Source: Sinorhizobium meliloti 4H41
GTDB taxonomy: Bacteria; Pseudomonadota; Alphaproteobacteria; Rhizobiales; Rhizobiaceae
Assembly: GCF_000375585.1 (NCBI RefSeq)
Contig: NZ_AQWP01000002.1
Location: forward strand, 186,001-250,000
Length of the DNA stretch: 64,000 nt
Direction: 5' to 3'
Made by a program: the position numbers and the translations under genes. Shown here piece by piece: positions 1 to 64,000 of this stretch; position 1 is the stretch's first letter, and every line of letters begins with the position of its first letter. The notes beneath the pieces were generated by a model. That model was given only the letters and a program-made list of their open reading frames with translations, ran no database searches and was not told the origin of the DNA.

Positions 1-2
1 CG

Positions 3-572
3 TTTGCAGGTCGGGGACCGTTTACATTCGTTGCAGCAGCCCTGACGCTTTCGAGCGCACTCATCGGTTCTCAGGCCGGTGCAGCAGAAGGTGTCTTCGA
101 TGAATTGCGGTTCGGCGCTACGACCTCGATCGGCAATGGCTCAAATCAGGAAGACGGGGTCTTCCCCTCCGCTACATTGTTCTTCGATCCGCTCGGCGCC
201 GGCAGCGCAAGCGGCCTTGTCGAGAAAATCCTGCGGCCGCGGATCCATGCCGGCGCGTCCGTCGCGACCTCGTCCAGCGGCGTAAACGAAATCTACGCCG
301 GCTTGAGTTGGAATGCCGACATCACCGAGCGCTTTTTCATCGAGCTCGGCGCCGGCGGCACGGTGCATGACGGCGATCTCAATGACGATGGATCGGACGG
401 ACCGAAACTCGGCTGCAGGCTGCTGTTTCGCGAATATGCAGCCGTGGGCTACCGTTTCGACGATCACTGGAATCTCTCGGCCACGGTCGAGCATGCGTCC
501 AATGCCAACCTCTGCGACGGCCCGAACGACGGGCTCACGCGCGCGGGGCTGATGCTCGGCTATCAGTTCTAG
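3..572 (+). CDS. Acyloxyacyl hydrolase / lipid A 3-O-deacylase (PagL-like), 5' end outside window
   Basis: The frame is open from the window edge, so the start codon lies upstream and the gene is partial. The first residues form a hydrophobic signal-peptide core ending in a small-residue cleavage region (G-A-A-E), followed by alternating beta-strand segments and a C-terminal aromatic residue (GYQF), as expected for an outer-membrane beta-barrel. Near the C-terminus the motif EHASNA carries the His-x-Ser pair that forms the catalytic site in PagL, which removes the 3-O-acyl chain of lipid A. The family assignment rests on this motif and the barrel architecture. Substrate and activity are inferred. 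About 180 nt of spacer separate it from purL. Confidence 0.72.
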   Translation, partial: FAGRGPFTFVAAALTLSSALIGSQAGAAEGVFDELRFGATTSIGNGSNQEDGVFPSATLFFDPLGAGSASGLVEKILRPRIHAGASVATSSSGVNEIYAGLSWNADITERFFIELGAGGTVHDGDLNDDGSDGPKLGCRLLFREYAAVGYRFDDHWNLSATVEHASNANLCDGPNDGLTRAGLMLGYQF

Positions 573-754
573 AGTCCCGGTCCGACGGACTGAAATCCGG
601 GCTGCCGCCCTGTTGATCGACCGTATTTTTCTGTCGCGCCGCGCCGCAGCATAGGCTAAAGAAGCCGCAAAGCGCCCCTGTTACGTTGCGGTACGCACGC
701 GCCTTCCCTTCGAAGCGAGGGTTGCGCGCCGCCCGAAGGATTTGACGGTCGACG

Positions 755-2986
<2,232 letters not shown>

Positions 2987-3109
2987 CCCGCCGGCCGGCA
3001 GACGGCCGAAACAGCATTTGCCTTCGGCCCCTGAATCGTGTTCCCTTTAGTTCATAGCGGGCGGCGGCAATGCGGCCGCGTCGCAAAATTACAAGGGAGT
3101 TGGCGTATC

Positions 3110-3343
3110 ATGCCCATGGCACCAGGCGATATCGAAGACATGATCAAGGCCGGGATTCCCGGCGCAAAGGTCACGATTCGTGATCTGGCCGGTGACGGCG
3201 ACCACTATGCCGCCGAAGTCGTGGCCGAAGCGTTTCGTGGCAAGACGCGCGTGCAGCAGCACCAGATGGTCTACAACGCCTTGAAGGGCAACATGGGCGG
3301 CATTCTGCATGCGCTCGCCCTTCAAACCAGCGCGCCGGAGTAA
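3110..3343 (+). CDS. bolA: BolA family protein
   Basis: A 77-residue BolA/YrbA-type protein. It has the class II BolA fold signature, with an F-x-GKTRVQQHQMVY segment that includes the conserved His used to coordinate a shared [2Fe-2S] cluster with CGFS glutaredoxins. The start is taken as the ATG at 3110 because AAGGGAG lies just upstream and the encoded N-terminus aligns with the family; an in-frame extension to 3038 is unlikely. The gene lies between purL and grxD, and a BolA next to its known glutaredoxin partner supports a role in Fe-S trafficking or iron sensing. In rhizobia this type of BolA has been linked to iron control, but nothing in this sequence proves that. Confidence 0.92.
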   Translation: MPMAPGDIEDMIKAGIPGAKVTIRDLAGDGDHYAAEVVAEAFRGKTRVQQHQMVYNALKGNMGGILHALALQTSAPE

Positions 3344-3350
3344 GACGGAA

Positions 3351-3593
3351 ATGGCCGACCTGATCAAGGAGCTCGTAAGCGGGGTCGTTGACAGCGCGTT
3401 GAAAGAGATCCTCAAGAAAACCAGAGCGGCCGGAACCGCGGCCAAGCGGGCGAAACGGCGAAGCAGGAAAGCCAAGTCTGGCGGCATACTGGCTGACATC
3501 GTCGAGGCGGCCTTGCGTAAACCGGCAAAAAAGCAGGTGAGCTGTCGCCGGACCGCGGCTTCCCGGAGCAAACTGCGCCGCCGCTCGGCCTAG
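3351..3593 (+). CDS. Small basic hypothetical protein
   Basis: An 80-residue ORF starting 7 nt after the bolA stop, apparently translationally linked to it. The N-terminus (MADLIKELVSGVVDSALKEILKK) is a likely amphipathic helix. The rest is very rich in Arg and Lys, with an alternating basic tract around residues 24-43 and a basic C-terminus, suggesting nucleic-acid or membrane-surface binding, but I recognise no family. No signal peptide or Cys-rich site is evident; one Cys occurs near the C-terminus. The tight spacing to bolA and the acceptable ATG support it being real, though it could be a spurious ORF in a high-GC frame. Confidence 0.5.
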   Translation: MADLIKELVSGVVDSALKEILKKTRAAGTAAKRAKRRSRKAKSGGILADIVEAALRKPAKKQVSCRRTAASRSKLRRRSA

Positions 3594-3759
3594 ATCCCGA
3601 TGGCCTAGCCCTCGTTCCCCCGCTGATAGTGGTGCGGAAGCCGAACTTTGAGGGACCATCAATAATTTTGCGATTGGGTGGTGAAAACCACGTCCATGCG
3701 TGCTATCTAGACCCCAATCGACATCCGGTCCTTGAAACCGGCGCAGGAAGGAAGACAAG

Positions 3760-4095
3760 ATGAGCGGAATCAACGATTTCATCGATAACGAGGTCAAGAG
3801 CAACGACGTCGTTCTTTTCATGAAGGGAACGCCGCAGTTTCCGCAGTGCGGTTTCTCCGGCCAGGTGGTGCAGATCCTGGATTACGTCGGCGTCGACTAT
3901 AAGGGCATCAACGTGCTCGCCGATGCCGATCTGCGTCAGGGCATCAAGGATTATTCCAATTGGCCGACCATTCCGCAGCTTTACGTAAAGGGCGAGTTCG
4001 TCGGCGGTTGCGACATCGTGCGGGAGATGTTCCAGGCGGGCGAGTTGCAGACGCTTCTTCAGGGACAGGGTATTTCCGTCAAGGGCGCCGCCTGA
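3760..4095 (+). CDS. grxD: Grx4-type monothiol glutaredoxin
   Basis: A 111-residue monothiol glutaredoxin with the CGFS active site at Cys30, preceded by KGTPQFPQ, and the downstream [17 protein letters not shown] segment that forms the glutathione-binding face. CGFS glutaredoxins carry a glutathione-ligated [2Fe-2S] cluster and deliver it to acceptors or to BolA, whose gene is about 420 nt upstream. The ATG at 3760 has GGAAGGAAG in the right place. A strong intrinsic terminator follows the stop. The function assignment is firm at family level. Confidence 0.96.
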
Positions 4096-4446
4096 CACCC
4101 TCTGAACCGCATCTTTGCGATGATCGGAAAAGGCGGGTAACCGCCTTTTTTGATTCCGAAGCAATATGCCGCGCGCCTAATGTTCGATACGCTTCATGAG
4201 CGGGCGGCGAAATTCACGCCGATCATGGGCGTCATGGACGACCGGGCGCGCGGTCTCGTATGCAGCCCTGCCCAGGGGTGCGGCCTCCTTCGATTTGCGC
4301 CGGCGAGTACTGCGTCCTTTTCGATCCGACACAACAAAAGACTGAATTTATTCAGCAGATCCTAATCATTGCGAAACATGCCACGCACTGGCTCGGCGTG
4401 GCAAAGAACCGGCTGCGGGAAAGCGGCAGCCGGCAGGATGTATGAA
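4096..4446. other. Intergenic region grxD to first MFS gene
   Basis: Beyond the terminator at 4128-4151, the remaining roughly 300 nt contain no ORF I trust. The stretch around 4325-4375 is AT-richer than its surroundings and is the likely promoter zone for the downstream pump gene. I could not identify a specific promoter or operator. Confidence 0.5.
4128..4151 (+). terminator. Rho-independent terminator of grxD
   Basis: Stem AGGCGG / CCGCCT with loop GTAA, followed by six T residues and preceded by four A residues. It lies 33 nt after the grxD stop and closes the purL-bolA-grxD run. Confidence 0.9.
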
Positions 4447-5685
4447 ATGACAAGGCCCATAGACCAAGCCGCCACCCTCTCCGGGCTGACGAAAGTCCAG
4501 TTCATTGCATTGATGGCCATGCTGATGTCCATCAATGCGATCTCGATCGACATCATGTTGCCCGGGCTGCAGGAAATCGGCGCGAGCCTCGGCGTGGCAG
4601 ATGAGAACCATCGGCAATACGTCATAACCGCCTACCTGCTCGGCATGGGGTTCGCGCAACTGTTCTTCGGCCCCCTGTCCGACCGCTTCGGGCGAAAGGC
4701 ACCCTTGTTGGGCGGGCTGGCCCTTTACGGCGTCAGCGCCCTCGCGATCGTGTTCGTACCGACCTTCACGACACTCCTGTTCCTTCGGCTCGTCCAGGGC
4801 ATAGGCGCGGCGGCAACCCGCGTCATCACCGTTTCCATCGTGCGCGACGTCTATGGCGGGCGGCAGATGGCCGAGATCATGTCGCTGGTAATGATGGTGT
4901 TCATGATCGTCCCGGTCATCGCACCGAGCATCGGACAATTGATCATGCTCTTTTCCGAATGGCACATGATCTTCGTCGTGATCGCAATGTTCGCGGTTGC
5001 CGTAGCGCTTCCGGTCGCCTTGCGCCTTCGTGAGACTTTGGCCCCCACCAACCGGCGCCCCTTCACGGCCTCGTCCATACTTGCGGGCTTCCGCATCGTG
5101 CTGACGAACCGGCTGGCGCTGTTCTATACGCTCGCGACGTCGGCCCTTCTCGGCGGTCTCTTCGGTTTCATCAACTCGGCGCAACAGATTCTCGTCGGCG
5201 TCTATGGCCTGGGCGTCTGGTTTCCGGCAGTATTCGCCGCTTTCGCCGGCATGATGGCGGTCGCCTCCTTTACCAATTCGCGACTTGTCCGGACGTTCGG
5301 CATGCGGGCATTGTCGCATGCCGCGCTTCTCGGCTTCACTCTGGCAAGTTTCATCTGGATGTCGGCTTCATTGATCGGGCCGCTGCCTTTGCCGGTCTTC
5401 ATGCTCCTTCATGCAGCCACCATGTTCCAGTTCGGGCTGATCGCCGCCAACTTCAACGCCATGGCGATGGAGCCGCTCGGCCACGTGGCCGGCACCGCCT
5501 CATCCGTTCTCGGCTTCACGCAGACGATCGGCGGCGGAATCATCGGCGCGTTCATCGGCCAGGCATTCGATAACAGCGTCACGCCCCTTGCGGTCGGCTT
5601 CTTCACGGTCGCACTCGTCGCGCTTGTCTGCGTGCTGATCGCAGAGGGCGGCAAGCTCTTCAAACCGCACAATCCGGCAGGCTAG
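4447..5685 (+). CDS. MFS multidrug transporter, Bcr/CflA family
   Basis: A 412-residue integral membrane protein with about 12 predicted hydrophobic segments. It has the Bcr/CflA-type N-terminus (FIALMAMLMSINAISIDIMLPGL) and the MFS loop 2-3 motif as GPLSDRFGRK, plus a second-helix region ending GIGAAATRV, typical of drug:proton antiporters. It would export small drugs or toxins across the inner membrane using the proton gradient. The ATG at 4447 is preferred because AGGA lies about 8 nt upstream; an in-frame ATG at 4438 is the alternative. It is followed by a close paralogue, so this is a tandem duplication. The substrate is unknown. Confidence 0.85.
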   Translation: MTRPIDQAATLSGLTKVQFIALMAMLMSINAISIDIMLPGLQEIGASLGVADENHRQYVITAYLLGMGFAQLFFGPLSDRFGRKAPLLGGLALYGVSALAIVFVPTFTTLLFLRLVQGIGAAATRVITVSIVRDVYGGRQMAEIMSLVMMVFMIVPVIAPSIGQLIMLFSEWHMIFVVIAMFAVAVALPVALRLRETLAPTNRRPFTASSILAGFRIVLTNRLALFYTLATSALLGGLFGFINSAQQILVGVYGLGVWFPAVFAAFAGMMAVASFTNSRLVRTFGMRALSHAALLGFTLASFIWMSASLIGPLPLPVFMLLHAATMFQFGLIAANFNAMAMEPLGHVAGTASSVLGFTQTIGGGIIGAFIGQAFDNSVTPLAVGFFTVALVALVCVLIAEGGKLFKPHNPAG

Positions 5686-5742
5686 CCGGATCGGCTCCAG
5701 TATACCGATTTTTCCTCCCAATCCATTTTGGATGTTTTGAAC

Positions 5743-7059
5743 ATGACTTCGGTTTCCCAACAATCTTCGCTTGGTGAACAATCATCGGGCCATGCCGATC
5801 AGGCTTCGGGCGCCGCGCGCCTCGGAATGGGCCTTGTCGAATTCATCGTCACCATTGCGGTCATGACCGCGAGCATTGCGCTCGCGATCGACAGCATGCT
5901 GCCGGCTCTGCCAAGCATCGGCCAGACGCTCAACGTTGCCAACGCCAACGATACGCAACTCGTGATCGGCGTCTTCTTCCTCGGCTTCGGCCTCTCCCAG
6001 ATATTCTTCGGGAGCCTCTCGGATGCCTTCGGGCGCCGGTCAGTTCTCCTTTGCGGCCTTGCGCTCTTCAGCCTGTCGATGTTCGCCGCCTCCTGGGTCG
6101 AAAGCATAGAGACGCTGCTCCTTCTCCGCTTCATCCAGGGGATCGGCGGTGCCGCCGTCCGCATCACGACCATGGCGATCGTCCGCGACTGTTTCGGCGG
6201 CCGCGACATGGCGCGCGTCATGTCCTATGTCATGATCGTCTTCATGATCGTCCCGATCGTCGCTCCGACACTTGGCCAAGTGGTGATCGCCTATGCCGAC
6301 TGGCACTGGATCTTCATCCTGATCGGCGTCGTCGGCACCGCCCTGTTCGTCTGGGCGTTGACCCGGATGAAGGAGTCTCTGCCGAAGGAGGAACGTCTGC
6401 CGCTTTCGGTGGGAGCGGTCCTTTCCGGCTTCCGCACGGTGCTCACGAACCGCATCACCTGCGGCTACATGATCGGAATGACCCTGTTTACCGCCGTCAT
6501 TTGCGCCTATGTCGTCAGCGTTCAGCAGGTCTTCGGCGAGGTCTACAACCTCAGTGACTGGATGCCTATCGCCTTTGCGGGCACCGCGGGCGGGATAGCG
6601 GTCGCGAACTTCGCCAACGGGTATTTCGTGCGCAGTTTCGGCATGCGCCGCATCTCGCATGCCGCTATGATCCTCTTCACCCTCTTTGCTGCGACCGGTT
6701 ACGTCCTGTCGCTCGCGGGCACTCCGGCCTTCGCCATCAGCTATCTCCTGTTTTCGTTATTGCTGATGTTCTTCGCCGTCATCGCCACCAACTTCACCGC
6801 CATCAGCCTCGAGCCAATGGGACATCTGGCGGGCACGGCAACCGCCGTCACCGGTTTCGTCTCCACCACCGGCGGTGCGCTGATCGGCGGTGCCGTCGGC
6901 CAGCTCTTCAACGGGACGCTACAGCCGCTGTTCGGCGGTTACGCCCTGTTCGGCGTGCTGACCATCCTCGCAACGCTCTGGGCGGAAAATGGAAAGCTGT
7001 TCACCCATCCGGGCGACAGCGATGGGACGCACGAACACGGCGGCGGCGGACACCTTTAG
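5743..7059 (+). CDS. MFS multidrug transporter, Bcr/CflA family (tandem paralogue)
   Basis: A 438-residue, 12-helix MFS protein strongly resembling the preceding gene, for example GFGLSQIFFGSLSDAFGRR and the shared block on FGGRDMARVMS / FMIVPIVAP. It differs by a longer cytoplasmic N-terminus (MTSVSQQSSLGEQ and onward) and a His/Gly-rich C-terminal tail (HEHGGGGHL), which might bind metal or simply be a flexible tail. The ATG at 5743 was chosen; an in-frame TTG at 5728 is possible. The gap to the previous gene is 57 nt, so co-transcription is likely, and a perfect hairpin terminator follows. The substrate is not predictable from sequence. Confidence 0.85.
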   Translation: MTSVSQQSSLGEQSSGHADQASGAARLGMGLVEFIVTIAVMTASIALAIDSMLPALPSIGQTLNVANANDTQLVIGVFFLGFGLSQIFFGSLSDAFGRRSVLLCGLALFSLSMFAASWVESIETLLLLRFIQGIGGAAVRITTMAIVRDCFGGRDMARVMSYVMIVFMIVPIVAPTLGQVVIAYADWHWIFILIGVVGTALFVWALTRMKESLPKEERLPLSVGAVLSGFRTVLTNRITCGYMIGMTLFTAVICAYVVSVQQVFGEVYNLSDWMPIAFAGTAGGIAVANFANGYFVRSFGMRRISHAAMILFTLFAATGYVLSLAGTPAFAISYLLFSLLLMFFAVIATNFTAISLEPMGHLAGTATAVTGFVSTTGGALIGGAVGQLFNGTLQPLFGGYALFGVLTILATLWAENGKLFTHPGDSDGTHEHGGGGHL

Positions 7060-7076
7060 AGCCCCCGATTGATGGC

Positions 7077-7111
7077 AAGCAGTGCCCACCCAGGAGGGCA
7101 CTGCTTTTGTT
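7077..7111 (+). terminator. Rho-independent terminator of MFS pair
   Basis: A perfect 11-bp stem AAGCAGTGCCC / GGGCACTGCTT with an 8-nt loop and a following T-rich tract. It lies 18 nt after the second MFS stop. Confidence 0.88.
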
Positions 7112-7160
7112 GTCTGCTTCGCGAGCGATTGACATTGGCTTTGCCCCACAAGAGTGGCCC

Positions 7161-7856
7161 TCACGCTTTCACCGCCGAAAAGAAGAGAAATCGCGGCTTG
7201 GTCGCCAGGGTCTGATATGCCTCTGGGAAGCGTGAGTGGGCACCAGGATCGGGCTGAGGTTCGTTCAGCGACTCGAGTTGGAACCCCGCTGCCCTCAATG
7301 CATCAACCATGGCGTGAAGTGGACGATGCCAGAAGCGCATTGTGATGGCCTTCCCGCCACGCTGCCACGTTTCGCTGAAGCTATAGGTCTCGAAATAGTT
7401 CTCGCGACCCGCCAACTCGTGATCCATAAAAGGGTGGTGCGTGGAGAAAACCAGGCGGCCGCCTTGGGGCAGCAGACGGGCGAATTCCGAAAGGGGATGT
7501 GCCCAGTCTGGCAGATAGTGCATGACAAGGGAGGCAAGGATCAAATCGAAGCAACCATCGTCGAAGGGCAGCGGTTCGTTCAGATCCGCCACCAACAATC
7601 GCGCCCGGCCGTCAAGGCGGCGTTGTGCGATCTCGAGCAGTCCGGCACTTGAGTCGATACCGGTTAGGATTGCCCCTCGGTCGAGGAGCGCCGCAGCATG
7701 GGCTCCGCCGCCGCACCCTGCGTCAAGCACCCGAAGCCCGGTGACATCTCCAACCATCGAAAGAATGGCTGGCCGCTCGTAATAGGCATTCCAGGCATTG
7801 TTCTCGTTGTCAGCGTCATAGGCCGCTGCAAACGCATCATAATCATTCTCAGACAA
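7161..7856 (-). CDS. Class I SAM-dependent methyltransferase
   Basis: A 231-residue Rossmann-fold methyltransferase. The SAM-binding motif I is VLDAGCGGGAHA near residue 43, motif II acidic region follows (GIDSSAGLLEIA), and motif IV appears as FDLILASLVMHYL, which is typical of UbiE/COQ5-like small-molecule methyltransferases. The start is a TTG at 7856 with GGAG 6 nt upstream. It stands alone and convergent to the MFS pair. The substrate is unknown; a metabolite methylase is more likely than an RNA one given the fold variant. Confidence 0.82.
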   Translation of the reverse strand: MSENDYDAFAAAYDADNENNAWNAYYERPAILSMVGDVTGLRVLDAGCGGGAHAAALLDRGAILTGIDSSAGLLEIAQRRLDGRARLLVADLNEPLPFDDGCFDLILASLVMHYLPDWAHPLSEFARLLPQGGRLVFSTHHPFMDHELAGRENYFETYSFSETWQRGGKAITMRFWHRPLHAMVDALRAAGFQLESLNEPQPDPGAHSRFPEAYQTLATKPRFLFFSAVKA

Positions 7857-8156
7857 TGTTTACTCCGGCGCCAAAGACCTCGTCCGAAGACGATCACTTA
7901 TCGGCTTCTGATATCATTGATACGCCAATCAAGGCCATGCGTTCGGCTTTGATCAAATTGAGTCTCAAAATTCGCTGGCAGAGCTTCTAGCATTCTTCCG
8001 CGCCTTTCGACGTATCCAACCTTCCTGTTCAGGGTGATCCGCCAGAGCTTGTACACGGTGTCGAATACCGTGTAGCGGTTTTCCGTGCATCGGGTCTAAC
8101 GACAGAGGCCGCCCGGAAAACCGGGCGGCCTCTGTCATTCGAAAGGGCTTTTCAGA
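7857..8156. other. Intergenic region with one large hairpin
   Basis: About 300 nt between the start of the methyltransferase gene and the 3' end of the phosphatase-family gene. Apart from the perfect hairpin at 8101-8136 I see no ORF, RNA gene or recognisable operator. Confidence 0.4.
8101..8136 (-). terminator. Perfect 16-bp hairpin, probable terminator of the phosphatase/ttcA transcript
   Basis: GACAGAGGCCGCCCGG pairs exactly with its complement around an AAAA loop. It lies 21 nt downstream of the stop of the minus-strand gene at 8157. The T-tract is weak on both sides, so termination efficiency is uncertain; it could also stabilise the mRNA 3' end. Confidence 0.65.
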
Positions 8157-8981
8157 TCAGACGGTGAAGACCTCGCGCCGCAACTCCTCCCAGCTCTCCT
8201 TGTCGGTCGCCAGAAGCAGCCCGCCGTTCGTGTGCGCGGGCAGATAACGCGAACCGTCGAAACGGGCCGCATAGGCGCCGGCCTCTTCGGCGATCAGGGT
8301 GCCGGCAAGGTGGTCCCAGGGCATAAGCTTCTGATACATCAGGAAGTGCAGATGACCGCCGGCAAAGATTCGGTATTCATGCGCCGCGCAGCGATAGCTC
8401 GTGGCCATCCGGACCTTCGCCATATTGCCCATGACAATGCGGCGCTCGGCCTGCGCGTAAAACCCGGCCGATGCGACGCCCACCATGTTGTCGACGGTGA
8501 CCCCGGCTGTGACCGACAGTCTCTCCTGCGTCCCGTCGGGCCGGCACATCCACGCGCCGGAGCCTCGCTCGGCGATGACCCAGTCGTTGCCGAGCGGATC
8601 GTAGATGATCCCTGCGACGGTCTCTCCACCGGCGACGACGCTCGCCATCACGCCGAAGAGCGGCAGGCCGGCCGCGAAATTGAAGGTGCCGTCGATCGGA
8701 TCGACGACGATCGCGAGATCGGCACCGGCGAGCTTGTCGAGGAGCGCCGGATCGGCGGCGACGGATTCCTCGCCGATGAACACGGCCCCCGGCGCAATCG
8801 CGTCGATATTCGCCTTGATCAGCCTCTCGGCGGCCTCGTCGCCTTCCGTCACCAGGTCGATCGCTTCCGATTTCATCCGCACATCGCCGGAGCCAAGATT
8901 GCGAAAGCGCGGGAGGATTTCCTTTACCGCCGCTTCCTGCAGCAGGTTGGCAAGTGCGGCGATGTCGACGGAATGGCTCAT
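8157..8981 (-). CDS. Inositol monophosphatase family protein
   Basis: A 274-residue member of the Li-sensitive, Mg-dependent phosphatase family. The metal-binding motifs are GEES (after FI), [14 protein letters not shown] and the C-terminal [15 protein letters not shown], all present and in order. Substrates in this family range over inositol-1-phosphate, histidinol phosphate and PAP, and nothing here decides between them. The start ATG overlaps the ttcA stop by 4 nt (ATGA), so the two genes are translationally coupled on the minus strand. An in-frame upstream extension to 9605 is a shadow of ttcA and was discarded. Confidence 0.88.
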
Positions 8982-9862
8982 TCTTTGGGCTCCGGAGAGA
9001 GGGATTGGAAGTCGAAAAGCTTGGGATCGAGCAGATGCGAGGCGTTCACGTGTCCGAGCGCGCGCAGCATCGTGTCCTTGCGGCCCGGCATGCGCCGCTC
9101 GATATCCGCAAGCATCGCCTTCATTGTGTTGCGCTCGAGCCCATCCTGCGAACCACAGAGGTCGCAGGGGATGATCGGGAACTCCATGGCCGCGGCGAAC
9201 TTCGCCAGATCGTCCTCCGCCGCATAGGCAAGCGGCCGCAGGACCATCAGATCGCCCTCGTCGTTGAGAAGCTTTGCCGGCATCGACGCCAGGCGCCCGC
9301 CATGGAAAAAGTTCATGAAGAAGGTCTCGAGGATGTCTTCCCGATGATGGCCAAGCACCAATGCGTCGCAGCCCTCCTCCCGGGCGATGCGATAAAGATT
9401 GCCGCGCCGAAGCCGTGAACAGAGCGAACAATAGGTCGCGCCCGCCGGCACCTTCTCTTTCACTATCGAATAGGTGTCGCGGTATTCGATGCGGTGCTCG
9501 ACGCCGATGGACCGGAGATAGTCGGGCAGGACATGCTTCGGAAAATTCGGCTGCCCCTGATCCAGATTGCAGGCGACGATTTCGACGGGAAGCAGACCCC
9601 GCCACTGCAGGTCCATCAGCAGCGCCAGCAGGCTGTAGCTGTCCTTTCCACCCGACACGCCGACAAGCCAGCGTCTGGAGCCCTTGAGCATGCCGAAATC
9701 GTCGAGCGCCTGGCGCACCTGCCTGAGCAGGCGCTTGCGCAGCTTGTTGAAGGAGACGGAGGACGGCATGCGCGAAAAAAGCGGATGGGCCGCACCTTCG
9801 AATGCGGCGTCATCGGCAATGACGCTGCCTGTCTCGTCGGGGGAGGATTGTGCGACTTCCAT
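8978..9862 (-). CDS. ttcA: tRNA 2-thiocytidine(32) synthetase TtcA
   Basis: A 294-residue PP-loop ATPase with SGGKDS at residues 70-75 and the CxxC pairs CSLC and CDLC that hold the [4Fe-4S] cluster required for sulfur transfer. TtcA thiolates C32 of several tRNAs, using an adenylated intermediate. The ATG at 9862 is favoured since the extension to 10033 runs into the glutaminase gene and reads as low-complexity sequence, although no strong ribosome binding site is visible. The [15 protein letters not shown] segment is characteristic of the family. It lies in an apparent operon with the downstream phosphatase gene. Confidence 0.92.
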
Positions 9863-10011
9863 GGCGGCAATCTCGGATTGTGCAGAGCGCAGGTTGCGCT
9901 CTGTTTTCTGAAGCAGCACTTGCCCCGTCCGGCCGGGAAGATCAAGAAAAAACGGGCGTGTGGGCCCCCGGCGTCCTGTGAAGGGTACAGGGGCGGCGGC
10001 TTTCCGCGCGC

Positions 10012-10959
10012 TTACGGCCCGAACACCGACCAACCCGTACGCGCAGCCAGCATTTCGAGCGCCAGCGACCCCAGCAGCGAATTGCCGTATTCGTTGAGCC
10101 CCGGCGACCAGACGGCAATAGACGCCTTGCCCGGCGCCACCGCCATGATGCCGCCGCCGACGCCGCTCTTCCCCGGCAGACCGACCCGGTAGGCAAAATC
10201 CCCGGAGCCGTCATAATGGCCGCAGGTGAGCATAAGCGCATTGATGCGCCGCGCGCGCTGGCGCGACACGACCGAATGCCCGGTCAGCGGGTTGGTGCCG
10301 CCGGCGGCCAGAAACAGACCGGCTTTGGCGAGCTGGCTACAGGTCATCGCGAGCGCGCAATGATGGAAATAGACGCCGAGCACGTGCTCGACCGGATGAT
10401 CGAGCCGGCCGAAGGAGCGCATGAAATTCGCAAGCGCGATGTTGCGGTAACCGGTCGCGGTCTCCGAGCGTGCGACTTCATGATCGATCACGATGTCCTC
10501 GTCATCCGCGAGATAACGAACGAAGCGAACGATCTCCCCGATCAGCTCCTTCGGCGTGTGGCCGGCGAGAATGAGATCGCTTATCCTGATCGCGCCGGCA
10601 TTGATGAAGGGGTTGCGCGGCTTGCCGCCCTCATGCTCGAGCTGCACGATCGAATTGAAGGCCGAGCCCGAAGGCTCGCGCCCAACCCGGTTCCAGATGT
10701 TTTCGCCGTGTTTGCCCAGCGCCAGCGTGAGCGTGAACACCTTGGAGATGCTCTGAATGGAGAACGGCATCTCCGCATCGCCGGCGCGATAGACCTTGCC
10801 GCCCGTTGTGACGATCGCCATGCCGAAGTGGCGGGCATCGACGCGTGCTAGCTGCGGAATATAATCCGCAACCTTCCCTTCGCCGAGGCGCGGCGTCAGT
10901 TCCAGAAAGATGTCGTCGATGATCGCCTGGAGGTCTTCTTGCGGTTTCGGCTCACGCAT
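10012..10959 (-). CDS. glsA: Glutaminase
   Basis: A 315-residue serine-dependent glutaminase of the beta-lactamase-like fold, hydrolysing glutamine to glutamate and ammonia. The catalytic Ser-x-x-Lys is in [10 protein letters not shown], with [18 protein letters not shown] and the C-terminal [12 protein letters not shown] motif, all diagnostic. The length matches the family. The ATG at 10959 gives MREPKPQED. It lies upstream of ttcA on the same strand with about 150 nt between, and downstream of rpsD. Many bacteria carry such a glutaminase for nitrogen recycling or acid resistance; the role here is not shown. Confidence 0.95.
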
Positions 10960-11050
10960 ACGGCACTTCTCACTTCGGAAGCGGTCTCGTTCAGGACACT
11001 CCGTCCTGCGCCCGCCTCCAGTCTATGGGATTCGTCCGGCAACTTCGTAC

Positions 11051-11080
11051 AAAAAAAACCGCCCGTCTCCGGGCGGCTTT
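11051..11080 (-). terminator. Rho-independent terminator of rpsD
   Basis: Read on the minus strand: stem CCGCCCG / CGGGCGG, loop GAGA, then eight T residues. It starts about 25 nt past the rpsD stop. Confidence 0.93.
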
Positions 11081-11103
11081 CCAATTCGTTCAGGCGGGCC
11101 TGA

Positions 11104-11721
11104 TTAACGCGAATAAAATTCGACGACCAGGTGCGGCTCCATGACGACCGGGTACGGCACGTCCGAGAGCGCGGGAACGCGAACGAAGGTCGCGACCATC
11201 TTGTTGTGATCGGCTTCGATGTAATCAGGAACGTCACGCTCGGCGAGCTGTACGGCTTCGAGCACCGTAACGAGCTGCTTGGATTTTTCTTTGACTTCGA
11301 TGACGTCGCCCGGCTTGCAGCGGTAGGAACCGATGTTGACGCGAACGCCGTTGACCTTGACGTGGCCATGGTTGACGAACTGGCGCGCGGCGAAAACGGT
11401 CGGAACGAACTTGGCGCGGTAAACGATCGCGTCGAGGCGCGATTCGAGCAGGCCGACCAGGTTCTCCGGGGTGTCGCCCTTGCGGCGCGATGCTTCGGCG
11501 AAGATCGCACGGAACTGCTTTTCACGGATATCGCCGTAGTAGCCCTTCAGCTTCTGCTTGGCGCGCAGCTGCACGCCGAAGTCGGAAAGCTTGGACTTGC
11601 GGCGCTGGCCGTGCTGGCCCGGGCCATATTCGCGACGGTTCACCGGGGACTTCGGACGGCCCCAGATATTTTCGCCCATACGGCGGTCAATTTTGTACTT
11701 GGACGACTCGCGCTTGCTCAT
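11104..11721 (-). CDS. rpsD: 30S ribosomal protein S4
   Basis: A 205-residue S4, the primary 16S rRNA binder of the 30S body and an early assembly protein. The N-terminal region ([20 protein letters not shown]) and the S4 RNA-binding domain ([31 protein letters not shown]) are clear. The ATG at 11721 follows AAAGGAAA; an upstream in-frame Met at 11760 is not supported. As in other Rhizobiales it is a stand-alone gene rather than part of the alpha operon, and it ends at a strong terminator. S4 often represses its own translation, but no such element is discernible here. Confidence 0.98.
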
Positions 11722-11865
11722 CGCATTTCCTTTCAAAGTGTTACACCGGTTTGCTGCCAAACCGGATCAAGGAAACACGCCCTCCTCTGAACCCATTTTT
11801 GGGGCTCTGACAGGCTTCTCACGATCACGCTGCCGGAGAAACCACGGGACATGTCAAATGAAACA

Positions 11866-11883
11866 CCGGGCATCACTGCCCGG
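11866..11883 (-). terminator. Possible weak terminator after the ATPase gene
   Basis: A 7-bp stem CCGGGCA / TGCCCGG with a 4-nt loop, followed on the minus strand by TGTTTCATTT. It is about 90 nt past the stop of the ATPase at 11975 and upstream of rpsD. Confidence 0.4.
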
Positions 11884-11974
11884 CGTTGAGCGGGTCTTTA
11901 AGCACTGGGCGGCGAATTGTCAACGGAATATGACAGGAACAATGGCAAATTCAGCCGCACTTCCGAATGCAATT

Positions 11975-13489
11975 TCACTCGGCGGCCGCGCGCGTTGAAT
12001 CGCCCGTGTCCGGGGCATTGGCGTCGCCCGGAGCCGTTTCCTTGCCGAGGTCGGGGAAAGCGACGATGCGCTTGCCGGAGAAATCCGCATGCACCACGAC
12101 GAGCCCCTGCTCTTCGAAATAACCGAGCAATCGCCGTGCGCGACGGGCCGAATGCGTTCCGTAGGCACGGGCGATCATAGCGTCCGACGGACAAGGCAGC
12201 CCGCGCAGGGCCGCCTGTGCCAACATCAGGAAAACCGCCTGCAGGTCTTCCGTCACCCGGTCGGCCAGCCCAATCGCCGAGGCCCAATCCTCGCTTTCCG
12301 CCGTCTCGGCATCGATGCCCGATCGGGCAACGGCCATCTTGCGGCGGAATGCGCTCAAGGAGAGCGCGGGTCCGGGGACGCGGCGAATGCGGCAGCGCAC
12401 GAGAAAGTCCTGGTAGAGCTCCGCATCGGGCCTGAACGCGGCTTCCGGATTTGCAACGATTTCGGCAAAGAGGCTGCCGATCAGCGCATCCCGCTCCTCC
12501 GCCGAGATTTCCGGTTGCACCGGCTTGGCCTCCACGGGCGCTGCGGGCTCGGGCCTTGGCCGCGACAGCTCCGCGAGAATATCGCTCGCGGGGCGCGGCT
12601 GCGGCGCTGTGCGGCGGACGACCGGGCGGGTGAATTCCTCCGGGTCGGGCGTGAAGATCAGGTCCGCCACGTCCTGCGGCGCTTCGGGCAGCGGCATCAG
12701 CTTCGGGCTCATCGACCGTGCCGAGGTCTCGACCGAACCGATCGTTACCCTCAACGGCCGGCGGGAAAGCGCGGGACCGAGCGCCACGAAGGAGCCCCGC
12801 TTCAGGTCGCGAAACATCTCGGCGGTGCGCCGGTCCATGCCGAGCAGATCGGCGGCGCGCAGCATGTCGATGTCGAGGAAGGTGCGTCCCATCAGGAAGT
12901 TCGAGGCCTCTGCCGCCACGTTCTTGGCGAGCTTGGCGAGGCGCTGCGTGGCGATGACGCCGGCAAGCCCGCGCTTGCGGCCGCGGCACATGAGATTGGT
13001 CATCGCGCCGAGCGAAACCTTGCGTATTTCCTCCGAAACGTCGCCGCCGACGGACGGTGCGAACATCTGCGCCTCGTCGACGACCACCAGAACGGGATAC
13101 CAATATTCCCGGTCCGCATCGAACATGGCATTCAGAAACACGCCGGCGCTGCGCATCTGCTGCTCGACATCCAGCCCTTCGAGCGAAAGCACGCAGGAAA
13201 CGCGGTATTGGCGGATGCGGGTGGCGATGCCGATGAGCTCCGCATCGGTACGCTCCCCCTCGATCACCACATGGCCGAACTTGTCGGCAAGCGTGACGAA
13301 ATCGCCTTCCGGATCGATGATGCACTGCTGCACCCAGGGCACGGATTGTTCCAGCAGACGGCGGAGCAGATGCGACTTGCCGGAGCCGGAATTGCCCTGC
13401 ACGAGAAGACGCGTCGCCAGAAGCTCTTCGATATCGAGCGAGGCCGAGGTCCCTTCGGACGTCGTTCCCATGTCGATGCCGACTTTCAT
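11975..13489 (-). CDS. HerA/DUF87-type P-loop ATPase
   Basis: A 504-residue HerA/FtsK-superfamily ATPase. Walker A is GNSGSGKS at residues 32-39 and Walker B is PVLVVVDEAQMFAP, followed by a sensor segment with VIATQRLAKLAKNVAAEASNFLMGRT and an Arg-rich region. The C-terminal 150 residues are Pro/Glu-rich and then helical, with a winged-helix-like end. Unlike archaeal HerA it lacks an obvious N-terminal HAS barrel, and no NurA-type nuclease is adjacent. The family moves DNA or acts in conflict and repair; the role here is unknown. AAGAGGTAAGG precedes the ATG at 13489. Confidence 0.85.
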   Translation of the reverse strand: MKVGIDMGTTSEGTSASLDIEELLATRLLVQGNSGSGKSHLLRRLLEQSVPWVQQCIIDPEGDFVTLADKFGHVVIEGERTDAELIGIATRIRQYRVSCVLSLEGLDVEQQMRSAGVFLNAMFDADREYWYPVLVVVDEAQMFAPSVGGDVSEEIRKVSLGAMTNLMCRGRKRGLAGVIATQRLAKLAKNVAAEASNFLMGRTFLDIDMLRAADLLGMDRRTAEMFRDLKRGSFVALGPALSRRPLRVTIGSVETSARSMSPKLMPLPEAPQDVADLIFTPDPEEFTRPVVRRTAPQPRPASDILAELSRPRPEPAAPVEAKPVQPEISAEERDALIGSLFAEIVANPEAAFRPDAELYQDFLVRCRIRRVPGPALSLSAFRRKMAVARSGIDAETAESEDWASAIGLADRVTEDLQAVFLMLAQAALRGLPCPSDAMIARAYGTHSARRARRLLGYFEEQGLVVVHADFSGKRIVAFPDLGKETAPGDANAPDTGDSTRAAAE

Positions 13490-13656
13490 CCTTACCTCTT
13501 CTTGACGGGTTGATTCGCGGCCGCGGACGGGTCGCCAAAACGGGCAACACCTAGCATGGATCGCGCTCGAACGTGCCGCCGATTATGGAAACCCACAGGG
13601 AATAGTTGGCGCTCGAATGCCGCTCTCGGACATGCGCAGCAATGTCGTGCGCCGAT

Positions 13657-14493
13657 TCAGGTGACCGCTTCGCGCCTGTCCGCAGTTGCGGCAGCCGCAA
13701 CAACTCTCAAGCCGAAGCCTTGCATCAGACGGCGTGTCGCGAAATCGGGGTTGCCCGATGTGAAGATCGCCGGGTCCTCGCCGTTCAATGGCTCGAACCC
13801 GTTCGGCAGCGGCACCAGCGAACGCGCCCGCCTCGCGATCGCTTCGGCCGGATCCAGCCAGTCTACCGGCCAGGGCGCCAGCCGGCGGAAAACATTGGCC
13901 ATGAAAGGATAGTGGGTGCAGGCCAGCACGACGATATCGGTTCTCTTTCCCTCCGCCTCCACGAAGCAGGGCGCGATCTCGGCGAAAACCGCCTCATCAC
14001 CCAATGCGTCGCCGCGAATATAGGCTTCCGCCATGCGCGCGAGGTTCTCCGAGCCGACCAGTCTGACGTGACATTGCGAGGCGAAGGACTGAATGAGATC
14101 GCGGGTGTAGGCGCGCTTCACGGTGCCCGGAGTCGCAAGCACCGAAACGAGGCCCGAACGGGTGCGCTCGGCCGCAGGCTTGATGGCCGGAACGGTGCCG
14201 ACGAAGGTCATCTGCGGATAGGCGGCGCGCAGATCCGCGCCGACGAGCGTGAATGCCGTATTGCAGGCGATGATGCAGATTTCCGGATCATGCTCGGCAA
14301 GCAGCCCACCGAATAGAGCGATCACCCGCTCCTTCAGAGCGCCCTCCTCCCAGCCGCCATAGGGAAAACCGGCATCGTCGGCGACGTAGATGAAATGCCG
14401 CTCCGGCATCAGCACGCGCGCCTCGCGCAGCACCGTCAGGCCACCGATCCCGCTGTCGAAGACGAGAATGGGCTTCAGCTCAGTCTTTGTCAC
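13657..14493 (-). CDS. murI: Glutamate racemase
   Basis: Glutamate racemase, supplying D-glutamate for peptidoglycan. The two catalytic cysteines are in IIACNTAF and [10 protein letters not shown], with the N-terminal [14 protein letters not shown] motif. I place the start at the GTG at 14493 (278 residues), which overlaps the upstream RNA methyltransferase gene by 14 nt; an ATG at 14541 would add 16 residues that look like a read-through of the upstream gene. The overlap suggests translational coupling. Cofactor-independent two-base racemisation is well established for the family. Confidence 0.93.
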
Positions 14494-15310
14494 CGCCGCT
14501 CTGTTCTTTCCTGCTATGCCCGGGCGGAGCTGCGGAGCCACGCGGATTTTCGCGCGTGAAACGGTCGAGCGAAGAAATGACGCCGCGCAGCACCTGGATT
14601 TCCGATTCGGTAAAGGATGGTCTGGTCAGAACCGCGCGCAGATTCTCGACCAATTTCGGCTTTTTGTCGGCGGAACGGAAATAGTTGCGCGCGTCGAGCG
14701 CCTCTTCCAGGTGCTCGCAGAGCCCATGCAACTGCTCCTTCGTCGCCGGGCGCTGCTGGCTCGCCTGGAAAGATGTCTCGTCCTCGGAGGTCATGCCGGT
14801 CTTCAGCCACTCATAGGACATGAGCAGCACTGCCTGGGCGAGGTTCAGCGAAGCGAAGGCGGGATTGACCGGAAAGGTCACGATCTCGTCGGCAAGCGCG
14901 ACCTCGGCATTGGTCAGTCCGGTGCGCTCGCGGCCGAAAATGATGCCGACCTTCTCGCCCTCCTTGAACCGGTGACGGAGTTCCCGGGCGGCGACGATCG
15001 GCGAGCGCACGGGTTTGAAGCCGTCGCGGTCGCGCGCGGTGGTCGCGTAGACGAAATTGAGGTCGGCGAGCGCCTCTTCGAGCGTTTCGTAGAGCTTGGC
15101 GCCGTCGATCACGTGATCGGCGCGGCTGGCGGCGGAGCGTGCCTTTTCACTCGGCCAGCCATCGCGCGGGCTGACGAGGCGCAGTTCGGACAGGCCGAAA
15201 TTCGCCATGGCGCGCGCCACCATGCCGATATTCTCGCCGAGCTGGGGAAAGGCGAGAATGATCGCCGGACCTTCCGTCAAAAGTTCGCGTTCGCTGTTTG
15301 TGCCTGCCAT
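14480..15310 (-). CDS. tRNA/rRNA methyltransferase, SpoU family (TrmJ-like)
   Basis: A 276-residue SPOUT-fold 2'-O-methyltransferase. Motif 1 is [13 protein letters not shown], motif 2 is [19 protein letters not shown] and motif 3 is [20 protein letters not shown], forming the trefoil-knot SAM site. The C-terminal helical extension resembles TrmJ, which modifies position 32 of tRNA, so this is a good functional guess but not certain. The ATG at 15310 was selected over an in-frame Met at 15346. It overlaps murI at its 3' end. The neighbouring FUSC gene lies upstream on the same strand with 50 nt between. Confidence 0.82.
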
Positions 15311-15360
15311 CGCCTGTGTGCCTTCTGTTCGGCGCTTCCCTCGCATATATGGACGCGGAT

Positions 15361-17376
15361 TTAAAGCCCGCGCTCCTGCCCAGCGGGCCGCACGCGCGGC
15401 GAATGAAGACGCTCGAGCGAAACGGCAACCATCTCCAGTCCAAGGCCTGCGTCGTCGCGCGATACCGGCAGATGACGCTCGACCGGCGCAGCGACGCTCC
15501 GGGACCGGTAGAAATAGTCCGCTCCGGTTTCGCGCACCTTGCTTGCGAGCTTCAGATTTTCCGCGATCTGCGCCGCGAAGTCATCCGGGCTTTCCGCGGC
15601 CTGCGACATCTTTCGCGCGAATATGCGCGCCCAATAGGTGCAGCCCATGAACACCGCCAGGGTCTGGCGCACATGCCCCGGGCGGGTGACGAGCTGCCAG
15701 GAGACGCCGAGGGGTTTGGCAGCAGCGGCCAGGTCCCTGTAGGCGCGGTCGAGCGCCTGCGACCGGGTGACGAGATCAAGGCCGGACGTTCCCCTCCTTG
15801 CCTCCTCCAGCAATTCGGCGAGCTTGTCGCACCAATTTCTGATCGCCCCATCGAGCGTCGTGCGGGTCTTCGTCGGAAACACGACGAAAGCCACCGCCGC
15901 GCCGGCGACCGAGCCGACAAGGGTCTCCTCGAGACGCAGCTCCAGAAGCTGCGGCGTCAAAACGCCGAGCAGGCTGTAGGCGAGAGAGAGGACGACCGAG
16001 ACGAAGAAAGTCATGCTCGCGTAGGAGACCGGGAGGAAATAGAAGGCCAGAAAGATGCAGGCCGCACCGAGGGGCAGGACTATATAGACAGTCCCGCCGA
16101 TCGCGCTTGCCGCCGCGAGTCCGACGACGATGCCCGCCAATGTGCCGGCCGACCGCTGCAAGGCCTTCACTGCGGTATCACCGCGGGAGCGCGTATTGGT
16201 GAAGACGAGGAACGCGGCGAGAACCGCCCAGAACCAGCGCTCGCGCGAAAGCATCAAGCCGAACACCATTGCGATGCCCGAGGCGAGGGTAATCTGGATC
16301 GCGCTCCGTAAAGCCGGGTCGGCCATGGAAAAGCGAGCCGTTGCCGCCGAGGGCTCAGGAGATGGAACCGGATGCGGTTCGTCGAGGTCCGCCTCCTTGA
16401 GGGCGCCCAGACTGCGATCGAGGCGATCTCGAACCGTATGAAGCCAAAGCAGAGCCCTGGCCGCCTCGAGCTGCCTGACATTCGCCTCGCCCAGCGACTG
16501 CATTCCCCGTTCTATCTCGCCCGAATTTTTCGCCAGGGCTGCGTCGACAACTATCGCAGGCGGCATTGCCTGAAGGCTGAGCACGATCACGCTCTCGGCC
16601 GCAAGGTGAATGTCGAAGAGCCCGATGGCGAGGTCCGCAGAGACGACGCCGGGTTCCGGCGCCGGGCGGCGGTTGTCCGTCGCAATGAAGCTCTCCGCCA
16701 TCAACACGGCTTCCTTCAACCTCTCCTCCAGCGCGTGCAGCCTGCGGCGATCGGCAGCCTTGAGAATGGGCCTGCGCGCAGCCGCTGCGATCTCATGAAG
16801 GATTTCATCCACCCTCTGCTGGACGCTCGCGATCGCCCTCAGAAGATCACGGTAGCGGTCGTCCGGAAGAAGGACGGTTCGCACAAGATGCGCGGTCGCC
16901 GCCGAGATTCCGGCACCGAGAACGAGCGCCGGCAACTGATCCAGCGACGGGCGCAGATAGGCTCCGGTGAAATAGGACATGAAGGCGAACATGCCGACGG
17001 CGAACCACCGCTGACCGAAGGCGCGGCCATAGACGGCTACGAAGATCACCACGAGAAAAACGAGATCGGAAACGTGCCGGTAGCGCTCCAGCGTAGAGGC
17101 GAGCGTGACCATCGCAACGCCCGTGACGACCGCCAGAATACGCGTGACCAGTTGTTCCGAGGCCGTCCGGTCGCGAACCGCCAGGCCGCCTTCGATCGAA
17201 AGCGTTATCGCAAGCCCATAGGCGGCCGGCGGCAGCGGTGTGGCGATGAAATGGAAGGCGATCAGCAGAGCGACCGAGATCACCACCGTCGCCGTTATCC
17301 GGGACGCCTGCCGCAGCCGGGAAAAGGCCGGATCATTGGCCAGCAGCCAGTCCCGCAAGCGAAGCCTGAACGTCAT
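15361..17376 (-). CDS. FUSC family membrane protein (aromatic acid exporter-like)
   Basis: A 671-residue inner-membrane protein with the duplicated FUSC/YccS layout: about six helices near the N-terminus (residues 30-170), a long soluble helical domain, a second block of hydrophobic helices after SMADPALRSAIQITL, and a cytosolic C-terminal tail. Members such as AaeB and YccS are linked to efflux of aromatic acids and stress tolerance, though no membrane-fusion partner gene is nearby. The ATG at 17376 is the first good start. It is transcribed divergently from icd. The substrate is unknown. Confidence 0.8.
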   Translation of the reverse strand: MTFRLRLRDWLLANDPAFSRLRQASRITATVVISVALLIAFHFIATPLPPAAYGLAITLSIEGGLAVRDRTASEQLVTRILAVVTGVAMVTLASTLERYRHVSDLVFLVVIFVAVYGRAFGQRWFAVGMFAFMSYFTGAYLRPSLDQLPALVLGAGISAATAHLVRTVLLPDDRYRDLLRAIASVQQRVDEILHEIAAAARRPILKAADRRRLHALEERLKEAVLMAESFIATDNRRPAPEPGVVSADLAIGLFDIHLAAESVIVLSLQAMPPAIVVDAALAKNSGEIERGMQSLGEANVRQLEAARALLWLHTVRDRLDRSLGALKEADLDEPHPVPSPEPSAATARFSMADPALRSAIQITLASGIAMVFGLMLSRERWFWAVLAAFLVFTNTRSRGDTAVKALQRSAGTLAGIVVGLAAASAIGGTVYIVLPLGAACIFLAFYFLPVSYASMTFFVSVVLSLAYSLLGVLTPQLLELRLEETLVGSVAGAAVAFVVFPTKTRTTLDGAIRNWCDKLAELLEEARRGTSGLDLVTRSQALDRAYRDLAAAAKPLGVSWQLVTRPGHVRQTLAVFMGCTYWARIFARKMSQAAESPDDFAAQIAENLKLASKVRETGADYFYRSRSVAAPVERHLPVSRDDAGLGLEMVAVSLERLHSPRVRPAGQERGL

Positions 17377-17684
17377 GGCGCCTCTGCCTGTCCGCACGCC
17401 CGCAGCGTGCAGCGTTTCTGGGATGGCGACACGCAAAAAACAGTTGAAGCACGCCGCCGCTCGATTTCTGAAATAGCCTTTCGCGCGGTCTTTTCAAAGC
17501 GGTGAGATGACCGGCCCCCCGGTCTGAAGACCGGGCGCGACCGGCCGATTCCGGGCTCGCCGCCTTGGTCCAAAGTTTCGGCCAAGCATGCTTTGCCTTG
17601 CTGGCTCACAGTGCTATAGGGCTCTGGATTTCTCCCACCGTCGGAATGCCGCACGCGGTGCTCCGCAAGCTACGAGGCATATCA
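17377..17684. other. Divergent intergenic region FUSC gene / icd
   Basis: About 308 nt holding the start regions of both genes. A short perfect inverted repeat, CCCGGTCT / AGACCGGG with almost no loop, lies at 17518-17535. No regulator-binding site was recognised. Confidence 0.4.
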
Positions 17685-18899
17685 ATGGCAAAGATCAAGG
17701 TCGCCAATCCGGTCGTCGAACTCGACGGCGACGAGATGACCCGCATCATCTGGCAGTTCATCAAGGACAAGCTGATCCATCCTTATCTCGACCTCGATCT
17801 CGAATATTACGACCTCGGCGTCGAAAACCGTGATGCAACTGACGACCAGGTGACGATCGACGCCGCAAACGCCATCAAGAAACACGGCGTCGGGGTCAAA
17901 TGCGCCACGATCACGCCGGACGAAGGCCGCGTCGAGGAGTTCAAACTGAAGAAGATGTGGAAGTCGCCGAACGGCACGATCCGCAACATCCTCGGCGGCG
18001 TCATCTTCCGCGAGCCGATCATCTGCAAGAACGTGCCGCGCCTCGTTCCCGGCTGGACCAAGCCGATCATCGTCGGCCGCCACGCCTTCGGCGATCAGTA
18101 CCGCGCAACCGATTTCAAATTCCCGGGCAAGGGCAAGCTCTCGATCAAGTTCGTCGGCGAAGACGGCCAGACGATCGAGCATGACGTTTACGACGCGCCG
18201 GGCGCCGGCGTGGCACTCGCCATGTACAACCTGGACGAATCGATCACCGAATTCGCGCGCGCCTCGTTCAACTACGGCCTGCAGCGCAAGGTTCCGGTCT
18301 ACCTTTCGACCAAGAACACGATCCTGAAGGCCTATGACGGCCGCTTCAAGGATATCTTCCAGAAGGTGTTCGACGAGGAATTCGCCGCCCAGTTCAAGGC
18401 CGAGAAGCTCTGGTACGAACACCGCCTGATCGACGACATGGTCGCCTCGGCGCTGAAGTGGTCCGGCGGCTATGTCTGGGCCTGCAAGAACTATGACGGC
18501 GACGTGCAGTCCGACATCGTCGCGCAGGGCTTCGGCTCGCTCGGCCTGATGACCTCGGTACTGATGACGCCCGACGGAAAGACGGTCGAAGCGGAAGCCG
18601 CCCACGGCACGGTGACGCGACACTACCGCCAGCACCAGAAAGGCGAAGAAACCTCGACCAACTCGATCGCCTCGATCTTCGCCTGGACCCGCGGCCTCGC
18701 CCACCGCGCCAAGCTCGACGGCAACGCCGAACTCGCGAAGTTTTCCGAAACGCTGGAGCGCGTCTGCGTCGATACGGTCGAATCGGGCTTCATGACCAAG
18801 GACTTGGCGCTCCTCATCGGCCCCGATCAGCCCTGGCTGTCGACCACCGGCTTCCTTGACAAGATCGACGAGAACCTCAGGAAGGCAATGGCGGCGTAA
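17685..18899 (+). CDS. icd: NADP-dependent isocitrate dehydrogenase
   Basis: A 404-residue isocitrate dehydrogenase of the eukaryote-like homodimeric class common in Rhizobiales, oxidising isocitrate to 2-oxoglutarate in the TCA cycle. The substrate motif [12 protein letters not shown] and the metal-binding [20 protein letters not shown] region are both present, and [11 protein letters not shown] near the C-terminus fits NADP specificity. The ATG at 17685, after GAGG, gives the conserved [20 protein letters not shown]. An upstream in-frame Met at 17565 is ignored. A terminator follows the stop. Confidence 0.97.
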
Positions 18900-18926
18900 T
18901 CAGCCTGTTCTATCGCCAGAATTCGG

Positions 18927-18955
18927 AACCCGGCCCCGCGCCGGGTTTCTTTTTG
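18927..18955 (+). terminator. Rho-independent terminator of icd
   Basis: Stem AACCCGGC / GCCGGGTT with a 5-nt loop, followed by TCTTTTT. It begins 27 nt after the icd stop. Confidence 0.9.
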
Positions 18956-19149
18956 TCGTGGGAGCCGGCCCCGTTCCATCCACTTGTGGGAAACTGCGGC
19001 TCAGATCGGCTGAGAGCGCCCGTTACGTTCCGACGCCGCCAGGTGGCGGTATCCGGAAAGCCCGCCTATGCCGACTCGGCCGCCGCGCGTACTGATGCGC
19101 GCCTCGGCCGAGGCAGCCCTCGAAACCACCCGGACCGAACAGCTGCCAT

Positions 19150-19173
19150 GAAAAAGGGCGCCGCAGCGCCCTT
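19150..19173 (-). terminator. Rho-independent terminator of alaS
   Basis: On the minus strand: stem GGGCGC / GCGCCC (extended by AA/TT) with a TGCG loop and a TTTTTC tail, about 22 nt past the alaS stop. The 190 nt between this and the icd terminator hold no feature I can support. Confidence 0.88.
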
Positions 19174-19195
19174 CAGAAGTCAGCACGCCTGGGGC

Positions 19196-21859
<2,664 letters not shown>

Positions 21860-22033
21860 CTTGCGTCCTATCTGTGTACACTCCGGCGGCAGCCCGATCT
21901 CTCCAGGCTGCAAGCCGCACTTTTCAACCCCGCGCTTGGGCGCGTCGCATTCAATCACGTCACGCCTCCCGCCGGCCGAGCCGTCGGAACCACAGGCTTT
22001 TATCGTCCGCATTTCATGCTGTCCAGCGGGCAG

Positions 22034-22066
22034 CAAAAAACCGGCCGCAGGTGACGACGGCCGGCT
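22034..22066 (-). terminator. Rho-independent terminator of recA
   Basis: On the minus strand: stem CCGGCCG / CGGCCGG with a 10-nt loop, then TTTTTTG. It is about 34 nt past the recA stop and upstream of alaS, which must therefore have its own promoter within 21860-22033. Confidence 0.92.
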
Positions 22067-22097
22067 TCGCATGCTTCAACCAGACGGTTGCTGCCGA

Positions 22098-23183
22098 TTA
22101 CATATCGGCGGCTTCGTCGCCGTCGCTTTCCGGCCCGCCATTCTCCAGGAACCGGTCGGCGATGAGACCGGCATTCTGCCGCAGAGCCGTCTCGATTTCG
22201 CGCAACAGTTCGGGATTCTCCCGCAGGAAGAGCTTGGCGTTTTCCCGTCCCTGGCCGAGCCGCTGGCTGTTATAGGAGAACCAGGCGCCCGATTTCTCGA
22301 CGATGCCCGCCTTGACGCCGAGATCGATCAATTCGCCCGTCTTCGAAACGCCTTCGCCATACATGATGTCGAACTCGACCTGCTTGAAGGGCGGTGCCAT
22401 CTTGTTCTTGACGACCTTGACGCGGGTCTGGTTGCCGACGACTTCCTCGCGCTCCTTGACCGAGCCGATACGGCGAATGTCGAGGCGCACCGAGGCGTAG
22501 AACTTGAGCGCATTGCCGCCCGTCGTCGTTTCCGGCGAGCCGAACATCACGCCGATCTTCATGCGGATCTGGTTGATGAAGATCACCATGCAGTTTGACT
22601 TGGAGATCGATGCCGTAAGCTTGCGCAGCGCCTGGCTCATGAGGCGCGCCTGCATGCCCGGCAGACTGTCGCCCATCTCGCCCTCGATTTCGGCGCGCGG
22701 CACGAGTGCGGCCACCGAATCGATGACGAGAATGTCGATCGCACCCGAACGGACCAGCGTATCGGTGATTTCCAGCGCCTGCTCGCCCGTATCAGGCTGC
22801 GAAATCAGGAGATTTTCGAGATCGACCCCGAGCTTTCGCGCATAGACCGGATCGAGTGCGTGTTCGGCATCGACGAAGCCGCAGATGCCGCCCTTCTTCT
22901 GTGCCTCGGCAATGGTCTGCAGCGCCAGCGTGGTCTTGCCCGAGCTTTCCGGACCATAGATCTCGATGATGCGGCCCTTCGGCAGGCCGCCGATGCCGAG
23001 CGCGATGTCGAGGCCGAGCGAACCGGTGGAGACGGTTTCGATCTCAACTACGCTGTCCTTCGCTCCGAGCTTCATGATCGATCCCTTACCGAACGAACGT
23101 TCGATCTGGGAAAGAGCCGCTTCAAGTGCCTTGCTTTTGTCCACCGATTTGTCCTCTACGAGCCGCAAAGAATTTTGTGCCAT
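22098..23183 (-). CDS. recA: Recombinase RecA
   Basis: A 361-residue RecA that forms filaments on single-stranded DNA, promotes strand exchange and triggers LexA self-cleavage. Walker A is GPESSGKT at residues 77-84, Walker B is [14 protein letters not shown], the L2 region contains [18 protein letters not shown], and the acidic C-terminal tail ends DGDEAADM. The start ATG is at 23183. The promoter region contains a rhizobial-type LexA operator at 23242-23256, so SOS control is expected. A strong terminator isolates it from alaS. Confidence 0.99.
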
Positions 23184-23241
23184 TGGTCCACCTTTAGGTT
23201 ATTGGAGCTATCGAGGCAATGAAGCCGCCGCAAGTCTTTTT

Positions 23242-23256
23242 GTACATGTTTTGTTC
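23242..23256 (-). promoter_or_regulatory. LexA (SOS) operator of recA
   Basis: On the minus strand this reads GAAC-AAAACAT-GTAC, an exact match to the GAAC-N7-GTAC operator defined by mutagenesis for Rhizobium etli recA. A TTGACG hexamer at 23273-23278 could be the -35 element, which would put the operator over the -10 region, a sensible position for repression. Confidence 0.88.
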
Positions 23257-23309
23257 CAACTTGGCAATGGCACGTCAAGTAGTTGAAAATGCTAGGAATA
23301 CTTCACTAC

Positions 23310-23324
23310 GTTCGATTCTTGTTC
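23310..23324 (+). promoter_or_regulatory. Second LexA-box-like motif
   Basis: GTTC-GATTCTT-GTTC matches the alphaproteobacterial LexA consensus GTTC-N7-GTTC exactly. It lies 127 nt upstream of recA and 194 nt upstream of psuK, so it could add to recA repression or affect psuK. A chance occurrence cannot be excluded. Confidence 0.5.
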
Positions 23325-23517
23325 ACGCCTTTCGTCGACAGTATCCACAAGTTGCGCGTCAACGCATGCCGGCTTTCACGCGCCGCCCCGATTCGCTTCG
23401 TGATTCACGATGGATCAAAGCCGGACAAAGCCCTAAAAGGTAGTCCGAAACGATAGATCGGAATGCCGGCGGAAGAGAGACTTCGCCACCTTTTCTCCGC
23501 CCTTCATCGAGGACCAG

Positions 23518-24477
23518 ATGCAAGCACAGGTGAAGTCGCAGAACATAGCCGTTTTTGGCGGCGCTCATATCGACCGGCGCGGCCGGATCAACGGCGCGAC
23601 GACACCGGGCGCGAGCAATCCGGGCACCTGGTTCGAGGAAGCCGGGGGCGGCGGCTTCAATGCAGCGAGAAATCTCGCGCGCCTCGGCCATCGCGTAACC
23701 ATGATCAGCCCGCGGGGCGGCGATCCCGCCGGCGACACGGTGGCGGCCGCTGCGGAAGCTGCCGGTGTGATCGATCGCCCTTTCACCTTTCTCGATCGCA
23801 AGACGCCGAGCTATACGGCAATCCTGGAAAACGACGGCAACCTCGTCATCGCGCTCGCGGACATGGACCTCTATGCTTTGTTTACGCCGCGCCGGCTGCA
23901 GCAGCGGACCACGCGCGAGATTTTAGCGGCGAGCGAACTCGTGCTGATGGACGCCAATCTGCCGGAGGAGACGTTGACGGCGCTTGCCGGCACCGCCGCG
24001 AAGTTCAGCCCTCTCCGTGCCGGCATCGCCGTTTCTCCGGCAAAGGTGGTCCGCTACCGCGCGTGCCTCGACGGGCTCCATTTCCTGTTCATGAACGAGG
24101 CGGAGGCGCGCGCACTGACCGGCACCGAGGCCGCAACCGCCGCGGAATGGCCGTTGCTGCTGCGCTCCGCCGGTCTTTCCGGCGGTGTCGTGACGCGCGG
24201 AGGCCGGGCCGCGGTCGCCTTCGACCGCAAGGGTGCCTGCCTCGCTACGCCGCCGGCTCTTTCGGCACTCGCCGACGTCACCGGCGCCGGCGATGCGCTC
24301 GCCTCGGGCTTTCTCTCCGCCCGGCTTGCCGGTGCGGATCTTGCCGACTGCCTGCGCTGGGGCATGGCGGCCGCCGTCATAACGCTGCATTCGCCCTACG
24401 CTGCCTCCGAAGAGATGCTGCCTGACAAGCTGGAGCAAGTGCTGCGCCTTGTGCCGGAAGCGGAAATGCTGGCATGA
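23518..24477 (+). CDS. psuK: PfkB-family carbohydrate kinase, probable pseudouridine kinase
   Basis: A 319-residue ribokinase-fold sugar kinase. The N-terminal motif GGGGFNAARNLARLG and the C-terminal DVTGAGDALASGF, with the catalytic Asp in GAGD, are diagnostic of PfkB. It is followed by psuG, and this pairing is the accepted pseudouridine degradation module: PsuK makes pseudouridine 5'-phosphate, which PsuG splits to uracil and ribose-5-phosphate. The specific substrate is therefore inferred from context. The start ATG at 23518 has GAGGA upstream. The gap to psuG is 135 nt. Confidence 0.82.
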   Translation: MQAQVKSQNIAVFGGAHIDRRGRINGATTPGASNPGTWFEEAGGGGFNAARNLARLGHRVTMISPRGGDPAGDTVAAAAEAAGVIDRPFTFLDRKTPSYTAILENDGNLVIALADMDLYALFTPRRLQQRTTREILAASELVLMDANLPEETLTALAGTAAKFSPLRAGIAVSPAKVVRYRACLDGLHFLFMNEAEARALTGTEAATAAEWPLLLRSAGLSGGVVTRGGRAAVAFDRKGACLATPPALSALADVTGAGDALASGFLSARLAGADLADCLRWGMAAAVITLHSPYAASEEMLPDKLEQVLRLVPEAEMLA

Positions 24478-24612
24478 GAATTGGCAGCTGAATGGGAGCC
24501 GGGTAGCGCGGAATGCGGGCGGTTCTTCCGCACCCTCTGCTCCAGGCACCGGAATCGATCAGGTACCCCCGATGCAATTTGCCGTCGGATGTCATCAATC
24601 AAGGAAACGATC

Positions 24613-25542
24613 ATGACCAAACCCTCCTCCCCGTCCCTGCCGATGGAATATTCAGATGAAGTCGCGGCCGCCAAGCAACGAGGTGCGCCGATCGTCGCGC
24701 TGGAATCCACGATCATCACGCATGGCATGCCCTATCCCGGCAACCTCGACATGGCCCGCAGCGTCGAGACGATCATCCGCGAACAGGGTGCCGTGCCCGC
24801 GACCATCGCCGTAATCCACGGGGTCCTCCATATCGGTCTGGACGATGCCAAACTGGAGGCGCTGTCGAAGACGCAGGGCGCGATGAAACTTTCGCGCGCC
24901 GACCTCGCCTTTGCGATCGCCGAACGCCGCACCGGCGCCACGACCGTTGCCGCAACGATGATCGCCGCTGCCCGTGCGGGCATCCGGGTTTTTGCGACCG
25001 GCGGTATCGGCGGTGTTCACCGCGGAGCGGAGCAGAGCTTCGACATATCGGCGGACCTGGACGAACTCGCACGTACCGGCGTCATTGTCGTCTGTGCCGG
25101 CGCCAAGGCCATTCTGGACATTCCCAAGACGCTCGAAGTGCTCGAAACCCGCGGTGTCCCTGTCGTGACCTATGACAGCGAGAACTTCCCGGCCTTCTGG
25201 TCGCGTGAATCCGGCCTCAAGAGCCCGCTGATGCTGAACAGTCCGGCGGCAATCGCCGGTTTCCAGCGGACGCGCGAGTTGCTCGGGATCGACGGCGGAA
25301 TGCTTGTCGCCAATCCGGTGCCGGAACAAAGCGAAATCCCGCGCGAGGAGATGGAGATCTATATCACCCGCGCACTCGACAATGCGGCGAGCGAAGGCAT
25401 TTCCGGCAAGGCGGTCACACCGTATCTGCTCGACAACCTCTTCCGTTTCACGGACGGGCGCAGCCTGGAAACCAATATCGCGCTGGTCGAGAACAATGCG
25501 CGCCTTGCCGCCGGGATCGCTGTCGCACTCGCTGCGAAGTAA
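24613..25542 (+). CDS. psuG: Pseudouridine-5'-phosphate glycosidase
   Basis: A 309-residue IndA/PsuG-family enzyme that reversibly cleaves the C-C glycosidic bond of pseudouridine 5'-phosphate. Family blocks are visible: VALESTIITHGMPYPGN, FATGGIGGVHRGAE, VVCAGAKAILDIPKTLEVLET and NPVPEQSEIP. The start is the ATG at 24613 with AAGGAAA upstream; an in-frame upstream Met at 24481 lies within the spacer and is less likely. It follows psuK in the same direction. Its 3' end faces cckA, with an inverted repeat between. Confidence 0.93.
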   Translation: MTKPSSPSLPMEYSDEVAAAKQRGAPIVALESTIITHGMPYPGNLDMARSVETIIREQGAVPATIAVIHGVLHIGLDDAKLEALSKTQGAMKLSRADLAFAIAERRTGATTVAATMIAAARAGIRVFATGGIGGVHRGAEQSFDISADLDELARTGVIVVCAGAKAILDIPKTLEVLETRGVPVVTYDSENFPAFWSRESGLKSPLMLNSPAAIAGFQRTRELLGIDGGMLVANPVPEQSEIPREEMEIYITRALDNAASEGISGKAVTPYLLDNLFRFTDGRSLETNIALVENNARLAAGIAVALAAK

Positions 25543-25584
25543 CCGCAGAAACGGAATAAAAAGGCGAAGGGGATCTGGCGCGCC

Positions 25585-25631
25585 GCCGTTTGCCCTTCTC
25601 CCTCGAAATGCGGAAGATGCCGGCAAACGGC
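25585..25631. repeat. Inverted repeat between psuG and cckA 3' ends
   Basis: GCCGTTTGCC at 25585-25594 pairs perfectly with GGCAAACGGC at 25622-25631. It sits between two convergent genes and may act as a weak bidirectional terminator, but no T-tract follows on either strand. Confidence 0.45.
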
Positions 25632-25661
25632 GAAGAGCACAGGTTCGGAGGAGAAACCTCG

Positions 25662-28271
25662 TCAGCTGTCGAGCATCTCGCGCACGGCGACCGCGAGTTG
25701 CTTCAGAGAGAAGGGCTTCGGCAGGAAGCCGAACTTCGCGTCGGCCGGCAGATTTCGCGCAAAAGCATCTTCGGCATAGCCGGATACGAAGATGAACTTC
25801 AGGTCCGGATACGTCTTGCGCAGCTCGCGCAGCAGCGTCGGCCCGTCCATCTCCGGCATCACGACGTCGGAGACGACGATATCGACGGCGCCTTCGAGTT
25901 CGTCCATGATCTCCAGCGCTTCGATACCCGATCCCGCTTCGTGAACCGTATAGCCGCGCGTCTCCAGCATGCGCTTGCCGCCGCGCCGGACCGCTTCCTC
26001 GTCCTCGACGAGCAGCACGACCGCCGAATCCCCGGTCAGGTCGGCAGGCTCGGCCCGAGGCATCGGCACCGCAACCGGTTCGCTCCTCGCCGGCGCCGCG
26101 GAATGCGCTGCGGACGCGTCCTCATCCTGGATTTCGGGCACGTCGACATGCCGCGGCAGCAGGATGCGGAAGGTCGTACCGCTGCCGATCTCCGACTCGG
26201 GATAGATATAGCCGCCGGACTGCTTCACGATGCCGTAAACCATCGACAGTCCGAGCCCGGTGCCCTTGCCGACATCCTTCGTGGTGAAGAAGGGCTCGAA
26301 GATCTTGTCCATGATTTCCGGCGGAATGCCGGTGCCCTGGTCGGACACCTCGACCATGACGAAGTCTTCCTCGGGCAGTTCGCGCCGTCCAAGCGCCGAC
26401 ACTTCGCTCGCCGGGAGATTGCGCGTCCTGAGCGTGATGATCCCGCCGGCAGGCATGGCGTCGCGGGCATTGACGGCGAGGTTCAGGAGCACCTGTTCGA
26501 ACTGGCCGAGGTCGGTCTTCACCGGCCAGAGATCGCGGCCGTAGTCGACCTCCACCTTGACGTTGGTGCCGGTCATGCGGTCGACGAGCATCCTGAGATC
26601 GCCGATGACGTCGGTGAGATTGAGCACCGTCGGACGCATCGTCTGCTTGCGCGAGAAGGCGAGCAGCTGCCGCACAAGCACGGCTGCCCGGTTGGCGTTA
26701 CGCTTGATCTCCATCAGGTCCGCGAAGGTCGCATCCGCCGGCCGCGCCGATAGCAGCAGATGGTCGGCGGAAAGCAGGATGGCCGTCAGGACGTTGTTGA
26801 AGTCATGGGCGATGCCGCCGGCGAGCGTTCCCACGGCATTCATCTTCTGCGTCTGCGCCATCTGGTTTTCGAGCGCCTTCTGCTCGGTGATCTCCAAGGC
26901 ATAGATGATCGCAGCCTCCTCGGGCGCCTGATCGCTCTGGTCGATGACGGCATTGACATAGAAGCGGAAGTGACGCCCCTCATCCTTGGGATGAAGCGCG
27001 TCGATCGGGGCAATATCGCTCTGGCGATCCTTCGCGGCAGCCAGCGACTCCTGCAGACGGCCTCTCTCGGATTGGTGCACCACAGCGTCGATCAGGGCCC
27101 CGCGCTCGACCTCGTCCTGCGAAACGAGCCCGGCGAAGAGCTTCATGAACGGAGCGTTGGTTCGGAGAATGCGGCCGTCTCCATCCACCGAGGCGATCGC
27201 CATGGGCGTGTTGTTGAAGAAGCGGGTGAACCGCATCGCGGCATTCGACGCCGACTGATCGCCGTCGTCGCCTTCCCGGGACATCACGATCGTCCGGCTT
27301 TCGCCGGGCGCACCGTCCCGTGCCGAGGAAACGCGATGAATCAGGCGTACCGGCAGGCTCTGGCCGTTGGTCTTTCTGAGATCGAGGTCCAGGATCTTGG
27401 TTTTCTTGAGACCGGGCTCCGCCTGTACCGATTGTACCAGTGCCAGCCCCTCGCCCGCGACGAGATCGGCAATGCTGACGGAGCCGGGCTGGAACTTGGT
27501 CAGGTCTATTCCGAGCCAATCGGCGAGCGTCGCGTTGATATAGAAGATCTCGCCCTTGCGCCCGGCGGAGAAGAAGCCCGCGGGTGCGTGGTCGAGATAG
27601 TCGATCGCGTTCTGCAGTTCCTTGAAGAAGCGCTCCTGCTCGTCGCGCTCCGCGGTAATATCCGCGATCTGCCACAAGTAGAGCGGATTGCTGTCGGCAT
27701 CCTCGAGCGGCAATACCCGCGCCTTCAGCCGATACCAATGGGCGCCGGAACCGGCCACCTTGCCGTTTGCCAGAGGCTTCAGAAGCCGGAACTCCTCGTG
27801 TCCCTGCTTGCCCTCATGCAGACCGTTGGTCAGGCGATAGATCGCTTCGGTGGCCTCGCGGTTGCGCGACAGGATCGTTTCGAGCGACTGGATGCCTGCC
27901 GCACTCTTGGTGCCCGTCAGGGCACCATAGGCCGCGTTGGCATAGATGATGCGGCCCTTGCGGTCGGTCACGATCGTCCCGTCCTCATGCGCGTCGAGGA
28001 AGGCGCGCGCCAGTTCGTCCGGCCGCGATTGCGGCATCACTTCGATAAAGCCGATGACGGAAGAAACGAGGAAGAATATGCCCACCATGGCCAGCACGCC
28101 GAGAATGCCGAGCACGATCTCGTTTTCGAGCTGGTCCTTGAAGACGACGAAAGCGGCAGCCGACGCGGTGAGGACGATCGCAAGCAGGATGATCCTGAGG
28201 ATGGTTCCCGGACGAACGCCCCGGTCAACGACCGGCATCTGGTAGTCACCTGCCTGCCGCAATTTCGTCAT
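25662..28271 (-). CDS. cckA: Cell-cycle hybrid histidine kinase CckA
   Basis: An 869-residue CckA: two N-terminal membrane helices (about residues 20-65), a long PAS-containing sensor region, the H-box IAHDFNNVLTAIL with phosphorylated His489, an ATPase domain (NLAVNARDAMP, VSDQGTGIP, GKGTGLGLSMVYGI), and a receiver with phospho-acceptor Asp802 in VVSDVVMP. CckA phosphorylates ChpT and thus CtrA and CpdR, controlling the alphaproteobacterial cell cycle. The ATG at 28271 was picked after GAGGACC; the upstream Met at 28379 is non-homologous. It is essential in Sinorhizobium by established work. Confidence 0.95.
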   Translation of the reverse strand: MTKLRQAGDYQMPVVDRGVRPGTILRIILLAIVLTASAAAFVVFKDQLENEIVLGILGVLAMVGIFFLVSSVIGFIEVMPQSRPDELARAFLDAHEDGTIVTDRKGRIIYANAAYGALTGTKSAAGIQSLETILSRNREATEAIYRLTNGLHEGKQGHEEFRLLKPLANGKVAGSGAHWYRLKARVLPLEDADSNPLYLWQIADITAERDEQERFFKELQNAIDYLDHAPAGFFSAGRKGEIFYINATLADWLGIDLTKFQPGSVSIADLVAGEGLALVQSVQAEPGLKKTKILDLDLRKTNGQSLPVRLIHRVSSARDGAPGESRTIVMSREGDDGDQSASNAAMRFTRFFNNTPMAIASVDGDGRILRTNAPFMKLFAGLVSQDEVERGALIDAVVHQSERGRLQESLAAAKDRQSDIAPIDALHPKDEGRHFRFYVNAVIDQSDQAPEEAAIIYALEITEQKALENQMAQTQKMNAVGTLAGGIAHDFNNVLTAILLSADHLLLSARPADATFADLMEIKRNANRAAVLVRQLLAFSRKQTMRPTVLNLTDVIGDLRMLVDRMTGTNVKVEVDYGRDLWPVKTDLGQFEQVLLNLAVNARDAMPAGGIITLRTRNLPASEVSALGRRELPEEDFVMVEVSDQGTGIPPEIMDKIFEPFFTTKDVGKGTGLGLSMVYGIVKQSGGYIYPESEIGSGTTFRILLPRHVDVPEIQDEDASAAHSAAPARSEPVAVPMPRAEPADLTGDSAVVLLVEDEEAVRRGGKRMLETRGYTVHEAGSGIEALEIMDELEGAVDIVVSDVVMPEMDGPTLLRELRKTYPDLKFIFVSGYAEDAFARNLPADAKFGFLPKPFSLKQLAVAVREMLDS

Positions 28272-28636
28272 CGGGTCCTCACCTGCTGCCGGGTCGCATC
28301 GAACGCGATCCGAGCGCTTGCAGTGCCGTACATCCCCGTGGATGCACAAGGGCCGCTGCAATACTTTGAATTGCCGCATGACTTATCCCCAATCCGTTTC
28401 CGGCTTGAGGAATCATGCGGTGGCCGGGTCCGAAGGCATCGTCGCGAATCGATGGCCGCCCTCCGCGCTTTCGCGCATCGACCTGGAATCATCTTTAACA
28501 ATCAGAGATAACAGCAAAAAGCGTCTCTGCGGAAGCGCTGCGGTCAATTCACAGGGAATGTCGGGCCGAAGCTTGTCCAAGCCCGAAAAAAGCCGTCAAA
28601 TATTGACATGCGAAGCGGCAGTAAGGAGTTCAGCCT
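28272..28636. other. cckA / FliO-domain gene intergenic region
   Basis: A 365-nt divergent promoter region. AAGGAG at about 28624 is the ribosome binding site of the downstream gene. I looked for CtrA-type sites and found only imperfect TTAA-rich matches near 28495, so I claim none. Confidence 0.4.
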
Positions 28637-29599
28637 ATGTTGGAAACAATCCTCGGGGACAACGCCAGCCGGTTCATGATCGCCGCCGGAGCGGTCGCCA
28701 TCGGTCTCTTGTGCCTCGTCGCCGTGCTTCGGCTCATGCGCAACAAGCCCTCCTCTCCCTTCGTCCGCGGCGGCAAGAACAGGCAGCCGCGGCTTGCGGT
28801 GCTCGATGCCGCCGCTGTCGACACGCGTCGGCGCCTGGTGCTCGTCCGCCGCGACGACGTCGAGCACCTGATCATGATTGGCGGCCCGACGGACATCGTG
28901 ATCGAAAGCCGCATCGCGCCCGAGGGAGAAGATCCGGTTCCGGCCGCACTTCAGGCGCAGCCGGAAGAAAAGACGACCCGCGCCCCGATTGCGGAAACCC
29001 GGCCTCAGCCGGTTCCTTCCCCTGTCCCGCCCGAACGCCCTCTCCCGACGGAAGCTGCCGCCGACCCCGTTCGGCAACCGGCGCGCCCGAGCGAGCCGCC
29101 GCGGGTCGCCGCGCGCCCGGAGCCTCCGGTGCGCGTGGTCCCGGATCAGCAAGGCCCCGCACTCGGCTCACCGCAGCCGCAGCAGGTCTCCAGGCCTTTA
29201 CCTGCGCCTCACATTCCGCCGGTGTCAGCCATCGAGCCGTCGCACACCGATTTCAGCGCGGTGCGTGACCGCTCGCTTCCGGTGGAGCCCGCTGCACGCG
29301 AAGAGCGCCCCGTCCCGCTTACGGCGCTCGAGCCGGTAAAGGGCATGCCGGGCCAATCTCTCCCGCCTCGGCCCGCAGCGCCGGAAGCGGCCGCGGAATT
29401 CGAGCGCATGCTCGATGCGGAAATCAGCGGCGATCTCCAGCGCTTCTCACCTTCAGGGCCGCCGCGTCCGGAGATCAGGCCCGCCGGTCGCCAGGAACCG
29501 GTACTCGGATCGCCTTCGCAGGAGACCCGCAAGGAGCCGACGATCGAAGAAGAAATGGAACGGATGCTCGCCGATATCTCCGTGAGCCGCAAATTGTAA
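28637..29599 (+). CDS. FliO-domain membrane protein, orphan
   Basis: A 320-residue protein with one N-terminal transmembrane helix at about residues 12-32 and a short cytoplasmic beta-rich FliO-type domain up to residue 100 (PRLAVLDAAAVDTRRRLVLVRRDDVEHLIMIGG). The rest is a long Pro/Ala/Glu-rich linker and an acidic helical C-terminus. FliO assists assembly of the flagellar export gate, but there are no flagellar genes in this window and the tail is unusually long, so this may be a related protein with a different role. AAGGAG precedes the ATG. Confidence 0.75.
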   Translation: MLETILGDNASRFMIAAGAVAIGLLCLVAVLRLMRNKPSSPFVRGGKNRQPRLAVLDAAAVDTRRRLVLVRRDDVEHLIMIGGPTDIVIESRIAPEGEDPVPAALQAQPEEKTTRAPIAETRPQPVPSPVPPERPLPTEAAADPVRQPARPSEPPRVAARPEPPVRVVPDQQGPALGSPQPQQVSRPLPAPHIPPVSAIEPSHTDFSAVRDRSLPVEPAAREERPVPLTALEPVKGMPGQSLPPRPAAPEAAAEFERMLDAEISGDLQRFSPSGPPRPEIRPAGRQEPVLGSPSQETRKEPTIEEEMERMLADISVSRKL

Positions 29600-29635
29600 G
29601 TCGTACGTCGCGGAACAACGCATCGGTGCGCGAAT

Positions 29636-29666
29636 GAAAACGGCGCGGTCGAACCGCGCCGTTTTC
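29636..29666. terminator. Bidirectional terminator between FliO-domain gene and dksA
   Basis: A perfect 13-bp stem GAAAACGGCGCGG / CCGCGCCGTTTTC around a 5-nt loop. A-tracts on one side and T-tracts on the other serve both convergent genes. Confidence 0.9.
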
Positions 29667-29691
29667 GATAGTCCCAACGGTGTCCCGGGAC

Positions 29692-30111
29692 TTATTCGTC
29701 CCGGTAGACCTTCTCGCGACGCTCGTGGCGTTCCTGCGCCTCGATCGAGAGAGTTGCGATCGGCCGGGCGTCCAGGCGCTTCAGTCCGATCGGCTCCCCG
29801 GTTTCCTCGCAGTAGCCGTAGGTGCCTTCATCGAGCCGCTGCAGCGCGGCATCGATCTTGGCAATCAACTTCCGCTGACGGTCCCGAGCGCGCAACTCGA
29901 TCGCCCGGTCCGTTTCGGACGAGGCGCGGTCCGCAAGATCAGGATGATTGGCGCTCTCCTCCGCCAGGTGATCCAGTGTCTCGCGGGCCTCGCGAAGGAT
30001 GTCGTTTCTCCAGGCATTCAGCTTCGCACGAAAGTATGCCCGGTGGTTCGCATTCATAAAATCCTCGTCCTCCGACAGGACATAGGTACTAAGATCGATC
30101 TTCTCACTCAA
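29692..30111 (-). CDS. dksA: RNA polymerase-binding transcription factor DksA
   Basis: A 139-residue DksA, the ppGpp co-regulator that enters the RNA polymerase secondary channel. The coiled-coil tip motif D-x-x-D-x-A is present as DLADRA. The zinc-finger region is degenerate: only the first of the four usual Cys remains (YGYCEETGEPI), the others being Thr, Ser and Ala, as reported for other alphaproteobacterial DksA proteins. The start is a TTG at 30111 with AGGAGA six nt upstream; an ATG at 30174 would add a non-conserved extension. It is monocistronic, with a terminator after it. Confidence 0.93.
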   Translation of the reverse strand: MSEKIDLSTYVLSEDEDFMNANHRAYFRAKLNAWRNDILREARETLDHLAEESANHPDLADRASSETDRAIELRARDRQRKLIAKIDAALQRLDEGTYGYCEETGEPIGLKRLDARPIATLSIEAQERHERREKVYRDE

Positions 30112-30517
30112 CGCGATTCTCCTGAAGAACATCTCATTGCGGCGGTGTATAGACCTATGGAAGCTCTGATTCAAGCCTTGTAATCAGTGCTTAACTGCAT
30201 TTTAACACTGCCCGCATCGCAGGCTAACCGGCTAATATTTCATCACAATTACACGCAAAGTCTTGAACGCCGAAATACCGCTCACCGCCGACGGCATCGG
30301 CCGCTTGACGTTCCACGAGCGAGCACGGCGGCATTTCGGATTGCGACATTTGGTGCGCGACCCGCATCGGTTCAATGGGCGCACCGGATCAAAAAACCGC
30401 GAAACGCGGCTTGATCTTTACGCCGACCGGCGGGACAACGGAGCATCCGCAAGGCGTTTCCAGCCGTCGGCACCACGGGCGCCTCCATCCTGGGGATTTC
30501 CAACACCGGGTGAATAC
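30112..30517. other. dksA / SixA-like gene intergenic region
   Basis: About 406 nt holding the dksA promoter on the minus strand. The half nearest dksA (30130-30270) is AT-rich relative to the rest. A hairpin lies at 30387-30416. In-frame upstream extension of the phosphatase gene into this region looks non-coding. Confidence 0.4.
30387..30416. repeat. Hairpin upstream of the SixA-like gene
   Basis: GATCAA...CCGCG-AAA-CGCGG...TTGATC, a nested inverted repeat with an A/T tract on one side. It resembles a minus-strand terminator (CGCGG then TTTTTTG), but no minus-strand gene ends here. It may protect the dksA promoter from read-through. Confidence 0.5.
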
Positions 30518-31054
30518 ATGCAAGACAGCGTCGTCCCGGCCTTCCAGCTTCTGCTTCTTCGCCACGCCCGATCGGGCTGGGCTCTGCCCGGCCAGAGCGA
30601 CTTCGATCGCGCACTCGACGATGTCGGCTTCGCGGAGGCCGAACTCACGGCACAATCCGCAGCCGACCATCGCATCAGGCCGGACCTGATTCTTTGTTCG
30701 ACGGCTGTCCGCTGCCGGCAGACGGCCGAACCGCTATACCGCGCATTTGGCGAAGATATCGACATTCGGTACCTCGACCCACTCTATACCGGTCCCACGA
30801 CCGTCTATGCCGACCTTGTCGAGGCGCATGCGAGCCGACCCTCGCTGATGATTATCGGGCACAATCCGATGATAGAGGAGCTCTTTCGACGAATTCTGGG
30901 CGAAGACCGGGCGGCTGCAGCACTCGCTGACGGATATCCGCCGGCCGGAATGGCGGTGATCGATTTTGCGGCGCGGCCGATAGCCGGAAAGGCATGGACA
31001 GCGACACTTTCGAAGTTCCTCGTTCCCGCCCTTGAAGAAGCCGAGAAAGGATGA
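30518..31054 (+). CDS. SixA-like histidine phosphatase
   Basis: A 178-residue member of the histidine phosphatase superfamily. The catalytic RHA motif is at residues 15-17 with nucleophile His16, and the second active-site His is in IIGHNPMIEEL. SixA in E. coli dephosphorylates His-containing phosphotransfer domains, which is suggestive given the orphan Hpt gene about 7 kb away, but substrates in this superfamily vary widely. The start is the ATG at 30518; an in-frame Met at 30263 gives an Arg-rich, non-conserved N-terminus. It is followed by the ycjX-ycjF pair on the same strand. Confidence 0.78.
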   Translation: MQDSVVPAFQLLLLRHARSGWALPGQSDFDRALDDVGFAEAELTAQSAADHRIRPDLILCSTAVRCRQTAEPLYRAFGEDIDIRYLDPLYTGPTTVYADLVEAHASRPSLMIIGHNPMIEELFRRILGEDRAAAALADGYPPAGMAVIDFAARPIAGKAWTATLSKFLVPALEEAEKG

Positions 31055-31222
31055 GCCCCTACCCGCCGCTTCCGCCCGCGGAAACGGGGAATTCGCTTCG
31101 CCTTGTTGCGCTGACGGAAACATTTCCTATATCGCTCCAGACGCTACGCGGATGCCCGCGACCCGGTTGGGATATCGGCAAATCAAACGTACCGCTCATC
31201 ATTCCCGAAGGGACGAAACAAT

Positions 31223-32722
31223 TTGGCGCCCATTCTCACCAGTTTCAAAGACGACGCGCTGATCGCCCTGGACAATCTCGCCGACCGTGCCGCTGGTCTC
31301 GTCACCCCGTCCGTCAGACTCGGCGTCACCGGCCTTTCGCGGGCCGGCAAGACCGTTTTCATCTCTTCGCTCGTCCACAACCTGCTGAACGGAGGGAGGC
31401 TGCCGGTTTTCGAACCGGTCCGGTCGGGCCGTGTGTCCAAAATCAGGCTCGAACCGCAGCCCGACGACGCGGTGCCGCGCTTTCAATATGAGGATCACAT
31501 TGCGGCCCTGGTCCGGGATCGGTCCTGGCCGGATTCGACCAGGGCCATATCGCAGCTGCGGATCACCCTCGATTACGAAAGCGCCAGCGGCTGGAACCGT
31601 CTGTTCTCTCCCGGGCGGCTCTCGATCGACATCGTCGATTATCCCGGCGAATGGCTGCTCGATCTGCCGCTGCTCGGCCAGGACTTCCGGCAGTTCAGCG
31701 ACGCAACGGTTCAACGCGCACGCACCGGCATGCGCGCCGAACTGGCGAGCGAATGGTTGGGACTTGCCGTCGCGCTCGGAGCCTCGGCGCCGGCCGACGA
31801 AGGCAGCGCCCGCCGGCTTGCCGAGAGTTTCACCGCCTATCTCAAGGCCTGCAAGGACGACGACCGGTCCCTCTCCACCCTGCCGCCTGGCCGCTTCCTG
31901 ATGCCGGGCGACCTCGAAGGGTCGCCGGCGCTTACCTTCTCGCCGCTCCCCGACCTGCCTGCGAGCCGCGCCCCAAAGGGTTCGCTCTGGGCGATGATGG
32001 AGCGACGCTACGAAGCCTACAAGACGCATGTGGTAAAACCGTTCTTCCGCGAACATTTTGCCCGCCTCGACCGCCAGATCGTGCTTGTCGACGCGCTCCA
32101 GGCGGTCAACCGCGGCACGGAGGCGCTGAAGGATCTGGAACAGGCTCTGGCAGACGTGCTTGCCTGCTTCCGGCCCGGCGTCAACTCCTGGCTGACTTCG
32201 TTCGTCACGCGCAAGATCGACCGCGTACTGATCGCCGCCACCAAGGCCGATCACCTGCACCATGAAAGTCACGACCGGCTCGAGCGCATCACGGCTCGCC
32301 TCGTCAGCCGGGCGACCGAGCGGATAGGAATGAGCGGGGCGGGCCTTGAGGTCATGGCGCTCGCATCTGTCAGAGCAACGCGGGAGGCCACCGTAGACCA
32401 CGATGGCCATCGTTTGCCCGTGATCGTCGGAACGCCGATCGCCGGTGAGAAGATCAATGGCGAGATATTCGACGGCGAGAAGAAAACAGCGATATTTCCT
32501 GGAGACTTGCCGGAAGATCCTGAACTTCTTTTTGAAGCCGTCGACCGCGTCTCGGCATCGGCCCTATCCGCCTCCGCCCCGGAGCAGGCGATGCCGGAAC
32601 TGAATTTCGTCCGCTTCCGGCCGCCGCATCTCGAGGAGACGCGCGGCGGCCTGAAACTCTCCGTGCCGCATATCCGGCTCGACAGGGCCATGCAGTTCCT
32701 ACTCGGAGATCGCCTCGCATGA
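31223..32722 (+). CDS. ycjX: YcjX family P-loop GTPase/ATPase
   Basis: A 499-residue protein of the YcjX family (DUF463), a P-loop nucleotidase of unclear role, often co-regulated with the phage-shock response in gammaproteobacteria. Walker A is GLSRAGKT at residues 37-44, and SIDIVDYPGEWLLDLPLLG is the switch/Walker B-like segment. The start is TTG at 31223, with GAAGGGA upstream. Its stop overlaps the next gene (ATGA), so the pair is translationally coupled. The YcjX-YcjF pairing is conserved across proteobacteria. Confidence 0.88.
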   Translation: MAPILTSFKDDALIALDNLADRAAGLVTPSVRLGVTGLSRAGKTVFISSLVHNLLNGGRLPVFEPVRSGRVSKIRLEPQPDDAVPRFQYEDHIAALVRDRSWPDSTRAISQLRITLDYESASGWNRLFSPGRLSIDIVDYPGEWLLDLPLLGQDFRQFSDATVQRARTGMRAELASEWLGLAVALGASAPADEGSARRLAESFTAYLKACKDDDRSLSTLPPGRFLMPGDLEGSPALTFSPLPDLPASRAPKGSLWAMMERRYEAYKTHVVKPFFREHFARLDRQIVLVDALQAVNRGTEALKDLEQALADVLACFRPGVNSWLTSFVTRKIDRVLIAATKADHLHHESHDRLERITARLVSRATERIGMSGAGLEVMALASVRATREATVDHDGHRLPVIVGTPIAGEKINGEIFDGEKKTAIFPGDLPEDPELLFEAVDRVSASALSASAPEQAMPELNFVRFRPPHLEETRGGLKLSVPHIRLDRAMQFLLGDRLA

Positions 32723-33798
32723 GTGATGACTTCAACGACCGTCGACGCAGGCCGGCCGCCTTTTCCGTCGAGGCCGAGGAGGCCACCAAACGCCAGATGG
32801 AACAGACGCCGCGGCGCTCACCGGGGAGTTTCAGCGAAAAGATCGTCATGACCCCCGATGCCGAGGACCCGTTCATCGGGACCACCGCGGCGATCGAATC
32901 GCTCAACCTGCCGGAAGCAAAGCCGCAGCGGCGCCGGCTCTCCTTCGGCAAGATCGCCGGGGCGGCTTTCGGCATCCTCATATCGCTCGCGGTCGGGCTT
33001 TGGATCGACCGGCTCGTGCGCGACCTCTTTTCGCGCGCCGACTGGCTTGGCTACGGGGCCGTCGCAGTCGTGGCGATCGGCGTCGTCGCTTTCCTGATCG
33101 TGGTCGCGCGCGAAGTCTTCGGCATGATGCAACTGACCGCTGTCCAGACGCTGAAAGCCGATCTGGCCGCGGCCGCCGCAGCCGGAAAGACGCAAGCCGC
33201 ACGTGCTGCGACCGCGAGGCTCGTTCACCTGCTCGCCGGCAATCCCCGGACGGCCAAGGGCCGTGCCCGCCTGACGGAGACCGAGGGCGATATCATCGAT
33301 GCACCCCATCTCATCGAACTGACGGAGCGTGAATTGCTGGCGCCGCTAGACCGCGAGGCGCGGCGGATCATTCTTGGCGCCGCGAAGCGGGTGTCGATCG
33401 TGACTGCCGTCAGTCCGCGCGCGCTCGTGGACCTCGGCTACGTGATCTACGAATCCGCGCGGTTGATCCGTGCCATGGCCGAACTCTACGGCAGCCGCCC
33501 GGGCACGCTCGGCCTGCTGCGCCTGATGCGCGACGTCATCGCGCATCTCGCCGTCACCGGCTCGATCGCCGTCGGCGACAGCCTCATCCAGCAGATCCTC
33601 GGCCACGGCCTGGCATCCAAGCTGTCCGCCCGCCTCGGCGAGGGCGTGATCAACGGGCTGATGACGGCGCGCATCGGGATCGCGGCGATGGATCTCTGCA
33701 GGCCGATGCCGTTTCGCGCGCTCAAGCGCCCCAGCATCGGCGACTTTCTGGGCGACCTGGCGCCCGGCGCCGCACGGTCCGAGGACGCAGCCGGCTGA
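32719..33798 (+). CDS. ycjF: YcjF family inner-membrane protein (UPF0283/TIGR01620)
   Basis: A 359-residue membrane protein of the YcjF/DUF697 family. Two hydrophobic helices near residues 77-95 and 110-133 (GILISLAVGLWI and AVAVVAIGVVAFLIVV) follow a basic cytosolic N-terminus, and a C-terminal DUF697-type domain contains the GEGVINGLMTARIGIAAMDLCRP motif. It starts inside the ycjX stop codon. The pair is thought to act together at the membrane, with no biochemical role established. Confidence 0.88.
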   Translation: MSDDFNDRRRRPAAFSVEAEEATKRQMEQTPRRSPGSFSEKIVMTPDAEDPFIGTTAAIESLNLPEAKPQRRRLSFGKIAGAAFGILISLAVGLWIDRLVRDLFSRADWLGYGAVAVVAIGVVAFLIVVAREVFGMMQLTAVQTLKADLAAAAAAGKTQAARAATARLVHLLAGNPRTAKGRARLTETEGDIIDAPHLIELTERELLAPLDREARRIILGAAKRVSIVTAVSPRALVDLGYVIYESARLIRAMAELYGSRPGTLGLLRLMRDVIAHLAVTGSIAVGDSLIQQILGHGLASKLSARLGEGVINGLMTARIGIAAMDLCRPMPFRALKRPSIGDFLGDLAPGAARSEDAAG

Positions 33799-33873
33799 TC
33801 GTCGATCCATCGCCGGCGCCCCCTGCCCTCTACGCAAGATAAGGCGGTCCAGAAGCCAGGCTGAAACCATCCG

Positions 33874-33881
33874 TTAACCAT
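33874..33881 (+). promoter_or_regulatory. CtrA-like half-site TTAACCAT upstream of an exported-protein gene
   Basis: TTAACCAT matches the rhizobial CtrA-binding motif and lies about 55 nt upstream of the ATG at 33934. A single 8-mer is weak evidence. Confidence 0.3.
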
Positions 33882-33933
33882 TTTCACGGCAATGTAGACG
33901 TCAGTTTCCAGCTTGATCCATCAAGGACTGCTC

Positions 33934-34485
33934 ATGCTCTCGCGCCCTTCTCCGATTGTTCGCGGCATTGCCGTTATCGCGCTTGTCGCCGCCGCGGGCC
34001 TTGCGACACCCGCGTTCTCCGGCGCCCGCGACAAGGCGTTCTTCGACAGGATTGCCGGGCAATGGAAAGGCCCGGGCGAAATCGTTGCCGGCAAGTACAA
34101 GGGCACGAAGTTTACCTGCGATCTTACCGGTGAAGCGGCACCCGGCAACGAAGCCGGCCTGAAACTGGACGGTTTCTGCCGCGTCGGGGTATTCAAGCAG
34201 CCGATGTCGGCGACGATCGTCCGGAAGGGCAACAGCTACACCGGAAAGTTCCTGGACGGTGCCGAGGGCAAGGGTCTCGACGTCGTGTCCGGCAGCGTTG
34301 CCAAGGACAAGGTGGTCGTCGGGATCAACCGCAAAAAGCTCAATGGCGCGATGATCGCGCGCCTGCACGGCGAAGAAACAATGAACATCACGATCTCGGT
34401 GAAGGTCGAGGACACCATGGTTCCGGTCATCGGTGTGAGCCTCAACCGGCAAATGGACGATATCGCCGTCGGTTCGATCGAGTAA
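33934..34485 (+). CDS. Exported hypothetical protein
   Basis: A 183-residue protein with a clear signal peptide (hydrophobic IAVIALVAAAGLA ending TPAFSGA). The mature part begins with AFFDRIAGQWKGPGEIVAGKYKG and has several beta-strand-like repeats, suggesting a lipocalin-like or beta-barrel soluble fold; I do not recognise a named family. The ATG at 33934 follows AAGGA; an in-frame TTG at 33913 is less likely. It appears monocistronic. Confidence 0.7.
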   Translation: MLSRPSPIVRGIAVIALVAAAGLATPAFSGARDKAFFDRIAGQWKGPGEIVAGKYKGTKFTCDLTGEAAPGNEAGLKLDGFCRVGVFKQPMSATIVRKGNSYTGKFLDGAEGKGLDVVSGSVAKDKVVVGINRKKLNGAMIARLHGEETMNITISVKVEDTMVPVIGVSLNRQMDDIAVGSIE

Positions 34486-34519
34486 CCCCGACAGACCTGT
34501 ACGAGCACGGCTTCTGCGC

Positions 34520-35044
34520 TTATTGCTCCGCGCGCCACCATTCGACGTTTTCGTCGGCCACTTCGATGCCCTTCACATCCGCCCGGCCCAGCCATTCTCT
34601 GACTGTCCGTCCTTCGACGGCAAGGTCTGCGGCAAAGTCGGCGAGCGGCTTCAGCACGAAGCCGCGTTCGGTCATGCGCGGATGAGGCAGCGTGAGCGTC
34701 GCGCTCGCCCTGTTGAGGTCACCGAAGGTCAGGAGATCGATGTCGATGGTGCGGGGACCCCAGCGCTCCATTCTCACGCGCTTCATGGTCCGTTCGATCT
34801 CGAGACAGGCCGCAAGCAATGCCTCTGGACCCAGCGTCGTTTCGACTTCCGCACAGGCGTTGAAGAACCAATCCTGATCCGTCTTGCCCCATGGCGGCGT
34901 GCGGTAGAGCCGCGAAACCGCGACGATCCGGCAATCCGACCGCGCGTCGAGCGCCCGCAGGGCTTCCGCCATCGACCGGCGCGGATCGCCGAGATTGCCG
35001 CCGAGACCGAGGATCGCGTGCCGCCAGCTCCTATTCGGCGACAT
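34520..35044 (-). CDS. folK: 2-amino-4-hydroxy-6-hydroxymethyldihydropteridine pyrophosphokinase
   Basis: A 174-residue FolK (HPPK), transferring pyrophosphate from ATP to the pterin in folate synthesis. The signature RWGPRTIDIDLLTFGD and the N-terminal GLGGNLGDPRRSM motif are present. The ATG at 35044 overlaps the folB stop by 14 nt, indicating translational coupling in the folP-folB-folK operon. The merged in-frame extension to 35359 runs through folB in another frame and is discarded. Confidence 0.95.
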   Translation of the reverse strand: MSPNRSWRHAILGLGGNLGDPRRSMAEALRALDARSDCRIVAVSRLYRTPPWGKTDQDWFFNACAEVETTLGPEALLAACLEIERTMKRVRMERWGPRTIDIDLLTFGDLNRASATLTLPHPRMTERGFVLKPLADFAADLAVEGRTVREWLGRADVKGIEVADENVEWWRAEQ

Positions 35045-35402
35045 GCTCGACCGTGACTTCCACGTAGTCCAGGATGCCCGGAACCGGCGCGTTCGGCTTG
35101 CGGATGGAGACCTTCGCCCGGCGAATCTGGCGAAAACGGGCGCAAAGCGTCTTGGCGACCTCAAGCGCCAGCGCTTCGATGAGGTAACGCCGGCGTCCAG
35201 TGACGATCCTCTCGATCTCGGCGAAGGCGATGCCGTAATGCACGGTGTCGTCGATGCAGTCCTCGGCAAGCGCAGTCCCCTGGTCGACGACCAGTTCCGC
35301 ATCGACGAAGAAACGCTGCCCGAGAAACTCCTCTTCGTCGAGCACGCCATGGCGGGCAAAGAACGCGCAGTTCTTCAGTGTGATCGTGTAGGTCGCAGTC
35401 AT
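35031..35402 (-). CDS. folB: Dihydroneopterin aldolase
   Basis: A 123-residue FolB, splitting dihydroneopterin to the hydroxymethyl pterin used by FolK. The tunnel-fold signature includes GVLDEEEFLGQRFFVDAELV with the conserved Glu, and YRYLIEALALEVAKTL-like residues (RRYLIEALALEVAKTL). It lies 14 nt downstream of folP and overlaps folK, in pathway-related order. Confidence 0.95.
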   Translation of the reverse strand: MTATYTITLKNCAFFARHGVLDEEEFLGQRFFVDAELVVDQGTALAEDCIDDTVHYGIAFAEIERIVTGRRRYLIEALALEVAKTLCARFRQIRRAKVSIRKPNAPVPGILDYVEVTVEHVAE

Positions 35403-35416
35403 GGCTTCATGTCCCG

Positions 35417-36268
35417 TCAGCTGATCTTTGCGGCCAGCATAGCATCGGCCACCGCTAACGCATCCCTGTTGATTGCGACATCGTGTACCCGAAAAATCGC
35501 AGCGCCGGCAGTTCTGAGGAGCGCCGTCGTCGCGGCGGTACCGACGTCGCGGCCTTCCGCCTCTCGGCCCGTCACCGCGCCGACGAAGCGCTTGCGCGAA
35601 GTTCCGACGAGAAGCGGCCGTCGAAACCCATGCAACGCCCTGAAGCGCGCCATCAGTTCGAGGTTCTCGTTCGTGTCCTTCGCGAATCCAAAGCCCGGAT
35701 CGAGCACGACCCGTTCCCGCGCCACGCCGGCGTCGGCGGCGATCTGCAGAGACCGTTCCAGGAAATGGAACTGATCCTCGATCACATCGCTCAGTTTCTC
35801 CCGATCGCGTCCGGTATGCATGATGCAGAGCCCGGCCCCCGTCTCGGCCGCCACGGCCGCGATCGCCGGCTCGCGTTGCAACCCGTGCACGTCGTTGACG
35901 ATGTGGGCGCCGGCGTGAACCGCCAAACGCGCGGTTTCCGCGCGGTAGGTATCGACCGAAATGACGGCCCGGGACTGCCGCGCGATCGCGGCGATAACGG
36001 GCAGAACGCGGGCCTGCTCCTCGTCGGCACTGACCGGTTTGGCGTCGGGTCGCGTGGATTCGCCGCCGATATCCAGGATTTCCGCACCCGCCTCCAATGC
36101 GCGCAGCGCAGCTCTGACAGCAGCGTCGGGATCAGCGAAGCGCCCGCCGTCGGAAAATGAATCCGGTGTAACATTGATGATCGCCATCAAAACGCCACGC
36201 GGGCCCAGTTCGAGATCGCGTCCATGCGCCAATTGCCAGCGACAGGGCTGAAATGGATCGTATGTCAT
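35417..36268 (-). CDS. folP: Dihydropteroate synthase
   Basis: A 283-residue TIM-barrel DHPS, joining p-aminobenzoate and hydroxymethyl-dihydropterin pyrophosphate; it is the sulfonamide target. Motifs are INVTPDSFSDGG, DIGGESTRPDA, ISVDTYRAE and NDVHGL, all in order, with VLDPGFGFAKD and the C-terminal RVHDV. It is the first gene of the folate operon. The ATG at 36268 gives MTYDPFQPCRW. Confidence 0.97.
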   Translation of the reverse strand: MTYDPFQPCRWQLAHGRDLELGPRGVLMAIINVTPDSFSDGGRFADPDAAVRAALRALEAGAEILDIGGESTRPDAKPVSADEEQARVLPVIAAIARQSRAVISVDTYRAETARLAVHAGAHIVNDVHGLQREPAIAAVAAETGAGLCIMHTGRDREKLSDVIEDQFHFLERSLQIAADAGVARERVVLDPGFGFAKDTNENLELMARFRALHGFRRPLLVGTSRKRFVGAVTGREAEGRDVGTAATTALLRTAGAAIFRVHDVAINRDALAVADAMLAAKIS

Positions 36269-36463
36269 TGTTCCGGTCCGCAGCTGAACGGTTTGAATTC
36301 ACCGCCCGTCATGGTGCAAATATATCTTCGAAAGCAACATGTTATGACGCCTTCCTCACACACCTTGCAAGCTTGTCGACGTCGGTTGGGGCCGATTTGT
36401 GTTGCGCTGGCTTTGGCTATGCCCCAAGCTTCAATGAAGTTCAACCGGCGAGAACACCCTTCC

Positions 36464-37099
36464 ATGCCCCGACTCCATATCCCGCTGCGTGCAGCCCTGG
36501 TCGCATTGCTCGTCGGAGTCCCGTTCGGCAATGCCTCGGGCGAGACACTGATCAGCAAGAGAATCTCCTACTTCTCGATCGGCGGGCGCACCGCCGCAGA
36601 ACTCGACAAGGCGCTTTCGGCGTCCGGCCCTATGATGAAGAGCACCGGGACGCGGCATCCGGGCGCCACCCGGATCAAGTTCGGCGGCACGGTCACCTAT
36701 GTTAGTCGTGACGACCGCTGCGCGGTGGGCTCGGCCAAAGTCACGCTCAACACGCGCATCATTCTGCCACGCTGGAAGTATCGTCGACAGGCGGGCCGAG
36801 ATCTCGCCCTGGTCTGGGACACCCTGGCGAGCGACATCAAGCGCCACGAGGAACGCCATGCGGAGATCGCGCGCATTCACGCGCGCCAGATGGAAAAGGC
36901 ACTGCTTTCACTGAAAGCCGAGGACAGTTGCGAGCGCATGCAGGCCCGGGTAGCGGAAGTGAGCGCCGAAGAAGTCGAGCGGCACGACAAGGACCAGGCG
37001 CGCTTCGACCGCACCGAGGCGGCGAATTTCGACCGGCGGATGATCCGGTTGCTGCAATACCGCGTCGAAAGCCTGAAGAAGAACGCCAAGGCCCGCTGA
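36464..37099 (+). CDS. Exported DUF922-type putative Zn-dependent protease
   Basis: A 211-residue exported protein: signal peptide over residues 1-26, then a domain with YFSIGGRTAAELDKAL and the metalloprotease-like HEERH at residues 128-132 (HExxH), which is the hallmark of DUF922. The C-terminal third is a charged helix rich in Glu and Arg. Catalysis is not demonstrated for the family. The start ATG at 36464 was chosen because it gives a clean signal peptide; ATG at 36434 is possible. It is divergent from folP. Confidence 0.78.
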   Translation: MPRLHIPLRAALVALLVGVPFGNASGETLISKRISYFSIGGRTAAELDKALSASGPMMKSTGTRHPGATRIKFGGTVTYVSRDDRCAVGSAKVTLNTRIILPRWKYRRQAGRDLALVWDTLASDIKRHEERHAEIARIHARQMEKALLSLKAEDSCERMQARVAEVSAEEVERHDKDQARFDRTEAANFDRRMIRLLQYRVESLKKNAKAR

Positions 37100-37441
37100 T
37101 GGCGCGAGGCAGGCCGTGCATCGCCGCCGCGCGAAACGCGGGACCGTGTCTGCGCTTTCGATCGGAATACCCCAAAGAAACGGTGGGATATAGTTTCCGC
37201 TCCAGAAGAAAACGCCGGGAACCCACAGTATTTTACTGGCGGAATCTAGCGATAGCGGGGCGCAGCCGACTCAGCTATATTAGAATCATGCAACGAGCGG
37301 AGGAACCGAAGTTCAACCGCTCGATGAAGTTGACATTGGATTGCGGATCAATACCGAGATCTCGCGTTTTAGTGGCAACCGGCGTGAGTTTGGCTTCGTC
37401 GTCTTCGGCTATTGCAGCATTGTCCGGACGATGAGGCAGCA

Positions 37442-37546
37442 CAGGTTCTCCTGGCGTGTCCTGGTGCGGCAGATGTTCCCTCCCTCATCTGCATGCGATG
37501 CGCCCTCCTAGCCTCGCTTGTCGATTGACCGGCGAGGCTTTTTTTT
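37442..37546 (+). ncRNA. Candidate trans-acting small RNA with CU-rich loop
   Basis: A perfect 7-bp stem GCAGATG / CATCTGC (37469-37475 with 37486-37492) displays a UUCCCUCCCU loop complementary to ribosome binding sites. A second CCCTCCT lies just before a strong terminator. A small CAGG/CCTG hairpin precedes them. Alphaproteobacterial sRNAs with anti-Shine-Dalgarno loops have this architecture. The 5' end and promoter are not identified, so the boundaries are approximate. Confidence 0.5.
37510..37546 (+). terminator. Strong plus-strand terminator after the candidate sRNA
   Basis: Stem AGCCTCGC / GCGAGGCT followed by a run of eight or more T residues. The nearest plus-strand gene ends 410 nt upstream; on the minus strand no T-tract follows, so it does not serve the ferredoxin gene. 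Confidence 0.88.
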
Positions 37547-37569
37547 GCAACGACGGCCCTTCGAGCCGA

Positions 37570-37890
37570 TCAGGCCTGGCGCTCGGGGACATGAACGACA
37601 AGCCCGTCCAGAGCTTCGCTCATCTTGATCTGACAGGAGAGACGCGAGGTCGGACGCACGTCGTAGGCGAAGTCCAGCATATCCTCTTCCATCGCTTCCG
37701 GCGTGCCGACCTGCGCCGCCCAGGCCTCGTCGACATAGACATGACAGGTGGCGCAGGCACAGGCCCCGCCGCACTCCGCCTCGATCCCGGGGACCGAATT
37801 GCGAACCGCATTCTCCATGACCGTGGAGCCGTTCTCGACATCGAGTTCGTGGCGCGCGCCGTCAAAGGCTACGATCGTAAGTTTTGCCAT
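37570..37890 (-). CDS. 2Fe-2S ferredoxin (adrenodoxin type)
   Basis: A 106-residue plant/vertebrate-type [2Fe-2S] ferredoxin. Cluster ligands are Cys40, Cys46, Cys49 and Cys86 in the CX5CX2C...C pattern. Such ferredoxins pass electrons to P450s, Fe-S assembly or heme A synthesis. It is not next to an isc operon, so its partner is unknown. The ATG at 37890 gives [11 protein letters not shown]. Confidence 0.95.
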
Positions 37891-38289
37891 TTTTCTTTCC
37901 GGAACGAATTGAGGGGCCGGCCGGCTGGCACAGGGCTTGTCAGGACTAGGCGGTGCCCCGGCTTTGAATTCAGGGCACGTTCTTCCAACAAATCAACCGG
38001 CCAGTCAACACGATGCGGCCGGTCCGCACAGCCTCAAATTGCCGCGGCGGTCGGGCAGATCGCGTTTGATGATAGGTTTTAAGCCATCCCGCCCAAAAGT
38101 GCGCAGCGGTTTTGGGACAACGACATGCACAATAACGACAAGCTGCAGCCAGATCACGTTCATGTTTTTAGGTCGGGGTCGACCTACATGAGCGTGACCG
38201 GCCCCAAAAAGTTAGAGCGGGATACGAGCGGAAAACCGCGCCCGCTTTCCTCACCCCGCTCTTACGCCCGATAAGTGCGCCGCTTCAGG
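37891..38289. other. Ferredoxin / Hpt intergenic region with repeat element
   Basis: A 399-nt spacer carrying a rhizobial intergenic repeat (38096-38264) described separately. The ferredoxin promoter should lie in its first 100 nt; no recognisable operator was found. The ORF from 37937 to 38191 has no support. Confidence 0.4.
38096..38264. repeat. RIME-like intergenic palindromic element
   Basis: Two parts typical of rhizobial intergenic mosaic elements: an AGTGCGCAGCGGTTTTGGGA segment followed by CAACGACATGC near 38096-38130, and a large imperfect palindrome TTAGAGCGGG...CCCGCTCTTA at 38212-38264. The name RIME is from memory of such elements in rhizobia; I could not align it. Confidence 0.6.
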
Positions 38290-38658
38290 TCAACGGCAGA
38301 GTTTCAAAACGAAGAGCTCAGCCTCGAGAACGGCAGCGCCGAGAGCGCTCCGCAGAGCAGCATCGGCGGGACATGTCTCGATGGCGGCTGCAGCCTCGGC
38401 GACCGCGACCGCACCGACCGCGAGAGCCGCCCCCTTCAGACGGTGGGCCTCCTGGCTGCAGGCCTCTGCGTCACGTTCCGCCATCTCGGCCATCGCCTGG
38501 CGTGCCTGACGCGCAAAGAGCTTCAGAACCTCGATCTCGAGCGCCGTGTCCCCCATCGTCTGTCTGTAGAGATGCGCAAGGTCGATGGGATTCCTGCTGG
38601 AGGGAGTGGAACTTGCGGGGATGTCCGGTGCCTCGAAGGCTATTTTGAGTGCCGCCAT
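38290..38658 (-). CDS. Orphan Hpt-domain phosphotransfer protein
   Basis: A 122-residue single-domain histidine phosphotransfer protein. The H-box is EAHRLKGAALAVGA with phospho-accepting His72. No sensor kinase or receiver gene is adjacent. It is divergently oriented to the giant rgsE gene across a 504-nt gap. CckA is a hybrid kinase in this window, but its known phosphotransferase is ChpT, so a link to CckA is speculative. The ATG at 38658 was chosen; the extension to 38757 is unlikely. Confidence 0.85.
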   Translation of the reverse strand: MAALKIAFEAPDIPASSTPSSRNPIDLAHLYRQTMGDTALEIEVLKLFARQARQAMAEMAERDAEACSQEAHRLKGAALAVGAVAVAEAAAAIETCPADAALRSALGAAVLEAELFVLKLCR

Positions 38659-39162
38659 GGGCTCGCTTCCTACAATCGATTTCGCGTAAACAATCGCACC
38701 GTTTTCAAACAGGATTATCGGTGCGCGGCACTGCCATTGACCTAAAACGCGGCGCAATGGAGGCAGAAAAATTGAGGAAATGGTTAACGACCATTAAACC
38801 GGCTGATTCCCTTGGCTTTTCGGGTCCCGAGCGCTCGCTTCCGTTAAGAAATCATTAGGATTTTAATGAATGGGGAACGCTCATAATTGTAAGAGCCCGG
38901 CTAATGTGTCACTACGATACGATTAGGAACGGGTCCGTATATGAAAATGGCAACTGTTCCGGTGGATAAGCTGCGTCCCAAGGTGTCGCAGGGCATAGGC
39001 TGCGGCTATCCATCGAGGCGATGTAATGGGTGATCAGTAAATCTGTGGCTTCGTTGCGAAGCCTGGACCTTGCGGTCACCGCCCTGGTTCGGATGTTCCG
39101 CTGGGCACCTGGCGGCACAGGAAGACGGCCATCATCGGGCAATAGTAGTGAGGCGTATCCGT
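38659..39162. other. Hpt / rgsE divergent intergenic region
   Basis: A 504-nt AT-rich region. It contains a TTAACCAT site on the minus strand (38780-38787) and TTAA-N7-TTAG at about 38844-38858. A 30-codon ORF (38941-39033) with AGGAACG upstream is possible but uncertain. Promoters for both genes should lie here. Confidence 0.5.
38780..38787 (-). promoter_or_regulatory. CtrA-like half-site between Hpt gene and rgsE
   Basis: On the minus strand the sequence reads TTAACCAT, the rhizobial CtrA motif, with more TTAA-rich sequence nearby (CCATTAAACC, and CGTTAAGAAATCATTAGG). A regulatory link of rgsE or the Hpt gene to CtrA is an inference. Confidence 0.35.
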
Positions 39163-42100
39163 ATGGCGACGAAGAAGACCAACGAGTCGATCGACGAAAA
39201 GGCGTTCCAGGCGCTGGAAGCTGCCCTGAAGATCGACTTTGACGACCTGAAGTCGGCCTTGAACGACGAGACTTCCCTGGACGAGCCGGTGCCGGAAAAT
39301 GTGTCCGAGAGTGCCCGCCAGGCCGCCGGTTCCGGTGAGGCCCGCGCCGCACGAACGCAACAGGAAGCTGCGAAGCCCGCGCGCGGCGCCGAAGCACCGC
39401 GCAGTTTTGCGAGCGAAATGGCTCCGAAGCAGCCCCCCCTGGCGCCGGCCAACGATGACACGCGCAAATCCCCAGCCGCCATGCTGCGCTCGCTGGAGGT
39501 CCGCTCGAGCCGCGCGGCAATCCGGGTCGCTGCGATCGTCTCGCTGGTCTGGACAGTGGCCGGACTCGGCGTCGCCCACCTTCTTTATGCGCCCGGGATC
39601 TGGCAGATCCGCTCTCTCGGCGATCTCGCGGCAATGCCTGGAGCGATCGGCATCCTGCTCGGCATCGCCCTGCCCGTCATGCTCTTCTTCTCCTTCGCGA
39701 TCATGATCGCGCGTGCTCAGGAACTGCGCAGCGCCGCGCGTTCGATGGCCGAGGTCGCGATGCGCCTCGCCGAGCCGGAAACCAATGCCGCCGACCGCGT
39801 CATGACGGTCGGTCAGGCCGTGCGCCGCGAAGTCTCGGCGATGAACGAGGGCATCGAGCGCACCATCGCCCGGGCAACCGAGCTCGAAGCGCTCGTGCAT
39901 TCGGAAGTCAGCGCGCTCGAGCGCAGCTACAGCGAAAACGAACTGCGTGTCCGCACGCTCGTCCAGGAGCTCGGTCTCGAACGCGAAGCGATCATCGGCC
40001 ATTCGGATCGGATCCGCACGGCTATCGCTGGCGCGCATACCAAGCTGAAGGACGATCTCGAAACTGCAAGCGAGGACATTGCTTCGCGAATAGCCGTTTC
40101 CGGGGAGGCCTTCGCTTCGCTCATCGATACCCGGGCCGCGGCACTTACCGACAAATCGGACCATGCGCTCGAAAATCTGAGCACCATGCTGACCACCCGG
40201 ACCGACGCATTGCTTTCCGGCCTTACGACCGCCGGAGTGGCGCTCAGCAACGAGTTCGACGCGCGTCTCGATGCGCTCAGCGATAACCTGACGCAGCGTG
40301 GCGAGCAGTTGCTCAGCCAATTCGAAACCCGTGCCTCGACGCTCGACGCCAATACCGAGAAGCTCAACGCCGCCCTGAACGAACGCGCCCGTCAGCTCAA
40401 CGAGACGCTGATCGCCCGGACGCGTGACCTCAATGAGAGCCTCAGGATAGGCCAGCAGGCGATTTCCGGCGGCCTCGACGACGTACTTTCCTCGCTCAAC
40501 TCGGCCCTTGACGAAAAGGGAGCGAGCTTCCGCCAGAGCCTCAAGTCGAGCGCCGACGACGCCATCATGGATCTCGATCTGCGCGGCGGCTTTTTCGAGG
40601 AAAAGCTGCAGACGACGGTCGGCCAGCTTGCAAGCGCCTTCGACGAACGCTTCCACGAATTTGCAAGCGCCTTCGACAAGCGGGCCAGCCAGCTCGACAC
40701 CAAGCTCATGGAAAGCCTCCACCGGATCAACGAGACCGTTTCCGGCGGCTCGGAGGCGATCGGCGGCGCCCTTGACAGCAGCGTGGACAAGATCAATTCG
40801 GCGCTGTCCGACCAGTCGCTCACCCTGGCAACGGCGCTCGGCGCGACGCAGGACTTCATCGAGGAGACGATCGGCAGCCGCACCTCCGAGCTCAGCAGCC
40901 TGATCGGCAACGCGCACAACCGCATCGAGAGCGTGCTTTCGGACAAGACCGGCTCGCTGATGGGCGCGCTGACCGAAGCGCAGGAGCGCATCGAAAACGG
41001 CTTCGGCCAGCGTGCCGATGCGCTTGCCAACGCGCTGACGGCGAGCGAGCGAAGCCTGACGGACGGACTAGACTCCCGTACATCGGCCTTCATCGAGGGC
41101 TTGCAGTCTGCTCATGCCCGCATCGAGCAGACTCTTACCGGCTCCACCGACGAGATCACGAGCGCGATCGCCGCAAGCCAGCATCGGCTCGACAACACGC
41201 TTTCGGAACGGACCGCCGCGCTGTCGACCGCCCTCGCCTCAGGAACAAGCGTCATCGAAAGCGCCGTCGGCGGCACAGCAGAACGGCTTGAGCGTGTCCT
41301 TTCCGAGCGTGGGCAGTCGATCACCGACGCACTGTCCAACCAGACAGCGGCGCTCGACGGCGTGCTCGCCGAGCGCGCGACGCAAATCAATTCCACCATG
41401 TCGGCCCGCGCCAGCGAAATGGCTGACTCGCTAAGCCGTCATGCCGAGGACGTCGCCGACAGCCTTACTTTCCGCGCCATGGCGGTCGCCGAGACCATGA
41501 CCGACCGCGTCGGCGAGATCGAAAACAAGCTTTCGCAGAGCGTCTCCGAAGTCGCCGAAAACCTGGGCGGCCGCGTCAGCCTGATCGCCGATACGCTCAC
41601 CGATACCAGCGCCCGCATTGCCGAGGACCTGAGCAGCCGAGTCGGAAAGATTTCCGAGACGCTGGCCGGTACCAGCGCCGAAATTGCGGAAGCGCTTACC
41701 GCCCGCACGTCGGAAGCAACGGCTTCGCTTGCAGGAAAAGCGGCCGAGATCGAACAGACGCTCACCGGCAGGGCCTCGCACCTTCGCGATACGCTGACGA
41801 CGACGCACGACGAGATCCGTTCGACGCTCGACGACCGGATCACGGCGATCAACCTTGCCGTCGGCCAAGGCCGCGAGCAGCTGGAAGAACTGCTCTCGGA
41901 TCAGTCCATGGCGATGGCAACGACCCTGGCGACCAGCGCCAGCATGCTCGAAATGTCGCTGGAAGAGCGCCAGGCATCGATAGCCGGTGCGATCGAGCGC
42001 AGCACCGAGGCGCTCGCCGCCCGCACGTCGGAAGCAACCGCATCGCTTGCCGACAAGGCCACCGAGATCGATCGGACGCTCTCCGGCAAGGCTGCGCAAC

Positions 42101-45100
42101 TGCGCGACACGCTGGCCACCACCCATGAGCAATTGCGCACGACCCTCGACGATCGGATCAACACCATCAACCTCTCGGTTGGCCAGGGACGCGAGCGTCT
42201 CGAAGAGTTGCTGTCCGACCAGTCGATGGCGATGGCCACCACACTGGCGACCAGCGCCAGCATGCTCGAGATGTCGCTGGAAGAGCGCCAGGCCTCGATC
42301 GCCGGAGCGATCGATCGCAGCGCCGAGGCGCTCGACTCCCGCATGCGCTCGACGACGGGCGAGATTGCGGAACGTCTGGCCGAAACAGCCGATCAGATCA
42401 GTCTGGCGGCCGACACGCTCACCAATCGCGTCGACATTTCGATCAGCGGCGTCAATAGCCGCCTCGACGAAACCGGCGCGCGCATCGAGACAAGCCTCGG
42501 TTCGCTCGAAGAACGCATCCGCGGCAGCGTCGGCGACGTCGACGCCATTCTCGGCGAAACCGGCGCACGCATCGAAACGAGCCTCGGCTCCCTCGAAGAG
42601 CGCATCCGCGGCAGCGTGGGCGATGTCGACGCCATTCTCGGTGATACCGGCGCGCGCATCGAAACGAGCCTCGGCTCCCTCGAGGAGCGCATCCGCGACA
42701 GCGTCGGCAGCGTCAATGCGATCGTCGACAATGCCGGCCAGCGGATCGCCGACAGCCTGGGTGAGCGCGCAGGCGAAATCGACCGGATCAGCGAGGCTGC
42801 GGCAACGCGCATATCGACTGCCATCGAAGCCGGCACGGGCCGGATCGAGGAGCGGCTCGGCACGATGGATCGGGCCCTCAATATCGGACTCGACAACGTA
42901 AACCGCACGATCGAGGGGAAAGCTGCGGCGCTCGTAACCAGCCTTCGTGGTGCCGTCAGCGACGCCACCCAGGAGATCGACGCGGAAGCCGCCCGGTCGG
43001 CCGGGCTCCTGTCCAAGGCCGGCGCCGACTTCGCGGGTGCGCTCGCCGCGAGCAATGCCGAATTTGCATCGTCGATCGAGCAAACCGCATCGGCCACGGC
43101 AGCACGCCACGCCGATCTCGCCCGCTCGGTCGCGGAAGCCGCGGACACGGCGACCGCCCGATTGGCCTCGACCAACAGCCAGATCGCGACCCATGCCAAG
43201 AGCATTCAGCAGAGCCTGACAGAGGCGGAGAAAGCGCTCGATGCGCGCGGCCAGTCCATCCGCAGCACGCTCGACGAAAGCACCCGCGAACTCAACTCGA
43301 TGCTTGCCGGGCGCTCGATGGAACTGTCGCGTCTTCTCGACGAGCAGGCTCGCCCTGTCATCGAACAATACGCCGCCACCGGCAAGGAGGCCGCCGAACG
43401 CATCGCTTCCCTCACCCAGGAAAGCGCCGACCGCCTGCGTGCCGAAAACGCCGCGCTCATCAACGCCATCACCGAACGGACCGGCGAGACGCTCGACGCC
43501 ATCTCGTTGCGTGCGGAAGAGACCGCCAAGGCGATGAAAATGGTCGAGAACCGGCTGCAGTCGACGGCCATGGGCCTGATCGACCAGCTTGCGTCGAGCA
43601 ATTCGGCGATCGCCACGGTCATCGACCAGGCGAGCGGCAATCTCGGAGATATGGACCAGCGGCTCGAGGCGACCGCCGCAAAGGTCTCGGAAACGGCGCG
43701 GCAGGCCTCCGACATGCTCTCCACCTCGACCCGCCTGATCGAAGGCAAAGTCGACAAGCTGTCGGACATTTCCTCCTCGACATTGTCGCAGATCGGCGGC
43801 ATCGTCGGCCGCTTCGAAGACCATTCGAAGGTTCTCGGACGGGCTTCCGACCTCCTGGCGGCCGCCCAGTCGAACCTTGTGAGCACGCTCGAAGAGCGCC
43901 AGGACGCGCTTCGGACACTCTCGGTCGGCCTCGTCCAGCGTTCGGAGGAGATCGAGCGGACCATGCGTGCGCTCGAGGGCTTCGTCGACGGCGCCTTCCA
44001 GCGCGCCGAGGAACGCTCCGGTCAGGTTGCCGGCAACCTGCGCAGCGGGATCCAAACCTCCTTCGCCGATGTGGGCCGACTGCTGTCGAACACCGAACAG
44101 CGGGCAACCGAGGCGGCAGAGGCCCTGCGCGATACGCTTGTGAAGGCGAGCGATGAAGCCGCCGCTTCGGTCGAAGGGGTCTTCTCGCAGGCCGAGGAAC
44201 GCTCACGCCAGATCGCCGACAGACTGCGCTCCGGCGTCGAGACGTCCTTCGCCGACGCAAACAAGACGCTTTCGCAGGTCGAAGGACGTGCACTCAGCGC
44301 CTCCGAGGCCCTGCGGCAAGTCGTGGCAAAGACCGGCGAGGAAGCCGGCCAGGCGCTCGAAGGCGCGTTCGCCACCGTGGAAGAGCGTGCCAAGGACGCG
44401 GCCTCGCGGCTGCGCGGCAGTATCGGTGCGTCGGTCTCCGACGTCGAGCGTATGCTGGCCGAGAGCGGCAAGAAGTCCGATGGCGTCGCAGCACAGTTGC
44501 GCGAAGCCGTCCGCCAGGCGATCGAGGATGCGATCGGCCGTTTCAACGGCGCAACCGACGACATCCGTCGTTCCGCCGGCGAAATCCGCAAGGAACTCGA
44601 CATGACGCGCGAAGAATTGAAGCGCGGCGCTTTCGACCTTCCGGAAGAGGCCAAGGAAAATGCCGCGCTGATGCGGCGCGCCGTCGGCGAACAGATCAAG
44701 GCGCTGCAGGAACTGTCCGAGATCATCGGCAAGTCTTCCTCGCAGCTCGAAGTCGCCCAGCCGGTTCGCCAGCAGGAAGCCCCCGCTGCCCCGGCAGCCC
44801 GCGTCGTCGCGCCACAAGCCGTCGCACCGCAGTCATCGCTGCCGCAAGCCGCCGTGCCGCAACCTGCCGCACCGCAGCCGGCTCCGAATGCCGCTCTGCG
44901 CGGAAGCCTGGGCATAGAGCAGGCCACCCGCCCGCTGCAGCCTGCCCGGCCGCCGGCAACGGAGGAACGCGCCGAAGAGGGCGGCGGCTGGATGCGCGAT
45001 CTCCTGCGCGCGGCTTCCCGCGAGGAAGAGCCTGCAGCGGCGCGGCCGCGCTCGGCGGAAAGCCAACCGGTGGCAAAAGCCGGCGACAGCCGCAACCCTC

Positions 45101-45447
45101 GCCATGTGGTCGAGTCGCTGAATTCGCTCTCGGTGGACATCGCGCGTGCGATCGACCACGACGCCTCCGTCGAGCTTTGGCGTCGCTATCAGCGCGGCGA
45201 ACGGGACGTCTTCACCCGCCGCCTCTACACGCTGAAGGGGCAGCAGACCTTCGACGAAATCAAGCGCAAATATGATCGCGAACCGGAGTTCCGCACCGCC
45301 GTCGACCGCTATATCGCCGACTTCGAGAAGCTGCTCGCCGATGTCGCGCGCAACGATCCCGACAAGCGCATCACACAGACCTACCTGACGTCCGATACGG
45401 GCAAGGTCTACACGATGCTTGCCCACGCGGCAGGGCGCTTCAGCTGA
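39163..45447 (+). CDS. rgsE: Growth-pole ring protein RgsE/GPR, giant coiled-coil membrane protein
   Basis: A 2,094-residue protein: acidic cytosolic N-terminus with Pro/Ala-rich linker, two membrane helices at residues 118-142 and 158-184, then about 1,600 residues of apolipoprotein-like helical repeats dominated by patterns such as LDERG, ISETLAGTSAEI and LSSRVG, and a Pro/Ala/Gln-rich linker before a conserved C-terminal domain (SLSVDIARAIDHDASVELWRRYQRGE). This matches the size and layout of Agrobacterium GPR and Sinorhizobium RgsE, which form a ring at the growing pole and are essential for polar growth. The ATG at 39163 was chosen; GTG at 39148 is possible. Tandem repeats are described separately. 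Confidence 0.85.
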   Translation: MATKKTNESIDEKAFQALEAALKIDFDDLKSALNDETSLDEPVPENVSESARQAAGSGEARAARTQQEAAKPARGAEAPRSFASEMAPKQPPLAPANDDTRKSPAAMLRSLEVRSSRAAIRVAAIVSLVWTVAGLGVAHLLYAPGIWQIRSLGDLAAMPGAIGILLGIALPVMLFFSFAIMIARAQELRSAARSMAEVAMRLAEPETNAADRVMTVGQAVRREVSAMNEGIERTIARATELEALVHSEVSALERSYSENELRVRTLVQELGLEREAIIGHSDRIRTAIAGAHTKLKDDLETASEDIASRIAVSGEAFASLIDTRAAALTDKSDHALENLSTMLTTRTDALLSGLTTAGVALSNEFDARLDALSDNLTQRGEQLLSQFETRASTLDANTEKLNAALNERARQLNETLIARTRDLNESLRIGQQAISGGLDDVLSSLNSALDEKGASFRQSLKSSADDAIMDLDLRGGFFEEKLQTTVGQLASAFDERFHEFASAFDKRASQLDTKLMESLHRINETVSGGSEAIGGALDSSVDKINSALSDQSLTLATALGATQDFIEETIGSRTSELSSLIGNAHNRIESVLSDKTGSLMGALTEAQERIENGFGQRADALANALTASERSLTDGLDSRTSAFIEGLQSAHARIEQTLTGSTDEITSAIAASQHRLDNTLSERTAALSTALASGTSVIESAVGGTAERLERVLSERGQSITDALSNQTAALDGVLAERATQINSTMSARASEMADSLSRHAEDVADSLTFRAMAVAETMTDRVGEIENKLSQSVSEVAENLGGRVSLIADTLTDTSARIAEDLSSRVGKISETLAGTSAEIAEALTARTSEATASLAGKAAEIEQTLTGRASHLRDTLTTTHDEIRSTLDDRITAINLAVGQGREQLEELLSDQSMAMATTLATSASMLEMSLEERQASIAGAIERSTEALAARTSEATASLADKATEIDRTLSGKAAQLRDTLATTHEQLRTTLDDRINTINLSVGQGRERLEELLSDQSMAMATTLATSASMLEMSLEERQASIAGAIDRSAEALDSRMRSTTGEIAERLAETADQISLAADTLTNRVDISISGVNSRLDETGARIETSLGSLEERIRGSVGDVDAILGETGARIETSLGSLEERIRGSVGDVDAILGDTGARIETSLGSLEERIRDSVGSVNAIVDNAGQRIADSLGERAGEIDRISEAAATRISTAIEAGTGRIEERLGTMDRALNIGLDNVNRTIEGKAAALVTSLRGAVSDATQEIDAEAARSAGLLSKAGADFAGALAASNAEFASSIEQTASATAARHADLARSVAEAADTATARLASTNSQIATHAKSIQQSLTEAEKALDARGQSIRSTLDESTRELNSMLAGRSMELSRLLDEQARPVIEQYAATGKEAAERIASLTQESADRLRAENAALINAITERTGETLDAISLRAEETAKAMKMVENRLQSTAMGLIDQLASSNSAIATVIDQASGNLGDMDQRLEATAAKVSETARQASDMLSTSTRLIEGKVDKLSDISSSTLSQIGGIVGRFEDHSKVLGRASDLLAAAQSNLVSTLEERQDALRTLSVGLVQRSEEIERTMRALEGFVDGAFQRAEERSGQVAGNLRSGIQTSFADVGRLLSNTEQRATEAAEALRDTLVKASDEAAASVEGVFSQAEERSRQIADRLRSGVETSFADANKTLSQVEGRALSASEALRQVVAKTGEEAGQALEGAFATVEERAKDAASRLRGSIGASVSDVERMLAESGKKSDGVAAQLREAVRQAIEDAIGRFNGATDDIRRSAGEIRKELDMTREELKRGAFDLPEEAKENAALMRRAVGEQIKALQELSEIIGKSSSQLEVAQPVRQQEAPAAPAARVVAPQAVAPQSSLPQAAVPQPAAPQPAPNAALRGSLGIEQATRPLQPARPPATEERAEEGGGWMRDLLRAASREEEPAAARPRSAESQPVAKAGDSRNPRHVVESLNSLSVDIARAIDHDASVELWRRYQRGERDVFTRRLYTLKGQQTFDEIKRKYDREPEFRTAVDRYIADFEKLLADVARNDPDKRITQTYLTSDTGKVYTMLAHAAGRFS
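41692..42327 (+). repeat. Two tandem 318-bp units within rgsE
   Basis: Units 41692-42009 and 42010-42327 encode 106 residues each, nearly identical over the segment ELLSDQSMAMATTLATSASM and the following MLEMSLEERQASIAGAI. The codon-level match shows a recent internal duplication. Confidence 0.9.
42469..42729 (+). repeat. Three tandem 87-bp units within rgsE
   Basis: Each unit of 29 residues reads (E/D)TGARIETSLGSLEERIR-SVG-V-AI. Boundaries at 42469, 42556 and 42643. The last is slightly diverged. Confidence 0.92.
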
Positions 45448-45472
45448 CACGGACAGCAATCGGTCTCTCGGG

Positions 45473-45506
45473 AACGGCCTCGTCGCAAGACGGGGCCGTT
45501 TCTATT
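45473..45506 (+). terminator. Rho-independent terminator of rgsE
   Basis: A 12-bp stem AACGGCCTCGTC / GACGGGGCCGTT (one G-T pair) with a GCAA loop and a T-rich tail, about 25 nt after the stop. Confidence 0.85.
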
Positions 45507-45522
45507 CATCTCTCCTCTTCCT

Positions 45523-45633
45523 CAACTCTGTGGTTGTCACAGAGATGAGGGCAGCGCCGCGTCTGCGGCGCGGAAGACTTCCAGCCCAAGGACTTGGCCT
45601 GGCTGGATTCCTGCGACAAGCACAGGAATGAGG
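45523..45633. repeat. Intergenic palindrome-ended element, copy A
   Basis: Shares with copy B the core CAGCGCCGCGTCTGCGGCGCG, then CAGCCCAAGGACTTGG and TGGCTGGATTCCTG. The right end GACAAGCACAGGAATGAGG is matched by a diverged left end in inverted form. Confidence 0.85.
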
Positions 45634-45756
45634 GACCGGAATGTGCGGCTACTGCATCGAAGCGAAGCGGGACGCTGTATACGGGCGGACCTTCCGCGCC
45701 GCCTCGCTATCTTCACGGTTCATGAAACACGCCGAGGGACCACACCCTCTCGACCC

Positions 45757-45872
45757 TCATCCCTGTGCTTGTCACAGGGATCCAGCAGCGCCGCGTCTGC
45801 GGCGCGGGAAGCGTTCTTTCAGCCCAAGGACTTGGTCTGGCTGGATTCCTGTGACAAGCACAGGAATGAGGA
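45757..45872. repeat. Intergenic palindrome-ended element, copy B
   Basis: The ends are inverted repeats: left TCCCTGTGCTTGTCACAGGGA, right TTCCTGTGACAAGCACAGGAA, each also a palindrome by itself. The core is as in copy A. This looks like a small non-autonomous element of the rhizobial type. Confidence 0.88.
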
Positions 45873-46111
45873 AAGCAAACAAGCGGCGCCGGCGGCTCCA
45901 ATCTCGGCACACTTTAGGGCACATACACATCTGCTCCTCCGGGGGAAGCCGTTGCCACGGACAGAAACCGGCACTCGCTTCAAGCGACGCGGTCTGCCGA
46001 CGGCATTGTTTGGGACAGGTGAAGGTCAAGCCGCGTGTCGTCTCCCCCACAAGGGGGGAGAATACCTGCGGCGGGCCCTCGCTTCGAATTCTGCGTTGTG
46101 CCCGCATGCCA

Positions 46112-46145
46112 CAAAAAAAGCCCCGGCAAAAAATACCGAGGCTTC
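46112..46145 (-). terminator. Rho-independent terminator of petABC
   Basis: On the minus strand: stem AGCCTCGG / CCGGGGCT (with one G-T pair), a T-rich loop and a run of seven T residues, about 40 nt after the petC stop. Confidence 0.88.
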
Positions 46146-46182
46146 CTGTCGATCAGGCCTGCTGGCCAGCAAGCAAACCGGA

Positions 46183-47052
46183 TCAATGTTCCTTGTTCGC
46201 GTAGACCGACTTCTTCGTCAGGTAGATGAGGCCCGTGAAGATGAGCAGGAACACCATGACCATGAAGCCGGTGCGCTTGCGATCTTCCAGATGCGGCTCG
46301 GCGGCCCACATCAGGAACGCCGAGACGTCCTTGCTATATTGGTCGACGGTCTGGGGGGCGCCGTCGTCATAGGTGACCTGGTCGTCGGAGATCGGCGGTG
46401 CCATCGCCAGTGCCGCGGCGCTGGCGAAATACGGGTTGTAATGCGTGCCTTCGGCCACTTCCACGCCCGCCGGCGGATCCTGATAGCCGGTCAGAAGCGC
46501 ATGGATGTAGTCCGGACCGCCTTCCTGGTAGGGCCAGAACATGTCGAAGACGAATTGCGGGAAACCGCGTTCGATGCCGCGTGCCTTCGCGATCAGCGAA
46601 AAGTCCGGCGGTGCCGCGCCATTGTTCGAAGCAGCCGCTGCTTCCTTGTTCGGGAAGGGTGACGGGAAGTGATCGGACGGAACGGCCTTGCGCGTGAACA
46701 TCTCGCCATCCGCGTTCGGACCGTCCTCGACTTCGTAATTCGCAGCGAAGGCCTTCACCTGCGCTTCGGAGTAACCGAGGTCCTCGAGCTTGCGGAAGGA
46801 GACGAGCTCCATCGAGTGGCAGGCCGAACAGACCTCGGTGTAGACCTTCAGGCCACGCTGCAGCTGCCCCTTGTCGTAGTGGCCGAACAGCCCGGCAAAA
46901 GTCCAGTCCTGCTGTTCCGGCTTGTGGATCGGGTAGTGGGGCGTGCCCCCGGCGTGCTCCTCGCCGCCTGCTTCGTCCTGCGCGACAGCCGCTCCAAACC
47001 CGAGACCGGCGACGACAGCAAGTGACAGAATGCCTGTAACAAGCTTTTTCAT
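46183..47052 (-). CDS. petC: Cytochrome c1
   Basis: A 289-residue cytochrome c1 of the bc1 complex. It has a signal peptide (LAVVAGLGFGAAVAQ), the covalent heme site CSACH, a methionine-containing region near AMAPPISDD, and one C-terminal membrane anchor (FMVMVFLLIFTGLIYL). It passes electrons from the Rieske protein to periplasmic cytochrome c. It is the last gene of petABC. Here petB and petC are separate, unlike the fused fbcH of Bradyrhizobium. Confidence 0.97.
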   Translation of the reverse strand: MKKLVTGILSLAVVAGLGFGAAVAQDEAGGEEHAGGTPHYPIHKPEQQDWTFAGLFGHYDKGQLQRGLKVYTEVCSACHSMELVSFRKLEDLGYSEAQVKAFAANYEVEDGPNADGEMFTRKAVPSDHFPSPFPNKEAAAASNNGAAPPDFSLIAKARGIERGFPQFVFDMFWPYQEGGPDYIHALLTGYQDPPAGVEVAEGTHYNPYFASAAALAMAPPISDDQVTYDDGAPQTVDQYSKDVSAFLMWAAEPHLEDRKRTGFMVMVFLLIFTGLIYLTKKSVYANKEH

Positions 47053-47084
47053 TGTTGTGGATTCCTTATCGATCGCTGTTCCGG

Positions 47085-48365
47085 TCAGGCGCGTGCGGGC
47101 TTCAACTGCGCCTTGGCATTCTGTTTTTCCAGCACCGCTTCGGTGATGGAGTTCGGAATGCGCTTCGGCGTCTCGATCAGACCGAGGATCGGCATGATGA
47201 CGAGGAAGAAGGCGAAGTAATACAACGTGCCGAGCTGCGACATCACGACATAGATGCCTTCCGCCGGACGCGAACCCAGCCAGCCGAGCAGGATGCAGTC
47301 AGCAACGAAGATCCAGAAGCACAGCTTGTACCAGGGACGGTAGACGGCCGACCGGACCTTCGACGTGTCGAGCCAGGGCAGGAAGAACAGGATGAGGATC
47401 GAGCCGAACATCACCAGAACGCCGCCAAGCTTGGAGTCGATCGGGCCGACGTTGAAGGTGATTGCCCGCAGCATCGCGTAGAACGGCAGGTAGTACCATT
47501 CCGGAACGATATGAGCAGGAGTCTTCAGCGCGTCCGCCGGAATATAGTTGTCCGGGTGTCCGAGGAAGTTCGGCATGTAGAAGACGAACCAGGCATAGAC
47601 GATCAGGAAAACCGATACGCCGAGCGCATCCTTCAGCGTCGCATAGGGCGTGAAGGGCACGGTGTCGGACTTGGACTTGACCTCCACCCCGGTCGGGTTG
47701 GTCTGGCCGGTGACATGCAGCGCCCAGATGTGCAGGACGACGACGCCGGCGATCATGAAGGGCAGAAGGTAATGCAGCGAGAAAAAGCGGTTGAGCGTCG
47801 GCTGGTCGACGGCAAAGCCGCCGAGCAGGAACTGCTGGATCCACTCGCCCACCAGCGGGAAGGCCGAGAAGAAGCCGGTGATGACGGTTGCCCCCCAGAA
47901 GGACATCTGCCCCCAGGGCAGCACGTAGCCCATGAAGCCGGTCGCCATCATCAGGAGATAGATGACCACGCCGAGGATCCAGAGGATCTCTCGCGGCGCC
48001 TTGTAGGAGCCGTAATAGAGGCCGCGGGCGATATGCAGGTAGACCGCGATGAAGAAGAACGACGCGCCGTTGGCGTGCAGGTAACGCAGCAGCCAGCCGT
48101 GATTGACGTCGCGCATGATCTTCTCGACCGAATTGAAGGCGACGCTCGTTTCTGCGGCATAGTGCATGGCCAGGACGATGCCGGTGAGGATCTGCACGAT
48201 CAGCATCACCGAAAGCATAGCACCAAAGGTGTAAGCATAGTTCAGGTTGCGCGGAACCGGATAGGAGACGAACGAGTCGTGAACGAGCCGCGGCAGCGGA
48301 AGACGGGAGTCAACCCACTTCTCGATGCCCGTCGTTGGCGTGTAGGTTGAATGATCAGCACTCAT
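47085..48365 (-). CDS. petB: Cytochrome b
   Basis: A 426-residue cytochrome b with eight expected membrane helices. Heme-ligand helices are visible ([22 protein letters not shown] with bis-His, and further HYLLPF and HIWALH). The quinol oxidation PEWY motif is present as [13 protein letters not shown]. The ATG at 48365 lies 15 nt after petA. A longer in-frame ORF to 48542 overlaps petA and was rejected. Confidence 0.97.
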
Positions 48366-48379
48366 TATCAGTAGTCCCC

Positions 48380-48958
48380 TCAACCGATCTTGATGACTGT
48401 GTCGGAAACGAACGAGAAGGTCGGCACGGCGAGGTTTTCCGGTGCCGGGCCTTTGCGGATTCGGCCGGCCGTGTCGTAGTGCGAGCCGTGGCAGGGACAG
48501 AACCAGCCGCCGAAATCGCCCGCCTGACCGAGCGGAACGCAACCGAGATGGGTGCAGACACCCACCATGATGATCCAGTTTTCCTTGCCTTCGCCGGCGG
48601 AACGATCGAGATCGTTTGCCGGGGCATCGGACGGGAGGTTGGCGTTGCGCGCCACCGGATCCTTCAATTCTTCGAGTGCTACGGCCTTGGCCTCTTCCAC
48701 TTCCTTATCGGTGCGGTTGCGGATGAAGACCGGCCTGCCGCGCCACTTCGCCGTCAGCGACATGCCCGGCTGCAAGCTCGAAACGTCGACTTCGATCGAA
48801 GCAAGCGCCAGCGTGGATGCGTCCGGACGCATTTGGTCGATGAACGGCCATGCCGCCGCACCGGCCCCGACAACGCCGGCCATACCGGTAGCCAGGTATA
48901 GGAAATCGCGGCGAGTGGGCTCGCCCATGGTCTCGCTTGAAGTCTCGTGTTCGCTCAC
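48380..48958 (-). CDS. petA: Rieske iron-sulfur subunit of cytochrome bc1
   Basis: A 192-residue Rieske protein. It has a Tat-type N-terminus ([14 protein letters not shown]) used as a membrane anchor. The two cluster-binding boxes are CTHLGC and CPCHGS, with the linking disulfide Cys present. It is the first gene of petABC. It takes electrons from quinol to cytochrome c1. Confidence 0.98.
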
Positions 48959-49272
48959 GGCTAAAACATCCTCTCACGCAAATGTTGCGGAAACCGCATC
49001 CGCCCCCGGCGCGCTTCCTGCCCCGTCCCGAGCCTGGAACCACGCCCCGTCAAACGCTGGCACCCCATCCGGCCCCTTGAGGCAAGCCACGGATCGGATG
49101 TCAGAATCCGGGAAAAATTCTGCACGCAGATTCCCCATCAATCCGGCGCGTTCTATGCCTGATCGCAGATTATGTCCAGCCTTGACAAGGGGCCGCGGGC
49201 AGATTGTCGCGGGGAAAGGCGCGACCAATTGGCACAAGGACTTGACGCGTTATAGCCGCGCCGCGGAACGCC
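48959..49272. other. Intergenic region petA / ABC exporter 3' end
   Basis: A 314-nt region that should contain the petABC promoter on the minus strand. A TTGTCA and CATAAT pair occurs near 49165-49190 but with poor spacing, so I do not assign it. No ORF is supported. Confidence 0.4.
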
Positions 49273-51138
49273 CTATTCCGCGGCCTCTTCGCGCGCGATG
49301 AAACCGCCCGACTGGCGCGACCAGAGATCGGCGTAGAGACCGCCATTGGCGATGAGTTCGGCATGGGTGCCGTCCTCGACGATACGGCCTCTGTCCATGA
49401 CGACGAGCCGGTCGAGCGCGGCGATCGTCGATAGCCGATGCGCGATGGCCAGCACCGTCTTGCCCTGCATCAGCCGTTCCAGATTGGACTGAATCGCCGC
49501 TTCGACTTCCGAATCGAGCGCCGAGGTCGCCTCGTCCAGCACGAGAATCGGCGCATCCTTGAGCATCACCCGGGCGATAGCGATACGTTGGCGCTGGCCG
49601 CCGGAAAGCTTGACGCCGCGCTCGCCCACATGTGCATCGAACCCTCTGCGGCCGCGCTGATCCTGCAGACCGACGATAAAGTCATGGGCTTCCGCCCTGC
49701 GCGCCGCCTCGATCAATTGCTCCTCGCCCGCCCCTGGTCGCCCGAAGAGGATATTGTCGCGGATCGACCGGTGCAAAAGCGACGTGTCCTGGCTGACCAT
49801 ACCGATCTGGCTGCGCAGCGATTCCTGCCGGACGGCAGCGACGTCCTGTCCGTCGATGAGGATCCGCCCTCCTTCGAGATCGTAGAATCGCAACAGCAGA
49901 TTGACGAGGGTCGACTTGCCGGCACCCGAACGGCCGACGATGCCGACTTTCTCGCCCGGACGGATGGTGAGCGAAAAGTCGTCGATGACCCCGCCGCCCC
50001 TGCCGTAGTGAAACGTCACATGTTCGAAGCGGATTTCCGGCCGGCTGACCCGCAGTTCCGGTGCGCCCGGCCGGTCGGTCAGCCCGATCGGCTGCGATAC
50101 CAGCTCCGCCGAATTCTGGATCGTGCCGATATTGCGCATGATCGCATTGAATTGCGACATCATCCGCCCGAGCAGCATGTTGAGGCGCAGCACCAGCGCC
50201 AGGGTGAACGCGACGGCGCCGGAACTGACCGCGCCCGCCAACCACAAGTGAACCGCGTAGACCGCGATCGCCGCGATCATCATGCCGGACAAAAGCGCGA
50301 GCGATGCCCTCACCCCCGTCAGCAGGCGCGTGAAAGGGATGACTGCTCCCTGGAAGCGGTGGAACCCACCCCGAATATAACGGTCGTTCTCCTCGTCACT
50401 GCCGAACAGCTTCAGCGTCTGGATGTTCGCATAGGCATCGACCATGCGGCCGTTCAGCATCGACGCCATCTCCGCCGTGTCGCGGGCATGCTTGCGCACA
50501 CGCGGGACGAAATAGCGCGCGAGCACCAGGAAGATCACGATCCAGAAGGCGACCATCGCCGCCAACCGCCAGTCCAACTGGGCGATCAGCGCCATGGTCG
50601 AGGCCGTGTAGATGACGATGAACCAGACCACCTGCAAAAGCGAAACGATCAGGTCGCTCGTCGCCTGTGCGCCGCTCCAGACCTTGGTCACGATACGCCC
50701 GGAAAAGTCGTTCTGAAAGAAGGAGAGCGACTGGCGCGCGACATGGACATAGGATTGCCAGCGCACCAGGTTCAGGAAACCGGTGATGATCGACTGCTCC
50801 TCCACCAGCGCGGCAAGCGTCACCGCAAGGAAGCGGAACACCAGGACCGTCAGCAGCATGAAGAGCAGTTCCGGTCCGTTGGTCGAGATCAACCCGTGCC
50901 AGCCGTCCTCCGGTCGGATCGTGTCGAGCACATCGACAAGCCGACCGACGAAATAGAACAGGCCGGCTTCCAGCATCGCCACCAGACCGCCGAGCACGGC
51001 CATGGCGAGGAACGGACCTTTCGCCTGGCTGGCGTAAAACCAGGCAAAACCCAAGAGCGACCGCGGCGGCTGCAGCCGCTCGCGCGGCGCAAAGGGGTCG
51101 ATCCAGTTTTCGAAAATCTTGACGATGGCGCGCAGCAT
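49273..51138 (-). CDS. ABC exporter, fused permease/ATPase half-transporter
   Basis: A 621-residue type IV ABC half-exporter: six-helix membrane domain up to about residue 340, then the nucleotide-binding domain with Walker A GRSGAGKST, signature LSGGQRQRIAIARVML, Walker B ILVLDEATSALD and H-loop AHRLST. It pairs with the upstream gene 51257-53110, and the two probably form a heterodimer. The ATG at 51138 gives MLRAIVKIFENWIDPFAP and matches the length of its partner; an ATG at 51195 would add 19 residues. The substrate is unknown; lipid or drug export is typical of the family. Confidence 0.9.
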   Translation of the reverse strand: MLRAIVKIFENWIDPFAPRERLQPPRSLLGFAWFYASQAKGPFLAMAVLGGLVAMLEAGLFYFVGRLVDVLDTIRPEDGWHGLISTNGPELLFMLLTVLVFRFLAVTLAALVEEQSIITGFLNLVRWQSYVHVARQSLSFFQNDFSGRIVTKVWSGAQATSDLIVSLLQVVWFIVIYTASTMALIAQLDWRLAAMVAFWIVIFLVLARYFVPRVRKHARDTAEMASMLNGRMVDAYANIQTLKLFGSDEENDRYIRGGFHRFQGAVIPFTRLLTGVRASLALLSGMMIAAIAVYAVHLWLAGAVSSGAVAFTLALVLRLNMLLGRMMSQFNAIMRNIGTIQNSAELVSQPIGLTDRPGAPELRVSRPEIRFEHVTFHYGRGGGVIDDFSLTIRPGEKVGIVGRSGAGKSTLVNLLLRFYDLEGGRILIDGQDVAAVRQESLRSQIGMVSQDTSLLHRSIRDNILFGRPGAGEEQLIEAARRAEAHDFIVGLQDQRGRRGFDAHVGERGVKLSGGQRQRIAIARVMLKDAPILVLDEATSALDSEVEAAIQSNLERLMQGKTVLAIAHRLSTIAALDRLVVMDRGRIVEDGTHAELIANGGLYADLWSRQSGGFIAREEAAE

Positions 51139-51256
51139 CGTTCCGATATAGGCGGTTCTGAAATCCGGGCAATCCGTTTTCGCTTCCGCACCCATTACGA
51201 TTGCGTAACTCCGGCCCGCTGAACGCGGAGCCGGCGGTGGAGCGGGAGGCGGCGGA

Positions 51257-53110
51257 TTACTCCGCCGCCTCCTCCTTTTCGACCTCGTCGGCGATGAAGC
51301 CGCCGGACTGGCGCGACCAGAGATCGGCATAAATGCCGCGCCTGGCGACGAGCTCGTTGTGAGAACCGGTCTCGACGATCCGGCCGGCTTCGAGGATGAC
51401 CAGGCGATCCATCTCCGTCAGCGTGGACAGGCGATGCGCGATGGCGATCACCGTCTTGCCGGACATCAGTGCGAAGAGATTTTCCTGAATAGCCGCCTCC
51501 ACCTCCGAGTCGAGCGCAGACGTCGCTTCGTCGAGGATGAGGATCGGTGCGTCCTTCAGGAAAACGCGGGCGATCGCAATCCTTTGCCGCTGGCCGCCCG
51601 AAAGCTTGACCCCGCGTTCGCCGACCTGAGCGTCGAGCCCTCGCCTGCCCAGATTGTCTTCGAGCGTCTGGATGAAATCCCATGCATTCGCTTTCTTCGC
51701 GGCGGCGATGATGTCGTCGTCGCTTGCCTGCGGATGCCCATAGGCGATGTTGTCGCGAATGGAGCGATGCAGGAGCGACGTGTCCTGCGTCACGACGCCG
51801 ATCTGCGAACGCAGGCTGTCCTGGGTGACGGTCGAGATGTCCACGCCGTCGATCCGGATCGCGCCGGATTCCAGATCGTAGAAGCGCAGAAGCAGGTTCA
51901 TCAAGGTCGTCTTGCCGGCGCCGGAGCGGCCGACCAGCCCGATCTTCTCGCCGGGCCGGATATCGAGTGATAGCCGGTCTATGACGCCCTTGGCCTTGCC
52001 ATAATGGAAGCGGATGTCTTCGAAGCTGATCGCACCCTGGTCGGCCTTGAGCGTCACGGCAGCCGGCTTGTCGACGATGTCGTGCGACTTGGTCATCATG
52101 CCCATGCCGTCATAGACAGTGCCGATATTCTCGAACAGCGCCGAAACTTCCCACATGATCCATTGCGACATGCCGTTGACGCGCATGGCAAGACCGATCG
52201 CGACGGCGATCGCGCCGATCGAGATTCCGCTCGTCAGCCACAGATAGATTCCGAGAGCGCCGACGGAAAAAAGGGCGATACAGTTGTTTGCGTAGACGAA
52301 TATGTGGAAGAGCGTGACCTTCCGCATCTGCCGGTACACGGTGCTCAGGAATTCGTCCATGCCCGCGCGGGCGTATGTCTCCTCCCGCCCTGCATGGGAG
52401 AAAAGCTTGACGGTCCCGATATTGGTGTAGCTGTCGACGATGCGTCCGGTCATCATCGAGCGCGCGTCGGCCTGTTCCTTGGAGATGTTCTGCAGCCGCG
52501 GAACGAAATAGGTGACGATCACGATATAGATGACGAGCCACAGCCCGAGCGGCATCACGAGGCGCCAATCCGCGGCCGCCACGACGATCAGCATCGTCGC
52601 GAAATAACTCACCACATAGACGAAGACGTCGAGGATCTTCATCACCGTTTCACGGACCGCAAGCGACGTCTGCATGACCTTCGTGGCCACGCGCCCGGCA
52701 AACTCGTTGGCGAAGAACGTCATGCTCTGCCTGAGCAGATAGCGATGCATCTGCCACCGCGCGATCATCGGATAATTGCCGAGCAACACCTGATGCATCA
52801 CGAAGGAGTCGAGGGCGACCAGCCCCGGCAGACCGATAAGAATGAGGGCTGCCATCCAGGCGAGCCTGCCGCCTTCGGTCGCAAGAAAGGTTTCGCGGTC
52901 AGCGGTGGACAGCCAATCGACCACATTGCCCAGGAACTGGAACAAGGCCACTTCGCCGATCGCGATCAGCATGGTGCAGATCGACATGATCAAGAGCCAC
53001 GGAGCCGCGGGCCTGGTATAGTGCCAGCAAAAGGCAAAGAGACCTTTTGGCGGGAGCTTCGGCTCCTCCGTCGGATAAGGATCGAGGCGGGATTCAAACC
53101 AGCCGAACAT
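51257..53110 (-). CDS. ABC exporter, fused permease/ATPase half-transporter
   Basis: A 617-residue ABC half-exporter, paralogous to the next gene. Its N-terminus MFGWFESRLDPYPTEEPKLP is followed by a six-helix permease domain, with Walker A GRSGAGKTT, signature LSGGQRQRIAIARVFL and Walker B ILILDEATSALD. Both genes share the C-terminal IYADLWSRQSGGFIA. It is preceded at about 157 nt by a short leader ORF with an excellent ribosome binding site. The substrate is unknown. Confidence 0.92.
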   Translation of the reverse strand: MFGWFESRLDPYPTEEPKLPPKGLFAFCWHYTRPAAPWLLIMSICTMLIAIGEVALFQFLGNVVDWLSTADRETFLATEGGRLAWMAALILIGLPGLVALDSFVMHQVLLGNYPMIARWQMHRYLLRQSMTFFANEFAGRVATKVMQTSLAVRETVMKILDVFVYVVSYFATMLIVVAAADWRLVMPLGLWLVIYIVIVTYFVPRLQNISKEQADARSMMTGRIVDSYTNIGTVKLFSHAGREETYARAGMDEFLSTVYRQMRKVTLFHIFVYANNCIALFSVGALGIYLWLTSGISIGAIAVAIGLAMRVNGMSQWIMWEVSALFENIGTVYDGMGMMTKSHDIVDKPAAVTLKADQGAISFEDIRFHYGKAKGVIDRLSLDIRPGEKIGLVGRSGAGKTTLMNLLLRFYDLESGAIRIDGVDISTVTQDSLRSQIGVVTQDTSLLHRSIRDNIAYGHPQASDDDIIAAAKKANAWDFIQTLEDNLGRRGLDAQVGERGVKLSGGQRQRIAIARVFLKDAPILILDEATSALDSEVEAAIQENLFALMSGKTVIAIAHRLSTLTEMDRLVILEAGRIVETGSHNELVARRGIYADLWSRQSGGFIADEVEKEEAAE

Positions 53111-53589
53111 TGTCTAGCCCCTTCAGATAGCTTGAAGGAAAGCGGGTCGCCCCGCATTCTTTATCTTGAAAAATACAACCCGGAAACGACGCCCGCGAGC
53201 GGAGCATGACCCCGGATGAACCGGAGCGCGCATCGCTCGATCGAAAAAAGCAGAGGCGCGGAACCGGTCAGGCCAGGAAAGGCCGTGTTACTCGTGGGAG
53301 GCGCGTCAACATCAGAACAGTCATGCATGCCTCCTTCGGTTCGCGTTGAAGAGGACAGAGCTTTAACCTTATTCGTGCTGCCATGCCAGATTGTCGCAGG
53401 CATTTTCTTGACCATTTTTTCGCCGGCCGTTGGTCTGTTGCCAATACGGCACAAATTAGCGGCGGCAAAAGAAGCGGCCCCGAATGAATCGTTTCGGAGT
53501 ACACCCGACCATGGATCGCGAGGCCGATCGGTGGCATAGGAACCGACATCGATCACTCCCACGCTCCAATCTATTCTATCGACAGCCGC
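53111..53589. other. Divergent intergenic region ABC exporter / trmL
   Basis: A 479-nt region including the candidate leader ORF at 53268-53324. The 157 nt between that ORF and the exporter start contain short hairpins such as GAGCG-ATGCG-CGCTC but no convincing terminator. The trmL promoter should lie in 53400-53580. Confidence 0.45.
53268..53324 (-). CDS. Candidate 18-residue leader peptide upstream of ABC exporters
   Basis: A complete 19-codon ORF (Met-Thr-Val-Leu-Met-Leu-Thr-Arg and onward) with GAAGGAGG placed 5 nt before its ATG, a better ribosome binding site than most full-length genes here. It may be a leader for translation-coupled control of the exporter pair, or a small protein. 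No codon pattern points to an amino acid signal, though Arg and Pro are frequent. Confidence 0.4.
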   Translation of the reverse strand: MTVLMLTRLPRVTRPFLA

Positions 53590-54051
53590 ATGAACGACCT
53601 CCGCATCGCCCTTTACCAGCCTGACATTCCAGGGAATACCGGAACGATCCTGCGGCTCGCCGCCTGCCTCGGTCTTTCGGTCGACATCATCGAGCCTGCC
53701 GGTTTCGATCTTTCGGACCGCAATCTCAAGCGTGCGGGAATGGACTATATCGCGGCGGTGACCATGACTCGGCACGTCAGCTGGGAGCGTTTCGAAACAT
53801 GGCGGTCGAGCACCGGCAGACGCCTGGTGCTCGCCTCCACCAAGGCGGCCGCCCCCTATACGCGCTTCAGCTTCCGGCCGGACGACGTCCTTCTCTTCGG
53901 CAGGGAAAGCGCCGGGGTTCCCGATCACGTCCACGAACGGGCCGACGCGCGCATCCTCATACCGATGGCGCCCGGCCAGCGTTCGCTCAACATCGCCATG
54001 GCAACCGCCATGATCGCCGGAGAAGCGCTGCGGCAGACCGGCGCCTTCTGA
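53590..54051 (+). CDS. trmL: tRNA (cytidine/uridine-34) 2'-O-methyltransferase
   Basis: A 153-residue SPOUT methyltransferase that modifies the wobble nucleotide of tRNA-Leu. Motifs: NTGTILRLAACLG, DVLLFGRESAGVP and SLNIAMATAMIAGEAL, forming the SAM-binding trefoil knot. Length is typical of TrmL, which lacks an extra RNA-binding domain. It is the only gene between the ABC exporter and the flavin reductase, on the plus strand. Confidence 0.92.
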   Translation: MNDLRIALYQPDIPGNTGTILRLAACLGLSVDIIEPAGFDLSDRNLKRAGMDYIAAVTMTRHVSWERFETWRSSTGRRLVLASTKAAAPYTRFSFRPDDVLLFGRESAGVPDHVHERADARILIPMAPGQRSLNIAMATAMIAGEALRQTGAF

Positions 54052-54105
54052 GCCGAAACGAGCGGCGGCCGTCAACTGTACCCGGATCCGGCGTCCTGAC
54101 GGCGG

Positions 54106-54678
54106 TCATGCGGCGATCTCGTTGTAGGGCGTTGCCTTGCGTGCGTATTTCAGGGTGCGCGCCCACCAGGTCAGCCGGTCGATCATCAGGAATAGTGGCG
54201 CACGCATCTCTTCCGGTTTGTAGAGATTGCCCGCCGCATCGAACTTCGACCAGGCCTTGGCGAAGGAGATGCCGTCGCGAAGGGTGACGGCGTGCAATTC
54301 GCCGAAGACCTGCCGCAATTGTTCGACGGCCCGTATGCCGCCCGATGCGCCGCCATAGGAAACGAAGGCTACCGGCTTTGCGTGCCAGGGCTCATAGACC
54401 GCATCGATCATCTCCTTCAACGCCGCCGGGTAGCCGTGGTTGTACTCCGGAGTGATGACGATGAATGCGTCCGCTTCGGCGACCTTCCGCTCCATCCACT
54501 CGGCTGGACCGGCGGATTTGTCACCGCGAGCGCTTTTCATTCTGACGGGATCGATGATCGTCAGGCTGAACACGTCGGACGTCTCGAGCTCACGAATGAG
54601 CCAGCTCGCGACCGTGTCGCAGAAACGGCCCTGCCGTGCGCTGCCGTAGATCAGGGCAAGGGTCATCTTTTCAGTCAT
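54106..54678 (-). CDS. NAD(P)H-dependent FMN reductase, SoxR-controlled
   Basis: A 190-residue flavodoxin-fold reductase. FMN phosphate loop is YGSARQGRF and the FMN ring loop is TPEYNHGYPAALKEMID. The ATG at 54678 was chosen; an in-frame start at 54732 would sit in the operator. It is divergent from soxR, and its promoter has a 19-bp spacer containing a perfect SoxR palindrome, so it is very likely induced by redox-cycling compounds. The physiological substrate may be quinones or azo compounds. Confidence 0.88.
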   Translation of the reverse strand: MTEKMTLALIYGSARQGRFCDTVASWLIRELETSDVFSLTIIDPVRMKSARGDKSAGPAEWMERKVAEADAFIVITPEYNHGYPAALKEMIDAVYEPWHAKPVAFVSYGGASGGIRAVEQLRQVFGELHAVTLRDGISFAKAWSKFDAAGNLYKPEEMRAPLFLMIDRLTWWARTLKYARKATPYNEIAA

Positions 54679-54717
54679 GCTATGTCGGCTCCATGTTGTC
54701 GGTTGCAGGGAGCTCAT

Positions 54718-54748
54718 GCTATAGAACCTCAACTATAGTTGAGGTCAA
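54718..54748 (-). promoter_or_regulatory. SoxR-regulated promoter of the flavin reductase
   Basis: On the minus strand: -35 TTGACC (54743-54748), a 19-bp spacer and -10 TATAGC (54718-54723). The overlong spacer is the hallmark of MerR-family activated promoters and it contains the palindrome at 54727-54744. Confidence 0.9.
54727..54744. promoter_or_regulatory. SoxR operator
   Basis: CCTCAACTATAGTTGAGG, a perfect 18-bp palindrome closely similar to the E. coli soxbox. It lies between soxR and the reductase gene. Confidence 0.95.
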
Positions 54749-54756
54749 TAGCAGCC

Positions 54757-55242
54757 GTGAAAAAAGACAGACCCAATGATATCAAGCGCGAGCTGACGGT
54801 CGGCGAAGTGGCCGAACGCAGCGGCCTCGCGGTGTCGACGCTTCATTTCTACGAGACCAAGGGCCTCATCCGCAGCAATCGCAGCCGGGGCAATCAGCGG
54901 CGCTACCCGCGTTCCGTCCTGAGGCGGGTGGCCGTGATCAAGGTTGCCCAGCGTACGGGTATCCCGCTTGCCGAGATCCAGTCGGCCCTGTCGGTGCTCC
55001 CCGACGACCGGCCGCTGACGGTCGACGACTGGGGACGGCTCTCGAAGACCTGGCGGCAGCAGCTCGACGAGCGGATCGCCAAGCTGACGGCGCTGCGCGA
55101 TCAGCTCACAGGCTGCATTGGCTGCGGTTGCCTGTCGATGCGCGACTGTCCCTTGCGCAATCCATGGGACGTCCTTGCCTCCGAAGGAACGGGGCCGCGC
55201 CTCATCGATCCCGCCGATGGGCCGGAGCATGACGCGAGTTAG
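54757..55242 (+). CDS. soxR: Redox-sensitive transcriptional activator SoxR
   Basis: A 161-residue MerR-family regulator. The N-terminal winged helix begins [21 protein letters not shown]. The [2Fe-2S] ligands are in [12 protein letters not shown], the CX2CXCX5C pattern of SoxR. Start taken as GTG at 54757; a TTG at 54739 lies inside the operator. It activates the divergent reductase gene and, as is usual outside enterics, has no SoxS gene nearby. Its 3' end overlaps the convergent MFS gene by 41 nt. Confidence 0.95.
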
Positions 55243-56431
55243 CCGGCTGACCCGACTGCGCAGGCCTCATACGGGAGAGCAGAGCCATGCTGGCCAATGC
55301 ACCGAGGGAGCAGAGAAGCGCAAATGCCAGCGTCCACCTGTTGCCCGCCTCGCCAAGCAGGAACGAAAAGAACGGCGGGGCGGCGGCGAAAGCCAGGTTG
55401 AGCGGCAGGCCGAGGCGCGCCACCACCGCCCCATATTCCGTAGAGGAAAAGAAGACGAGCGGCATCGTCGCCCGGCTGACGGACATGGCGCCGCTTGAAA
55501 GGCCATAGAGCACGAGGAAGAGAACGATCGACCATTCCGCCCCTTGCCCAAGCGCGAGCGCCAGCAGTGCCGGCGGCATGATCGCCGCGGCAACCAAGCC
55601 CGTCGTCAAGCCGTCCCAGCGATTGCCGCCGAGGAAATCGAAAAGCCGCGCCGAGAGCTGGATGAAACCGATGGCCGATCCGAAGCCGACCGCCAGATAG
55701 CCGGGCACGGCAAAGCTGCGGAAAAGATCGATCACCACAAGCTGAAAACCCCAGGTAACAAAGCCGTTGAGCGCGACCGCCGCCGTGATCAGGGCAACGA
55801 CGCGCCACTGGCGACGAACAGCCGGCGACGCGGATCGATTCGATTGGGCGATCCGGGGATCGCATTTTGGCGGCTCGCCTCTGGGCAAGGCGAAAAAATG
55901 CAAGGGCGCGCAGGCGAGGAGCATCACCGCGCCATAAAGGACGAATGTGCCGCGCCAACCGAGAGCCGCCTCGCAGAAAGTCGTGACCGGCCAGGCGATC
56001 GTGGGTGCGAGCGCCATGGCGAGCATCTGCGCCCCGATGGCACGACGCGCGCCCTCGCCCGCGATCTCTGTCAGGAACACCTGAGCCGACGTCGTGAGAG
56101 CTGCCGCCCCGGCCAGACCAAGAATGCCCCAGGCCGCAAAATAGGAAACCGGACCTCCGGCGCCGGCCAGCAGCCACAGCCCCGGAGCCGCGGCCGCCGA
56201 ACCGAAAGCGAGCACGAGCCGCGCCCCGTGGCGCGCGTAGATCGGCGCAAGCAGCGGTGAGCAGAAGGCCATCGCGACCAGCATGACGGTCGGGCCGAGA
56301 TAGATGGCCGAAGGCCTCAGGAGAAGATCGTTCGCCATTCCGACCGCCGTCACAGAGACGAACATGAACATCGCTCCCCAGGCGATGATCTGGGTGATGG
56401 AGAGCACGATGATGGAACGGAGAACGGGCAT
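55202..56431 (-). CDS. MFS transporter
   Basis: A 409-residue MFS protein with about 12 hydrophobic segments. It has [32 protein letters not shown] in the position of the loop 2-3 motif (degenerate), and [22 protein letters not shown] after helix 4. The ATG at 56431 ([11 protein letters not shown]) was chosen over an upstream Met at 56476. The 3' end overlaps soxR. It could be part of a redox-drug defence locus with soxR, but the soxbox does not face it. The substrate is unknown. Confidence 0.82.
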
Positions 56432-56570
56432 CGGGGCAGGTTCGGGAATACGCGCAATAGCGAGAGGGAGACACAAAATGATTTATCGCGCCGCCATGAC
56501 CTTGGCCACGCTATTATCGATGGCCAAAGATTTTCTTGCCTGTCGTATCAGCGGCGGGATCGGGGGGCGA

Positions 56571-56831
56571 TCAGTCTGCGCTCGGGAGACGGCGCATCGT
56601 GAACTCGATCTCGCCGCCTTCGAGCTGGCGCCAGCTCTCGACTTCGGTCCAATAGGCAGCCTTTGGCCAGGTATCGAACCACTCCCGCGCCTTGGCCCGC
56701 GCGGCGTCGCGCTCGAGCCGAAACGTCTCGCGCACGAAAAGCCCGTCTCTTCGTGTGGGATGCTCCCGGCGATGCCGGGCGATCTGGCGCCGCAAGCCGT
56801 CCAGCGGCGGTCCTGGGGGTATCTTCGCCAT
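56571..56831 (-). CDS. Conserved-looking small hypothetical protein
   Basis: An 86-residue soluble protein: a basic, helical N-terminal half (LRRQIARHRREHPTRRDG), then WFDTWPKAAYWTEVESWRQL and a short beta-rich end. No family recognised. An AGAGGT lies about 8 nt before the ATG. Codon use and amino acid content fit a real gene. It lies alone between the MFS and hemF genes. Confidence 0.6.
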   Translation of the reverse strand: MAKIPPGPPLDGLRRQIARHRREHPTRRDGLFVRETFRLERDAARAKAREWFDTWPKAAYWTEVESWRQLEGGEIEFTMRRLPSAD

Positions 56832-57033
56832 GGGCCATACCTCTGGCGAAAAGATAGGATGAGCGCCGCATTATTGCCAGTCATTTGTCCCGATCCTCCG
56901 CTGAGGCCCTGATTGCGGTAGACTGTCGCTGTCGCCGTGGCACCGTTGCCAAGCCGCTGAAAATATGGACTGTGGCGGCGACATCGAATCGGCGGTTTTC
57001 AGCAGGGAAATCCGCGAACGGAAGTGCATCCCC

Positions 57034-57945
57034 ATGGAAAGACCGCAACTGCCACAGGGCCTGCCGGCCGACATCGAAGACAAGAAGGCAGCGGCGAAGG
57101 CTTGGTTCGAAAGCCTCCGCGACACGATCTGCGCCGCCTTCGAGGCGATCGAGGACGATTTGACAGGTCCGCTGTCGGATCGTCCGGCAGGCCGTTTCGT
57201 CGCCAAGGACTGGCTGCGCGAGGAAGGTGCCGGCGGCGGCGGTCGCATGTCCATGATGGAAGGGCGCGTCTTCGAGAAAGTGGGGGTTCACACCTCCACC
57301 GTCTTCGGCGAGTTCTCGCCGGAGTTCCGCGACCAGATTCCCGGCGCGAGCGAAGATCCGCGCTTCTGGGCATCCGGCATTTCGCTGATCGCCCACCCGG
57401 TCAACCCCAATGTCCCTGCCGTGCACATGAACACGCGCATGGTCGTGACCACCAGCAATTGGTTCGGCGGCGGCGCGGACCTCACGCCGGTCCTGGACCG
57501 CCGGCGCATCATGACCGATCCGGATACCGTCCTTTTTCATCGTGCCATGGAGATCGCCTGCAATCGGCACCCCGTCGCCGATCATGCAAAATTCAAGCAG
57601 TGGTGCGACGAGTATTTCTACCTGAAGCACCGGAACGAACCGCGCGGCACCGGCGGGATCTTCTACGATTGGCTTCGCTCTGCGGAGGAGCTCGGCGGTT
57701 GGGACGCGGATTTCGCCTTCACGCGCGATGTCGGCAAAGCCTTCGCACTCGTCTATCCGCGAATCGTCCGGACGAATTTCCACAAGCCCTGGACCGAACA
57801 GGATCGAAACGAACAGCTCGTGCGCCGCGGCCGGTACGTCGAGTTCAACCTGCTTTACGACCGCGGCACGATCTTCGGTCTCAGGACGGGTGGCAACGTG
57901 GAGTCGATCCTCTCCTCCCTGCCCCCACTCGTACGCTGGCCGTGA
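57034..57945 (+). CDS. hemF: Oxygen-dependent coproporphyrinogen III oxidase
   Basis: A 303-residue aerobic CPO, converting coproporphyrinogen III to protoporphyrinogen IX in heme synthesis. The signature [17 protein letters not shown] and [10 protein letters not shown] are present, as are [21 protein letters not shown]. The ATG at 57034 gives [12 protein letters not shown] longer in-frame start at 56965 is unlikely. I saw no FNR-type box upstream. It supplies heme for cytochromes such as petBC in this window. Confidence 0.97.
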
Positions 57946-58029
57946 ATCGCAGCTTATTCGACCATCGTTGAAGCGGCGAACAAATGCGCCGCGTCGGCGT
58001 TTCCCTCTCCAGGAGAGAAGGAGCCACGC

Positions 58030-58308
58030 ATGGTCTTCAAGAAACGGACATTCTTCGGCGATGACCCCGAGAGGCTGCCTGCCGAAGATCCGGCCGAACT
58101 CGAGCGTCGGGTCGCTCATTGTCTTGCGGTCGCGCCGGGCCTCGACGCCATAGAGGTCACGGTGACGGGCTCGGGCAGTACGATCCTGCTCGCCGGTACG
58201 GTGGCGACCGAAGAGGAGATCGCCCGCGCCCAGGAGGCGGCCCTATCGGTCGAAGGGGTCGCCGAGGTGGTCAATCGCATCGAACTCGCGAAGGCGGGGC
58301 GCGGGTGA
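58030..58308 (+). CDS. BON-domain protein
   Basis: A 92-residue cytosolic protein with one BON domain (LERRVAHCLAVAPGLDAIEV, then TILLAGTVATEEEIARAQEAALSVEGVAEVVNRI). BON domains bind phospholipid or associate with OsmY-like proteins. GGAGAAGGAG precedes the ATG. It lies 84 nt after hemF and converges with the lipid transport operon. A function specific to this copy is unknown. Confidence 0.85.
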   Translation: MVFKKRTFFGDDPERLPAEDPAELERRVAHCLAVAPGLDAIEVTVTGSGSTILLAGTVATEEEIARAQEAALSVEGVAEVVNRIELAKAGRG

Positions 58309-58375
58309 GCGGCCCCTCAGCTACCCAATGCGGCTGATCTCAGATCAGAAATAATCATCAGAGAGACGGCTTCCC

Positions 58376-58990
58376 TCAGATGGAGCTGAGCGTCCAGCCG
58401 ACGATGTCGGCCGCGACCCTGGCGAAAGCGGCGTCGAGTGCGGTGACGAAGGCGGGATTGCCGGCGCCACGCACGGGCACGACGGCGCGGAAGGCCTGCT
58501 GTTTGCGGACGGTGCCGTTCCGGTCGTCCAGTAGCTTGGCGAATATCTCGACGACCGCCGTTGCCGGACCATCGGTGGATATTTCGAAGGCTCTGAGCTC
58601 GGTTATCAATTGATAATCGATGGCCAGCCCTTGGCCGGGTTTACCGACGCGAATCCTGCCGGTGTTATCGAAGGTCTGGACGAGCCTGTCCTGCACCATG
58701 CGCGGCAGATTGTCTCCCCATTGGGCCCTGGCGAGGTATTGCAGTTCCGACCTCGAAAGACGAACGACGATCTGGTCGCTGCCCAGGGTCTTCAGCGCCG
58801 TCGGTTCAGGCACGAGAAGCTGGCGGTTCGTGGCTCCCGGACGCTCCACCGCAGGAACGGACGCCAGACTGAACGTGTCGTTGGCCGCCTGGCGCGAGCC
58901 GCACCCCGCCAGCGTCGCCGCCAATGCAAGAACCACCGCAGACCGGGCCGCTCTCGCGCCACGAAAACCTACCAGACCCGGAAAACCCAT
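58376..58990 (-). CDS. ABC-type transport auxiliary lipoprotein (PqiC-like)
   Basis: A 204-residue outer-membrane-type lipoprotein. Lipobox LAGC is at the end of an N-terminal hydrophobic segment. The rest matches the DUF330/ABC-type auxiliary component family (ELQYLARAQWGDNLPRMVQDRLV). The ATG at 58990 with AGGGGAT upstream was chosen; TTG at 59011 is possible. It is the last gene of the Mla-type operon and likely receives lipid at the outer membrane side. Confidence 0.88.
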   Translation of the reverse strand: MGFPGLVGFRGARAARSAVVLALAATLAGCGSRQAANDTFSLASVPAVERPGATNRQLLVPEPTALKTLGSDQIVVRLSRSELQYLARAQWGDNLPRMVQDRLVQTFDNTGRIRVGKPGQGLAIDYQLITELRAFEISTDGPATAVVEIFAKLLDDRNGTVRKQQAFRAVVPVRGAGNPAFVTALDAAFARVAADIVGWTLSSI

Positions 58991-59071
58991 ACGCCAAATA
59001 TCCCCTAGCAACGCGGCGCCGTTCAGCTTCCCGCCCTCAACGCAACCTGCCCGCGACCCTCGATAAACGAA

Positions 59072-60448
59072 TCACCGACGCGTGCGGCCATCATATTGCT
59101 TAACCGTTTCGCCGCCGAACAGAAGCCGCTGCGGATTTTTATCGAACTCGGAAATCGTATTCTGCAGGCTTTGAACCGTGCGACGCGTGTCGCCGACGAG
59201 CGCCTCGACGTCCCGCAGTCCCGAATTGGAGAAACGCTTGAGATTTTCGGCTATCGGGCCCAGTTGCGCATTCAGGTTCTCCGCCACCCGCCGGAAGGAC
59301 TCGAGCGTTTCGCGTGCCTGCGCAGAAAGCGACGGAGCGTCCGCGTCGCCGAGGAAGCCGTCGATCTTCACCAGGATGCTGTCGACCCGGTTCGATGCCG
59401 CATTCAGCTTGTTGGACATTTGCGTGAAATCGGTGATCGTCTGATCGATGTCCCCCTGACGGGCGGAAATCTTCTCGGCAAAGGCCGAAACCTGCGCGGC
59501 GATCTTGCGGGCGTCCGCACTCGCGGCCGTGATATCGTTGACGACCAGCCCGACCTTCTGCGCGTCGACGGCGGCCACCAGTGTATCGACCCGCTTCAAC
59601 GTCTGTTGCGCACTCTTGCCGAACTGATCGTAGGTTTCCACCGTGCGCCGGAATCCGGCGATCGCTTCCGATACCCCGCCTGAAGCATCCTTCAGATTGT
59701 TGCTCACCTGCTCGGCATTGCTGACGATGTTGTCTATCTTCTTCGGGTCGACCGACTTGATCAGCCTGTCGGCGCTCGCAAGCGTATCATCGAGCTTCTT
59801 CGATGCTGCATTGACGGAGCCGGACAGTTGTTCGACGCTTTTCAGGAACTGGTCGATCGCACCGGAATTGTCCGCCAGCGCCTTGGAAAAGCGCTCCGCG
59901 TTGCCGATGGTGGCCGTCAGCGGGCCACGCACGTCGGTGACGAAGCTCTGGATATCCGTGATCGCCGAATTCGCGCGGTCGAGGATCTGGTCCGCGGTCG
60001 CCAACAGGCTGGTGACGCTCGACTGATCGGCAAGGATATGCGCCTGAGTGCCGTTTTCCAGCGCGGTCTTGAGGATATTCTCGTCCCCCTTGCGACCGCC
60101 GCTGAGCTCGATATAGGCCGCTCCCGTCAGCCCCTGCACCTCGAGCGTCGCCGTTGTGGATTTCATGACCGGCGCATCGGCCGAGACTTCGGTGATCGCA
60201 ATCGAATAGCGAGGATCATTGGCATCGATCGCAAGATTGCGCACGCTGCCGACGTTGATGCCGTTGAAGCGCACCGGTGAGCCCACCGACAGACCATTGG
60301 CCGACCCGGGAATGTTGACGACGAGTTCGACCATCTGGCCGGTTCGCCCATATTGCGACATCCAATAGACGAAGCCGAAGGCCGCGGCGATGACCAGGAC
60401 GGTGAAGAAGCCGACAATGGCATAATTCGCTTTAGTTTCCATCGGCAT
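59072..60448 (-). CDS. MCE family (MlaD-like) lipid-binding protein
   Basis: A 458-residue protein with an N-terminal membrane anchor (AIVGFFTVLVIAAAFGFVYWM), a single MCE domain (GQMVELVVNIPGSANGLSVG, GINVGSVRN), and a long helical C-terminal part of about 300 residues with weak repeats that may form a shaft through the periplasm. It lies in the operon between the ATPase and the lipoprotein. Such MCE proteins form hexameric tunnels for phospholipids. An ATG at 60442 is an alternative start. Confidence 0.9.
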   Translation of the reverse strand: MPMETKANYAIVGFFTVLVIAAAFGFVYWMSQYGRTGQMVELVVNIPGSANGLSVGSPVRFNGINVGSVRNLAIDANDPRYSIAITEVSADAPVMKSTTATLEVQGLTGAAYIELSGGRKGDENILKTALENGTQAHILADQSSVTSLLATADQILDRANSAITDIQSFVTDVRGPLTATIGNAERFSKALADNSGAIDQFLKSVEQLSGSVNAASKKLDDTLASADRLIKSVDPKKIDNIVSNAEQVSNNLKDASGGVSEAIAGFRRTVETYDQFGKSAQQTLKRVDTLVAAVDAQKVGLVVNDITAASADARKIAAQVSAFAEKISARQGDIDQTITDFTQMSNKLNAASNRVDSILVKIDGFLGDADAPSLSAQARETLESFRRVAENLNAQLGPIAENLKRFSNSGLRDVEALVGDTRRTVQSLQNTISEFDKNPQRLLFGGETVKQYDGRTRR

Positions 60449-60533
60449 TACCTACCTTTGCGGTCCTTGCCGCCTGTTCATGTCATTCTGCGAGCAGGCT
60501 CGCCGTAGCTCCCCCGCCTCCCGCATTCTCGTC

Positions 60534-61343
60534 TCAATCCTGCTCGCGCACGATCGCCCTTGCGCGCTTGCCCCGGAAATACGACTTCACCCAGGGCTCG
60601 TCACAGGCGAGCATATCCTCGATGGTGCCTTCGACGAGAACGCGCTTGTTGCCGAGCACCGCGATCCGGTCACAGACCGAAAACAGGCTGTCCAGATCGT
60701 GCGTCACCATATACACGGTCAATCCAAGCGTGTCCCGCAGCTTGGCGATCAACTCGTCGAACTCCGCGGCACCGATCGGATCGAGTCCGGATGTCGGCTC
60801 ATCGAGAAAGACGAGATCGGGATCGAGCGCAAGCGCGCGCGCAAGCGCCGCGCGCTTGATCATGCCGCCGGAAAGCTCCGAGGGGTATTTTTCCGCGGCC
60901 TCCGGTGCGAGGCCGACCAGTTCGATTTTCAGGCGGGCGAGTTCGTCCATCAGGTCCTGCGGCAGATCCAGATATTCGCGCATCGGCACCTGGATGTTCT
61001 CACGCACCGTCAGAGCCGAGAAAAGCGCGCCGTGCTGGAACAGCACGCCGAGGCGCATGTCGAGTGCGATGCGCTCGGCCTCGCCCATTTTGTCGTAGTC
61101 GGCGCCTAGAATTTCGATCGTGCCGGAACGCTTGGGCAGAAGCCGAAGGACCGTGCGCATCAGTACGGACTTCCCGGTACCAGAGGCGCCGACGAAGCCG
61201 AGGATTTCACCACGCAGCACTTCGAGATTGAGATTGTCGAGAACCACATGGTCCCCGAAGCCGACGGTCAGATCGCGCACGGAGAGAACCGCCTCTCGCT
61301 TGTCCCTCGCATCCGCTTGCTTTTCGATGACCGCTTGAACCAT
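60534..61343 (-). CDS. ABC transporter ATP-binding protein (MlaF-like)
   Basis: A 269-residue ATPase. Walker A is GASGTGKSV, the signature is PSELSGGMIKRAALARAL and Walker B is LVFLDEPTSGLD, with the D-loop and H-loop VTHDLDSL. This matches MlaF/Ttg2A. It lies 12 nt after the permease gene, and powers lipid transfer between inner and outer membrane. Confidence 0.92.
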   Translation of the reverse strand: MVQAVIEKQADARDKREAVLSVRDLTVGFGDHVVLDNLNLEVLRGEILGFVGASGTGKSVLMRTVLRLLPKRSGTIEILGADYDKMGEAERIALDMRLGVLFQHGALFSALTVRENIQVPMREYLDLPQDLMDELARLKIELVGLAPEAAEKYPSELSGGMIKRAALARALALDPDLVFLDEPTSGLDPIGAAEFDELIAKLRDTLGLTVYMVTHDLDSLFSVCDRIAVLGNKRVLVEGTIEDMLACDEPWVKSYFRGKRARAIVREQD

Positions 61344-61354
61344 GTTCGCCTACC

Positions 61355-62494
61355 TCAGAAATCGATTGCCGCGTAGAACATGGCGAACAATCCGTCGATC
61401 AGAATCACGACGAATATGGATTTGACGACGGAGGAGGTCACACGCCGCCCGAGCGACTCGGCGCTGCCGCCGACCTTCAGTCCCTCGACCGCGGCAACGA
61501 CGCCGATGATCAGGGCCATGAAGGGGGCCTTGATCATACCGGCCGCGACCGAGGAGAAATCGACAGCTTCCTGCAGCCGCGCCAAAAAGGTCGGGATCGT
61601 GATGTCGGAATAGGCCCATGCCACCATGGCGGCGCCGGCAAGGGCGGCGAAGTTCGCAATGATCGTCAGGAGCGGCAAGACAATCGTCAGCGCCACGAGA
61701 CGTGGAAAGACGAGAACGCCGACGGGACTCAAGCCCATGACCTTGAGCGCGTCGACCTCTTCGCGCATCTTCATGGAGCCGATCTCGGCGGTAATCGCGC
61801 TGCCCGACCGACCGGCGATCATGATCGCGGTCAGCAACACGCCGATCTCGCGCAATTGCAGGATGCCGACGAGATCGACGACGAAAATTTCCGCTCCGAA
61901 AGAACGGAGCTGGAACGCTCCCTGTTGCGCGATGATGGCGCCGATCAGGAAAGACATCAGGGTGATAATGGGCGTCGCCATGACGCCCATGCGGTCGATC
62001 TGATGGACGATCGCAGCAGGCGAAACGCCCGCGTGACGCCCGAGCTTCATCTGCGCGCCGCGTACCGCAGACCCCAGGATGTACATGGCCGCTACCGTGT
62101 CGGTCCAGATGGAGACCGTCAGCTCACCCACGGGCGTAAACAGCCGCTGAAAAAGCGGCATTCTGGTACCACTCTCTTCCGGGCTGCGCAGTTGCTTCGG
62201 CAGTGCGCGGACCAGTTCGGCATAACGCTCGCCGCCCGTGAACCGGACGTCGTCGGCTGCCCCGTGCATGAAGCGGCGAATGATCCACGCACCGGCCGTG
62301 TCCATCGCGGTGATGCCGGAGAAGTCAAACTCGCTCTGCCCATCGGAGGGCTTTTCAAGCCGCTTCAGCTTGGCGGCCATCTCCTCCGCGGTCTCGTGCC
62401 GCCAGTCGCCGCTGAACACATAGCGCCGACCGTTTCCGGCGGCGCCCTCATCGACGACGACGTCGGCAGCGGTCTCTGTTTGGGCACGCGTCAC
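61355..62494 (-). CDS. MlaE-family ABC permease with N-terminal STAS-like domain
   Basis: A 379-residue permease. Residues 1-115 resemble a STAS domain (MlaB-type; SEFDFSGITAMDTAGAWIIRRFM), and the rest is the MlaE/Ttg2B permease with its conserved motif (REIGVLLTAIMIAGRSGSAITAEIGSM). Thus MlaB and MlaE functions are fused in one chain, which is common in alphaproteobacteria. The start is GTG at 62494, with no strong ribosome binding site. First gene of the operon. Confidence 0.9.
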   Translation of the reverse strand: MTRAQTETAADVVVDEGAAGNGRRYVFSGDWRHETAEEMAAKLKRLEKPSDGQSEFDFSGITAMDTAGAWIIRRFMHGAADDVRFTGGERYAELVRALPKQLRSPEESGTRMPLFQRLFTPVGELTVSIWTDTVAAMYILGSAVRGAQMKLGRHAGVSPAAIVHQIDRMGVMATPIITLMSFLIGAIIAQQGAFQLRSFGAEIFVVDLVGILQLREIGVLLTAIMIAGRSGSAITAEIGSMKMREEVDALKVMGLSPVGVLVFPRLVALTIVLPLLTIIANFAALAGAAMVAWAYSDITIPTFLARLQEAVDFSSVAAGMIKAPFMALIIGVVAAVEGLKVGGSAESLGRRVTSSVVKSIFVVILIDGLFAMFYAAIDF

Positions 62495-62679
62495 GTGATA
62501 TCGGTCTTTCAGTTCGTTCTCCGCATAGTCTCTTAAACCAGAATCGAATTGATGACAAAATCATGCGGGAATTCAAAGTCGTACAGTGCCCTTGGTGCGA
62601 CAGAAATGACACAATGGGCCGGAAGCTTCGCGAAAGTCCGCCGCCCGCGGTCCGGAGCGGATGAAGTCAAGGGGTTTCT

Positions 62680-63663
62680 ATGCCGATTTCTCTTACAGCC
62701 ACCGTCGAACATTTCCCGATCGCCGGGGCTTTCACCATTTCGCGCGGCTCGAAAACCACGGCAAGCGTCGTCACCTGCCGCGTTACCGACGGCGAGCTAT
62801 CGGGTTGGGGCGAGTGCGTTCCCTATGCCCGCTACGGCGAATCGGTCGAGTCGGTGCTGAGCGCCATCGAGACCGTACGACCGCTCATCGAAGAGGGTAT
62901 GACACGCACCGACCTGCAGAAGGCGATGAAGGCCGGCGCCGCTCGAAACGCGGTCGACTGCGCCCTGTGGGATCTCGAGGCAAAGCGCAGTGGAAGCTCC
63001 GCTGCCGCGCTCGCCGGAATAGCCGGGCCGACGCCTTTGACCACCGCCTACACCTTGTCGCTCGGCGAACCGGATGAGATGAGGGCCCAGGCCGCGAAAC
63101 ACGCCCATCGCGCGCTTCTCAAGGTGAAAGTCGGAACGGCAGACGACACGGCGCGCATTCGCGCCGTCAGGAGCGGCGCGCCGGCGAGCCGCATCATTCT
63201 CGACGCCAATGAGGGATGGACGGCAGCCAACCTTACCGCCCATTTCACCGCCTGCGCCGAGAACGGCATCAGCCTCATCGAACAGCCGCTGCCGGCCGGC
63301 CGCGACGAGATACTCGCCTCCCTGCCCCGCCCCGTACCCGTCTGCGCCGACGAAAGCGTGCATGCCACGGAGGACCTCGAAAGGCTCGTCGGCCGCTACG
63401 ATGCGGTCAACATCAAGCTCGACAAGACCGGAGGGCTGACCGAGGCCCTGCGCATGCGCGCTGCAGCCGAAGCCTTCGGTCTGAAGATCATGGTCGGCTG
63501 CATGGTCGGCAGTTCGCTCGCCATGGCGCCGGCGGTGCTTGTCGCGCAGGGCGCGGATTTCGTGGATCTCGACGGACCGCTGCTGCTTTCGAAAGACCGC
63601 ACGCCGGGCCTTCGCTACGAGGCCTCGCTCGTCTTTCCGCCGGAAGCCAGCCTCTGGGGCTGA
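62680..63663 (+). CDS. dgcA: N-acetyl-D-glutamate racemase / dipeptide epimerase (enolase superfamily)
   Basis: A 327-residue enolase-superfamily enzyme. The catalytic Lys is in LLKVKVG, the metal ligands are in ILDANEGW, IEQPLP and CADES, and the second Lys is in NIKLDKTGG. This matches DgcA-type N-acetyl-glutamate racemases and L-Ala-D/L-Glu epimerases; which substrate applies is not settled, but DgcA is a recognised rhizobial family member. The start ATG is at 62680. It overlaps a convergent MFS gene by 49 nt. Confidence 0.85.
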   Translation: MPISLTATVEHFPIAGAFTISRGSKTTASVVTCRVTDGELSGWGECVPYARYGESVESVLSAIETVRPLIEEGMTRTDLQKAMKAGAARNAVDCALWDLEAKRSGSSAAALAGIAGPTPLTTAYTLSLGEPDEMRAQAAKHAHRALLKVKVGTADDTARIRAVRSGAPASRIILDANEGWTAANLTAHFTACAENGISLIEQPLPAGRDEILASLPRPVPVCADESVHATEDLERLVGRYDAVNIKLDKTGGLTEALRMRAAAEAFGLKIMVGCMVGSSLAMAPAVLVAQGADFVDLDGPLLLSKDRTPGLRYEASLVFPPEASLWG

Positions 63664-64000
63664 AGATACCAGCCGAGGAAAGTGAAAAGGCAGCCGGAAA
63701 GCGCGACCACCGACATGGAGTAGAAGCCGTCGACGCCGAACCAGGCGTAGAAATAGCCCGACAGAAAGGTGAAGATCGCCGTGAAGATGCCGGTGTAGAA
63801 AAAGTAAAGCCCCTGCGCCGACGCCTCCTGCTCCTCCGCGACACGCTCGACCAGCTTGTGCTGCATGCCCGTATGCATGATGGCATAGGTGAAGGCGTGG
63901 AAGCACTGCAGAACGAAATAGCCCGAGAAGCCGAGATCCATCGGGAAAATCAGCCAGCGCACGACCGCGAGCACGCAGCCGGAGAAGATCATCGTCCAGA
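63615..64000 (-). CDS. MFS transporter, C-terminal part only (runs off window)
   Basis: About 128 C-terminal residues of an MFS protein with at least three hydrophobic helices (LGFSGYFVLQCFHAFTYAIM, GLYFFYTGIFTAIFTFLSGYF, MSVVALSGCLFTFLGWYL). This resembles the HcaT/LacY-like MFS subgroup. The 5' end lies beyond 64000, so no start is given. Convergent to dgcA, overlapping it by 49 nt. Confidence 0.8.
   Translation of the reverse strand, partial: WTMIFSGCVLAVVRWLIFPMDLGFSGYFVLQCFHAFTYAIMHTGMQHKLVERVAEEQEASAQGLYFFYTGIFTAIFTFLSGYFYAWFGVDGFYSMSVVALSGCLFTFLGWYLQPQRLASGGKTSEAS

What the first reader, a model, noticed from the sequence alone, without database searches (positions are those of the whole stretch)
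39163..45447. Giant polar-growth protein RgsE/GPR with membrane anchor
A 2,094-residue coiled-coil protein with two membrane helices matches the known growth-pole ring protein of Rhizobiales (Agrobacterium GPR, Sinorhizobium RgsE). The repeat-rich rod and conserved C-terminal domain suggest a ring-forming scaffold, and no catalytic domain is visible. This is the most unusual single gene in the window.
Basis: partly seen in the sequence, partly recalled or inferred. Interest (0 to 1): 0.7.

Follow-up and report, generated by a model that had tools for sequence, protein, structure and literature searches.

The report
Rhizobial growth-pole ring scaffold protein
This is the Sinorhizobium copy of a known giant protein that organises one-ended cell growth in rhizobia, and its long rod follows an 11-residue beat that evolution rarely breaks.

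Summary
Window 39163-45447 (+) encodes one 2,094-residue protein in a Sinorhizobium/Ensifer genome. The gene is single copy, has two predicted membrane helices and a conserved C-terminal domain, and its genome lacks MreB. As a gene this is ordinary orthology.

The new part is the rod. It is not a heptad coiled coil: its hydrophobic stripe repeats every 3.655 residues (near 11/3, hendecad). Indels between relatives keep that phase. In 38 Rhizobiaceae pairs none of 48 rod indels is 10 residues or less, against 73 of 78 in the adjacent linker; 14 hold-out pairs repeat this less cleanly. One stripe flank is basic, the other neutral to weakly acidic, which mildly favours a parallel oligomer over an apolipoprotein-like fold-back. 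None of 38 other-order relatives has an 11/3 rod. The C-terminal domain matches no Pfam or NCBIfam family, yet occurs in 114 of 289 alphaproteobacteria. A link between MreB loss and rod length failed a tree-based test.

The parts
39163..45447 (+). rgsE/gpr orthologue, 2094 aa, start ATG 39163, stop 45445-45447
   Evidence: 41.3% to 2115-aa GPR, full length; single match in own genome
39150..39153 (+). Shine-Dalgarno-like GAGG, 9 nt before ATG
   Evidence: sequence printed; its role is inference
39163..39507 (+). N-terminal region, residues 1-115: conserved ESIDxxAFxALExAL stretch (about residues 8-22), then a low-confidence stretch
   Evidence: pLDDT under 50 at 23-114
39508..39732 (+). two membrane helices (TM1 about residues 116-142, TM2 about 161-185) as a hairpin
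   Evidence: hydropathy; AlphaFold2
39733..44472 (+). rod, residues 191-1770: hydrophobic stripe period 3.655 (hendecad, near 11/3); about 237 nm if one helix at 0.15 nm per residue
   Evidence: Fourier; wheel and length; AlphaFold2 helix 208-470 unbroken
40828..43578 (+). expandable middle of the rod (about residues 556-1472): zone in which the 48 rod indels between Rhizobiaceae orthologues fall (0.24-0.83 of rod length)
   Evidence: positions; lengths; borders are an estimate mapped onto the window
41689..42306 (+). tandem duplication, two 300-nt copies spaced 318 nt (106 aa), 80% identical
   Evidence: family D2
42376..42761 (+). four copies of an 87-nt (29-aa) unit
   Evidence: family D1
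43360..44472 (+). C-terminal rod segment (residues about 1400-1770) of mixed period, main peak 3.605, second peak 3.655
44641..45057 (+). proline/alanine-rich linker, residues about 1827-1965
   Evidence: proline positions; short irregular indels
45091..45444 (+). conserved C-terminal domain, 118 aa, predicted all-helical, no Pfam or NCBIfam family

Best explanation
This is the Sinorhizobium orthologue of RgsE/GPR, the membrane-anchored cytoplasmic scaffold of the growing pole. SHOWN HERE: full-length orthology, single copy, MreB-less genome, two predicted membrane helices, one nearly proline-free helical rod of about 1,580 residues with an 11/3 repeat, and rod length changes that mostly keep the helical phase. 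PUBLISHED FOR ORTHOLOGUES: growth-pole localisation, a 200-nm ring of six foci in Agrobacterium, two-hybrid signals of RgsE with TolQ, RgsA and RgsS, loss of normal shape without it. INFERRED: the N-terminal hairpin anchors the protein in the inner membrane. The rods associate side by side, in parallel and in register, as a right-handed hendecad bundle held by the narrow hydrophobic stripe and helped by a basic flank meeting a neutral-to-acidic one. The invariant C-terminal domain, carried on a flexible proline-rich linker, docks partners. The rod must stay in helical phase along its length, which is why it grows or shrinks almost only by whole helical repeats. Identity is about 0.98 likely, pole scaffold by orthology about 0.9, the parallel hendecad bundle about 0.5.
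For: Orthology. Hendecad. Phase-locked indels: 48 rod indels in 38 disjoint Rhizobiaceae pairs, 0 of 10 or less, 30 multiples of 11, mean cosine 0.91 at 3.655. MAFFT gives 47 with 0 of 10 or less; gap costs -11/-1 give 49 with 0. Hold-out of 14 pairs from 9 other groups: 51 rod indels, 28 multiples of 11, best period 3.65, mean cosine 0.73. Linker control: 73 of 78 are 10 or less, cosine -0.13; hold-out linker 27 of 30. Wheel: within 30 degrees of the stripe centre 83-91% ILVMF and no charge; flank -90 to -30 degrees 20-26% K/R with 2-4% D/E; on the other side 30-60 degrees is neutral and 60-180 degrees has 23-30% D/E. The flank difference is positive in 33 of 33 hendecad rods (median net charge per residue +0.13 against -0.04). 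AlphaFold2 predicts unbroken helices 208-470 and 478-619.
Against: No experiment on this protein. Oligomer state and direction are inferred from flank charges alone, and the second flank is close to neutral (median -0.04); in the other two period classes the flank difference is zero or negative in 13 of 60 rods. No complex was modelled. The AlphaFold2 model has mean pLDDT 64.7 and pTM 0.20. With soft gap costs (-8/-1) 6 of 59 rod indels are 10 or less. In the hold-out 10 of 51 are 10 or less; 9 of these come from the two pairs under 50% identity. The phase model fits published deletions only partly: both 20-aa deletions are out of phase by about 130-157 degrees at period 3.655, yet the A-IV-1 one complemented well, and the values shift with the period chosen and with whether 20, 21 or 22 residues were removed. 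Many indels may be slippage between existing 33-nt or 87-nt repeats.
Confidence: 0.6

Rival explanations
1. Published view: the rod is a string of apolipoprotein-A-IV-like domains that fold back on themselves and sort or bind lipids at the pole.
For: PF01442 matches at E 3.2e-77 in 11 stretches; the only solved relatives by sequence at E 0.001 are two apolipoprotein A-IV chains (9hx4 E 6.5e-5, 3s84 E 2.3e-4); SWISS-MODEL similarity and deletion phenotypes in PMC8262873.
Against: PF01442 is itself an 11-residue-repeat model (recalled), so the match may be shared periodicity. The stripe is narrow (about 60 degrees) and only one flank is basic, not both as in lipid-binding class A helices (recalled). 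Net rod charge is -91. It has 2 prolines in 1,580 residues (positions 205 and 1398). The paper's argument that the helix must fold because it would be 600 nm long implies about 0.35 nm per residue; at 0.15 nm per residue 1,700 residues give 255 nm.
Confidence: 0.27
2. The quantised indels are only a mutational effect: 33-nt and 87-nt repeats slip or recombine in whole units, with no selection for phase.
For: 30 of 48 rod indels are multiples of 11, and the window carries 87-nt and 318-nt tandem units; 12 of the 48 are exactly 29 residues, as if one array changed copy number repeatedly.
Against: Slippage explains why whole units occur, not why short ones are missing: 0 of 48 rod indels are 10 or less over 61,518 pair-residues, against 73 of 78 in 7,220 linker pair-residues of the same pairs. 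Lengths 15, 18, 29 and 40, not multiples of 11, lie within about 40 degrees of phase.
Confidence: 0.2
3. The rods are lone amphipathic helices lying flat on the inner membrane around the pole, an 11/3 helix being also the form of perilipin- and synuclein-type membrane binders (recalled).
For: Period 3.655 is close to that of 11/3 membrane helices; the stripe has one basic flank.
Against: Net rod charge -91, lysine only 2.5% of the protein, and a stripe filled with large aliphatics rather than Ala/Thr/Val.
Confidence: 0.13

Closest known systems
RgsE (SMc00190) of Sinorhizobium meliloti
   Same: Same genus and length class (2094 against 2089 aa); the same-genus orthologue L022 is 2089 aa, 88.1% identical to the window protein and 41.6% to GPR; published RgsE-GPR identity is 42%.
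   Different: Rod differs by indels.
GPR (Atu1348) of Agrobacterium tumefaciens/fabrum C58
   Same: 41.3% identity over the full length, 1544 bits; similar N-terminal motif, rod period 3.66, proline-rich linker, C-terminal domain.
   Different: 2115 aa; rod diverged.
TipN of Caulobacter crescentus (882 aa)
   Same: Papers call GPR similar or analogous to TipN (passages); TipN is reported to interact with Tol-Pal (passage) and RgsE with TolQ. Relatives with this C-terminal domain and a hairpin, some 700-900 aa long, occur in other orders.
   Different: Other-order rods mostly have period about 3.57 (25/7), not 11/3, and little length change between congeners. TipN itself was not fetched.
Apolipoprotein A-I/A-IV/E (PF01442)
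   Same: 11-residue amphipathic helical repeat (recalled for apolipoproteins); Pfam E 3.2e-77.
   Different: Membrane hairpin, almost no proline in the rod, one basic flank only, 2,094 aa, own C-terminal domain.
ZorA tail (anti-phage Zorya, NF033914)
   Same: Sub-threshold match to the rod, E 3.1e-20, 72 bits against a cut-off of 190; a long helical tail behind membrane helices (recalled).
   Different: Below the family cut-off; no MotA/TolQ-type domain reported by Pfam here.

Membership tests
RgsE/GPR | full-length sequence homology to GPR | tested here: met
RgsE/GPR | about 2,100 residues, two N-terminal membrane helices, bulk helical | tested here: met
   (predictions)
RgsE/GPR | multiple PF01442 matches over the rod | tested here: met
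   11 stretches, E 3.2e-77
RgsE/GPR | proline-rich/low-complexity linker and conserved C terminus | tested here: met
   prolines 1827-1962 and C-terminal domain
RgsE/GPR | single gene in an MreB-less member of the order | tested here: met
   one match; no MreB at E 1e-20 in G000
RgsE/GPR | ring of six foci at the growing pole; shape loss on depletion | not testable with these tools
   published for orthologues only
canonical (heptad) coiled coil | hydrophobic period 3.5 | tested here: not met
   power 0.6 at 3.5 against 70 at 3.655
hendecad coiled coil | hydrophobic period 11/3 over a long proline-poor helix | tested here: met
   oligomeric packing not tested
apolipoprotein A-I/A-IV/E | profile match above Pfam cut-off | tested here: met
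   259 bits against a cut-off of 90
apolipoprotein A-I/A-IV/E | lipid-binding amphipathic helices with basic residues on both flanks (recalled) | tested here: not met
   basic on one flank; the other neutral, then acidic; lipid binding itself untested
TipN | shared C-terminal domain with Caulobacter TipN | tested here: inconclusive
   domain found in other-order relatives of TipN-like size, but no named TipN was fetched; MreB of one such genome differs visibly from chain 4cze, recalled to be Caulobacter MreB

The most novel reading that the evidence does not exclude
RgsE/GPR is a length-evolvable molecular ruler. A parallel hendecad bundle of about 240 nm, close to the 200-nm ring diameter, links the membrane anchor to an ancient C-terminal docking domain. 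In the window's order the rod changed from the nearly fixed-length 25/7 type found in most other alphaproteobacteria to an expandable 11/3 type whose middle is lengthened or shortened in phase, so rod length may set the ring radius or stand-off, and with it the width of the polar growth zone, in each species.
Probability: 0.2. Interest if true: 0.75.

Novelty: already known. Interest (0 to 1): 0.45.

Why it matters
How one-ended growers without MreB keep a rod shape is an open question, and GPR/RgsE is a leading scaffold candidate. If the rod is a phase-locked hendecad bundle rather than a folded apolipoprotein, then its helical length (about 240-255 nm, not 600 nm), the effect of deletions and the species differences in length become directly testable with simple in-frame removals. 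The C-terminal domain, not in Pfam or NCBIfam, would give a handle on a widespread alphaproteobacterial pole factor.

Tried and rejected
Heptad coiled coil: rejected. Long antisense ORFs as genes: no support sought beyond the listing; they look like a GC by-product. A catalytic domain: none in Pfam at E 0.1; the NCBIfam rod hits are below their cut-offs. Structural relatives of the C-terminal domain: 0 PDB folds at E 0.001 or better for a model of pLDDT 76.8. MreB loss driving rod length: in raw counts MreB-less members of the order have longer rods (38 against 16 genomes, medians 1385.5 and 571.5, Mann-Whitney p 2e-5; period p 6e-4). That sample took about one genome per family plus 16 of the 18 MreB-bearing ones (2 left out for short frames). 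On a C-terminal-domain tree only 4 starred independent pairs exist within the order (rod length: mean 2.0 agree, 0.0 oppose, 2.0 no difference, median p 0.5; period: 0.7, 0.5, 2.8, median p 1). Over all rows there are 6 pairs (rod length: 2.0, 0.9, 3.1; period: 0.7, 0.5, 4.7; median p 1). The tree is short and poorly resolved, so I do not claim the link. Helical phase as explanation of the published deletion phenotypes: both 20-aa deletions come out of phase by 130-157 degrees and the whole-domain ones by 63-88 degrees at period 3.655, but the ranking fits A-IV-4 and not A-IV-1, the values change with period and exact deletion length, and the noise is large (no-deletion control: median 18, 90th percentile 82 degrees). 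Naming other-order genomes as Caulobacter through MreB: five MreB proteins all hit chain 4cze first, and the one alignment shown is clearly not identical, so no name was given. First run of the hold-out indel test chose the longest frame; 3 of 32 loci (L208, L264, L266) then had another length in the corrected run, and two pairs aligned at 26-27% identity; one search replaced it with frames chosen by the C-terminal profile. Other-order control: 12 pairs from 12 families; of the 11 at 0.48 identity or more, 10 have no rod indel and one has two (3 and 325; frame probably truncated); the pair at 0.33 has six. Literature searches on SMc00189/fbcC gave nothing of use.
Full report
OBSERVATION. The frame 39163-45447 (+) codes for 2,094 residues. 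The start is supported by a GAGG 9 nt upstream (sequence) and by the similar N terminus of most Rhizobiaceae orthologues. The gene gives a single match in its own genome (G000, 6.79 Mb). Hydropathy gives two membrane segments, and AlphaFold2 of residues 1-620 on an alignment of 31 sequences gives helices 116-142 and 161-203, then unbroken helices 208-470 and 478-619 (mean pLDDT 64.7, pTM 0.20, so only the secondary structure is used). Pfam finds PF01442 in 11 stretches (E 3.2e-77) and no enzyme domain.

IDENTITY. The unnamed same-genus orthologue L022 is 2,089 aa, the published length of S. meliloti RgsE, and is 88.1% identical to the window protein over 2,063 aligned residues. GPR was recovered from genome G748: its contig is 2,841,580 bases (the length I recall for the C58 circular chromosome) and the ORF from MANNKISDSV is exactly 2,115 aa, the published GPR length. 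BLASTP of the window protein against it: 41.3% identity, residues 1-2094 on 1-2115, 1544 bits, E 0. L022 against GPR is 41.6%; the paper reports 42% for RgsE against GPR (passages).

SURROUNDINGS. Upstream lie an Hpt-domain gene (38290-38757, -), DUF922 (36224-37099, +), dihydropteroate synthase and HPPK genes; downstream cytochrome c1 and cytochrome b genes, convergent. In 77 named complete Rhizobiaceae-type loci, Hpt is found in 75, DUF922 in 74, the synthase in 74, HPPK in 35, cytochrome c1 in 15 (loci reach about 10 kb to either side of the C-terminal match, so the far upstream genes can be cut off).

THE ROD. Over residues 190-1770 the large aliphatics (ILVMF) peak at period 3.655 with power 75.3, with further peaks at 5.5, and at about 11 in sub-windows; the maximum over 100 shuffles is 12.0. 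That is an 11-residue (hendecad) repeat; the heptad period 3.5 has power 0.6. A phase-tracked helical wheel shows a stripe about 60 degrees wide with 83-91% ILVMF and no charge. The flank at -90 to -30 degrees has 20-26% K/R and 2-4% D/E. The opposite flank is neutral at 30-60 degrees (4% D/E, 2% K/R) and acidic from 60 to 180 degrees (23-30% D/E). Over 93 rods the flank difference is positive in 33 of 33 hendecad rods (median net charge per residue +0.13 against -0.04) and zero or negative in 13 of the other 60. In parallel cyclic bundles one flank of a chain faces the other flank of its neighbour, whereas in antiparallel hairpins like faces like; unlike flanks therefore mildly favour parallel association (inference). 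At 0.15 nm per residue the rod would be about 237 nm. The published statement that GPR's 1,700-residue helical domain would be 600 nm extended and so must fold (PMC8262873) implies about 0.35 nm per residue; the helical value is 255 nm.

PHASE-LOCKED INDELS. From 91 Rhizobiaceae-type orthologues I made 38 disjoint pairs (76 sequences; 15 left unpaired by the similarity limits). Inside the rod 48 indels were found, of lengths 11, 15, 18, 22, 29, 44, 66, 69, 77, 88, 109, 132 and 176; none is 10 or less, 30 are multiples of 11, and the best common period is 3.66 with mean cosine 0.92. In the proline-rich linker of the same pairs 73 of 78 indels are 10 or less and show no such period. MAFFT and a second gap scheme give the same picture; soft gap costs (-8/-1) let in 6 of 59 short ones. 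All 48 lie between 0.24 and 0.83 of the rod. A hold-out of 14 disjoint pairs (28 of 32 loci) from 9 groups (eight other families of the order and Agrobacterium) gave 51 rod indels, 28 multiples of 11, best period 3.65, mean cosine 0.73; 10 are 10 or less, 9 of them in the two pairs under 50% identity. A first version of that test used wrong frames for 3 of 32 loci and was discarded. In 12 other-order pairs, 10 of the 11 pairs at 0.48 identity or more have no rod indel. Slippage between repeats can supply whole units, but it does not explain the missing short indels.

FAMILY-WIDE VIEW. The C-terminal 118 residues match nothing at a credible level in Pfam or NCBIfam (best E 0.022 and 0.011 among 13 members; PHROGs and PADLOC were not searched) and no solved fold at E 0.001. 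A profile of them finds 114 of 289 sampled alphaproteobacterial genomes, one copy each except one genome with two, and 146 of 150 in the window's order. MreB is present in 271 of the same 289, in 107 of the 114 domain carriers (my comparison of the tables), and in 18 of 150 in the order, all 18 of which carry the domain. So the domain is much wider than MreB-less growth. Of 93 full rods measured, period 3.64 or more occurs in 29 of 38 MreB-less and 4 of 16 MreB-bearing members of the order and in 0 of 38 from other orders; one order member has unknown MreB status (3.625). Other orders cluster near 3.57 (25/7). In most of the long order rods looked at in windows the last 200-400 residues have a shorter period (about 3.6) than the middle, which is near 3.66; in the window's own protein this segment is mixed. 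The association of long rods with MreB loss is visible in raw counts but not supported on independent tree pairs.

MECHANISM. Published: GPR forms a 200-nm ring of six foci about 100 nm from the tip and is needed to focus wall synthesis (PMC8262873, parts 1-4 of 6 read); RgsE gives two-hybrid signals with TolQ, RgsA and RgsS and is dispensable but important for shape and growth (PMC7327166, passages); the Brucella homologue is also at the new pole (PMC9938171, passages). Caulobacter TipN is reported to interact with Tol-Pal (PMC7403779, passages), and papers call GPR similar or analogous to TipN (PMC8546619 and PMC13170164, passages). Inferred: anchored hairpin, parallel hendecad bundle, linker, docking domain. 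In PMC8262873 C-terminal deletions of 10 and 332 residues impair function but leave paired foci, while the 221-residue deletion loses them in the complementation assay; this fits a docking role for the C terminus and assembly through the rest, though not simply.

NOVELTY. The gene is an orthologue of a characterised protein in its own genus: already known. In the held library 0 of the 8 papers holding two of 'hendecad', 'apolipoprotein', 'growth pole ring' contain 'hendecad'; a search on RgsE/polar growth/TipN/apolipoprotein/Rhizobiales since 2022 listed 6 papers, and one on hendecad/bacterial/right-handed coiled coil/TipN listed 15 of 389; by title and abstract start none of those listed makes the point about GPR. 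The library lacks most subscription papers; the 2019 PNAS paper on GPR was not read.

LIMITS. Membrane helices are by hydropathy and one low-confidence model. Class and order samples are one genome per species, drawn evenly, unnamed. Rod borders are set by rule (proline density and hydropathy). Apolipoprotein, ZorA, perilipin and coiled-coil rules cited as 'recalled' come from no call.

Noticed in passing
window:45091-45444: The C-terminal 118-aa domain has no Pfam or NCBIfam family but occurs in 114 of 289 alphaproteobacterial genomes, 107 of them with MreB, one copy each except one genome with two.
   Followed up: partly
window:38290-38757: An Hpt-domain (phosphotransfer) gene on the minus strand sits near rgsE in 75 of 77 named Rhizobiaceae-type loci; its partner is unknown.
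   Followed up: partly
window:46183-48542: Cytochrome c1 and b genes lie downstream, convergent with rgsE; found within reach in 15 of 77 named loci.
   Followed up: partly
window:39733-44472: NCBIfam ZorA_1 matches the rod below its cut-off (E 3.1e-20, 72 of 190 bits), hinting that the ZorA tail and this rod share an 11-residue geometry.
   Followed up: no
L168 and L169 (other-order relatives): Two other-order families have long rods (1,858 and 1,773 aa) of mixed local period between 3.56 and 3.66, which may be intermediates between the 25/7 and 11/3 types.
   Followed up: no
PMC8262873, conclusions: The paper gives 600 nm for an extended 1,700-residue helical domain; at 0.15 nm per residue a helix is 255 nm.
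   Followed up: yes
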